A DNA stretch of 44,211 nt from Rhodobacterales bacterium 32-67-9. Lineage in GTDB: Bacteria > Pseudomonadota > Alphaproteobacteria > Rhodobacterales > Rhodobacteraceae. The stretch covers positions 1-44,211 of the forward strand of contig NCEA01000037.1 of NCBI GenBank assembly GCA_002280515.1, read 5' to 3'. Under the pieces are notes generated by a model that was not told the DNA's origin, did no database searches, and saw nothing but the letters and a program-made list of their open reading frames with translations. The translations under genes and the position numbers were made by a program. Shown here piece after piece: positions 1 to 44,211 of the stretch; within the stretch, counting starts at the first letter, position 1, and every line of letters begins with the position of its first letter.

Positions 1-372
1 GGAGCCCGAGCCGGCGTAGAAGACGTGGTTGAGATCGCCCGGCGCCAGCTTCGCAATTTCGGCGGCAAGCGCGATGGCCGGCACATGCGAGGTCTGGAAG
101 AAGGTGTTGTAGTAGCACAGCTCCTCCATCTGCCGGGCCGCGACCTCGGCGATGTCCTTGCGGCCATAGCCGACATTGACGCACCAGAGCCCGGCCATGC
201 CGTCGAGGATCTGCTGGCCCTCGCTGTCGGTGAGGTAGACGCCCTTGCCGCGGGTGATGATCCGCGCGCCCTTGCGGGCCAGCTCCGCATCGGCGGTGAA
301 GGGGTGCATGTGGTGTGCGGCATCGAGCGCCTGAAGTTCCCTTGTGGGCATGTGGTTGGTGATCTGGGTCAT
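1..372 (-). CDS. Class III (aspartate family) aminotransferase, N-terminal part
   Basis: Reading leftward from ATG 372, the first 124 codons are open and run off the window edge, so the C-terminal two thirds, including the PLP lysine, are not visible. The start MTQITNHMPTRELQALD, then ARIITRGKGVYLTDSEGQ, GMAGLWCVNVGYG and ELCYYNTFFQTSH are typical of the N-terminal domain of omega-aminotransferases of the SpuC/putrescine:pyruvate type. Family knowledge: these PLP enzymes move a terminal amine from putrescine, cadaverine or beta-alanine-like substrates to pyruvate. The neighbouring GntR regulator and potFGHI importer suggest a polyamine-derived substrate; this is inference. A good promoter with TGATCA palindromes lies upstream (514-541). 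Confidence 0.85.
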   Translation of the reverse strand, partial: MTQITNHMPTRELQALDAAHHMHPFTADAELARKGARIITRGKGVYLTDSEGQQILDGMAGLWCVNVGYGRKDIAEVAARQMEELCYYNTFFQTSHVPAIALAAEIAKLAPGDLNHVFYAGSGS

Positions 373-508
373 CGCGGAACCTGTCATCTGATGGGCCTGT
401 CGGCATGTGGCGGATCGTGCCCCTGAATTGGGGGCGGGTCTGGGGATGCCGGGCGTGTCCCCGCGGTCGGGGAGGACGGGCCGGAACCCCGGCACGCGGC
501 GGAGTCTG

Positions 509-558
509 TGATCAGGATATGATCAAAATCGCCGCTGTCAATCGAATTTGATCAAATT
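509..558. promoter_or_regulatory. Cluster of three TGATCA-centred palindromes, putative GntR operators
   Basis: TGATCA occurs at 509-514, 520-525 and 549-554. The third is the core of a perfect 14-bp palindrome, AATTTGATCAAATT (545-558), which overlaps the gntR stop codon. The first two centres are 11 bp apart, one helical turn, so dimers on them would lie on the same face. The same core recurs as TTTGATCAAA at 1321-1330 on the other side of gntR. FadR/FCD-type GntR proteins commonly bind short A/T-flanked palindromes; the pairing with this regulator is inference. Confidence 0.5.
514..541 (-). promoter_or_regulatory. Promoter for the aminotransferase gene
   Basis: On the minus strand there is a consensus -35 (TTGACA, plus positions 536-541), a 16-bp spacer and a -10 (TATCCT, plus positions 514-519). 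This predicts a start near 507 and a leader of about 135 nt before the ATG at 372. A TGATCA palindrome lies in the spacer, another overlaps the edge of the -10, and a third lies just upstream of the -35. This arrangement fits repression by the adjacent GntR protein. Confidence 0.55.
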
Positions 559-1229
559 TCGGGGCCGCCAAGCGACAGCCTGACCTGGTCGATTCCCTGC
601 GCGATGTCACTTTCAAGCGCGCGCGCCAGCGCGGCCGCGTCGCCCGCGCGCATCGCGGCCAGCGCCTCGCCGTGCCGGTCCGGCAGGTTCGAGGTGCCGT
701 AGCGGCCGCAGACAACCCGCAGCGACGGGCCGAATCTGAGCCAGAGCATATGCGCGATACCAAGCAGGATCGGCGCCCCGGCGCGGTCGTAAAGCGTGAA
801 GTGGAAGCGGTAATTGTTGGTGAGATAGCGCTGGACATCACCGGCGGAAATCGCCTCGTCGATATCGGCGTCGATCCGGGAAAGTTCAGAAATATCCTTT
901 TGTTGCAACCTGCTGGCAGCGAGATGGGCCAGCTTCGGCTCGATCGTAAGCCGCGCGAAGGCAAGCTCGTCCAGCTGCGACCCGGTCAGCTTCGGCACCG
1001 AGACCCGGCGGTTGCCCTGAAGCTCCAGCGCGCCCTCGGCCGTGAGCTTACGGATCGCCTCGCGCACCGGGGTCATCCCGGCATCGAGGGCCGCGGTCAG
1101 GCCCTGGATCGTCACCGGCTGACCGGGTGCCAGCTGGCCGAACAGAATCATGTCGCGCAGCCGGCAGTAGGTGATTTCGTGCGACGGCACTTTTCTGGGC
1201 GATTCGTCAGCGTCACGTAGGTTTTTCAT
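552..1229 (-). CDS. GntR family transcriptional regulator with FCD domain
   Basis: A 225-aa regulator. An N-terminal winged helix-turn-helix spans roughly residues 17-80 and contains the GntR signature (LRDMILFGQLAPG, then GMTPVREAIRKLTAEGAL). A C-terminal helical FCD ligand domain (about 90-215) has the family histidines in NYRFHFTLYDRAG and in DRHGEALAAM. A longer reading frame exists upstream, but ATG 1229 follows an AAGGA ribosome site at good spacing. The gene lies between the aminotransferase and the potF transporter. TGATCA palindromes in both flanking promoters suggest local autoregulation and control of polyamine or amine catabolism. The effector is not deducible from sequence. Confidence 0.85.
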   Translation of the reverse strand: MKNLRDADESPRKVPSHEITYCRLRDMILFGQLAPGQPVTIQGLTAALDAGMTPVREAIRKLTAEGALELQGNRRVSVPKLTGSQLDELAFARLTIEPKLAHLAASRLQQKDISELSRIDADIDEAISAGDVQRYLTNNYRFHFTLYDRAGAPILLGIAHMLWLRFGPSLRVVCGRYGTSNLPDRHGEALAAMRAGDAAALARALESDIAQGIDQVRLSLGGPEI

Positions 1230-1271
1230 TCCCGTTCCTTGACAGGGGCCGCACGAATTTCCGTATCCTTC

Positions 1272-1301
1272 ATAATAGATTGCGCTTCGCGGAAATGCCA
1301 T
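1272..1301 (-). promoter_or_regulatory. Putative gntR promoter
   Basis: On the minus strand, a near-consensus -10 (TATTAT, plus positions 1272-1277) is preceded after 18 bp by ATGGCA (plus positions 1296-1301), four of six matches to the -35. This would give a leader of about 35 nt before ATG 1229. The TTTGATCAAA palindrome (1321-1330) lies just upstream. Confidence 0.35.
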
Positions 1302-1302
1302 G

Positions 1303-1332
1303 TTGATTTGAGTCGAAAAATTTGATCAAAAT
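1303..1332 (+). promoter_or_regulatory. Putative potF promoter with TTTGATCAAA operator
   Basis: TTGATT (1303-1308), an 18-bp spacer and CAAAAT (1327-1332) form a moderate sigma-70-type promoter. The perfect palindrome TTTGATCAAA (1321-1330) overlaps the -10, where a repressor would block RNA polymerase. One more TGATCA occurs at 1382-1387 in the leader. The -10 is weak, so the promoter is less certain than the palindrome. Confidence 0.35.
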
Positions 1333-1363
1333 GGCAAAACAAGAAGCACAACCTGCCAACAGA

Positions 1364-1379
1364 CGGGCGAAGTCGCCCG
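1364..1379 (+). other. Hairpin in the potF leader
   Basis: CGGGCGA and TCGCCCG form a perfect 7-bp inverted repeat separated by only two bases, 22 nt upstream of the potF ribosome site (GAGGAGG, 1401-1407). There is no T-run, so it is not a standard terminator. It may stabilise the leader mRNA or be a protein site. Confidence 0.35.
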
Positions 1380-1411
1380 ACTGATCACTCCAGCAGACCT
1401 GAGGAGGTACT

Positions 1412-2494
1412 ATGAAAGTAACGGGGATGACGATGGCAGCGGCCGTTCTGGTCGCAAGCGTCGCGGGGGCCGAAGAGGTCCATGTCTACAACTGGTCGGA
1501 CTATATCGACGAGGAACTTCTCACCAAGTTCGAGGCCGAGACCGGGATCAAGCTGATCTACGACGTGTTCGATTCGAACGAGATTCTCGAGACCAAGATG
1601 CTCGCGGGCTCGTCGGGCTACGATGTCGTGGTTCCCACCGGCTCGTTCCTGCAGCGCCAGATCCAGGCCGGTGCGTTCCAGAAGCTCGACAAGGCGCAGT
1701 TGCCGAACCTCGCCAACATGTGGGACGTGATCCAGGAGCGGACCGCGAAATATGATCCCGACAACGAGTATTCGATCAACTACATGTGGGGCACCACCGG
1801 GATCGGCATCAACGTCGGCAAGGTCAAGGAAGTGCTAGGCGAGGACGCGCCGGTCAATTCGCTGGCGTTGCTCTTCGATCCGGCGAACATGGAAAAGCTG
1901 AGCCAGTGCGGCGTCCACATGCTCGACGCGCCGACCGAACTCATCCCGGCGGCGCTGAAATATATCGGCGAGGATCCGGACGCACAGGATATCGAGACGA
2001 TCGCCAAGGCCGAGCCGGTGCTGACCGCGATCGCGCCCTTCGTGCTGAAATTCCATTCGTCGGAATACATCAACGCGCTGGCGAACGGCGACATCTGCGT
2101 GGCGTTCGGCTGGTCGGGCGATATCCTTCAGGCGCGTGACCGGGCCGCCGAGGCCAACAACGGGGTGGAGATCGAGTATCACATCCCGAAAGAGGGTGCG
2201 CTGATGTGGTTCGACCAGATGGCGATCCCGGTTGACGCACCGAACCCGGCCGCCGCGCACAAGTTCCTGAACTTCATCATGGACGCGCGCAATGCCGCGG
2301 CGGCATCGAACTACGTCTATTACGCCAACGGCAACAAGGCGAGCCAGGAGTTCCTGAACGAGGACGTGATCGGCGACACGGCGATCTATCCGGATGCCGA
2401 GACGACCGCGAACCTCTACACCACCTCGCCCTATGATCCGAAGGTCAACCGCGAGGTGACCCGTCTCTGGACCAAGGTCAAGTCGGGCACCTGA
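1412..2494 (+). CDS. potF: Periplasmic putrescine/polyamine-binding protein of an ABC importer
   Basis: A 360-aa precursor with a signal peptide of about 20 residues (cleavage near AGA/EE). The mature start EEVHVYNWSDYIDEELLTKF, the segment VFDSNEILETKMLAGSSGYD, FHSSEYINALANGDICVAFGWSGD and the ending RLWTKVKSG follow E. coli PotF closely by eye. PotF binds putrescine in the periplasm and delivers it to PotHI. The start has a strong GAGGAGG ribosome site. A terminator immediately after the stop should make potF more abundant than the membrane genes, as is common for binding proteins. Exact specificity (putrescine, spermidine or another diamine) cannot be fixed from sequence alone. Confidence 0.93.
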   Translation: MKVTGMTMAAAVLVASVAGAEEVHVYNWSDYIDEELLTKFEAETGIKLIYDVFDSNEILETKMLAGSSGYDVVVPTGSFLQRQIQAGAFQKLDKAQLPNLANMWDVIQERTAKYDPDNEYSINYMWGTTGIGINVGKVKEVLGEDAPVNSLALLFDPANMEKLSQCGVHMLDAPTELIPAALKYIGEDPDAQDIETIAKAEPVLTAIAPFVLKFHSSEYINALANGDICVAFGWSGDILQARDRAAEANNGVEIEYHIPKEGALMWFDQMAIPVDAPNPAAAHKFLNFIMDARNAAAASNYVYYANGNKASQEFLNEDVIGDTAIYPDAETTANLYTTSPYDPKVNREVTRLWTKVKSGT

Positions 2495-2508
2495 TCCGAC
2501 ATGATCCC

Positions 2509-2537
2509 AGCCCCGCGCCCTCCGGCGCGGGGCTTTT
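2509..2537 (+). terminator. Intrinsic terminator or attenuator between potF and potG
   Basis: An 11-bp GC-rich stem (AGCCCCGCGCC, 2509-2519, with its complement at 2524-2534), a 4-base loop and a TTTT tract sit between the potF stop and the potG ribosome site. Partial read-through would supply the ATPase and permeases at lower level than the binding protein. Confidence 0.8.
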
Positions 2538-2556
2538 CACATGACATGAGGACATC

Positions 2557-3696
2557 ATGGCCCAACCCGCCAACCGCCCGGTCTTCGCGCCCTGGAACGA
2601 TCCTAATGAAAAGCCGCTGATCCGGTTCCAGAATGTCACGAAGAAATTCGGCGAGTTCGTCGCGATCGACGACCTGACGCTCGACATCTTCCGGCGCGAG
2701 TTCTTCGCGCTGCTCGGGCCCTCGGGCTGCGGCAAGACCACGCTGATGCGAATGCTCGCGGGGTTCGAGGCGCCGACCTCGGGGACGATCCTGCTCGACG
2801 GGGTCGACATCGCGCCGATCCCGCCGAACAAGCGCGCGACCAACATGATGTTCCAGTCCTACGCGCTCTTCCCGCACCTGACGGTCTGGGACAACATTGC
2901 TTTCGGGCTGAAGCGCTCGGACATGGCGAAGGACAAGATCCCGGCGCGGGTCGAGGAGATGCTGCGCCTCGTCCGGCTGGAGAAGTTCGCCAAGCGCAAG
3001 CCGCACCAGATTTCCGGCGGCCAGCGCCAGCGCGTGGCGCTCGCCCGTTCGCTCGCCAAGGCTCCGAAGCTCCTCCTGCTCGACGAGCCTCTCGGCGCGC
3101 TCGACAAGAAGCTGCGCCAGGATACCCAGTTCGAGCTGATGGACATCCAGGAAAAGACCGGCACCACCTTCGTGATCGTGACCCACGACCAGGAAGAGGC
3201 GATGACGGTCGCTTCCCGCGTCGCGGTCATGGACCACGGCAAGATGATCCAGGTCGACACGCCGGACCGGATTTATGAAACCCCGAACTCGGTTTACGTC
3301 GCGGACTTCATCGGCGACGTGAACATCATCGAAGGAAGGGCGGTCCGAAAAGGCGACGACAAGTACGCCATCGCCTGGGCAGAGGGGCAGCCCGATATCC
3401 TCGGCACCTCGTCCGCGGCGATTGATCAGGGCACCAGGGTGCATTTCGCGATCCGGCCGGAAAAGGTCGCCATCGCCTCCGAACGCCCCGAGGGCCGCGC
3501 CAACGTGATCGAGGGCACGGTCAGCGACATCGCCTATCTCGGCAATATCTCCACCTACAAGGTCGAGGTCGCCGGCGGGCGGATGATCAAGGCGCAGGTC
3601 GCCAACGAACGCCGCCTCGCACGGCGCGACATCACCTGGGATGACAAGGTCTTCCTGTCCTTCACGGACACGGCCGGCGTCGTTCTCTTGAAATAG
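2557..3696 (+). CDS. potG: Polyamine ABC transporter ATPase
   Basis: A 379-aa ATPase that powers import through PotH/PotI at the cytoplasmic face. The Walker A motif GPSGCGKTT is at residues 54-62, the signature ISGGQRQR at about 152-159, Walker B LLLLDEPLG at about 171-179, and the switch histidine in VTHDQEEA near 209. A C-terminal TOBE-like regulatory region follows from about residue 250. The length and the N-terminal extension before the fold (MAQPANRPVFAPWND) match PotG. GAGGA precedes the ATG. potF lies upstream beyond a terminator, and potH begins 10 bp after the stop. Confidence 0.93.
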   Translation: MAQPANRPVFAPWNDPNEKPLIRFQNVTKKFGEFVAIDDLTLDIFRREFFALLGPSGCGKTTLMRMLAGFEAPTSGTILLDGVDIAPIPPNKRATNMMFQSYALFPHLTVWDNIAFGLKRSDMAKDKIPARVEEMLRLVRLEKFAKRKPHQISGGQRQRVALARSLAKAPKLLLLDEPLGALDKKLRQDTQFELMDIQEKTGTTFVIVTHDQEEAMTVASRVAVMDHGKMIQVDTPDRIYETPNSVYVADFIGDVNIIEGRAVRKGDDKYAIAWAEGQPDILGTSSAAIDQGTRVHFAIRPEKVAIASERPEGRANVIEGTVSDIAYLGNISTYKVEVAGGRMIKAQVANERRLARRDITWDDKVFLSFTDTAGVVLLK

Positions 3697-3706
3697 GGGG
3701 GGCGAG

Positions 3707-4603
3707 ATGAACCTGCGCCGCCTTTTCCTGATCGGCACGCCCTATCTTTGGCTGCTGGTCTTCTTCCTCATCCCCTTCGTGATCGTCCTTAAGATCGCGC
3801 TGTCGGATTACGCGATCTCGATCCCGCCCTACACGCCGACGCTCGACCTCTCGGCGGGATGGGAGGGGGTGAAGAGTTTCTTCGCCGCGCTCGACTTCGA
3901 GAACTTCTCCTTCCTCGCCTCGGACGCGCTTTACTGGAAGGCCTATCTGTCGAGCCTTCAGATCGCCGCGATCTCGACCATCATCACCCTTATCGTCGGC
4001 TATCCCATCGCCTACGGCATGGCGCAGGCTTCGGACGAATGGCGCCCGACGCTGATGATGCTGGTGATCCTGCCGTTCTGGACCTCGTTCCTGATCCGCA
4101 TCTATTCGTGGATCGGTATTCTCTCGAACGAGGGGTTCCTCAACCAGCTCCTGATGTGGCTTGGTATCATCGACACCCCGCTGACGATCCTCAACACCAA
4201 TGTCGCGGTCTATGTCGGCATCGTCTACGCCTACCTGCCGTTCATGATCCTGCCGATCTATGCGGCGCTGGAAAAGCTCGACGGGTCGCTGATCGAGGCG
4301 GCAGAGGATCTTGGTTGTTCGCGCGCCTCGGCGTTCTGGCTGATCACGCTGCCCTTGTCGAAGCCCGGCGTCATCGCCGGATGTTTCCTCGTCTTCATCC
4401 CGGCGCTCGGTGAATTCGTCATCCCGTCGATCCTTGGCGGATCCTCGACGCTGATGATCGGCAAGGTGCTGTTCGAAGAGTTCTTCTCCAACCGCGACTG
4501 GCCGGTGGCGAGCGCCGTGGCGGTGGTGCTGCTCCTGATCCTGATCGTGCCGATCATCCTCTTCCAGCGCAACGAACAGAAGCAGAGGGAGGCGAACCAA
4601 TGA
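3707..4603 (+). CDS. potH: Polyamine ABC transporter permease
   Basis: A 298-aa inner-membrane protein with about six hydrophobic segments, beginning with LIGTPYLWLLVFFLIPFVIV. The cytoplasmic EAA loop that contacts the ATPase is visible near residue 196 (EAAEDLGCSRASAFWLITLP). It pairs with PotI to form the channel. The potI start overlaps its stop by 4 bp (ATGA), indicating translational coupling. Confidence 0.92.
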   Translation: MNLRRLFLIGTPYLWLLVFFLIPFVIVLKIALSDYAISIPPYTPTLDLSAGWEGVKSFFAALDFENFSFLASDALYWKAYLSSLQIAAISTIITLIVGYPIAYGMAQASDEWRPTLMMLVILPFWTSFLIRIYSWIGILSNEGFLNQLLMWLGIIDTPLTILNTNVAVYVGIVYAYLPFMILPIYAALEKLDGSLIEAAEDLGCSRASAFWLITLPLSKPGVIAGCFLVFIPALGEFVIPSILGGSSTLMIGKVLFEEFFSNRDWPVASAVAVVLLLILIVPIILFQRNEQKQREANQ

Positions 4604-5418
4604 ACCGCCGGTTTTCCTGGTTCAACGCGACCTCGCTGACGCTTGGCTTCGCGTTCCTCTACCTGCCGATGATCATCCTGATCATCTTCTCGTTCAACGC
4701 GTCGAAGCTGGTGACCGTCTGGGCCGGGTTCTCGACCAAATGGTATGGCGAGCTTCTCGGCAACCAGGCCTTTCTCGATGCCGCCTGGGTGACGCTGAAG
4801 GTCGCGGTCCTGTCCTCGACGTTGGCGACGGTCCTTGGGACCATGGCGGCCTATGTCCTTGTCCGCGCCGGCCGTTTCGCCGGGCGGACGCTGTTTTCGG
4901 GCATGATCTACGCGCCGCTCGTCATGCCCGAGGTCATCACCGGCCTTGCCATGCTGCTGCTCTTCATCTCGATCGGCCTCGACCGGGGGGTGGGCACCAT
5001 CGTCCTGGCCCACACGACCTTCACCATGTGCTATGTCTCGGTCGTGGTCTCCTCCCGCCTCGTCACCTTCGACAAGTCGCTGGAGGAGGCGGCACTCGAC
5101 CTCGGCTGCACGCCCTTCGACGCATTCCGCTCGGTGACGCTGCCGATCATCGCGCCGGCGGTGATCTCGGGCTGGCTTCTGGCCTTCACCCTGTCGCTCG
5201 ATGATCTGGTGATCTCGCAATTCGCCGCAGGCCCGTCCTCGACGACGCTGCCGATGAAGATCTTCTCGTCGGTGCGTCTCGGTGTCAGCCCCGAGATCAA
5301 CGCGCTGTCGACGCTGATGATCTCTGTCGTCACGGTGGGGGTGATCACCGCCTCTCTGGTCTCCAAACGGTCGATCGCGCGGCAACGGGCAGAGGAGCAG
5401 GCGGCGGCACGGACCTGA
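4600..5418 (+). CDS. potI: Polyamine ABC transporter permease
   Basis: A 272-aa second channel subunit with about six membrane segments and an EAA loop near residue 162 (EEAALDLGCTPFDAFRSVTLP). The N-terminal part (FAFLYLPMIILIIFSFNASK) is characteristic of PotI/PotC permeases. It is coupled to potH by a 4-bp overlap. The catabolic FAD enzyme follows after a short gap, so uptake and degradation are probably cotranscribed. Confidence 0.92.
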   Translation: MNRRFSWFNATSLTLGFAFLYLPMIILIIFSFNASKLVTVWAGFSTKWYGELLGNQAFLDAAWVTLKVAVLSSTLATVLGTMAAYVLVRAGRFAGRTLFSGMIYAPLVMPEVITGLAMLLLFISIGLDRGVGTIVLAHTTFTMCYVSVVVSSRLVTFDKSLEEAALDLGCTPFDAFRSVTLPIIAPAVISGWLLAFTLSLDDLVISQFAAGPSSTTLPMKIFSSVRLGVSPEINALSTLMISVVTVGVITASLVSKRSIARQRAEEQAAART

Positions 5419-5443
5419 GCTCCGCATGGCCCCGGGCGGGAAT

Positions 5444-6778
5444 ATGAAGCGCATCTACGAGGATCACGCCTATGGCGGCGGGCCGGTGGCGGAGTGCTAC
5501 TGGGACACCACGATCGCGCGACCGGCGCGCGGCCCGGCGATTGCCGGCGAGGTCCGGGCCGAGGTTGCGATCCTCGGCGCGGGCTACACCGGCCTTTCTG
5601 CGGCGCTGCATCTCGCGCGTGACGCCGGCGCCGATGTCGCGGTGGTGGAGGCCAACGGCATCGGGTGGGGCGCCTCGGGCCGCAATGGCGGCTTCGCGAC
5701 CATCGGCGGCACCAAGGCCTCCGACGCGGCGCTGCTGCGCCGCTTCGGGGCCGGGGCGATGGCCGAATGGCACACGACGCAAAAGGCGACCTCGCCGCTC
5801 GTCGCCGAGATCATCGCGCGCTACGCCATCGCCGCCGACACCCATTCGCATGAGGGCGAGACGGTCATCGCCCACCGCCCGCGCGATTTCGCCGCGCTCC
5901 GCGAGGAGGCGCCGCAGCTTGAGCGGGATTACGGCGTGAAGGTCGAGGTGCTCGGCCCTTCAGACCTTGTGGCGCAAGGCATGTCTGGGCCGCTCTTCCA
6001 CGGCGGCTTGCGCATGGCGCTCGGCTTCGCGCTGAACCCGCTGAAATACGTCCTCGGCCTTGCAGCGGCGGCCAAGGCGGAGGGCGCGCGGATCTACGAA
6101 GGCTCCCCCATCGGCGCCATCACCCGCGAGGGCGGGGAGTATGTGCTGCACGCCCCCTCCGGCCGGCTCAGGGCGAAGAAGCTGATCGTCGCGACCAATG
6201 GCTATTCCAGCGACGATGTCCCGGACTGGATGCGTGCCCGTTATCTGCCCGCGCAATCGGCGATCCTCGTGACGCGCGAACTGACGGATGCGGAGATCGC
6301 GGCGCAGGGCTGGTCCTCGCACGGGATGGCCTATGACACCCGCAATCTTCTGCACTATTTCCGCCTGATGCCGAACAAGCGCTTCCTCTTCGGGGTGCGC
6401 GGCGGCACCAGCGCCGGCCCGGCGGCGCAGGCGGCCATGAAGGCGCGGGCGCGGGCGGATTTCGAGGCGATGTTCCCGGCCTGGGCGGGCGTCGGGACGC
6501 CGCATTACTGGTCGGGCTTCGTCTGCCTGACCCGGGGGCTCACGCCCTATATCGGACCGATCGGCGACTGGCAGGATGCCTGGGCCGGCTTTGCCTGGCA
6601 CGGCAACGGCGTGGCGCTCGGCACCTGGTCGGGGCGGATGCTGGCGGAACTGGCGACGGGCAGGGGCAAGGTGCCCGCGCTGATGGCGGCGGAGCCGAAG
6701 CGGTTTCCGTTCGGGGCGCTCAGGCGGCTGCTGCTGCCGGCGGCCTATGCCTGGTACGGATTGAAGGACAGGGGTTGA
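5444..6778 (+). CDS. FAD-dependent amine oxidoreductase (DAO family, PuuB-like)
   Basis: A 444-aa flavoprotein. The N-terminal dinucleotide-binding motif AILGAGYTGLSAALHLA is at about residues 43-58. SGRNGGFATIGG follows, and a C-terminal FAD-contacting segment reads GFAWHGNGVALGTWSGRML. The family includes gamma-glutamylputrescine oxidase (PuuB) and glycine/D-amino-acid oxidases, which oxidise an amine to an imine or aldehyde. Placement straight after potFGHI favours a polyamine-derived substrate. ATG 5444 is preferred to ATG 5426 because GGGCGGGA precedes it and the protein then begins MKRIYEDHAYG. The precise substrate is unknown. Confidence 0.85.
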   Translation: MKRIYEDHAYGGGPVAECYWDTTIARPARGPAIAGEVRAEVAILGAGYTGLSAALHLARDAGADVAVVEANGIGWGASGRNGGFATIGGTKASDAALLRRFGAGAMAEWHTTQKATSPLVAEIIARYAIAADTHSHEGETVIAHRPRDFAALREEAPQLERDYGVKVEVLGPSDLVAQGMSGPLFHGGLRMALGFALNPLKYVLGLAAAAKAEGARIYEGSPIGAITREGGEYVLHAPSGRLRAKKLIVATNGYSSDDVPDWMRARYLPAQSAILVTRELTDAEIAAQGWSSHGMAYDTRNLLHYFRLMPNKRFLFGVRGGTSAGPAAQAAMKARARADFEAMFPAWAGVGTPHYWSGFVCLTRGLTPYIGPIGDWQDAWAGFAWHGNGVALGTWSGRMLAELATGRGKVPALMAAEPKRFPFGALRRLLLPAAYAWYGLKDRG

Positions 6779-6780
6779 GG

Positions 6781-7497
6781 ATGCAGGACGGCGGTTTCGC
6801 AGTTGTGGGCGTACTGGAAACGGGGCGGCCCCCGGAAAACCTCGTCTCCGCCTTCGGCGACTATCCCGGCATGGTCGGTGACTGGCTCTCCCCCCTCGGC
6901 ACGGCGATCCGGCCCTACGCGGTGCTCGACGGAGAGTTTCCCGACAGCCCGGCGGAATGCGACCTCTGGGTGATCACCGGATCGCGCTTCGGGGTCTACG
7001 AGGGGCATGACTGGATCCCGCCTCTGGAGGAGTTCATCCGCATCTGCCACGACCGCAAGCGGCCGATGGTCGGTATCTGCTTCGGCCACCAGATCATCGC
7101 CCAGGCTCTCGGCGGCGTGGTGCGGAAATCGCCGAAGGGCTGGGGGCTGGGCGTGCACGACTACACGCCGGTGAACTGGCCTGCGGCGCTCGGCCGGGCG
7201 CCGGAACGGATCGCCCTGCAATCCTGGCACCAGGACCAGGTGGAGGAGCTGCCGGACGAGGCCTGGCGCATCGCCACATCGGAGTTCTGCGAGAATGCCG
7301 CACTCTGGTATCCGGGCTTCGCGCTGACCTTCCAGGGTCATCCGGAATTTCCCGCCGATTATGCCAGGGCGCTGATCGACCTTCGCCGTGGCACGACGCT
7401 GTCCGACGCGGTGGCCGACGAGGGGTTGCGCAACGTCGCCCGCGAGGCCAATCCCGAGGTTCTGCCCGAGATGATCGCGACCGCGTTTTCCGGTTGA
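6781..7497 (+). CDS. Class I glutamine amidotransferase-like hydrolase
   Basis: A 238-aa stand-alone GATase domain. The nucleophile elbow MVGICFGHQIIAQALGG places the cysteine at residue 100, and QGHPEFP supplies His187 and Glu189, giving a complete triad. The family removes the gamma-amide or gamma-glutamyl group of glutamine-like substrates. In polyamine loci a related enzyme (PuuD) hydrolyses gamma-glutamyl-GABA, but this sequence looks more like the GuaA-type GATase domain, so that role is only inference. ATG 6781 comes two bases after the preceding stop and has a GGGG-TTGAGG leader; the upstream in-frame TTG is less likely. Confidence 0.8.
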   Translation: MQDGGFAVVGVLETGRPPENLVSAFGDYPGMVGDWLSPLGTAIRPYAVLDGEFPDSPAECDLWVITGSRFGVYEGHDWIPPLEEFIRICHDRKRPMVGICFGHQIIAQALGGVVRKSPKGWGLGVHDYTPVNWPAALGRAPERIALQSWHQDQVEELPDEAWRIATSEFCENAALWYPGFALTFQGHPEFPADYARALIDLRRGTTLSDAVADEGLRNVAREANPEVLPEMIATAFSG

Positions 7498-7589
7498 TCC
7501 GCCCTTGCGGGGGGCGGAAAATTGGCCGACGATCCGGCTTGAGGCGCGCGCCGGCCGGCGCCGCGCCGGCTGATAGAAGGAAATCCGAC

Positions 7590-8756
7590 ATGCCCGTCAA
7601 GAACCGTTTTGCAGAGCTTTTGCCGGAAATCACCGCCTGGCGCCGGGATTTCCACGAGCATCCCGAATTGCTGTTCGACGTGCACCGGACCGCCGGCAGG
7701 GTGGCCGAGCTTCTGCGCGATTTCGGCTGCGACGAGGTCGTGGAAGGCATCGGCAGGACCGGCGTCGTCGGCGTGATCCACGGCAAGACCGACAACAAGG
7801 GCCGGGTCATCGGCCTGCGCGCCGACATGGACGCGCTGCCGATCCGCGAGGCGACGGGGCTGCCCTATGCCTCCAAGACCCCCGGCAAGATGCACGCCTG
7901 CGGCCATGACGGCCATACCGCGATGCTGCTCGGGGCGGCGAAATACCTCGCCGAGACGCGCAATTTCGACGGCCGCGCCGTGGTGATCTTCCAGCCCGCC
8001 GAGGAAGGCGGCGGCGGCGGGCGCGAGATGGTGGCCGAGGGCATGATGGAGCGCTTCGGCGTGCAGGAAGTCTACGGCATGCATAACATGCCCGGCATCC
8101 CGGTCGGCCAGTTCGCGATCCGCCCCGGCGCGATGATGGCGGCCGCGGACCAGTTCGACATCCTCGTTACCGGCAAGGGCGGCCATGCCGCCAAGCCGCA
8201 CGACTGCGTCGACACGACGGTGATCTCGGCCCATATCATCCTCGCGCTGCAAACCATCGCGAGCCGGGTCGTCGATCCCCTGAAACAGGTCGTCGTCTCG
8301 GTCTGCACGGTCAAGACCGAGAGCGAGGCGCACAACGTCATCTCGCAAACCGTGCTGATGAAGGGTACCGTGCGGACGATGGACCCGGCCGTGCAGGATC
8401 TTGTCGAGGCGCGGCTGAGGGCGATCGTCGAGGGCACGGCTCTCGCCCACGGTGCCAAGGCCGAGGTCACCTATATGCGCGGCTATCCGGTCACCATGAA
8501 CCCCGAGGAAAACACCCAGTTCGCCGCCGAGGTGGCCGAGGCGGTTTCCGGCAAGGTCGATACCGATACCGCGCCGCTGATGGGGGCCGAGGATTTCAGC
8601 TTCATGCTGAACGAGCGCCCCGGCGCGTACATCTTCCTCGGCAACGGCGACACCGCCATGGTCCATCATCCGGCCTACAATTTCGACGACAACGCGATCC
8701 CCTTCGGATCGAGCTGGTATGCCGGCATGGTCGAGACGCGGATGCCCGCCGCATGA
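7590..8756 (+). CDS. M20 family amidohydrolase (hippurate hydrolase-like)
   Basis: A 388-aa metallopeptidase-fold enzyme. Visible signatures are WRRDFHEHPEL near the N-terminus, GLRADMDALPI, the metal-binding HACGHDGHTAMLLGAA, the acidic pair in QPAEEGGGG, and MGAEDFSFM near the C-terminus. These enzymes hydrolyse N-acyl amino acids or amides (hippurate, N-acetyl compounds, IAA conjugates). The start at 7590 follows AGAAGG; the in-frame upstream extension has no family similarity. The next gene overlaps it by 4 bp. Within this cluster it could release an acylated amine or amino acid intermediate, which is inference. Confidence 0.88.
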   Translation: MPVKNRFAELLPEITAWRRDFHEHPELLFDVHRTAGRVAELLRDFGCDEVVEGIGRTGVVGVIHGKTDNKGRVIGLRADMDALPIREATGLPYASKTPGKMHACGHDGHTAMLLGAAKYLAETRNFDGRAVVIFQPAEEGGGGGREMVAEGMMERFGVQEVYGMHNMPGIPVGQFAIRPGAMMAAADQFDILVTGKGGHAAKPHDCVDTTVISAHIILALQTIASRVVDPLKQVVVSVCTVKTESEAHNVISQTVLMKGTVRTMDPAVQDLVEARLRAIVEGTALAHGAKAEVTYMRGYPVTMNPEENTQFAAEVAEAVSGKVDTDTAPLMGAEDFSFMLNERPGAYIFLGNGDTAMVHHPAYNFDDNAIPFGSSWYAGMVETRMPAA

Positions 8757-9562
8757 GGCCAGCCGACGACCTCTCGACGCTGAACGTCGCGCTGATCGGT
8801 GCCGGCGAACTCGGCGCCGCGATGGCGGCGGCGATGATCGGGCGCGGCGGGCTTCTGCCCTCGCGGCTCCGCGTCGCCACGGCGAGCGGGCGGGCGCCGG
8901 CCCTTGCCGGTTGGCCCGAGATCCGGGTCGGCTCCGATCCGGCGGCGGCGGCGCGGGGGGCCGACATCACGCTTCTTGCCGTGCCGCCGGCGGCCGCCGG
9001 GGCGCTCGCCCTCGGCACCCCGCGCGGCCCGGTCGTCTCGGTGATGGCCGGGGTGCGGCTTGACCGGCTGGCCCGGATCGCCGGCCATGACCGGGTGATC
9101 CGGGCGATGTCGAGCCCGGCAGCCGCGATGGGGCTTGCCTATTCGCCCTATTTCCCTGGCGCCGGCGCGACGCCCGAGGACGCGGCGCTGGCCCGGGCGG
9201 TTCTTTCGACCTGCGGCCTTTGCGACAAGGTAGGCTCCGAGGACCAGATCGACCTCTTCACCGCGATCACCGGCCCGGTCCCCGGATTCGTCGCCGGTTT
9301 CGCCGAGATGATGGCCGGCTACGCGGTCGCGCACGGCGTCGCCCCCGACATCGCCGACCGTGCCGTGCGCCAGCTCTTCCTTGCCGCCGGGCAAATCCTG
9401 GCCGACACCGCGCCGACGCCGGCCGAACGGGTGGCGGAGATGATCGACTATGCCGGCACCACCGCCGCCGGGCTTCAGGTGATGCGTGCCTCGGCGATCA
9501 AGGACGACCTTGCCCGCGCGCTCGACGCCGCCGTCGCCAAGGCGCGGACCATTGCGGGATAG
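8753..9562 (+). CDS. Pyrroline-5-carboxylate reductase-like NAD(P) oxidoreductase
   Basis: A 269-aa protein of the ProC/F420-NADP oxidoreductase fold. The Rossmann motif ALIGAGELGAAMAAAMIG is near residues 13-30, and the C-terminal helical region contains TAITGPVPGFVAGFAEMM and DYAGTTAAGLQVM, which correspond to the conserved ProC dimer-domain segments. Typical ProC reduces pyrroline-5-carboxylate to proline. This member is divergent in the first strand, and its location in an amine catabolic operon suggests reduction of a cyclic imine such as one derived from an amino-aldehyde. The true substrate is not known. It is coupled to the M20 gene by an ATGA overlap. Confidence 0.75.
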   Translation: MRPADDLSTLNVALIGAGELGAAMAAAMIGRGGLLPSRLRVATASGRAPALAGWPEIRVGSDPAAAARGADITLLAVPPAAAGALALGTPRGPVVSVMAGVRLDRLARIAGHDRVIRAMSSPAAAMGLAYSPYFPGAGATPEDAALARAVLSTCGLCDKVGSEDQIDLFTAITGPVPGFVAGFAEMMAGYAVAHGVAPDIADRAVRQLFLAAGQILADTAPTPAERVAEMIDYAGTTAAGLQVMRASAIKDDLARALDAAVAKARTIAG

Positions 9563-9568
9563 CCCGGG

Positions 9569-10309
9569 ATGAAGCCTTTCCTCATCCTCCAGCTCCGCCC
9601 AGAGACCGAGGCGGCGGACGATGAATTCGCGGCCTTCCTTGCCAAGGGCGGGCTCGACGCCGGCGATGTCCGGCGGATCCGGCTGGATTGCGAGGATCTG
9701 CCAGCGGATCTCGATCTTGCGGACTTTGCCGGCGTCATCGTCGGCGGCGGCCCCGGCTGCGTCTCGGACCCGCCAGAGGCGAAGGATCCCACCGAGGCGC
9801 GGATCGAGGCCGCGATCCTCGGCCTGATGCCCGGTATCGTGGCGCGAGACGTGCCGTTCCTCGGCTGCTGCTACGGGATCGGGGTGCTTGCCCACTACCT
9901 CGGTGCGCCGGTCTCCAAGGCGCGCTGGGGCGAGCCGGTCGGCGCGACGCATTGCGAGGTGACGGCGGAGGGCCGCGCCGACCCGCTTCTTGACGGGTTG
10001 CCGTCGGCATTCGACGCCTTCGTCGGCCACAAGGAGGCGGTGCAGGCGCTGCCTGCCGGCTGCGTCCATCTTCTGGCCTCGCCCGCCTGTCCGTTCCAGA
10101 TGATCCGCCACGGGCAGAACGTCTACGCAACGCAGTTCCACCCCGAGGCCGACGCTGCAGGGTTCGAGACACGCATCCGCATCTACCGCAACCGGGGCTA
10201 TTTCCGCCCCGAAGCGGCCGACGACCTCATCGCGCTGTGCCGGGCGGCCGATGTCACGGTGCCCGAACGCATCCTTGCGCGGTTCGTGGCGCGTTACCGC
10301 GCGGGGTGA
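9569..10309 (+). CDS. Second class I glutamine amidotransferase-like protein
   Basis: A 246-aa GATase-type protein. The nucleophile is probably Cys101 in VPFLGCCYGIGVLAHYLG, and QFHPEAD provides His191 and Glu193, so the triad is intact. It is clearly a different paralogue from the GATase at 6781-7497. It is the last gene of the rightward cluster, starting six bases after the ProC-like gene. The function is probably hydrolysis of a gamma-glutamyl or amide substrate. A role as a GMP-synthase subunit is unlikely because no synthetase domain or partner is adjacent. Confidence 0.78.
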   Translation: MKPFLILQLRPETEAADDEFAAFLAKGGLDAGDVRRIRLDCEDLPADLDLADFAGVIVGGGPGCVSDPPEAKDPTEARIEAAILGLMPGIVARDVPFLGCCYGIGVLAHYLGAPVSKARWGEPVGATHCEVTAEGRADPLLDGLPSAFDAFVGHKEAVQALPAGCVHLLASPACPFQMIRHGQNVYATQFHPEADAAGFETRIRIYRNRGYFRPEAADDLIALCRAADVTVPERILARFVARYRAG

Positions 10310-10359
10310 CGGGACGCCGATAGAGAGCGACCGTCGACGGACCATGCGTCGTGTCGCGC

Positions 10360-10812
10360 CTAGCTCGTCCGGTCGGACTGGCCCGGGCCGCTGTCACCAA
10401 GGGCGGCCAGCGTCAGCGGGCAGGGCCGGCCGGAGAAGAAGCGGTCGATGAGCGCCTGCATCAGCCTTGCGGTCGCCACATCCCCCGCCGCGCGAAAGAG
10501 CGTGGCCGAGGAGCGCAGCTTCAGTGCGTCGACCGGGCCGAGAATTTCCTCGGCCGTTGCTTCCCCGTGCCCGAGCAGCGCCTCCGCGCAGGCGGCAAGG
10601 CGCGGTCCGAGCAGCGGGTCCGCGAGATAGGCGCGCGCCTCGTCCAGGTCGGCAATGCCGTAGCGAAGCGCGGTCGCGGAGCGGCCAAGACCACGGAGCT
10701 GGGGGAAGATGAACCACATCCAGTGGCCGGTCTTGCGCCCAGCCCGAAGCTCGCGGAGGGCGCCGTCGAACAGAGGCGCCTGCGCGTCGCGGAACCGGGC
10801 CAGATCGTCCAT
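10360..10812 (-). CDS. DUF1810 family protein
   Basis: A 150-aa soluble protein beginning MDDLARFRDAQ. The family hallmarks GHWMWFIFPQLRGLGRS, RYGIADLDEARAYLADP and the segment DALKLRSSATLF are present. The family is widespread but has no established biochemical function. The open frame extends far upstream, but ATG 10812 follows a GGGAGAGAG ribosome site and only the part after it is conserved. It is convergent with the amidotransferase at its 3' side and lies downstream of a GlxA-type regulator on the same strand. Confidence 0.8.
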   Translation of the reverse strand: MDDLARFRDAQAPLFDGALRELRAGRKTGHWMWFIFPQLRGLGRSATALRYGIADLDEARAYLADPLLGPRLAACAEALLGHGEATAEEILGPVDALKLRSSATLFRAAGDVATARLMQALIDRFFSGRPCPLTLAALGDSGPGQSDRTS

Positions 10813-10877
10813 CGTCTCTCTCCCTCCGGCGCGATGATGCGCCGGGGCGGGGCGGTTTTCCAGCCCGGCGGCCGGGG

Positions 10878-11885
10878 TCAGGCGGCGACGACCCGCATCG
10901 CCCGGGGCGTCACCGCATAGGCGGCGCGGAAGTTCTTGGTGAAATGCGAGCTTGACTTGTAGCCGCAGGCAAGCGCGATCTCGGTCACCGAAAGCTCGGT
11001 CTGCGACAGGAGGCGGTGCGCCTTTTCCAGCCGCATCTTCATGTAGAAGTTCATCGGCGTGGTCTTGAGGTAGCGCGCGAACAGCCGTTCGGTCTGGCGC
11101 ACCGACATCGCCGCGATATCGGCGATCTCCTGCGCGGTCAGCGGCGTTTCGAGGTTGGCCTCCATGCTTTTCAACACCTTGACGAGGCGCGGGTTGCGCA
11201 TCCCGTAGCGCGACTGGACCGAAACCTTCTGCTGCGATCTGGGGCTGCGGACGCCGTTGCAGACCAGCAGGTCGGCCACCCGCGCGGCAAGGTCGGCGCC
11301 ATGCGCCTCGGCAATGAGATGCAGCATCAGGTCGGACGCGACCGCCCCCCCCGCCGCCGTCAGACGGCGCCCTAGCGCGAAGGCGCCAGTGCTGATATGG
11401 ACTTCCGGGAACGCCTCGGCGAAGCCTTCGGCCAGATCCCAGTGCACCGCGCATTCCTCGCCGTCGAGAAGCCCGGCGCGGGCCAACGCATATATGCCGA
11501 GGCAGAGCGCGCCAAGCCGGACCCCGTGCGCCGCCTCGCGGCGGAGCGCGGCACTAAGCCCCGGCTCGTCGCGCCTTGCGGTGGCGGGGCCGCCGACGAC
11601 GATCAGCGTCTCGCCGCGCGCGAGCGGGCCGAGGGCCTCGTCCACGAGAACCGTAAGCCCATGCGAACAGCTCACCGGCCCGCCGGAGATCGAGACGATG
11701 CGCCAGGCATAGGCGGGCCGGCCGAGACTCGCATTGGCGACGCGCATCGGCTCGAGCGCTGCCGCGAGCGCGAGATGCGTGAACCCGTCAAGGAGGAGAA
11801 AGGTGAAGCGCTCGGTGTCGTTCGCCGGATGCGTGGCCGGACGGGCGACCTTGAGCATCGCGCGAATGGGGCTTTGATGGGACAT
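10878..11885 (-). CDS. GlxA-type AraC family regulator with DJ-1/PfpI-like domain
   Basis: A 335-aa regulator. The N-terminal DJ-1/PfpI-like half (RFTFLLLDGFTHLALAAALE, then VRLGALCLGIYALARAGLL) is a sensor fold. The C-terminal AraC domain has two helix-turn-helix motifs, LTAQEIADIAAMSVRQTERLFARY and LSVTEIALACGYKSSSHFTKNFR. Relatives include GbdR and CdhR, regulators of glycine betaine and carnitine use, but the ligand here is unknown. ATG 11885 (MSHQSPIRAM) is preferred to ATG 11990 because homology starts just after it. It diverges from a second GlxA-type gene across about 145 bp that contain an inverted repeat. Confidence 0.85.
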   Translation of the reverse strand: MSHQSPIRAMLKVARPATHPANDTERFTFLLLDGFTHLALAAALEPMRVANASLGRPAYAWRIVSISGGPVSCSHGLTVLVDEALGPLARGETLIVVGGPATARRDEPGLSAALRREAAHGVRLGALCLGIYALARAGLLDGEECAVHWDLAEGFAEAFPEVHISTGAFALGRRLTAAGGAVASDLMLHLIAEAHGADLAARVADLLVCNGVRSPRSQQKVSVQSRYGMRNPRLVKVLKSMEANLETPLTAQEIADIAAMSVRQTERLFARYLKTTPMNFYMKMRLEKAHRLLSQTELSVTEIALACGYKSSSHFTKNFRAAYAVTPRAMRVVAA

Positions 11886-11934
11886 GGAAGCTGAACCTCG
11901 TTTCAGGATCGCGCCCTTGGCAGGGCCCTTGTCG

Positions 11935-11994
11935 CAAAGTGACCGGACTGTCGTCGATTCTGGCGACTTTCCGTTGGACCCATGCGTCACTTTG
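11935..11994. promoter_or_regulatory. Inverted repeat in the divergent GlxA intergenic region
   Basis: CAAAGTGAC (11935-11943) and its exact complement GTCACTTTG (11986-11994) face each other across 42 bp. A related half-site, GGCGACTTTCC, lies between them near 11962. The centre falls between the two divergent regulator genes, so it may be a shared operator for one or both AraC proteins. This is an inference from symmetry and position. Confidence 0.4.
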
Positions 11995-12030
11995 GCGTTA
12001 CATTCACGTCACTCCCAGGAATAGGCCGCC

Positions 12031-13002
12031 ATGTCCGCCCCTCCGCGCCTGCGCATCGGTATCGTCCCCGCCCGCCGCTTCACGCTCGCGGCGCTGGCGA
12101 ATTTCGTCGATGTGTTGAGGCTGGCGGCGGACGAGGGCGACCGGTCGCGACCGATCCTCTGTTCGTGGAAGGTCATCGCGCCAACCCTCGATCCGGTCGA
12201 AAGCAGTTGCGGGCTGAGCGTCACGCCCGACGAGCGGCTCGGCGATCCGCGCCGCTTCGACTATATCGCCGTCGTCGGCGGGTTGATCAGCGGAACCCAG
12301 CAGCTCGGCCCCGAGGCTGTCGAGTTCCTGCGGCGCGCGGCGGAGGCGAAAGTGCCGTTGATCGGGCTTTGCACCGGGGCGTTCATCCTGCACCGGGCCG
12401 GATTGATGCAGGGCTACCGCTGCTGCGTGAGCTGGTTTCACCGCGAGGATTTTTTGCAGGAGTTCGAGGACATGATCCCGGTCACCGACCAGATCTTCGT
12501 GATCGACCGCGACCGGCTGACCTCGTCCGGCGGCGCCTCGACCGCGCATCTGGCGGCCTTTCTCGTCGACCGCCACATCGGCCGGGCGGCGGCGCGGAAA
12601 AGCCTGTCGATCATGATCGTTGACGAGGCGCAGTCGGGCGAGCGGCCGCAGCCGGGCCTGCCGATCGGGCTGACCTCGCGCGATCCGCTGGTCAAGCGGG
12701 CGCTCCTGATGATGCAGCAATACCCCGAGACGCCGCTTTCCATCGCCGGTCTTGCGACGCAGCTCGGCGTCGGGCGGCGCAAGCTCGAACGCCATTTCGC
12801 TGATGCGCTCGGCATCACGCCGGCCGAGGCGGGGCGTCGGGTGCGGCTTGAGCAGGCGCGCGCGCTGCTGGAGCGGGGCGAGCAATCGGTGACCGAGATC
12901 GCGGCCGAGACCGGGTTCTGCGACGTGTCGCACCTGATCCGGGTCTTCCGCGAGGTGGAGGGCGTGACACCGGGGGAATGGGCGCGGCTGCGGTCGGGTT
13001 GA
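12031..13002 (+). CDS. GlxA-type AraC family regulator with DJ-1/PfpI-like domain
   Basis: A 323-aa protein. The N-terminal PfpI-like domain carries the elbow cysteine (VPLIGLCTGAFILHRAGLM) and the segment TSSGGASTAHLAAFLVDRHIG. The C-terminal AraC domain contains LSIAGLATQLGVGRRKLERHF and QSVTEIAAETGFCDVSHLIRVFRE. It is not a duplicate of the neighbour: the sensor domains differ clearly. It probably controls a catabolic pathway for a quaternary amine or amino acid, but no target can be named. moaA ends convergently 40 bp downstream. Confidence 0.85.
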   Translation: MSAPPRLRIGIVPARRFTLAALANFVDVLRLAADEGDRSRPILCSWKVIAPTLDPVESSCGLSVTPDERLGDPRRFDYIAVVGGLISGTQQLGPEAVEFLRRAAEAKVPLIGLCTGAFILHRAGLMQGYRCCVSWFHREDFLQEFEDMIPVTDQIFVIDRDRLTSSGGASTAHLAAFLVDRHIGRAAARKSLSIMIVDEAQSGERPQPGLPIGLTSRDPLVKRALLMMQQYPETPLSIAGLATQLGVGRRKLERHFADALGITPAEAGRRVRLEQARALLERGEQSVTEIAAETGFCDVSHLIRVFREVEGVTPGEWARLRSG

Positions 13003-13042
13003 ACGCCGCGCGGCGCATCAGGCGGGTTTGGCCCGTCCTGTC

Positions 13043-14044
13043 TCAGCCGCCGGTGTGGCTCATGTGGCGGGTCATCTGGCCCGCGACTTTCTGGCGCGAA
13101 TAGTCGAAATCGTGGCCCTTCGGCTTCCGGGCGATCGCCGCGCGGATCGCGTCCTCCAAGGCCGCGTCGTCGCCGGAAGCCCGCAGCGGCGCCCTGAGAT
13201 CGGCATTGTCTTCCTGCCCGAGGCACATGAACAGCTCGCCCGTGCAGGTCACCCGCACCCGGTTGCAGCTTTCGCAGAAATTATGGGTGAGCGGGGTGAT
13301 GAAGCCGATCTTCTGGCCGGTCTCCTCTACCCGCACATAGCGGGCCGGCCCGCCGGTGCGCTCGGCAAGATCGGTCAGCGTGAAGCGTTCGGCAAGGCGC
13401 GCGCGCAGGACCTTCAGCGGCCAGTACTGGTCAAGCCGCAACTCCTCGCCCATCTCGCCCATCGGCATCACCTCGATGAAGGTCAGGTCGTGGCCTTCGC
13501 CGGCGCACCAGTCGAGCAGCGGGAACAGCTCGTCCTCGTTGAAGCCCTTCAGCGCCACGGCGTTGATCTTGACCCGGAGCCCGGCCGCCGTCGCCGCCGC
13601 AATCCCCTCCATCACCTGAGGCAGTCGCCCCCAGCGGGTGATTGCCTGGAACTTCGCCGCATCGAGCGTGTCGAGCGAGACATTCACCCGCCGGACCCCG
13701 ACCGCCGCGAGATCGGCGGCAAAGCGGGCAAGCTGCGAGCCGTTGGTGGTCAGCGTCAACTCGCGCAGCGCGCCGGTCTCCAGGTGCCGCGACATCGCCT
13801 TGAAGAAGGTCATGATGTCGCGCCGGACCAGAGGTTCGCCGCCGGTGATGCGGAGCTTCTCCACCCCGAGCCGGACGAAGGTCGAGCAGAGCCGGTCCAG
13901 CTCCTCCAGCGTCAGCAGGTCCTTTTTCGGCAGGAACTGCATGTGTTCCGCCATGCAATAGGTGCAGCGGAAATCGCAGCGGTCCGTCACCGAGACGCGG
14001 AGGTAGGAAATCGGGCGGGCAAAGGGATCAATGAGCGGAGCCAT
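13043..14044 (-). CDS. moaA: GTP 3',8-cyclase, molybdenum cofactor biosynthesis
   Basis: A 333-aa radical SAM enzyme that, with MoaC, turns GTP into cyclic pyranopterin monophosphate. The SAM cluster motif is CDFRCTYC (Cys23, 27, 30). The GTP-side cluster cysteines lie in [32 protein letters not shown] and the essential C-terminal Gly-Gly (SHTGG) are present. ATG 14044 is chosen over an upstream GTG because homology begins at [14 protein letters not shown]. No other moa genes are visible next to it. Confidence 0.96.
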
Positions 14045-14186
14045 GCCCTGAAAGTAGGCCCGGGGCGCCACGACGGCAAGGGGAAAGCGGGACGTTGAAG
14101 GGGCGGGACGGGCAGGCTATCGTCGGGGCCATGCACGCTGTCCACCCCCCGATTTTCGCAGCTGACCGTCCCGAGGGATGCGGCGC

Positions 14187-15797
14187 ATGACCCCAGCGCT
14201 TCTGGCCGCCGGATCGTCGTGGGAGGCGCTTCGCGCCGGGTTCCGCTGGCAGGTGCCGGCCCGCTTCAACATCGCCGAGACCTGCTGCGACGTGCATGCG
14301 CGCGCCGAGCCGGAGCGGCTGGCGCTGATCGATGTCGCCGAGACGGGCACGGCACGGCGCTGGACATACGGTGAACTGGCATCCGCCTCGAACCGGCTGG
14401 CCAACGCATTCCGGGCGCGGGGAGTAAGGCAAGGCGACACTGTCGCGGTACTGCTGCCACAGGGGCCGGCGGTGCTGATCGCCCATTTCGCGGTGCTGAA
14501 GCTCGGTGCCGTGGTGTTGCCCTTGTTCACGCTTTTCGGACCCGATGCGCTCGCCTACCGGCTGGCTGATGCCAAGGCGCGGATCGTCGTGACGGATGCG
14601 GCGAGCTTCGGGAAGATCGACGCGATCCGGGGCGATTTGCCCGACCTCGGCGAGGTCTACTGCATCGACCCGGCCGCCGCGCCGGTCCGCGATTTCTGGC
14701 AGGAGATCGCCGCCGCCGCCGAAGGCCTGACCCCGGTCGATACCGCCGCCGACGATCCGGCGGTGCTGATCTACACCTCCGGCACGACCGGGGCACCGAA
14801 GGGAGTGCTGCACGCGCACCGCTTCCTCTTGGGCCACCTGCCGAATGTGGAGCTGAGCCAGGGCTTCTTCCCGCAACCCGGTGCGGTCGGCTGGACCCCG
14901 GCCGACTGGGCCTGGATCGGCGGGCTCATGGACATGGCGATGCCCTGCCTCTACTACGGCGTGCCGCTGATCGCGCGCCGGATGCGCAAGTTCGACCCCG
15001 ACGAGGCCTTCCGGCTGATCCGCGACCACCGGGCGACAAACCTCTTCCTGCCGCCGACGGCGCTGAAGCTGATGCGGGGCGCTACCGTTCCCGACGGGCT
15101 GGCGCTGCGCGCTGTGTCGTCGGGGGGCGAAAGCCTTGGCGCGGAGATGCTCGACTGGGGGCGGCGTGCGCTTGGCGCGCCGATCAACGAGATCTACGGC
15201 CAGACCGAGTGCAACCTCGTCGTCTGCTCCGCCGAGGGCGTCTTTCCGACGAAACCCGGCACGATGGGCCGGGCGGTGCCGGGGGCCGAGGTGGCGGTGA
15301 TCGACGGCGGCGGCGCGTCGGTGCCGGAGGGGGAGATCGGCGAGATCGCGGTGAGGCGCGGCCATCCGGTCATGTTCCTCGAATATCTCGGCAAGCCTGA
15401 GGCCACGGCGGCGAAATTCGTCGGCGACTGGCTGAAGACCGGCGATCTCGGCCGGATGGACGGGGAAGGCTATCTGATTTTCGTCGCGCGGGACGACGAC
15501 ATCATCTCCTCCGCCGGGTACCGGATCGGGCCGTCGGAGATCGAGAACTGCCTGACCGGGCATCCCGACGTGGTGATGGCGGCCTGCGTCGGCGTGCCGG
15601 ACCCGGTGCGGGGCGAGGTCGTCAAGGCCTATGTCACCTTGCGCGAGGGGGCGGACTGGGCGGGGCTGGAGGCGGCGCTGATCGAACGGGTCAAGGCGCG
15701 GGTCAGCCCTCATGTCGCGCCGCGCTGGATCGAGTGGCGCGAGAGCCTGCCGATGACCGCGACGGGGAAGATCCTGCGGCGGGAGTTGCGCGGCTAG
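14187..15797 (+). CDS. AMP-forming acyl-CoA synthetase
   Basis: A 536-aa adenylate-forming enzyme of the medium-chain acyl-CoA synthetase/acetyl-CoA synthetase-like group. The AMP-binding P-loop IYTSGTTGAPKGV lies near residues 193-206, the A5-type motif is NEIYGQTECNLVV, and the hinge and A8 region is GDWLKTGDLGRMDGEGYLIFVARDDD. The catalytic lysine is in the C-terminal MTATGKILRREL. It activates a carboxylic acid to its CoA thioester. ATG 14187 has GAGGG nine bases upstream; ATG 14178 abuts that site and is less likely. The substrate is unknown; short or medium chain is inferred from family. Confidence 0.88.
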   Translation: MTPALLAAGSSWEALRAGFRWQVPARFNIAETCCDVHARAEPERLALIDVAETGTARRWTYGELASASNRLANAFRARGVRQGDTVAVLLPQGPAVLIAHFAVLKLGAVVLPLFTLFGPDALAYRLADAKARIVVTDAASFGKIDAIRGDLPDLGEVYCIDPAAAPVRDFWQEIAAAAEGLTPVDTAADDPAVLIYTSGTTGAPKGVLHAHRFLLGHLPNVELSQGFFPQPGAVGWTPADWAWIGGLMDMAMPCLYYGVPLIARRMRKFDPDEAFRLIRDHRATNLFLPPTALKLMRGATVPDGLALRAVSSGGESLGAEMLDWGRRALGAPINEIYGQTECNLVVCSAEGVFPTKPGTMGRAVPGAEVAVIDGGGASVPEGEIGEIAVRRGHPVMFLEYLGKPEATAAKFVGDWLKTGDLGRMDGEGYLIFVARDDDIISSAGYRIGPSEIENCLTGHPDVVMAACVGVPDPVRGEVVKAYVTLREGADWAGLEAALIERVKARVSPHVAPRWIEWRESLPMTATGKILRRELRG

Positions 15798-15799
15798 AT

Positions 15800-15850
15800 C
15801 GCCGCTGGCGCGGCGGTGCCTCCGGCGGGGATATTTGCACCAAGTGGAAG
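15800..15850 (+). repeat. Intergenic repeat copy A between convergent genes
   Basis: The segment holds a 6-bp hairpin (CGCCGC at 15800-15805 with GCGGCG at 15810-15815). It is followed by a GCCTCCGGCGGGGATATTT element at 15818-15836 and an AAGTGGAAG tail. The reverse complement resembles segments at 21693-21720 and 25891-25917. The pattern is familiar from Rhodobacteraceae gene ends. It separates the acyl-CoA synthetase from the convergent AlkD-like gene. Confidence 0.5.
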
Positions 15851-15851
15851 C

Positions 15852-16526
15852 TCAGAGGTATTTCCCGGCTTCCTTGCGGGCGAAGGGTTTCAGGCGCGAC
15901 CCGTGGGTCTCAAGGAAGGCGCGGGTGCGCTCGGGATCGTGTTTCGAGAGGTCGCGCAGCCACCAGGCGATGGCCTTCTGGATGAACCAGTCGCGGTCGT
16001 CGGCATAGCTGGCGGCCCAGCCAAGGACGCGGTCGCGGATGGCGAGGTCCTGTGGTGTCGGATGGTTCTGCTTGGTCCAGGGCAGGGTGATGACGAGTAC
16101 CGCGCGGCGGCTCCACAGGTGCGGCGACCTCGTCCAGCCCTCGACCTCGTCGATGCGCGCGGGATCGGCGACGAGCCGCCGCGAACCGGCGTCGCAGGCG
16201 TGGTCGGCGATCGCCCAGGCGTCGAATTCCGGCACCCAGGAGGCGATGAGCCGCCAGACCGCCTCGTCGTCCCGGAGCCGCGCCTGCGTCAGGAGCTTCG
16301 CGGCGGCGACGCGCGCCTCGTGGATGTCGCTTTGCCAGAGCGCGTCGGCAAGCGCGACACGGGCGGGCAGGTCGAGGTCCGCGCGCCAGCCGGTCGTGAG
16401 CGCGGTGATCTCCGGCACCGGGATGCCAAGATAGGGGCGGTCCGCCTTGTGATAGGCGGCGGCCCCGGCGGCGCGCGCGGGGTCGGCGCGGGCGCGCAAC
16501 TCGGCCAGCGCCGCCTCGGGCGTCAT
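15852..16526 (-). CDS. DNA alkylation repair (AlkD-like HEAT repeat) protein
   Basis: A 224-aa all-helical protein. KADRPYLGIPVPEITAL near the N-terminus, LWQSDIHEARVAAAKLL, SWVPEFDAWAIADHACD, and the C-terminal RDWFIQKAIAWWLRDLSKHDPERTRAFLETH with GSRLKPFARKEAGKYL match the AlkD/DUF DNA-alkylation-repair family. Characterised AlkD members excise bulky or positively charged N3/N7 alkyl bases without flipping them. ATG 16526 overlaps the glmS stop by 4 bp (ATGA), so the gene is translated from the glmU-glmS message. Confidence 0.85.
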   Translation of the reverse strand: MTPEAALAELRARADPARAAGAAAYHKADRPYLGIPVPEITALTTGWRADLDLPARVALADALWQSDIHEARVAAAKLLTQARLRDDEAVWRLIASWVPEFDAWAIADHACDAGSRRLVADPARIDEVEGWTRSPHLWSRRAVLVITLPWTKQNHPTPQDLAIRDRVLGWAASYADDRDWFIQKAIAWWLRDLSKHDPERTRAFLETHGSRLKPFARKEAGKYL

Positions 16527-18337
16527 TCCACGGTCACCGACTTGGCGAGGTTGCGCGGCTGGTCCACATCCGTCCCCTTCGCCACGGCGGCGTGGTAGGC
16601 CAGAAGCTGGGCCGGCAGCGCGTAGAGGATCGGCGCCAGAAGTTCCGGGCAGTCGGGCATCGAGAGCACCGACCATGTGCCTTCGCCGGCGGTCTTTGCT
16701 CCTTTCCCGTCGGTCACCAGAAGCACCTTGCCGTGGCGCGCCATCACCTCCTGCATGTTGGAGACGGTCTTGTCGAAGAGCCCGTCGCTCGGGGCGAAGA
16801 CCACGACCGGAACGGTCTTGTCGATGAGCGCGATGGGGCCGTGCTTCAGTTCGCCAGATGCATAACCTTCGGCGTGTATGTAGCTGATTTCCTTCAGTTT
16901 CAGCGCGCCTTCCAGGGCAAGCGGGAACATCGGCCCGCGGCCGAGGAAAAGCACGTCCTGCGCTTCCGCCAGCGCCGCGGCCATCGTCGCGATGACCGGC
17001 TCGCGTGACAGGGTCTGGTTCATCAGGCCCGGCAGGGTGGCGAGGTCGGCGAGGTGCCGGGCAAGTCCAGCATCGTCGATCCGGCCGCGGTCGCGCGCCG
17101 CCTTCAGCGCGAGGAGGAGGAGCGCGGTCAACTGGCAGGTGAAGGCCTTGGTGGAGGCGACGCCGACCTCGACCCCGGCGAGGATCGGCAGCGACAGGTC
17201 GCTTTCGCGCGCGATCGACGAGGTGGGGACGTTCACCACCGAAACGATCTTTTCCACCTTGCCGTCCGAGTAGCGCAGTGCCGCGAGCGTGTCGGCGGTC
17301 TCTCCAGACTGGCTGACGAAGATCGCGTAGGATTTCGCCGGCATCGGCGGTTCGCGGTAGCGGAACTCGCTGGCGATATCGACCTCGCAGGGCAGGCCGG
17401 CGAGGCTTTCGAACCAGTATTTCGCGGTCAGGCCGGCATAGTACGCGGTGCCGCAGGCCACGATCGTCACCCGGTCAAGCGCCGCGAAGTCGAGCCCGTC
17501 GGGCAGGTTGATCGTGCCGCCGGTCGTGTAATGCTTGATGGCGTCGGCGAGAACCACCGGCTGTTCGGCGATCTCCTTGGCCATGAAATGCTTGTAGCCC
17601 GCCTTCTCGATCCGGGTCTGGTCAAGCTGGATGCGGACGACCTCGCGGTTGGCGCGGCGGCCGTCGATGTCGTGAATTTCCGCGCCCTCGCGGGTGACGA
17701 AGGCGTAGTCGCCCTCTTCGAGATAGGTGATCCGGTCGGTCATCGGCGCGAGCGCGATGGCGTCGGAGCCGACGAACATCTCGCCGTCGCCGTGGCCGAT
17801 CGCGAGCGGCGAGCCCTTGCGGGCGGCGATCATCAGGTCTTCCTCGCCGTCGAAGAGGAAAAGGAGCGCGAAGGCGCCGTCGAGGCGGCGAAGCGTCGCC
17901 ACCGCCGCCTCGCGCGGGGCCATGCCGGCGTCCATGTAGTGGCGGGCGAGCATGACAACGGTTTCGGTGTCGGTCTCGGTCTCGCAGGACATGCCGGCGG
18001 CGGTCATCTCGGCGCGCAGTTCGCGGAAGTTCTCGATGATGCCGTTGTGGACGACGGCGACCGGGCCGGAACGGTGCGGATGGGCATTGACCACGGTGGC
18101 GGCACCGTGGGTCGCCCAGCGGGTGTGGCCGATCCCGGCCTTGCCGGCGAGGGGATCGTGGACAAGGAGGTCAGAGAGGTTGACGAGCTTGCCCACCGCC
18201 CGGCGCCGGTCGAGCCGGCCGTGGTTGACCGTGGCGATCCCGGCGGAATCGTAGCCGCGGTATTCGAGCCGCTTCAGCGCCTCGACGAGAATTGGCGCCA
18301 CCTCATGGTTGCCCAGCACCCCGACAATACCGCACAT
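16523..18337 (-). CDS. glmS: Glutamine--fructose-6-phosphate aminotransferase (isomerizing)
   Basis: A 604-aa enzyme that makes glucosamine-6-phosphate, the first step of amino-sugar supply for peptidoglycan and LPS. MCGIVGVLG places the catalytic cysteine at position 2. The glutaminase domain includes GIGHTRWATHGAAT and VHNGIIENFRELR. Two SIS sugar domains follow, with CGTAYYAGL, SQSGETADTLAALR and EISYIHAEGYASGELKHGP, and the C-terminus is NLAKSVTVE. Length fits the family (about 608). The long frame upstream of this ATG overlaps glmU and is not coding. The start overlaps the glmU stop by one base (TAATG). No glmS ribozyme is expected or seen. Confidence 0.97.
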   Translation of the reverse strand: MCGIVGVLGNHEVAPILVEALKRLEYRGYDSAGIATVNHGRLDRRRAVGKLVNLSDLLVHDPLAGKAGIGHTRWATHGAATVVNAHPHRSGPVAVVHNGIIENFRELRAEMTAAGMSCETETDTETVVMLARHYMDAGMAPREAAVATLRRLDGAFALLFLFDGEEDLMIAARKGSPLAIGHGDGEMFVGSDAIALAPMTDRITYLEEGDYAFVTREGAEIHDIDGRRANREVVRIQLDQTRIEKAGYKHFMAKEIAEQPVVLADAIKHYTTGGTINLPDGLDFAALDRVTIVACGTAYYAGLTAKYWFESLAGLPCEVDIASEFRYREPPMPAKSYAIFVSQSGETADTLAALRYSDGKVEKIVSVVNVPTSSIARESDLSLPILAGVEVGVASTKAFTCQLTALLLLALKAARDRGRIDDAGLARHLADLATLPGLMNQTLSREPVIATMAAALAEAQDVLFLGRGPMFPLALEGALKLKEISYIHAEGYASGELKHGPIALIDKTVPVVVFAPSDGLFDKTVSNMQEVMARHGKVLLVTDGKGAKTAGEGTWSVLSMPDCPELLAPILYALPAQLLAYHAAVAKGTDVDQPRNLAKSVTVE

Positions 18338-19689
18338 TATCTGGTCTCTTTCTGGCGTTTCGCCTTGTCGGCTTTCAGTTTTTCGAACAATTTCTTCGCG
18401 AGGCCGGGTTTGACCACCTGTTTCGCCCGGCCAAGGGCAACGGCGTTGTCCGGCACGTCCTCGGTGATCACCGAGCCTGATCCGGTCAGCGCCCCGGCGC
18501 CGACCCTGACCGGCGCCACCAGCATCGTGTCGGAGCCGATGAAGGCCCGCGCGCCGATCTCGGTCCGGTGCTTCATCACGCCGTCGTAGTTGCAGGTCAC
18601 GGTGCCGGCGCCGATATTGGTGTGCTCGCCGACGTGGGCGTCGCCGAGATAGGTCAGGTGGCCAACCTTCACGCCCTCGTCGAGGATCGCGTTCTTGATC
18701 TCGACGAAGTTGCCGACATGGACATCCTCGGCCAGTTCGGCGCCGGGACGGAGCCGGGCGAAGGGGCCGACGCGGGCGCCGCGCGAGATATGGCAGCCTT
18801 CGAGATGGCAAAAGGCGAGGATCTCGGCCTCCGACTCGACGGTCACGCCGGGGCCGAAGACGACGTTCGGGCCGATCACGGTGTCGCGGCCGACCACGGT
18901 GTCGAAGGCAAAGAACACGGTATCCGGCGCGGTCAGCGTGACGCCGTTCTCCTGCGCCTCGGCCCGGGCACGGGCCTGGAATGCCGCCTCGGCCGCCGCG
19001 AGGCCGGCGCGCGTGTCGATGCCGAGCGTCTCTTCCTCGGGGCAGGTCTCGGCGGCGGTGGAAAGACCGCGCGCGCGGGCGAGGGCGACGATGCCGGTCA
19101 GGTAGTATTCGCCGGAGGCGTTGTCGTTGCTCAGTGCCGCGACGAGATCGGCAAGGATCGGCGCGTCGCAGGCGACGACGCCGCTGTTGATCAAGGTGAT
19201 CTCGCGCTCCGCTGCCGTCGCGTCCTTGAACTCGACGATCCGGGTGAGCTGGCCGTCCTCCACCACCAGCCGACCGTAGCGCTGCGGCCGGGTATGATCG
19301 TGAAAGCCGAGCACCGTGACATCGGCGGTCGAGGCGGTCAGTTTCTCAAGCGTCTCGTCCCGGATGAAGGGCGTATCGCCGAAGAGCACCACAACCCGGC
19401 CCTCGAACCCCTGAAGCAGCGGCAGCGCCTGTGCGACCGCATGGCCAGTGCCGAGCTGTTCCTTCTGCACGACGATTTCGGCGGTCTCGTCATAGGCGAG
19501 GGCGGCCTTGCCCACCCGGTCGCCGCCGTGGCCGACGACGACGATCGTCCGGTCCGGGAAAAGCGCGGCCCCCGCCCGCATCGCATGGTGAAGGAGCGGC
19601 GCCGCCCCGAGCGGGTGCAGGACCTTGGGAAGGTCGGAATTCATCCGCGTCCCCTGTCCGGCGGCGAGAATGATGAGCGCTGTGGCCAT
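18337..19689 (-). CDS. glmU: Bifunctional UDP-GlcNAc pyrophosphorylase/GlcN-1-P acetyltransferase
   Basis: A 450-aa two-domain enzyme. The N-terminal uridylyltransferase has LAAGQGTRMNSDLPKVLHPL (about residues 8-27). The C-terminal left-handed beta-helix acetyltransferase shows hexapeptide repeats such as VIGPNVVFGPGVTVESEAEI and ARVGPFARLRPGAELAEDVHVG, and a C-terminal lysine-rich tail. It carries out the last two steps to UDP-GlcNAc, while the coupled glmS supplies the first. The gene diverges from the phosphatase gene across a 104-bp intergenic region. Confidence 0.97.
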   Translation of the reverse strand: MATALIILAAGQGTRMNSDLPKVLHPLGAAPLLHHAMRAGAALFPDRTIVVVGHGGDRVGKAALAYDETAEIVVQKEQLGTGHAVAQALPLLQGFEGRVVVLFGDTPFIRDETLEKLTASTADVTVLGFHDHTRPQRYGRLVVEDGQLTRIVEFKDATAAEREITLINSGVVACDAPILADLVAALSNDNASGEYYLTGIVALARARGLSTAAETCPEEETLGIDTRAGLAAAEAAFQARARAEAQENGVTLTAPDTVFFAFDTVVGRDTVIGPNVVFGPGVTVESEAEILAFCHLEGCHISRGARVGPFARLRPGAELAEDVHVGNFVEIKNAILDEGVKVGHLTYLGDAHVGEHTNIGAGTVTCNYDGVMKHRTEIGARAFIGSDTMLVAPVRVGAGALTGSGSVITEDVPDNAVALGRAKQVVKPGLAKKLFEKLKADKAKRQKETR

Positions 19690-19793
19690 GAATATGCTTT
19701 CCTTCGGGTCCGGCCCGTTTTAACCAAGGCCCCGGAGGCCGCAAGGGGGCGGGGATCAAAGTTCCTTTCGCCAGGTTACAGGGGCAGGGCGGG

Positions 19794-20465
19794 ATGCGCA
19801 CGGTAATCTTCGATCTCGACGGAACGCTGGCCGACACCTCGGCCGATCTCATTGCCGCCGCCAATGCCTGTTTCCGCGGGCTCGGCCACGGTGACCTGCT
19901 CCACCCGGTGCAGGATGCGCTGACCGCGTTTCACGGCGGACGGGCGATGCTGCGGCTCGGCTTCGCGCGGCTGGGTAGCGGCGGCGAGGACGAGGTCGAT
20001 CGCGCCTTCCCCGGCTTTCTCGCCGCCTACGAGGACGGCATCGACCGTGAGACCCGGCTTTATCCCGGCGCGGTCGAGGCGGTAGAGGCGCTGCGCGGCG
20101 CCGGCTTCCTTACCGGCATCTGCACCAACAAGCCCGAGCGGCTTGCCGCGATCCTGCTCGACCGCCTCGGTGTGCGCCACCTCTTCGCATCGCTCATCGG
20201 CGCCGATACCCTGCCGGTCCGAAAGCCTGACCCGGCGCCCTACCGGCTCTCGGTCGAGCGCGCCGGCGGCGCCGTGGCCCGGTCGATGCTGATCGGCGAT
20301 ACCGAGACCGACCGCAAGACCGCCGCGGCCGCCGGGGTTCCGGTGGCGCTCGTCACATTCGGCCCCGAAGGGCAGGGGGTCGGCCGACTGGCGCCGGAGG
20401 CCCTGCTCGATCATTTCGACGCGCTGCCGGCGCTGGCGGCGCAGATGCTGGGGGCTGCGGCATGA
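19794..20465 (+). CDS. gph: HAD-family phosphatase, phosphoglycolate phosphatase-like
   Basis: A 223-aa HAD hydrolase. Motif I is FDLDGTLADT at residues 6-15 with the nucleophilic aspartate, motif II is ICTNKP, and motif III/IV is RKPDP plus IGDTETDRKTAAAAG. Family members remove phosphate from 2-phosphoglycolate, and some act on sugar phosphates. The next gene overlaps it by 4 bp, so it may serve a different sugar phosphate in the same pathway as the StrS-type aminotransferase. AGGGGCAGGG precedes the start. Confidence 0.85.
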   Translation: MRTVIFDLDGTLADTSADLIAAANACFRGLGHGDLLHPVQDALTAFHGGRAMLRLGFARLGSGGEDEVDRAFPGFLAAYEDGIDRETRLYPGAVEAVEALRGAGFLTGICTNKPERLAAILLDRLGVRHLFASLIGADTLPVRKPDPAPYRLSVERAGGAVARSMLIGDTETDRKTAAAAGVPVALVTFGPEGQGVGRLAPEALLDHFDALPALAAQMLGAAA

Positions 20466-21685
20466 GCGATGGGTTCACCGGCAGCTTCACCCAGCAGGAA
20501 CCGATCCCCGAGGCGGGGATCGAGGCGGCGCTCAAGGTGCTGCGCCACGGCCGGCTGCACCGCTACAACACCGTGCCGGGCGAGGTGGCCGAGGTGGCGC
20601 TTCTCGAAGAGGAATTCGCGGCCTTCACCGGGGCGAACTACTGCCTCGCCGTGGCCTCGGGCGGCTATGCGCTCGGCTGCGTGCTGAGGGCGCTCGGCAT
20701 CGGCGCCGGCGACCGGGTGCTGACCAACGCTTTCACCCTCGCCCCGGTGCCGGGGGCGATCGCCGCGCTGGGGGCGGTTCCGGTCTTCGTCGAGACGACC
20801 GAGGCGTTGACAATCGACATCGACGATCTCGCGGCCAAAGCCACCGGCGCGAAGGCGCTCCTGCTCAGCCACATGCGCGGCCATATCTGCGACATGGACC
20901 GGCTGATGGCGGTCTGCGACGCGGCCGGGCTGAAGGTGGTCGAGGATTGCGCGCATACGATGGGTGCGGCCTGGCGTGGTACGCCCTCTGGCCGGCACGG
21001 CATCGCCGGCTGCTACTCGACCCAGACCTACAAGCACATGAATTCGGGCGAGGGCGGGCTGATCGTCTCGGACGATGCCGAGCTGATGGCGCGGGCCACC
21101 ATCCTGTCGGGCAGCTACATGCTTTACGGCCGCCACCGCGCCGCCCCGCCGGCCGAAGTGTTCGAGCGGGTGAAATACCTCACCCCCAATGTCTCGGGCC
21201 GGATGGACAACCTGCGGGCGGCGATCCTGCGTCCGCAACTGGCCGACCTTCCGCGCCAGTGCGCCCGCTGGAACGCACTCTACCGGGTGCTGGAGGAGGG
21301 CCTTGTGGCGACACCTGGCCTCCAACTGATCGCGCGGCCGGACGAGGAAGCCTATGTCGCCTCGTCTTTCCAGTTCCTGCTGCCCGACTGGCCGGCCGGC
21401 AAGGTCCGCGCCTTCCTGGCGCGCGCCGCCACGCGCGGGGTGGAGTTGAAATGGTTCGGCGCGGACGAACCGACGGGCTTCACCTCGCGCCACGACAGCT
21501 GGCGCTACGCCCCCGCCCAGTCCCTGCCGCGCACCGACCGCATCCTCGCCGGTCTGGTCGACATGCGCCTGCCGCTCACCTTCAGCGCCGATGACGCGGC
21601 GCTGATCGCCCGCATCCTGCGCGAAGAGGTCGCGGCGGTCTTCCAGAGCGATGCCGAGGCCACTGAGAGCCCGGCGGCCGACTGA
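20462..21685 (+). CDS. DegT/DnrJ/EryC1/StrS family PLP aminotransferase
   Basis: A 407-aa PLP enzyme. The segment NYCLAVASGGYALGCVLRALGIG binds cofactor phosphate, VVEDCAHTMGA carries the PLP-contacting aspartate, and the internal-aldimine lysine is in YSTQTYKHMNSGEGGL. The family usually transaminates keto sugars for cell-surface glycans or antibiotics. The last 15 residues are acidic and low-complexity. Translational coupling to the HAD phosphatase and the divergent glmUS pair hint at a surface-sugar role, but no glycosyltransferase is adjacent, so the substrate stays open. Confidence 0.85.
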   Translation: MSDGFTGSFTQQEPIPEAGIEAALKVLRHGRLHRYNTVPGEVAEVALLEEEFAAFTGANYCLAVASGGYALGCVLRALGIGAGDRVLTNAFTLAPVPGAIAALGAVPVFVETTEALTIDIDDLAAKATGAKALLLSHMRGHICDMDRLMAVCDAAGLKVVEDCAHTMGAAWRGTPSGRHGIAGCYSTQTYKHMNSGEGGLIVSDDAELMARATILSGSYMLYGRHRAAPPAEVFERVKYLTPNVSGRMDNLRAAILRPQLADLPRQCARWNALYRVLEEGLVATPGLQLIARPDEEAYVASSFQFLLPDWPAGKVRAFLARAATRGVELKWFGADEPTGFTSRHDSWRYAPAQSLPRTDRILAGLVDMRLPLTFSADDAALIARILREEVAAVFQSDAEATESPAAD

Positions 21686-21692
21686 ACCCGCC

Positions 21693-21760
21693 CATCTTCT
21701 GTTTCCAAGTACCTCGGGGGTGAACCCCGGACCCTGTCCGGGGGAGGGGGCAGCGCCCCC
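21693..21760 (-). repeat. Intergenic repeat copy B with hairpins
   Basis: The plus strand reads CATCTT, then CCAAGTACCTCGGGGG, then GC-rich inverted repeats including GGGGGC-AGC-GCCCCC (21746-21760). The pattern resembles the reverse complement of the element at 15816-15850 and the element at 25891-25939. It lies after the DegT gene and may terminate or protect that transcript, although it has no clear T-run. Confidence 0.45.
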
Positions 21761-21800
21761 TGCCTTGCCGCCGGCTCCGGCCCCGCGCGTCGGTGCCGTC

Positions 21801-21829
21801 TTGACCCGACTCGGGCTTCGATCTATGAA
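21801..21829 (+). promoter_or_regulatory. Promoter of the leucine-degradation genes (ivd)
   Basis: TTGACC (21801-21806), an exact 17-bp spacer and TATGAA (21824-21829) give a strong sigma-70-type promoter. The predicted start is near 21836, about 29 nt before the ivd ATG. A palindrome covers the predicted start site. Confidence 0.6.
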
Positions 21830-21830
21830 T

Positions 21831-21844
21831 TGAACATGTGTTCA
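21831..21844. promoter_or_regulatory. Palindromic operator over the ivd transcription start
   Basis: TGAACATGTGTTCA has 6-bp arms (TGAACA/TGTTCA) around a 2-bp centre, directly after the -10 element. TetR- or MerR-type regulators such as LiuQ and LiuR are known to control leucine/isovalerate genes in proteobacteria. No such regulator gene is in the window, so the binding protein is unknown. Confidence 0.5.
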
Positions 21845-21864
21845 TTTCCTGAGAGGGCAAGCCG

Positions 21865-23028
21865 ATGTTCACCGCGTCGATGACGTTCCATCTTGGCGAA
21901 GAGGTCGAGGCTTTGCGCGACATGGTGCACCGCTGGGCGCAAGAGCGGGTGAAACCGCTTGCGGCCGAGGTCGACCGCACCAACACCTTCCCGGCCGAAC
22001 TCTGGACGGAAATGGGCGCGCTCGGCCTTCTTGGCATCACCGTGCCGGAGGAATACGGCGGCGCGGGGATGAGCTACCTCGCCCATGTCATCGCGATCGA
22101 GGAGATCGCCCGCGCCTCGGCCTCCGTAAGCCTCTCCTACGGCGCCCATTCCAATCTCTGCGTCAACCAGATCAAGCTGAACGGCACGGATGCGCAGAAG
22201 CAGAAATACCTGCCCGGCCTGATCTCGGGCAGCCATGTCGGCGCTCTTGCGATGTCCGAGGCGGGCGCGGGGTCCGACGTCGTCTCGATGAAGCTCCGCG
22301 CCGAGAAGCGCAACGGCTACTACGTGCTGAACGGCACCAAGTTCTGGATCACCAACGGGCCGGACGCGGATACGCTCGTCGTCTATGCCAAGACCGACCC
22401 GGAGGCCGGATCGAAGGGCATCACCGCCTTCATCGTCGAGAAGACCTTCAAGGGGTTTTCCACCTCGAAGCATTTCGACAAGCTCGGGATGCGCGGCTCG
22501 AACACGGCGGAACTGATCTTCGACGATGTCGAGGTGCCGTTCGAGAACGTGCTCGGGACCGAAGGCAAGGGCGTCCGCGTCCTTATGTCGGGTCTCGATT
22601 ACGAACGTGTCGTGCTCTCCGGCATCGGCACCGGCATCATGGCCGCCTGCATGGACGAGGTCATGCCCTACCTCGCGCAGCGCAAGCAGTTCGGCCAGCC
22701 GATCGGGTCGTTCCAGCTGATGCAGGGCAAGATCGCCGACATGTATACCAAGATGAACTCCGCCCGCGCCTATGTCTACGAGGTCGCCCGCGCCTGCGAC
22801 CGGGGCGAGGTCACACGGGCCGATGCCGCGGCTTGCGTCCTCTACGCCTCCGAAGAGGCGATGACGGTCGCGCATCAGGCGGTGCAGGCGATGGGCGGGG
22901 CAGGCTTCATGAACGAAACCCCGGTCTCCCGCATATTCCGCGACGCCAAGCTGATGGAGATCGGCGCCGGGACGTCAGAAATCCGCCGGATGCTGATCGG
23001 GCGGGAATTGATGGGGGCGATGGGGTGA
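21865..23028 (+). CDS. ivd: Isovaleryl-CoA dehydrogenase
   Basis: A 387-aa FAD acyl-CoA dehydrogenase oxidising isovaleryl-CoA to 3-methylcrotonyl-CoA in leucine breakdown, with electrons passed to [23 protein letters not shown] and [22 protein letters not shown] are the acyl-CoA dehydrogenase signatures. The catalytic glutamate sits in [11 protein letters not shown] (Glu247), the position used by isovaleryl-CoA dehydrogenases rather than the C-terminal one of medium-chain enzymes. The C-terminus is [27 protein letters not shown] lies seven bases before the ATG. The other pathway genes follow after ompW. Confidence 0.94.
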
Positions 23029-23040
23029 GCCATCATCGCG

Positions 23041-23085
23041 TTCCCGAGACGGGAAAGGGGGGCGCCGCCTACCTGGCGCACCCCC
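23041..23085. terminator. Possible bidirectional terminator between ivd and ompW
   Basis: Two adjacent inverted repeats lie between the convergent genes: TTCCCG-AGA-CGGGAA (23041-23055), and an imperfect stem with GGGGG-CGCC and GGCG-CA-CCCCC arms (about 23058-23085). Neither is followed by a long T-run, so intrinsic termination is plausible but not certain. Confidence 0.35.
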
Positions 23086-23111
23086 TCCCATCCCCGGCCG
23101 GCAAGGACGGA

Positions 23112-23705
23112 TCAGAACTTCATCACATAGGACACGCCGACCACGATCGGGTCGATCTCGGCCGTGCCGATCGCCGCGCCGTTCAGGGTCGCGTCGCTGT
23201 CGATGTCCATCCAGCGCACTTCGGTTCTGAGCGCGCCCTTCTCGGACAGCGCGAAATCGACGCCGGCCTTCACCGCCAGGCCGACCGAATCGTCCAGCTT
23301 GAGGTTGCCGAGCGGCGACTTCTCGCTGAAGAACGCGGTGTAGTTGAGACCGGCGCCGACGAAGGGCGTGAACTTGCCGGCGGTCGGGATGTGATAGACG
23401 ACCGACAGCGTGGGCGGCAGGTGCTTGACCGTGGCGACTTCGGCGCCGGCAAGGCTCACCGAATGCTTGAAGGGCGTGGCGGCCAGAAGCTCGATGCCGA
23501 TATTGTCCCAGGGGAAGTACTCGGCGGTGATCGTCGGGCGGGTATTGTCGCCCACGGTCGCGGCGGCACCGGCGAGCGTGCCATTGTCGTCCTTGGGCGA
23601 GACATAGCCGAAGCCGAGGCCGAGGGTCCAGTCGCCGGCGGACTGGGCGAAGACGGGCGTCGCGGCGGCAAGGGCGAGGATGGCGGGCAGAATCGTATGT
23701 TTCAT
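23112..23705 (-). CDS. ompW: OmpW family outer membrane beta-barrel protein
   Basis: A 197-aa precursor with a clear signal peptide (MKHTILPAILALAAATPVFA, cleaved before QSAGDW). The mature part shows OmpW features: WTLGLGFGYVSPKDD, PTITAEYFPWDNIGIELLAATPFKH, LPPTLSVVYHIP, FTPFVGAGLNYTAFF and the C-terminal aromatic VGVSYVMKF needed for barrel assembly. The family forms 8-stranded barrels for small hydrophobic molecules. ATG 23705 is preferred over the upstream in-frame start because the signal peptide begins there. An FNR-type box lies about 60 bp upstream. The gene interrupts the leucine-degradation block on the opposite strand. Confidence 0.9.
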   Translation of the reverse strand: MKHTILPAILALAAATPVFAQSAGDWTLGLGFGYVSPKDDNGTLAGAAATVGDNTRPTITAEYFPWDNIGIELLAATPFKHSVSLAGAEVATVKHLPPTLSVVYHIPTAGKFTPFVGAGLNYTAFFSEKSPLGNLKLDDSVGLAVKAGVDFALSEKGALRTEVRWMDIDSDATLNGAAIGTAEIDPIVVGVSYVMKF

Positions 23706-23763
23706 TTTCTTTCTCTCTCTTGTCGCGCGCAGGGCAGCCCTAGCAGGCGCCGGTTTTCCGGCT

Positions 23764-23777
23764 TTGACCTGAATCAA
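23764..23777. promoter_or_regulatory. FNR/FnrL-type binding site
   Basis: TTGACCTGAATCAA matches the FNR-type consensus TTGAT-N4-ATCAA with a single deviation (C for T in the left half). Its centre is about 65 bp upstream of the ompW ATG and 81 bp upstream of the mccB ATG. Low-oxygen regulation of ompW by FNR-type proteins is known in proteobacteria, so ompW is the more likely target. Confidence 0.5.
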
Positions 23778-23851
23778 GTTCGCGTGATCTCGGAAAAGGT
23801 TGTGGCGGAAAGCCTGCGCCAGGTGGGTGCAAGGACGGGGAGGGCGGTGCG

Positions 23852-25456
23852 ATGAAGCTCGAAAGCCGGGTTCTGACGGGAAGCGAGGCCTACCGCGCCA
23901 ACCGCGCGGCGCACGAGGCGCTGCTGGCGACGGTCGCCGACGCCGCCCGGCTCGCGGCCGCCGGGGGCGGCGCGAATTCCCTCGCCCGCCATGTCAGCCG
24001 TGGCAAGATGCCGCCGCGCGAACGGGTGGCGAACCTCCTCGACGCCGGCTCCCCGTTCCTCGAGATCGGCGCGTTGGCTGCCCACGGCATGTATGACGCT
24101 GCCGCCCCCGCCGCCGGCATGATCGCCGGGATCGGGCTGGTGCACGGGCAGGAAGTCATGGTCGTGGCCAACGACGCCACCGTGAAGGGCGGCACCTACT
24201 ACCCGATGACCGTGAAGAAACACCTCCGCGCCCAGGAGATCGCCGCGGAAAACCGCCTTCCCTGCATCTATCTCGTCGACAGCGGCGGCGCGAACCTGCC
24301 CAATCAGGACGAGGTCTTCCCCGACCGCGACCATTTCGGCCGCATCTTCTTCAACCAGGCGCAGATGAGCGCCAAGGGCATCCCCCAGATCGCAGTTGTC
24401 ATGGGATCGTGCACCGCAGGCGGCGCCTATGTGCCCGCCATGTCCGACGTCTCGATCATCGTGAAGGAACAGGGGACGATCTTCCTCGCCGGCCCGCCTT
24501 TGGTGAAGGCGGCGACGGGCGAGGTCGTCAGCGCCGAGGATCTCGGCGGCGGCGATGTCCACACGCGGCTTTCCGGTGTCGCCGACTACCTCGCCGAGGA
24601 TGACGCCCATGCGCTGGCCCTCGCCCGCCGGGCCATCGGCCATCTCAACCGGGGCAAGCCGCAGACGGTGCAATGGCAAAGCCCGGAAGACCCGGCCCAT
24701 GACCCCGACGAGATTTTCGGCGTGGTCCCGGCCGACCTCCGCACGCCTTACGACATCCGCGAGGTCATCGCCCGGATCGTCGACGGCTCCCGCTTCGACG
24801 AGTTCAAGCCGCGCTTCGGCGAAACGCTGGTGACCGGCTTTGCCCATGTCATGGGTTGCCCGGTCGGCATCGTCGCCAACAACGGCGTGCTCTTCTCCGA
24901 AAGCGCGGTCAAGGGCGCGCATTTCGTCGAGCTTTGCAGCCAGCGCAAGATCCCGCTCGTGTTCCTGCAGAACATCACCGGCTTCATGGTCGGCCGCAAA
25001 TACGAGAACGAAGGCATCGCCCGCCACGGCGCCAAGATGGTGACGGCGGTCGCCACCACCAACGTGCCGAAGATCACCATGCTGGTCGGCGGCTCGTTCG
25101 GCGCCGGCAACTACGGCATGGCGGGCCGCGCCTATTCGCCCCGCTTCCTCTGGACCTGGCCCAATTCCCGCATCTCGGTGATGGGCGGCGAACAGGCGGC
25201 GGGCGTCCTCGCCACCGTCAAGCGCGAGGGGATCGAGCGGTCCGGCGGCACATGGAGCGCCGAGGACGAGGCCGAGTTCAAGCGCCCCACCATCGAGATG
25301 TTCGAGGAACAATCCCACCCCCTCTACGCCTCCGCCCGGCTCTGGGACGACGGCATCATCGACCCGCGCCGCTCGCGCAAGGTGCTGGCACTGTCGCTTT
25401 CCGCCGCGCTCAACGCCCCGATCGAAGACACGCGCTTCGGCGTCTTCCGGATGTGA
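23852..25456 (+). CDS. mccB: 3-Methylcrotonyl-CoA carboxylase, beta (carboxyltransferase) subunit
   Basis: A 534-aa carboxyltransferase that transfers CO2 from biotin on MccA to 3-methylcrotonyl-CoA. Segments include [90 protein letters not shown], and [24 protein letters not shown] with [22 protein letters not shown]. The two crotonase-fold halves and full length match MCC beta more closely than propionyl-CoA carboxylase. mccA is about 500 bp downstream, with a broken thermonuclease-like gene between them. Confidence 0.94.
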
Positions 25457-25460
25457 TCCG

Positions 25461-25869
25461 ATGGCCCGCCGCCGCAACAACGTCGTTCCCTACAGCCGCG
25501 ACTACCGGCGGCCGCCGAAGTGGAACATGGGGCTGCCGCCGCATCTATCAGGTCGTCGACGGCGATACGGTACGGATGTGGTGCCCCGGGCGCGGCAACA
25601 GTACGGCGCGGCTCACGGGTTTCGACACGCCCGAACTGTTCTCGCCCGCCTGTGCGTCCGAACTCGCGGCCGCGGTACGGGCGAAATGGGCGCTGCGGCT
25701 CATGCTCCTCGGCGCCGGCGAGGTGCGTCTGGTGCGCGAGGGCACCGATCGTTATGGCCGCGCGCTTGTCGCCGCCTTCGTCGATGGTGCGCCGCTGGCG
25801 CGCGGCATGATCGCCGCCGGCCATGCCCGCGCCTACGCGGGCGGTCCCCGCGAGGGATGGTGCGCATGA
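25461..25869 (+). pseudogene. Frameshifted thermonuclease (SNase-like) family gene
   Basis: The start MARRRNNVVPYSRDYRRPPKWNMG is in one frame. The conserved nuclease core (CRRIYQVVDGDTVRMW, ARLTGFDTPELF, then GTDRYGRALVAAFVDG) continues in the next frame. Dropping one G from the GGGG tract at 25529-25532 joins them exactly, giving NMG-CRRIYQ. The core frame has no start codon of its own near its beginning. The Ca-binding and catalytic positions (the DGDT aspartate, R and E in the RLTGFDTPE region, and the DRYGR arginine) are intact. This suggests a recent mutation or a one-base sequence error. If real, only about 40 residues are made correctly. The family cleaves nucleic acids and is often exported or membrane-anchored. 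Confidence 0.7.
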
Positions 25870-25890
25870 CGCGATTCCGCCCCTCTGGTT

Positions 25891-25939
25891 CATCTTGCCG
25901 AAAATACCTTCCGGGGGTCCGGGGGTGGACAACCCCCGG
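25891..25939 (-). repeat. Intergenic repeat copy C with hairpin before mccA
   Basis: The plus strand reads CATCTTGCCGAAAATACC, then CCGGGGGT, and ends in an 8-bp hairpin (CCGGGGGT at 25919-25926 with ACCCCCGG at 25932-25939). It resembles the segments at 21693-21760 and, inverted, 15816-15850. It sits about 20 nt before the mccA start, so the hairpin may affect mccA expression. Confidence 0.5.
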
Positions 25940-25960
25940 CCGTGCCACAAGGACGATCCC

Positions 25961-27889
25961 ATGTTCCACAAGATCCTGATCGCCAACCGGGGCGAGATCG
26001 CCTGCCGGGTCATCGACACCTGCCGCCGCCTCGGCGTGGCCACTGTCGCGGTCTATTCCGACGCCGACGCCACCGCGCGCCACGTGGCGATGGCCGACGA
26101 GGCCGTCGCCATCGGCGGCCCGGCGCCGAAGGACAGCTACCTGAAGGGCGACGCGATCATCGCGGCGGCGCAGGCCACGGGGGCCGAGGCGATCCATCCG
26201 GGCTACGGCTTCCTCTCCGAAAACCCCGATTTCGTCGAGGCGGTCGCGGCGGCGGGCCTCACCTTCATCGGTCCGTCCGCCAGGGCGATCCGGGCGATGG
26301 GCCTGAAGGACGCGGCCAAGGCGCTGATGGAGGCGGCGGGCGTGCCGGTGGTGCCGGGCTATCACGGCTCCAATCAGGACCCGGAACACCTCGCCGGCGC
26401 CGCCGAGACGGTGGGCTACCCGGTGCTGATCAAGGCGGTCGCCGGTGGCGGCGGCAAGGGGATGCGGCTTGTCGAACGGCCCGAGGACTTCGCCGAAAAG
26501 CTGGAAAGCGCCCGGGGCGAGGCCCGGACCGCCTTCGGCAATCCCGACGTGCTGATCGAGAAATTCGTCCAGAAGCCGCGCCATATCGAGGTGCAGGTCT
26601 TCGGCGACGGCAAGCGCGCCGTCCATCTTTACGAACGCGACTGCTCGCTCCAGCGCCGCCACCAGAAGGTGATCGAGGAGGCGCCGGCGCCCGGCATGAC
26701 GCCTGAAATGCGCGCGGCGATGGGCCAGGCGGCGGTCCGCGCCGCCGAGGCCATCGGTTACGCCGGCGCCGGCACGGTCGAGTTCATCGTCGACGGTTCC
26801 GAGGGGCTCCGCCCCGACCGCTTCTGGTTCATGGAGATGAACACGCGGCTTCAGGTCGAACACCCCGTCACCGAGGCGGTGACCGGCATCGACCTTGTCG
26901 AATGGCAGCTCCGCGTCGCCTCCGGCGAACCCTTGACCTCGCGGCAGGAGGACATCCGCCTCAACGGCCACGCCTTCGAGGCGCGGCTTTACGCCGAGGA
27001 CGTGCCGGCGGGCTTCCTTCCGGCCACGGGAACGCTGACCCATCTGCGCTTTCCCGACGGCGCCCGCGCCGATACCGGCGTGCGCCCCGGCGACACGATC
27101 AGCCCCTGGTACGACCCGATGATCGCCAAGATCATCGTCCACGGCCCGACCCGCGCCATCGCGCTCTCCAAGCTCCGCGCGGCACTCGAGGAGACCGAGG
27201 TGGCGGGCTCGGTCACCAACCTCTCCTTCCTCGGAGCGCTGGCGCGGCACGCGGGCTTTCGCGCCGGCGATGTCGATACCGGCCTCATCGCCCGCGACCT
27301 CGACGCGCTGGCCACCGCCGCCGCGCCCGATCTCGTCGTCCGCGCGCTCGCCGCACTTGGCGCGGGCGGGCTCTGCGACGGCGGCGCGCCGCTTTCGGGT
27401 TTCGCGATCTGGGCGCCCCTGAAGCGGACCGTGACGCTTGAGGGGCTCGACGCAGTGATCGAGATGCGCGGGCGCGGCGACGCGACCGTGACGATCGGCG
27501 CCGAGGTCGCGGACTGCCGGCTCAGGGGCGACATGTGGTGGGTCAACGGCCGGCCCTCCGGCGCGCGGCTCGTCCTGACGCCGGGGCGCGTCAGCGTCTT
27601 CGGCCCCGGCGCCCATCATATCGACCTGATCGACCCGCTCGCCCGGCTGAGCGCCGAGGCCGGCGGCGGGCGCACGCTCTCGCCGATGCCGGGTCTGGTG
27701 AAGGCGGTCTTCGTCGCGGCGGGGCAGGCGGTCAAGGCGGGCGACCGGCTGGCCGTTCTCGAGGCGATGAAGATGGAACACACGCTGACGGCGGCCCGCG
27801 ACGGCACCGTGGCAGAGGTTCTGGTCGCCGCCGGCAGCCAGGTGGAGGCCGGAGCGGCGCTGGTGCGGCTGGAGGACGACGACGCATGA
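25961..27889 (+). CDS. mccA: 3-Methylcrotonyl-CoA carboxylase, alpha (biotin carboxylase/biotin carrier) subunit
   Basis: A 642-aa subunit that carboxylates its own biotin using ATP and bicarbonate. The biotin carboxylase N-domain begins MFHKILIANRGEIACRVI. The ATP-grasp region contains KAVAGGGGKGMRLV, the catalytic region EMNTRLQVEHPVTE follows, and the C-terminal carrier has EAMKMEH with the biotinylated lysine at residue 604. The reading frame extends upstream, but AAGGA before ATG 25961 and the conserved start fix the N-terminus. It is coupled to gst by an ATGA overlap. The pathway partner mccB lies upstream. Confidence 0.95.
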   Translation: MFHKILIANRGEIACRVIDTCRRLGVATVAVYSDADATARHVAMADEAVAIGGPAPKDSYLKGDAIIAAAQATGAEAIHPGYGFLSENPDFVEAVAAAGLTFIGPSARAIRAMGLKDAAKALMEAAGVPVVPGYHGSNQDPEHLAGAAETVGYPVLIKAVAGGGGKGMRLVERPEDFAEKLESARGEARTAFGNPDVLIEKFVQKPRHIEVQVFGDGKRAVHLYERDCSLQRRHQKVIEEAPAPGMTPEMRAAMGQAAVRAAEAIGYAGAGTVEFIVDGSEGLRPDRFWFMEMNTRLQVEHPVTEAVTGIDLVEWQLRVASGEPLTSRQEDIRLNGHAFEARLYAEDVPAGFLPATGTLTHLRFPDGARADTGVRPGDTISPWYDPMIAKIIVHGPTRAIALSKLRAALEETEVAGSVTNLSFLGALARHAGFRAGDVDTGLIARDLDALATAAAPDLVVRALAALGAGGLCDGGAPLSGFAIWAPLKRTVTLEGLDAVIEMRGRGDATVTIGAEVADCRLRGDMWWVNGRPSGARLVLTPGRVSVFGPGAHHIDLIDPLARLSAEAGGGRTLSPMPGLVKAVFVAAGQAVKAGDRLAVLEAMKMEHTLTAARDGTVAEVLVAAGSQVEAGAALVRLEDDDA

Positions 27890-28542
27890 TCCGCCTGCAC
27901 CATTGCCATCAGACCCGCTCGATGCGCTCGCTCTGGCTTTTGCACGAGCTTGGGGTCCGGTTCGACGTTACCGTGCATCCCTTCGACAAGTCCTTGCGCG
28001 CGCTCGATTACCTTGCGCTGAACCCCGCGGGCCGGGTTCCGGCGCTGGAAATCGACGGGCGCGTGATCTGGGAAAGCGGGGCGATCACCGAATACCTCTG
28101 CGAACGCTTCCCCGAAAAGCGCCTCGGCCGGGTGCCCGGCGATCCGGAGCGTGCCGACTGGCTGATCTGGGTGCATTTCGCCGAAACGATCAGCCAGCAT
28201 ACCGCCGCGCTGACCCAGCAGCATATCGCGCTTTATGACGACGCGATGCGCAGCCCGACCGTGATGCGGATCGAGGCGAAGCGGCTGGAGAAATGCTACG
28301 GCGCGCTCGACCGGCGGCTGACAGGGCGGGCGCATCTGCTCGACAGCGGTTTTTCCGCCGCCGATATCGGTGTGGCGCAGGCACTCTACATGGCGCGGCA
28401 CTTCGCGCGGGTCGCCCCCTTCGCCGCACTCGACGAATGGTATGCCCGCGTGACCGACCGGCCCGCCTTCCGCAAGGCGCTGCCGCCGAAGGGCGCCGAA
28501 CTGCTTTACAAGCGCGACTTCTACGAGGCCTGGGATGGTTGA
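27886..28542 (+). CDS. Glutathione S-transferase family protein
   Basis: A 218-aa protein with a thioredoxin-like N-terminal half (MIRLHHCHQTRSMRSLWLLHELG; NPAGRVPALEIDG; the glutathione-contacting ESGAITEYLCERF) and an alpha-helical C-terminal half (GFSAADIGVAQALYMARHF is the N-capping-box region). It overlaps mccA by 4 bp and mvaB by 8 bp, so it is an integral member of this operon. Its role in leucine degradation is unknown; it could detoxify reactive enoyl-CoA by-products, which is inference. Confidence 0.88.
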   Translation: MIRLHHCHQTRSMRSLWLLHELGVRFDVTVHPFDKSLRALDYLALNPAGRVPALEIDGRVIWESGAITEYLCERFPEKRLGRVPGDPERADWLIWVHFAETISQHTAALTQQHIALYDDAMRSPTVMRIEAKRLEKCYGALDRRLTGRAHLLDSGFSAADIGVAQALYMARHFARVAPFAALDEWYARVTDRPAFRKALPPKGAELLYKRDFYEAWDG

Positions 28543-29395
28543 TGTCGTCGAGATCGTCGAGATGGGGCCGCGCGACGGGCTTCAGAACGAAAAGCGCATC
28601 ATCCCGACGGCGGAAAAGATCGCATTGGTGGACCTGCTCAGCCTTGCCGGTTTCCGGCGGATCGAGGTGGCGAGCTTCGTTTCCCCCAAATGGGTGCCGC
28701 AGATGGCTGACAGCGCCGAGGTGTTGGCAGGGATAAGCCGTGCGCCGGGGGTGCGCTATGCGGCGCTGACCCCGAACATGAAGGGCTATGAGGGCGCGCG
28801 CGCCGCGAAGGCCGACGAGGTGGCGATCTTCGCCTCGGCCTCGGAAGGGTTCTCCAAGGCCAACCTCAACTGCACCATCGCCGAGAGCCTCGACCGCTTC
28901 CGCCCCGTGGTCGAGGCGGCCCGGGCCGACGGCATCCCGGTCAGGGGCTATGTCTCGGTCGTGACCGATTGCCCCTATGACGGGCCGGTCGCGCCGGAGG
29001 CGGTGGCCCGGGTCGCGGCGGCTTTGCGCGACATGGGCTGCTACGAGGTCAGCCTTGGCGACACGATCGGGCAGGGGCGGCCCGAGACGGTGGACGCGAT
29101 GCTGGCGGCGGTGCTCGGGGAACTGCCGGCGAACCGGCTCGCCGGGCACTACCACGACACCGCCGGCCGGGCGCTGATTAATATTGACGCGTCTCTCGCG
29201 CGCGGGCTTCGGGTTTTCGACGCCGCCGTCGGCGGGCTTGGCGGCTGTCCCTATGCGCCGGGGGCGGCCGGCAATGTCGCAACCGAGGCGGTGGCGGCAC
29301 ATCTGAAATCGGCAGGCTACGAGACCGGCCTTGACGAGAACATCCTCGCCGAAGCGGCGGCGCTGGCGCGGGCAATGCGAACCGGCCCCGTCTGA
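28535..29395 (+). CDS. mvaB: Hydroxymethylglutaryl-CoA lyase
   Basis: A 286-aa TIM-barrel enzyme (also called LiuE) that splits HMG-CoA into acetoacetate and acetyl-CoA, the last step of leucine breakdown. The catalytic arginine and acidic residue are in EMGPRDGLQNE near the N-terminus. VASFVSPKWVPQMAD is conserved, metal-binding histidines occur in GHYHDTAGRAL, and the active-site cysteine is Cys238 in GGLGGCPYAPGAAGN. The 8-bp overlap with the upstream gst and the short gap to the hydratase gene indicate one transcript. Confidence 0.94.
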   Translation: MVDVVEIVEMGPRDGLQNEKRIIPTAEKIALVDLLSLAGFRRIEVASFVSPKWVPQMADSAEVLAGISRAPGVRYAALTPNMKGYEGARAAKADEVAIFASASEGFSKANLNCTIAESLDRFRPVVEAARADGIPVRGYVSVVTDCPYDGPVAPEAVARVAAALRDMGCYEVSLGDTIGQGRPETVDAMLAAVLGELPANRLAGHYHDTAGRALINIDASLARGLRVFDAAVGGLGGCPYAPGAAGNVATEAVAAHLKSAGYETGLDENILAEAAALARAMRTGPV

Positions 29396-29423
29396 GGGGC
29401 TGTCCGAGAAAGGACAAGGGACG

Positions 29424-30206
29424 ATGTACGAGACGATTTCCATCGCGGTCGACGACCGGGGCGTGGCGCGCCTGACGCTGGAGCGGCCCGACAAGCACAA
29501 CGCCTTGTCCGCAACGATGATCGCGGAGCTGACCGAGGCCGCCACCCGGCTTGGCCGTGATCCGGCGGTGCGGGTGATCGTGCTGGCCGGGGCGGGGGAA
29601 AGCTTCTGCGCCGGCGGCGATCTTGGCTGGATGAAGGCGCAGATGGCGGCCGACGGCGCGACGCGGACGCGCGAGGCGACCAAGCTCGCGATGATGCTCG
29701 ACGCGCTCAACACCTGTCCGAAACCGCTGATCGGCCGCATCCACGGCAATGCCTTCGGCGGCGGCGTCGGCATGGCCGCGGTCTGCGACGTGGCCATCGG
29801 GGCAACGACCGTGAAATTCGGGCTGACCGAGACGAAGCTCGGCCTGATCCCCGCGACGATCGGGCCCTATGTGCTGGCGCGGATGGGCGAGGCGAAGGCA
29901 CGGCGGGTCTTCATGTCGGCGCGGATCTTCGGCGCCGGGGAGGCGGTGACGCTCGGCCTTCTTGCCCGCACCGTCGCCCCCGACGAACTGGATGCCGCCG
30001 TCGAGGCCGAGGTCACGCCCTATCTCTCGTGCGCGCCCGGCGCCGTCGCGGCGGCCAAGGCGCTTGCCCGCCGCCTCGGGCCGCCCATCAACGAGGCAGT
30101 CGTCGCCGAGACGATCCAGGCGCTGGTGCGCTGCTGGGAGGGCGAGGAGGCGCGCGAAGGCATCGCCGCCTTCTTCGAGAAGCGCGCGCCCGCCTGGAAG
30201 GGCTGA
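29424..30206 (+). CDS. liuC: Enoyl-CoA hydratase family, probable methylglutaconyl-CoA hydratase
   Basis: A 260-aa crotonase-fold protein. The oxyanion-hole segments are [12 protein letters not shown] and [16 protein letters not shown], and the catalytic glutamate region is [19 protein letters not shown]. The start at 29424 follows an AAAGGACAAGGG leader. Hydration of 3-methylglutaconyl-CoA to HMG-CoA is the one step between MCC and HMG-CoA lyase not otherwise covered here, so this assignment rests on pathway context. Sequence alone says only crotonase family. Confidence 0.85.
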
Positions 30207-30321
30207 GTGGCGGCCCCCCGAGTCGCCGCTCGTCGGCATACGGTCCGCGCCTGATGCCGCTAACCATCCGCAATTTCGCGATTCCACCGGATTTTCGCGG
30301 CGCTTTCCACGCCGGCTTGAG

Positions 30322-30350
30322 TTGACCCCGTCTAGGTGGGGGAGTAAACG
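30322..30350 (+). promoter_or_regulatory. Putative nuo operon promoter
   Basis: In the 199-bp gap between liuC and nuoA, TTGACC (30322-30327), a 17-bp spacer and TAAACG (30345-30350) form a plausible sigma-70-type promoter. The leader would be about 50 nt, ending in a GTAGGAG ribosome site before the TTG start. The -10 is weak. The rest of the gap shows no gene or clear T-tailed terminator. Confidence 0.4.
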
Positions 30351-30405
30351 GGCGAAAGCCAATCACGTGCGGCCCGTCCGGGGCGCCAGACGTAGGAGCC
30401 AGCCG

Positions 30406-31295
<890 letters not shown>

Positions 31296-31305
31296 GGAGA
31301 AACTG

Positions 31306-31911
31306 ATGTCCGAAGCCCTTCAGGAACTGGCTGCCCATATCGAGTTGAAGCGGCCCGCCGAGGTTCTGGCAACCGAGGTTGCCTTCGGCGAGCTGACCGT
31401 CACCGTCACGCCCGCCGGGCTGCCGGAATTCGTCGAATTCCTGCGCGCCGACCGTACCTGCCGGTTCTCGACCCTCGTCGATATCACCGCCGTCGACCAT
31501 CCCGAACGCCCGGTCCGGTTCGATGTCGTCTATCACTTCCTGTCGATGTATCAGAACACCCGGATCCGGGTGAAACTGGCCGCGCGGGAAGAGGACATGG
31601 TGCCCTCGATCACCGATATCCACCCCTCGGCCAACTGGTTCGAGCGCGAGGTCTTCGACATGTTCGGGATCCTGTTTTCCGGCCATCCGGACCTGCGCCG
31701 CATCCTCACCGACTACGGGTTCCGCGGCCATCCGCTGCGGAAGGATTTCCCGACCACGGGCTATACCGAGGTGCGCTATGACGAGGCGCTGAAGCGCGTC
31801 GTCTACGAGCCGGTGAAACTCGTCCAGAATTACCGGCAGTTCGATTTCATGAGCCCCTGGGAGGGAGCGCATTACATCCTGCCCGGCGACGAAAAGCAGG
31901 AGGCGAAGTGA
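31306..31911 (+). CDS. nuoC: NADH-quinone oxidoreductase subunit C
   Basis: A 201-aa peripheral-arm subunit (30-kDa family). The signature [31 protein letters not shown] and [19 protein letters not shown] are intact. It packs against NuoD and carries no cofactor. GAGGAGAAACTG precedes the start. The nuoD ATG shares the last base of its stop. Confidence 0.95.
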
Positions 31912-33131
31912 TGGACGGGTCCAAAGGCTTCGACGACGCCCTGACGGGCGAACAGCGCATCCGCAACTTCAACATCAACTTCGGCCCGCAACACCCTGCG
32001 GCGCATGGCGTTCTGCGGCTGATCATGGAGCTCGAGGGCGAGGTGGTGGAACGCTGCGACCCGCATATCGGGCTTCTGCACCGCGGCACCGAGAAGCTGA
32101 TGGAAAGCCGCACCTACCTGCAGAACCTGCCGTATTTCGACCGGCTCGACTACGTCGCGCCGATGAACCAGGAACACGCCTGGTGCCTTGCGATCGAACG
32201 GCTGACCGGCACGGTCGTGCCGCGCCGCGCCTCGCTGATCCGGGTGCTCTATTCCGAGATCGGCCGCATCCTGAACCACCTCCTCAACGTCACCACGCAG
32301 GCGATGGACGTCGGCGCGCTGACCCCGCCGCTCTGGGGTTTCGAGGAGCGTGAGCAACTTATGGTCTTCTATGAGCGGGCCTGCGGCGCGCGGCTCCACG
32401 CCGCCTATTTCCGCCCCGGCGGCGTGCACCAGGACCTGCCCGACGATCTTCTGAACGATATCGAGGCCTGGGCGCAGAAGTTCCCGAAGTTCATGGACGA
32501 CCTCGACGGGCTGCTGACCGAAAACCGCATCTTCAAGCAGCGCAACGCCGATATCGGTGTCGTGACCGAGGAGGACGCCCTGCGCTGGGGCTATTCCGGC
32601 GTCATGGTGCGCGGCTCTGGCATGGCCTGGGACCTGCGCCGGTCGCAGCCCTACGAGTGCTACGACGAGTTCGACTTCAAGATCCCGGTCGGCAAGAACG
32701 GCGACTGCTTCGACCGCTATCTCGTCCGGATGGAGGAGATGCGGCAGTCGATCTCGATTATCCATCAGGCCATCGCCAAGCTCCGCGCCCCCGAAGGCAA
32801 GGGCGACATCCTGGCGCGCGGCAAGATCACCCCGCCGTCGCGGCGCGACATGAAAACCTCGATGGAGGCCCTCATCCATCACTTCAAGCTCTACACCGAG
32901 GGCTTCCACGTTCCCGCGGGCGAGGTCTATGCCGCCGTCGAGGCGCCGAAGGGCGAATTCGGCGTCTACCTCGTCGCCGATGGCAGCAACAAGCCCTACC
33001 GCGCGAAACTGCGCGCGCCGGGCTACCTGCACCTTCAGTCGATCGACTGGATGGCCAAGGGCCACATGCTTGCCGACTGCTCGGCGATCATCGGCACGAT
33101 GGATATCGTTTTTGGGGAGGTGGATCGGTGA
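31911..33131 (+). CDS. nuoD: NADH-quinone oxidoreductase subunit D
   Basis: A 406-aa subunit (49-kDa family) that forms the quinone site with Nuo[17 protein letters not shown] carries the conserved quinone-site histidine region, and [35 protein letters not shown] and the C-terminal DIVFGEVDR are present. ATG 31911 is preferred to the GTG one codon earlier. Its 3' end contains GGGGAGG, which also serves as a ribosome site for the small downstream frame. Confidence 0.95.
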
Positions 33132-33238
33132 TTATAAGTGCCATATCTGTCGTCCCTTTGGCTGTTGGCGGTGGTCATTTAGTGTTCATGTCGATAGCCT
33201 TCGGAATTTTCGCTTACAAACTGGCAACGGGAACCTAA
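33128..33238 (+). CDS. Small hydrophobic protein between nuoD and nuoE (36 aa)
   Basis: A GTG start overlaps the nuoD stop (GTGA) and has GGGGAGG seven bases upstream. It opens a 36-codon frame, [20 protein letters not shown] followed by [16 protein letters not shown]. The product is almost wholly hydrophobic with a small charged C-terminus, fitting a single membrane helix. The segment is visibly poorer in G+C than its neighbours (ATT, ATA, TTA, TTT codons), suggesting inserted DNA. I do not recognise the product. It may be an accessory peptide, a remnant or non-coding spacer. Confidence 0.4.
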
Positions 33239-33242
33239 ATAA

Positions 33243-34367
33243 ATGCTCCGCCGCCTGTACCACGAACAACCGGCCGCCTTCGCCTTCACCCCTGCGAACC
33301 TCGCTTGGGCGAAGGGGCAGATTTCGAAATACCCCGAGGGCCGTCAGGCCAGCGCGATCATCCCGCTTCTCTGGCGCGCGCAGGAGCAGGAGGGCTGGCT
33401 CTCGCGTCCGGCGATCGAGCATGTCGCCGACATGCTCGGCATGGCCCATATCAGGGCACTGGAAGTCGCCACCTTCTACTTCATGTTCCAGCTGCAACCC
33501 GTTGGTTCCGTTGCCCATATCCAGATCTGCGGCACCACCTCCTGCATGATCTGCGGGTCGGGCGCGCTGATCGCCGTCTGCAAGGACAGGATCGCGGCCC
33601 AGCCACACACCCTGTCCGCCGACGGCAAGTTTTCCTGGGAAGAGGTCGAATGCCTCGGTTCCTGCGCCAACGCGCCGATGGCGCAGATCGGCAAGGATTA
33701 CTACGAGGACCTGACGGCAGCGCGTCTGGGCCAGCTTCTCGACGATCTCGCCGCCGGCAAGGTTCCGGTGCCTGGGCCGCAGACCGGGCGCTATTCGTCA
33801 GAGCCGGCAAACGGCCTGACCAGCCTCAAGGAATTCGAGAGTGGGCGGACGAAATACAATGCCTCGGTCCAGCGCGCGGTGGATATCGGCGATACCGTGA
33901 AGCGGATCGACGGCACCGAGGTGCCGCTTCTGACGCCGTGGCTCGGCACCGCCGCACCGGCAAAGGGCCGCGCGGGGGGCGCGAAAGCCGAGAAACCGGC
34001 GAAAGCCGCGCCACCGGCGAAATCCAAGGCTGCCGAAGCCCCGGCGCCAGCGCCAGTCGAACCGGCCGCCGCCGCGAAGCCGAAAAAGCCGCGCGCGCTG
34101 AAGGCGCCGCGCAAGGGCGGGGCGGATGACCTGAAGATGATCAAGGGCGTCGGACCGAAGCTCGAGGCGCTGCTGCACAGCCTCGGCTTCTATCATTTCG
34201 ACCAGGTCGCCGGCTGGACCGCCGCCGAACTGGCCTGGGTCGACGACAGTCTGGAAGGCTTCAGGGGGCGCGCGAGCCGCGACGGCTGGATCGAACAGGC
34301 GAAACTCCTTGCCGGAGGCGGCGAGACGGAGTTCTCCAAACGGGTGAAGAAAGGCAATGTGTACTGA
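33243..34367 (+). CDS. nuoE: NADH-quinone oxidoreductase subunit E with C-terminal H3TH-like tail
   Basis: A 374-aa protein. Residues 1 to about 170 are the thioredoxin-like NuoE domain with [2Fe-2S] cluster N1a ligands Cys96, Cys101 (CGTTSC), Cys137 and Cys141 (CLGSC). A linker rich in Ala, Pro and Lys follows (about 235-290). An 80-residue tail (295-374) begins [17 protein letters not shown], a helix-hairpin-helix/H3TH pattern (COG3743-like). Paracoccus Nqo2 is about 240 aa, so this is longer by the tail. The same tail ends the next protein. Only a weak ribosome site (GGGA, ten bases away) precedes it, behind the AT-richer insertion. Confidence 0.92.
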
Positions 34368-34392
34368 CAACAGGTAACGGGGAGTAAGAGGG

Positions 34393-35241
34393 ATGTCTGA
34401 GACTTCACAGGCGGAGTGCCGCCGGAATTCGTGGCTGGTCGCGCTGGCCGGCGGGGTGCTTTTGGCTCTGATGCTGACGATGGTCGCCGATTACGCGGTC
34501 CTGAAGGCGTTGATCATCGGGCTGATCTTCTTCGTGGCGCTCGGCGCTTTCCTCGTCTGGGCCTTCTGTTCGCGGAGCGAAGAGGCGACGAAACCGGCAC
34601 CGATGGCGGAACCGGCGGCCCGTCCCGCAGCGCCTGCCGCGCGCCCGGCCCCGGAGACCGTGGCGCGCGCGCCAGAGCCCGTTGCCGCACCTGCCGAACC
34701 TGCCGCCGCGCCCATCGCCGAAGCCGCGCGGTTCGCCGCGTCGACCACGTCGGCCGCTGCCCCCGCCGAGGTCGCGAAAGCGCCGAAGCAGGCCGCCAAG
34801 CCCAAGGCGCCTGCCAAGGCCGCGCCGAAACCCGCTGCCAAGGCCGCGCCGCCGAAACCCGCTGCCAAGGCCGCTCCGGCTGCCGTCAAGCCGGCGACCG
34901 AGACGGCGCAGGGCCTCGACGCGGCGCTGGCGAAATCCAAGGACGAGCCGAAGTCGGCCACGCCCGAATTGCTGCGCGCGCCGCGCGGCGGCAAGGCGGA
35001 CGACCTGAAGATGATCAAGGGCGTCGGTCCGAAGCTCGAAAAGCTGCTCAACGATGCCGGCGTCTGGCACTTCGACCAGATCGCGTCGTGGAAGGCCAGG
35101 GACATCGCCTTCGTCGACGACAAGATGGTGGGCTTCCACGGCCGCATCACCCGCGACGAGTGGGTCAAGCAGGCCAAGGTGCTGGCCGCAGGCGGCAAGA
35201 CGGAGTTTTCGGCGCGCGTCGCCAAAGGGGACGTGTACTGA
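34393..35241 (+). CDS. Membrane-anchored H3TH-domain protein, paralogous to the NuoE tail
   Basis: A 282-aa protein. Two N-terminal membrane segments (about 12-33 and 36-57: WLVALAGGVLLALMLTMVADY; ALIIGLIFFVALGAFLVWAFC) are followed by a long low-complexity Ala/Pro/Lys region (about 65-200) with PAAKAAP-type repeats. The final 80 residues (203-282) are the same helix-hairpin-helix module as in NuoE, about 52 of 80 identical by eye, and both proteins end in KG-N/D-VY. This domain group was named after flap endonuclease H3TH motifs, but no nuclease residues are evident. A role in complex I assembly or tethering is speculation. Confidence 0.75.
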   Translation: MSETSQAECRRNSWLVALAGGVLLALMLTMVADYAVLKALIIGLIFFVALGAFLVWAFCSRSEEATKPAPMAEPAARPAAPAARPAPETVARAPEPVAAPAEPAAAPIAEAARFAASTTSAAAPAEVAKAPKQAAKPKAPAKAAPKPAAKAAPPKPAAKAAPAAVKPATETAQGLDAALAKSKDEPKSATPELLRAPRGGKADDLKMIKGVGPKLEKLLNDAGVWHFDQIASWKARDIAFVDDKMVGFHGRITRDEWVKQAKVLAAGGKTEFSARVAKGDVY

Positions 35242-35248
35242 GGCTTGA

Positions 35249-35485
35249 ATGACGAGACCTGAGCGGCAAGCGGGACACCTCGCGCGCGAGGCGCGGATGG
35301 TGGCGGTGGTGATCGCCGCGACGATGCTGCTCTGGCTCGGGGCGCAATGGCTGGGTGGAAAGGAAGGCTGGGATGCCCGCTATGTCTTCCTTTTCGACCT
35401 TGCCGCACTGGCCGCGTTCTTCTGGGCGCTGGTCGTAACCTGGCGGATCTGGCAGCGGCAAAAGCGCCAGGGAAATGAGGAATGA
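35249..35485 (+). CDS. Small membrane protein in the nuo operon (DUF5337-like)
   Basis: A 78-aa protein with two predicted membrane helices ([20 protein letters not shown] and [19 protein letters not shown]), a charged N-terminus and a basic C-terminus. It resembles small proteins of unknown function found at this position in other Rhodobacteraceae nuo operons. GAGG precedes the ATG, and its stop overlaps the first possible nuoF ATG. Confidence 0.65.
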
Positions 35486-35487
35486 CG

Positions 35488-36783
35488 ATGCTGAAAGATC
35501 AGGACCGGATCTTTACCAACCTCTACGGGATGCACGACCGCTCGCTCGCCGGGGCGAAGAAGCGTGGCCAGTGGGACGGGACGGCAAACATCCTCGCCAA
35601 TGGTCGCGACTGGATCATCGAGCAGGTGAAGGCCTCTGGACTGCGCGGCCGCGGCGGGGCGGGCTTTCCGACTGGCCTCAAATGGTCCTTCATGCCGAAG
35701 CAGTCGGACGGCCGACCCGCCTACCTTGTGGTCAACGCCGACGAATCCGAACCCGCGACCTGCAAGGACCGCGAGATCATGCGCCACGACCCGCACACGC
35801 TGGTCGAGGGCTGTCTGATCGCCTCTTTCGCGATGGGCGCGAATGCCTGCTACATCTACATCCGCGGCGAATATATCCGCGAACGCGAGGCGCTTCAGGC
35901 GGCGATCGACGAGGCCTATGACGCGGGCCTGATCGGCAAGAACGCCTGCAAGTCGGGCTTCGACTTCGATCTCTACCTCCATCACGGCGCCGGCGCCTAT
36001 ATCTGCGGCGAGGAAACCGCCCTTCTGGAATCCCTCGAAGGCCGCAAGGGCATGCCGCGCATGAAGCCGCCGTTCCCGGCCGGCGCGGGCCTTTACGGCT
36101 GCCCGACCACGGTCAACAACGTCGAGTCGATTGCCGTGGTCCCCGCTATCCTGCGCCGGGGGGCGGAGTGGTATGCCTCCTTCGGGCGGCCGAACAACAC
36201 CGGCGTCAAGCTCTTCGCGATGTCGGGCCATGTGAACACGCCCTGCGTCATCGAGGAATCGATGTCGATCAGCATGAAGGAACTGATCGAGAAGCATGGC
36301 GGCGGGGTGCGGGGCGGCTGGAAGAACCTCAAGGCGGTGATCCCCGGCGGCGCGTCCTGCCCGATCCTGCCGGCCGACCTCTGCGGCGAGGCGATCATGG
36401 ACTACGACGGGATGCGGGAGCTGAAGTCCTCGTTCGGGACCGCCTGCATGATCGTGATGGACCAGTCGACCGACGTCATCGCGGCGGTCTGGCGGCTGTC
36501 GAAATTCTTCAAGCACGAAAGCTGCGGCCAGTGCACGCCCTGCCGCGAAGGCACCGGCTGGATGATGCGGGTGATGGAGCGGCTGGTGCGCGGCGAGGCG
36601 GAGGTCGAGGAGATCGACATGCTCCTGTCGGTGACCAAACAGGTCGAGGGCCACACGATCTGCGCCTTGGGCGACGCCGCGGCCTGGCCGATCCAGGGGC
36701 TGATCCGCCATTACCGCGAGGAGATCGAGGACCGCATCAGGGCCAAGAAGACCGGCCGCATGGGCGCGATGGCGGCGGAGTGA
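35488..36783 (+). CDS. nuoF: NADH-quinone oxidoreductase subunit F (NADH/FMN-binding)
   Basis: A 431-aa flavoprotein subunit where NADH reduces FMN. The FMN/NADH glycine-rich site is [16 protein letters not shown], the second site is [19 protein letters not shown], and cluster N3 ligands are in [15 protein letters not shown] plus [10 protein letters not shown] 35488 is preferred over ATG 35482: GAGG (35477-35480) is seven bases from it, and the protein then has the length and [14 protein letters not shown] start of Paracoccus Nqo1. Confidence 0.96.
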
Positions 36784-36788
36784 GTGTG

Positions 36789-36926
36789 ATGCCCGTCACC
36801 CGGCATGTCGCGGATCGGAACATCGGGCAGCTCTGGCACCCGCTGGGCGATCCGTGCACGGCCGGACCCACCGACGCCTATGATTTCAAGACGCTGATGG
36901 CGCGCATGGCGAAGGGCTCGTCATGA
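36789..36926 (+). CDS. Small conserved-context protein in the nuo operon (45 aa)
   Basis: A 45-aa soluble peptide, MPVTRHVADRNIGQLWHPL and on to [21 protein letters not shown] lies eight bases before the ATG, and the stop overlaps the next start by 4 bp (ATGA), which supports translation. GC content and codon use match the neighbours. I do not recognise a family. The Paracoccus nqo cluster is known to contain several unidentified reading frames, and this may correspond to one. Confidence 0.55.
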   Translation: MPVTRHVADRNIGQLWHPLGDPCTAGPTDAYDFKTLMARMAKGSS

Positions 36927-37210
36927 CGATCCTCTCCTTCCTCGGCCCCGTCATCGCCTCGGTACTCTACATCATCGTCTTCCAGAAGGCGGGGTTCCGG
37001 GGGGCGATCCTCTTTGTCTGCGCGGCCCCCGTCCTCGGCGCGATCCTGACCCGCGTCCTCGTCGCCTCGATGGTCATGGGCGGCGGTCCGATGGCCGGGG
37101 TGTTCCTGCTCTCGGCGGCGCTGTCGCTCGCGCCGCTTCTCGTTCTGGCCTTCATGGCCTGGCCGCCGGCGGAGACGCCGGAGGCCCGCACTTCCACGGA
37201 GAATAACTGA
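36923..37210 (+). CDS. Small membrane protein between nuoF and nuoG (95 aa)
   Basis: A 95-aa hydrophobic protein with about three membrane segments (residues 3-20, 27-50 and 57-80) and a polar, Pro/Glu-rich tail ([15 protein letters not shown]). It overlaps the previous frame by 4 bp and nuoG by 1 bp, so it is translated within the operon. No function is recognisable; it is likely one of the extra reading frames typical of alphaproteobacterial complex I operons. Confidence 0.7.
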
Positions 37211-39093
37211 TGTCCAACCTCCGCAAGATCATCATCGACGGTATCGAGGTCGAGGTCGATCCGAGCCTCACGCTCATTCAGGCCTGCGAACAGGCGGGGG
37301 TGGAAATTCCGCGCTTCTGCTACCACGAGCGGCTCTCCATCGCCGGCAACTGCCGGATGTGCCTTGTCGAGGTCGTCGGCGGCCCGCCGAAGCCGGCCGC
37401 CTCCTGCGCGATGCAGGTCAAGGACCTGCGGCCGGGGCCGAACGGCGAGCCGTCGGTCATCAAGACCAATTCGCCGATGGTCAAGAAGGCCCGCGAAGGG
37501 GTGATGGAGTTCCTGCTGATCAACCATCCCCTCGACTGCCCGATCTCCTGCACCCGCTGCGTGCGCTTCACCACCGAGGTCGCGGGGATCACCCAGATGG
37601 GCCAGACCGGGCGCGGCGAGGATGCGGAGATCACCTCCTACCTCAACACCACGCTCGATTCGAACCTTCAGGGCAATATCATCGACCTTTGCCCGGTCGG
37701 CGCGCTGACCTCCAAGCCCTACGCCTTCACCGCGCGGCCGTGGGAGCTGACCAAGACCGAGACCATCGACGTGATGGATGCGCTCGGCGCCAACATCCGC
37801 GTCGACACCAAGGGGCGCGAGGTGATGCGCATCCTGCCGCGCAACCATGACGGCGTGAACGAGGAATGGATCAGCGACAAGACCCGCTTCGTCTGGGACG
37901 GGTTGCGGCGTCAGCGTCTGGATACGCCCTATATCCGCGAGCGCGGCAAGCTCCGCAAGGCAAGCTGGCCAGAGGCCCTTGCCGCCGCCGCAAAGGCGAT
38001 GAAGGGCCGCAAGGTCGCCGGTCTGGTGGGCGATCTGGCCCCGGTCGAGGCCGCCTTCAGCCTCAAGCAACTGATCGAGGGGCAGGGCGGCACGGTCGAA
38101 TGCCGCACCGACGGCGCGCGGCTGCCTGCCGGCAATCGCTCGGCCTATGTCGGCACCGCGCGGATCGAGGATATCGACGCCGCCCGCGCGATCTTCCTGA
38201 TCGGCACCAACCCGCGTACCGAGGCGCCGGTGCTGAACGCGCGCATCCGCAAGGCCTGGGCAAATGGTGCCAAGGTGGCGCTGGTCGGCAAGGCCGTGGA
38301 CCTGACCTACGACTATGAGCACATGGGCACTGACCGGCAGGCGCTGGTACAGGCCGCCGGGGCCAAGGAGAGGCTCGCGGCGTGCCGCGATCTCAATGCC
38401 GTGGTCATCGTCGGGCAGGGCGCGCTCCGCGAGGCCGATGGCGAAGCGGTGCTGGCGCATGCGATGAAGATCGCCGAAGCGTCCAACAGCAAGCTTCTGG
38501 TCCTCCACACAGCCGCCGCCCGTGTCGGCGCGATGGATGTCGGTGCCGTGACCGAGGGCGGCTTGCCGGCCGCTATCGACGGCGCCGAGGTCATCTACAA
38601 TCTCGGCGCCGACGAGGTGGAGATCGCGGCCGGCGCGACTGTCATCTATCAGGGCAGCCACGGCGACCGCGGCGCCCACCGGGCCGACATCATCCTGCCC
38701 GCCGCCGCCTGGACCGAGGAAAACGGCCTTTTCGTCAACACCGAAGGGCGCCCGCAGCTTGCCATGCGGGCGGGCTTCGCCCCCGGCGAGGCGAAGGAGA
38801 ACTGGGCGATCCTCCGGGCGCTCTCGGCGGAACTTGGCGCGACCCAGCCCTGGGACACGCTCGCGGCTCTGCGGACGGCGCTGGTCGCGGCGCATCCGCA
38901 TCTCGCCCAGGTCGACGCGGTCGCGGCGAACGAATGGCGCCCGCTGCCGGTCAAGGCGCCGGGCAAGGCCGGTTTCCTGAACGCGGTTGCCGATTTCTAC
39001 CTGACGAACCCGATCGCGCGCGCCTCGCAGGTCATGGCGGAGCTGTCCGCGATGGCGAAGGCGCGGGCCGAAAAACCGATGGCGGCGGAATGA
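37210..39093 (+). CDS. nuoG: NADH-quinone oxidoreductase subunit G with an internal deletion
   Basis: A 627-aa iron-sulfur subunit. The N1b ligands Cys37, 48, 51 and 66 are present. The N5 motif normally reads H-x3-C-x2-C-x5-C and the N4 motif C-x2-C-x2-C. Here INHPLDCPI (His106, Cys110) runs straight into SCTRCVRF (Cys114, Cys117), so the second and third N5 cysteines, the intervening stretch and the first N4 cysteine are missing. The last N4 ligand (Cys161, DLCPVGAL) remains. Paracoccus Nqo3 is about 673 aa, so roughly 46-47 residues are lost in frame at about 37543-37548. The remainder (molybdopterin-oxidoreductase-like domain) is intact. Electron flow between N4 and N6a should fail if this is real. 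Confidence 0.93.
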
Positions 39094-39482
39094 TCGTGGC
39101 GCGGACCCTGCCGGCGCTGGTGCTAACGGGCGGTCTTCTGACCGCGCTCTCGGCCTGCGCCGCGGCCCCGGTGGGGCCGGTCTACGGCGGGGGAGAACCG
39201 GTCGGCATGGGCGACGACCTCTATGGGTTTCTCGTGACGATGAAGGGCGCGCGCGCAGTGGACGAGGTCGAGGCCTATGTCACCTGCGTGGTCGCCGGCT
39301 ACACGCTGGAAAAGAACGCCGGATTCGCCCGGCGGGTGCGGACGAATGTGAAGGAAGAGGGTGGCGTTTGGATCGCGGATGCTGTTTACAGCATCTCGCC
39401 GACGCTGCCACGCGGCATGAAGACAATCGACGCGGAAGTGACGGTCGCCGACTGCACCGAACGCGGCATACCGACGGTCTAA
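39090..39482 (+). CDS. Small lipoprotein of the nuo operon
   Basis: A 130-aa precursor with a lipoprotein signal. The basic/hydrophobic start [19 protein letters not shown] ends in the lipobox LSAC with Cys23 as the likely lipidated residue. The mature part ([20 protein letters not shown], then [20 protein letters not shown]) has no family I recognise. The start overlaps the nuoG stop (ATGA). It probably sits at the periplasmic side of a membrane. A link to complex I is only by position. Confidence 0.7.
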
Positions 39483-39505
39483 GAAGGACGGGCTGAGGGA
39501 CAGAC

Positions 39506-40543
39506 ATGGCGGACTTTCTGGCAACACCACTGGGCACGTTCCTGCTCATCCTCGTGCAGGGCCTCGGCATCATCGCCTTCGTGATGCTGTCGCTTCTCTT
39601 CCTCGTCTATGGCGACCGCAAGATCTGGGCCGCGGTGCAGATGCGCAAGGGGCCGAACGTGGTCGGCGCCTTCGGGCTTCTGCAATCGGTGGCCGACGCG
39701 CTGAAATATGTGGTGAAAGAGATTGTCGTGCCGGCCGGCGCCGACAAGTTCGTCTTCTTCCTGGCGCCGATGCTCTCATTCGTGCTGGCGATCCTCGCCT
39801 GGGCGGTGATCCCGTTCGATTCCGGCTGGGTGCTGGCCGACATCAACGTAGCGATCCTCTTCGTCTTCGCGGTCTCCTCGCTCGAGGTTTACGGCGTGAT
39901 CATGGGCGGCTGGGCGTCGAACTCGAAATACCCGTTCCTCGGGTCGCTCAGGTCGGCCGCGCAGATGATTTCCTATGAGGTCTCGCTGGGACTGATCATC
40001 ATCGGCATCATCATCTCTACCGGGTCGCTGAACTTCTCCGACATCGTCGCGGCGCAGGAGGGGGATTTCGGCCTTTTCAACTGGTACTGGCTGCCGCACC
40101 TGCCGATGGTGGTGCTGTTCTTCATCTCGGCGCTGGCCGAGACCAACCGCCCGCCCTTCGACCTGCCGGAAGCGGAATCGGAACTCGTCGCGGGCTTCAT
40201 GGTCGAATATTCCTCGACGCCCTATCTGCTCTTCATGGCCGGCGAATACATCGCGATCTTCCTGATGTGCGCGCTCATCTCGCTTCTCTTCTTCGGCGGC
40301 TGGCTCTCGCCGATTCCGGGCCTGCCGGACGGCTGGTGGTGGATGGTCGCCAAGATGTGGGTATTCTTCTTCCTCTTCGCGATGGTGAAGGCGATCGTCC
40401 CGCGCTACCGCTATGACCAGCTCATGCGGATCGGCTGGAAGGTGTTCCTGCCTTTGTCGATCGGCTGGGTCGTCATCGTCTCGTTCCTCGCGAAATTCGA
40501 AGTGCTCGGCGGCTTCTGGGCGCGCTGGGCGATTGGGGGCTGA
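39506..40543 (+). CDS. nuoH: NADH-quinone oxidoreductase subunit H
   Basis: A 345-aa membrane subunit that connects the quinone site to the proton channels. [20 protein letters not shown], the loop [19 protein letters not shown], the acidic [20 protein letters not shown] motif and [18 protein letters not shown] are all intact, and the length equals Paracoccus Nqo8. About eight to nine helices are evident. GAGGGAC precedes the start. Confidence 0.96.
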
Positions 40544-40545
40544 TC

Positions 40546-41049
40546 ATGGGACCGGCACGCACGACCGATTATACCCGCGCCGCGAAATACTTCCTGCTCT
40601 GGGATATGCTCGTCGGCTTCAAGCTCGGCTTCAAATACTTCTTCGCGCCGAAGGCGACGCTGAACTACCCGCATGAAAAGGGGCCGCTCAGCCCCCGCTT
40701 CCGCGGCGAACACGCTTTGCGCCGCTACCCGAACGGCGAGGAACGCTGCATCGCCTGCAAGCTCTGCGAGGCGATCTGCCCGGCGCAGGCGATCACTATC
40801 GATGCCGAACCGCGCGAGGATGGCAGCCGCCGCACCACGCGCTACGACATCGACATGACCAAGTGCATCTACTGCGGCTTCTGCCAGGAGGCCTGCCCGG
40901 TCGATGCCATCGTCGAGGGCCCGAACTTCGAATTCGCCACCGAAACGCGCGAGGAGCTTTTTTACGACAAGGCCAAACTTCTCGACAACGGCGCCCGCTG
41001 GGAGGCCGAGATCGCCCGCAACCTCGAACTGGACGCGCCGTACAGGTAA
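40546..41049 (+). CDS. nuoI: NADH-quinone oxidoreductase subunit I
   Basis: A 167-aa ferredoxin-like subunit (TYKY family). Two complete [4Fe-4S] motifs carry clusters N6a and N6b: [12 protein letters not shown] (Cys68, 71, 74, 78) and [12 protein letters not shown] (Cys107, 110, 113, 117). It passes electrons to N2 in NuoB. The gene is unaltered, in contrast to nuoG. The DUF4259 gene starts 11 bp after its stop. Confidence 0.96.
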
Positions 41050-41060
41050 GGAAAAGAACA

Positions 41061-41477
41061 GTGGGAGCCTGGGGACTAGGAGCATTTGAAGACGACGCCG
41101 CGCTTGACTGGCGTGACGAATCGTTTGCTTCGACGGGTGTTCAGGCCGTCATAATTGCATTGCAGGCTGCGTCCAAAACGAGCCCTGACGATTACTTGGA
41201 ATATGTTGCCGGAGTTGAGGCGCGCGCCGCTGCTGAGGTGGTGGCAATCGCATTTGGTAAACCTGCCTCGGGAACATCTCATGATGACATCAATGACGTG
41301 AAGCCACACGTGGCGGAGATCCGGGCAATAGCAGGTATCAGGCCTTTGGCACTGAAGGCGATGAATCGCGTTTCCGCGGATAACTCTGAAATTGCAGAGC
41401 TTTGGCGGGAAAATGGCCCGGTGGAGTTCGATCAGGCGATCGCCGACCTTATCAACCGGTTGGGGGGCGCCGAATGA
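41061..41477 (+). CDS. DUF4259 domain protein inserted in the nuo operon
   Basis: A 138-aa protein starting at GTG with AAGGAAAAG upstream. The N-terminus MGAWGLGAFEDDAALDWRDE is the DUF4259 hallmark (GxWGxGxFEDDxALDW). The rest is helical (VQAVIIALQAASKTSPDDYLE; LWRENGPVEFDQAIADLINR). The gene is clearly lower in G+C than its neighbours and uses codons rare here (ATA, TTT, CTA, AAT), suggesting acquisition by transfer. Its stop overlaps the next start by 4 bp. Function is unknown; DUF4259 genes are often single and scattered. It is not a typical nuo operon member. Confidence 0.75.
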   Translation: MGAWGLGAFEDDAALDWRDESFASTGVQAVIIALQAASKTSPDDYLEYVAGVEARAAAEVVAIAFGKPASGTSHDDINDVKPHVAEIRAIAGIRPLALKAMNRVSADNSEIAELWRENGPVEFDQAIADLINRLGGAE

Positions 41478-41905
41478 CCGACGCCTTCCAGAAGCTTTTC
41501 CAGCAGATGATGGAGCAGGGCCAGGAAATGGCCCGCGCCTTCAACCCTGCGCTGGAGAATTTCTCGCCCGCGAGCATGGAGAAGCTTTTCCCCACCATGT
41601 CGAAGGACATGATGGAGCTGTGGTTCGGCAAGACCTTCAACCGTGAGGGGCTCGATGCCAAGACCCGGCTTCTGGTCACGGTCGCGGCGCTGACCGTGCT
41701 TGGCGCGCAGGCCGAGCCACAGATGAAGCTGACGATCCGCCACGCGCTCGAAGCCGGAGCGACCAAGCGCGAGATCGCGGAAGTGATCTATCAGATGAGC
41801 ATGTTCGGCGGGGTGCCCGCCATGAACAAGGCGTTGGAGATCGCCCAGGGCGTCTTCGACGAGGCCGCCGACAAGACCGGCGACAAAACGGGAGATGACG
41901 CATGA
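41474..41905 (+). CDS. Carboxymuconolactone decarboxylase (CMD) family protein
   Basis: A 143-aa helical protein. [45 protein letters not shown] and [17 protein letters not shown] match the CMD fold. There is no cysteine at all, so the AhpD-type CxxC redox chemistry is excluded; a decarboxylase-like or structural role remains possible. The Asp/Lys-rich C-terminus ([11 protein letters not shown]) is low complexity. It overlaps nuoJ by 4 bp. CMD genes at this place are seen in some related operons, but no function in complex I is established. Confidence 0.8.
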
Positions 41906-42510
41906 GCGTTATGGTCTTCGCCTTCTACCTCTTCGCGATCACCGTGGTCGCGGCGGGCCTGATGGTGGTACTGGCGCGGAACCCGGTCCACTCGGTCCTG
42001 TGGCTGATCCTCGCCTTCCTGTCCTCGGCCGGGCTCTTCGTGCTTCTCGGGGCGGAGTTCGTGGCGATGCTGCTGGTCATCGTCTATGTCGGCGCGGTCG
42101 CGGTGCTGTTCCTTTTCGTGGTGATGATGCTCGACGTCGATTTCGCCGAACTGAAGGGCGAGATGGCACGCTACATGCCCTTGGGGCTACTCATCGGCGT
42201 GGTGATCCTGATGCAGCTCGGCATCGCCTTCGGCTCCTGGCAGACCGCCGAGACGGCCGAGGCCATGCGCGGCGCCGCGACGCCCGAGGGGGTGCAGAAC
42301 ACCGCCGCGCTGGGTCTGCTGATCTACGACAAGTACATCCTCCTCTTCCAGCTTGCTGGCCTGATCCTCCTGGTCGCGATGATCGGGGCGATCGTCCTGA
42401 CGCTGCGGCACAGGAAGGACGTCAAGCGCCAGAACGTGCTCCACCAGATGTGGCGCGACCCGGCCAAGGCGATGGAACTGAAGGACGTGAAGCCGGGGCA
42501 GGGGCTCTAG
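41902..42510 (+). CDS. nuoJ: NADH-quinone oxidoreductase subunit J
   Basis: A 202-aa membrane subunit with five helices. The conserved [34 protein letters not shown]-type region (third helix, with its pi-bulge) is visible around residues 50-75, beginning at [14 protein letters not shown]. The start overlaps the CMD gene stop (ATGA). The C-terminal tail is basic and ends KDVKPGQGL. Confidence 0.95.
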
Positions 42511-42519
42511 GCGACACAC

Positions 42520-42594
42520 GCCCCGGGCCTGATCCGGGGCCTCCCGGGCTCGGGCCGGGGAACAAGGTTAGAGGTCCCGGATCAGGTCCGGGAC
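42520..42594. repeat. Pair of inverted REP-like palindromes between nuoJ and nuoK
   Basis: Two 7-bp hairpins face each other: GCCCCGG/CCGGGGC (42520-42540, loop GCCTGAT) and GTCCCGG/CCGGGAC (42574-42594, loop ATCAGGT). The second is nearly the reverse complement of the first, loop included. Extra GC palindromes lie between them. They resemble CCCGGACCTGATCCGGG elements familiar from rhodobacterial genomes. Being inside an operon, they probably act on mRNA stability rather than termination, as there is no T-run. Confidence 0.6.
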
Positions 42595-42640
42595 GCGACG
42601 GAACAAGACGATACGGGGACAGTGCCCCGGAGGGACGAGA

Positions 42641-42946
42641 ATGATCGGACTGACACATTACCTTGGCGTTGCCGCCGCTTTGTTCGTGATCGGCATCTTC
42701 GGCATCTTCCTCAACCGGAAGAACGTCATCGTCATCCTGATGTCGATCGAGCTGATGCTCCTCGCGGTCAACATCAACTTCGTCGCCTTCTCTGCCTACC
42801 TCAACGACCTCGTGGGCCAGGTCTTCACGATGTTCGTCCTGACCGTCGCCGCCGCCGAGGCCGCGATCGGCCTCGCGATCCTCGTCTGCTTCTTCCGCAA
42901 CCGCGGCACTATCGACGTCGAAGACGTCAACGTGATGAAAGGGTAA
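42641..42946 (+). CDS. nuoK: NADH-quinone oxidoreductase subunit K
   Basis: A 101-aa membrane subunit with three helices. [25 protein letters not shown] contains the conserved glutamate of the second helix, and [20 protein letters not shown] contains the second essential glutamate in the third. Both are used in proton translocation. GGAGGGACGAG precedes the start, which is needed because the REP-like pair separates it from nuoJ. Confidence 0.96.
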
Positions 42947-42949
42947 AGC

Positions 42950-44211
42950 ATGGAAACGATCATCCTCTTTGCCCCGCTTGTAGGCGCGATCATCGGCGGC
43001 TTCGGCTGGCGCGTGATTGGCGAGACCGGCGCCCTTGTGGTGACCACGGGGCTTCTCTTCCTCGCCATGCTCTTGTCGTGGATCACCTTCCTCGGTTTCG
43101 ACGGCACCACCCAAAATATCCACATCCTCGACTTCATCCGCTCCGGCACGCTCGACACCGCGTGGTCGATCCGGCTCGACCGGCTGACGGCGATCATGCT
43201 GATCGTGGTGACGACGGTGTCGGCGCTCGTCCACCTCTATTCCTGGGGCTACATGGCCCATGACGAGAACTGGCGCGAAGGCGAAAGCTACAAGCCCCGA
43301 TTCTTCGCCTATCTCTCGTTCTTCACCTTCGCGATGCTGGCGCTGGTGACGGCCGACAACCTCGTCCAGATGTTCTTCGGATGGGAGGGCGTGGGCGTCG
43401 CCTCCTACCTCCTCATCGGGTTCTACTACCGGAAAGCCTCTGCCAATGCCGCCGCGATAAAGGCCTTCGTGGTCAACCGGATCGGCGACTTCGGCTTCGC
43501 GCTCGGCATCTTCGGCCTCTTCTACCTTGTCGACAGTATCAACATGGATGATGTCTTCGCCGCAGGACCCACGCTGGCCGAGACGCAACTGACTTTCCTC
43601 TGGACCGAGTGGAATGCGGCGAACCTTCTGGCCTTCCTCCTCTTCGTCGGCGCGATGGGCAAGTCGGCGCAGCTTTTCCTCCACACCTGGCTGCCGGACG
43701 CGATGGAAGGCCCGACACCGGTTTCCGCGCTGATCCATGCCGCGACGATGGTGACGGCGGGGGTATTCCTCGTCGCCCGCATGTCGCCGCTCTTCGAATA
43801 CGCGCCCGAGGCGAAGACCTTCGTGATGTATGTCGGCGCGGCGACGGCGTTCTTCGGTGCCTCGGTGGGCATGGCGCAAAACGACATCAAGCGCGTCGTC
43901 GCCTATTCCACGACCTCGCAGCTCGGTTACATGTTCGTGGCCGCCGGCGCGGGCATCTACGGCGCGGCGATCTTCCACCTTCTGACCCACGCCTTCTTCA
44001 AGGCGCTCCTGTTCCTGAGCTCCGGCTCGGTGATCACCGCGATGCATCACGAGCAGGACATGCGAAACTACGGCGGCCTCAGGAAGAAGATCCCCTACAC
44101 GTTCTGGGCGATGATGATCGGCACGCTGGCGATCACCGGCGTCGGCATCCCGCTGACCACGATCGGGTTTGCAGGCTTCCTGTCGAAGGACGCGATCATC
44201 GAGAGCAGCTT
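42950..44211 (+). CDS. nuoL: NADH-quinone oxidoreductase subunit L, N-terminal part
   Basis: The first 420 codons of the large antiporter-like subunit; the frame is open at the window end. Hallmarks include the [20 protein letters not shown] segment with its glutamate, the [36 protein letters not shown] region with the key lysine, [18 protein letters not shown] and [11 protein letters not shown]. The ATG lies three bases after the nuoK stop. The missing C-terminus should contain the long lateral helix. nuoM and nuoN presumably follow outside the window. Confidence 0.95.

Follow-up and report, generated by a model that had tools for sequence, protein, structure and literature searches.

Does the nuoG gene of Rhodobacterales bacterium 32-67-9 encode a complex I subunit that has lost its N5 iron-sulfur site, or does the assembled sequence lack a stretch that the organism itself still carries? 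The window, i.e., the whole stretch of DNA analysed here, is one entire contig of 44,211 bases from a draft genome of 60 contigs. nuoG lies at positions 37210 to 39093 of the forward strand, within a nuo operon that has nuoB to nuoF upstream and nuoH to nuoK and part of nuoL downstream. As assembled, the gene encodes 627 residues, and in the translation of this reading frame INHPLDCPI runs straight into SCTRCVRF. Comparison with orthologues placed the absence of 47 codons (141 bp) at an ATCT junction (positions 37543 to 37546, forward strand), with the reading frame preserved. The initial annotation had described an in-frame deletion joining the N5 and N4 motifs here and had estimated its size at about 46 to 47 residues (about 140 bp); its sequence and coordinates were accurate, and the measured size agrees with its estimate. 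We give a probability of roughly 60% to the reading that this 141-bp gap is absent from the genome of the living organism and that the deletion arose in vitro or during assembly.

The title of a 2008 paper, cited in PMC10373349 and PMC13073174, names HxxxCxxCxxxxxC as the N5 motif. Only the His (37525 to 37527) and the first Cys (37537 to 37539) of that motif are left in the window protein, both encoded on the forward strand. The N5-site domain PF10588 was matched over positions 1 to 40 of 40 in two intact orthologues, one from the same genus and one from Paracoccus denitrificans, but in the window protein over positions 1 to 18 of 40 only, at 23.8 bits, below the cut-off of 27. In a genome search, the same nuoG stretch scored 26.6 bits and passed the cut-off once in-frame neighbours were added (27.9). 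Among the N4 cysteines, the one lost within the 47-residue segment is presumably the first of the set, and those encoded at 37549 to 37551 and 37558 to 37560 (forward strand) presumably the second and third. A further conserved cysteine, C161 of the window protein (37690 to 37692, forward strand), was kept according to the alignment, and we take it to be the fourth N4 ligand. The loss of two N5 ligands and one N4 ligand, as originally proposed, thus corresponds to the cysteines at ligand places 3 and 4 of HxxxCxxCxxxxxC and the first N4 cysteine, so that neither the complete N5 motif nor the full set of four N4 cysteines is present. The remaining NuoG domains were found, namely the 2Fe-2S domain, the 4Fe-4S domains Fer4_Nqo3 and Fer4_NDSU1, the molybdopterin-like domain and the C-terminal domain, with Fer4_Nqo3 matched over positions 10 to 67 of 67 only. 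AlphaFold models were poor in this region for both the window protein (residues 97 to 237) and an intact orthologue (residues 96 to 284).

The nearest well-known system is Nqo3 (NuoG) of P. denitrificans, encoded by the same gene in the same operon, which is 82% identical to the window protein in a 21-sequence alignment and matches it in all other domains, but retains the 47 residues missing from the window protein, and with them the remainder of the N5 motif and the first cysteine of N4. The best match in the PDB, chain G of 8qby (Paracoccus Nqo3, 674 residues), aligned with the window protein in two parts, covering residues 1 to 113 and 103 to 627. The junction stretch spans 16 residues (48 nt) in the window and 63 residues (189 nt) in 27 of the 29 relative loci compared, the other two (L016 and L028) being without a match to the junction motif. 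A single intact length together with the His-Cys-Cys-Cys pattern was found in all 80 named loci, these being the best 80 of 588 found.

We also searched 101 genomes, the organism's own and 100 others, of which 93 had a NuoG match. Judged by best matches, none of the 92 other genomes with a match had one running across the junction from residue 1; in them, no best match begins before residue 78, and for many relatives the matches listed include a second one over residues 1 to 113. The fused form was likewise found in none of the 20 same-genus genomes, out of 21 besides the own one, that gave a match; the remaining genome has a completeness of 77%. In genome_contigs, from which the organism's own and very near genomes may be missing, a degenerate pattern of the fused junction hit nothing; both this search and that of the 101 genomes may miss very near relatives. 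With the gap absent from every relative examined, a trait of the clade was not supported.

The remainder of nuoG showed no sign of decay. Across 18 same-genus orthologues, 357 columns are invariant, and the window protein departs from none of them, while the other orthologues, handled likewise, had 0 to 13 changes each. The dN/dS ratios of the window gene against four relatives were 0.128 to 0.182, compared with 0.100 to 0.167 for six pairs of intact genes. An old pseudogene was not supported by these values, which lie near those of the intact pairs, or by the invariant columns, which were kept. The absence of decay across the remaining gene indicates that constraint on nuoG either persists or ended only recently, and that the deletion, if real, is young.

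One alternative to an artefact is a working variant, in which a hybrid cluster bound by the His, the first N5 cysteine and the remaining N4 cysteines would replace N4 and N5 and pass electrons to N6a. The open frame and the other conserved NuoG columns, which are kept, are compatible with such an arrangement. A second protein from the same genome (L002, on contig C59) suggests, moreover, that the domain can exist without an N5 site, since its NuoG-like N-terminal iron-sulfur region is without HxxxCxxCxxxxxC but keeps CxxCxxC. L002 belongs to a different enzyme, is encoded beside NuoE- and NuoF-like frames, and resembles NuoG in two pieces that show 41% and 30% identity; by resemblance it would be a formate-dehydrogenase-type subunit. 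Its sequence reads as one in which ligands were substituted and no long stretch was excised, unlike the window NuoG; of the 47 columns lost there, 39 show at least 90% identity in the 21-sequence alignment. In addition, no intermediate state was seen in any relative examined, and a single cluster would have to bridge more, the step from N5 to N6a being already the longest in the complex I electron chain. The literature searched, by titles and abstract openings, described no natural NuoG without N5. A working variant is very improbable in our judgement. Were it real and functional, it would be an exception to what every intact relative examined here shows and would probe the extent to which the complex I electron chain tolerates shortening; more likely, the locus serves as a warning that a lone gap, if in frame, can make a draft genome seem to encode a new enzyme.

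The leading alternative is that the deletion is real and recent, having arisen by replication slippage between short repeats in the cells that were sequenced. Complex I would then be disabled: electrons could no longer pass from flavin to quinone, the complex would be dead or unassembled, and the cells would either rely on other dehydrogenases or represent a transient mutant in the culture or population. The clean in-frame junction is in line with this, as is the dN/dS ratio for the pair formed with G013 (0.182), slightly above the range of the intact pairs. Four bases, ATCT, are common to both ends of the missing segment in 13 of 18 same-genus orthologues, and at least four shared end bases were found in about 3% of random deletions of 100 to 200 bp in the L005 locus. 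The initial annotation had proposed that the normal flanks share ATCT, which is correct for these 13 but not for the other five, four of which share the T only and one ATC. It had further offered a short-repeat deletion or an assembly collapse as the origin. The shared bases fit the former, while a collapse in a k-mer graph is doubtful since a 4-base repeat would be too short; they would suit slippage, a template switch (in the cell or during amplification) or an overlap join better. The shared bases and the preserved frame consequently fit real slippage as well as they fit an artefact. A hairpin-driven deletion was also considered and rejected, as the corresponding stretch in L006 folds no more than its shuffles (z of -0.18).

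Whether cells could sustain such a lesion depends on other entry routes for NADH electrons. Reports on related bacteria differ. According to PMC8115037, complex I is essential in P. denitrificans unless NDH-2 is supplied. PMC4859585, by comparison, describes Rhodobacter sphaeroides without complex I as able to grow aerobically at a reduced rate, and reports no significant effect under aerobic conditions in R. capsulatus. By analogy, the dispensability in these two species would speak for a real deletion and against an artefact, whereas the essentiality in P. denitrificans would speak against a real one.

The organism's own genome, which is 93.64% complete, so that a missing gene may be unassembled, was searched for such routes. 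NqrA was not found. The NDH-2 C-terminal domain PF22366 was not found either, although this is a weak test, being positive in 5 of 14 control genomes and negative in Escherichia coli. The pyridine-nucleotide oxidoreductase domain PF07992 had 25 matches, 10 of which were scanned with NCBIfam and 5 more read by eye. None of the 10 scanned matches was identified as an NDH-2: four were above the curated cut-off for other enzymes (lipoamide dehydrogenase, glutathione reductase, a SelD fusion and thioredoxin reductase), and six were above none, with a sub-cut-off likeness to ferredoxin reductase, glutamate-synthase-type, sulfide-quinone-reductase-type and similar enzymes. A protein search for a second nuoG gave the one nuoG and weak pieces on contigs C59 and C24. 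The second nuo or ndh gene that had been suggested as a check was hence not found in these limited searches of the own genome. The absence of a detected NDH-2 or NqrA, combined with the essentiality of complex I in P. denitrificans, implies that fixation of such a loss should be fatal or have severe effects, and loss of complex I should be costly for this organism.

Nor was the missing segment itself found elsewhere in the own genome. When DNA of the G019 locus was compared with it, the flanks were matched and the segment was not (40 of 338 first-look candidates were scored), and PF10588 gave the nuoG stub and one sub-cut-off match (E of 0.585, positions 21 to 37). G019 itself has a second NuoG start on the small contig C278 (positions 81 to 419), 92% identical over residues 1 to 113, with the full gene on contig C210; the extra start possibly stems from a second strain or from contamination. 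Another genome of the genus, G014, carries on contig C15 (L181) a second, more distant NuoG that is 56% identical, so two NuoG proteins occur in part of the genus.

The state of the assembly bears on both remaining explanations. Every other nuo gene had initially been described as intact, which does not apply to nuoL (42947 to 44211, forward strand): it is truncated by the contig end and continues on contig C4, with about 0.4 kb absent compared with G013. This is plainly an assembly gap and the second place at which the operon lost sequence, which weighs against reading the nuoG gap as a real deletion. Apart from this, the window appeared clean. In an audit of its genes (40 rows, 36 used; NuoA and hyp3 were left out, and GATase and ProC had one relative only), NuoG alone among the 36 genes with two or more relatives had a unique internal deletion of at least 5 residues. 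The unique deletions in these genes were the 47 residues of NuoG, 2, 1 and 1 residues in a low-complexity ORF, and a single residue at one protein's end. Insertions that were likewise unique, 3 to 18 residues long, occurred at the protein starts of GntR, MCCA and ECH, together with one of 9 residues and two smaller ones in the low-complexity ORF and one of 2 residues in NuoG.

A second, partly overlapping audit of 39 genes from the window and 100 kb of C4 gave the same outcome. The own genome (G000) had six gaps of at least 5 residues in four genes, nuoG included; the five outside nuoG, in three genes, fall upstream of probable start codons, leaving NuoG again as the sole gene with a unique internal deletion of this size. 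Four gaps in two reading frames were found for G013, and none for G020, G001 and G002. Two G000 reading frames, one of them the low-complexity ORF at 34393 to 35241, were matched over shorter lengths than others. A generally bad assembly was not supported, as the NuoG gap stands alone in both audits, and this clean state elsewhere counts for a real deletion and against an artefact.

Weighing these observations, we rank an artefact first because the loss is unique, because the draft contig that carries it has another gap close by, and because the only NADH:quinone route found would otherwise be gone. A template molecule that slipped or became chimeric during amplification or library preparation, or a join in a region of low coverage, may have united two ATCT copies lying 141 bp apart, and the assembly would then have carried the shortened nuoG through; the in-vitro or assembly origin, and the step responsible, are our inferences. 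In the organism itself, NuoG is probably of the usual kind, about 674 residues long and with both N4 and N5 complete. A real, recent deletion is possible but rather unlikely in our estimation. The three options left side by side by the initial annotation can thus be ordered as error, then fresh lesion, then working variant. The relatives, the constraint test, the bypass search and the contig breaks permit this ranking even where reads are not used, but they do not separate the first two options.

Two further features of the operon were observed. NuoE (33243 to 34367) and the ORF that follows it (34393 to 35241) have, in their translations, similar C-terminal domains joined by linkers rich in Ala, Pro and Lys. 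Between nuoI and nuoJ lies an ORF at about 41474 to 41905, which presumably resembles a carboxymuconolactone-decarboxylase-type protein and whose DNA is present in G013 too.
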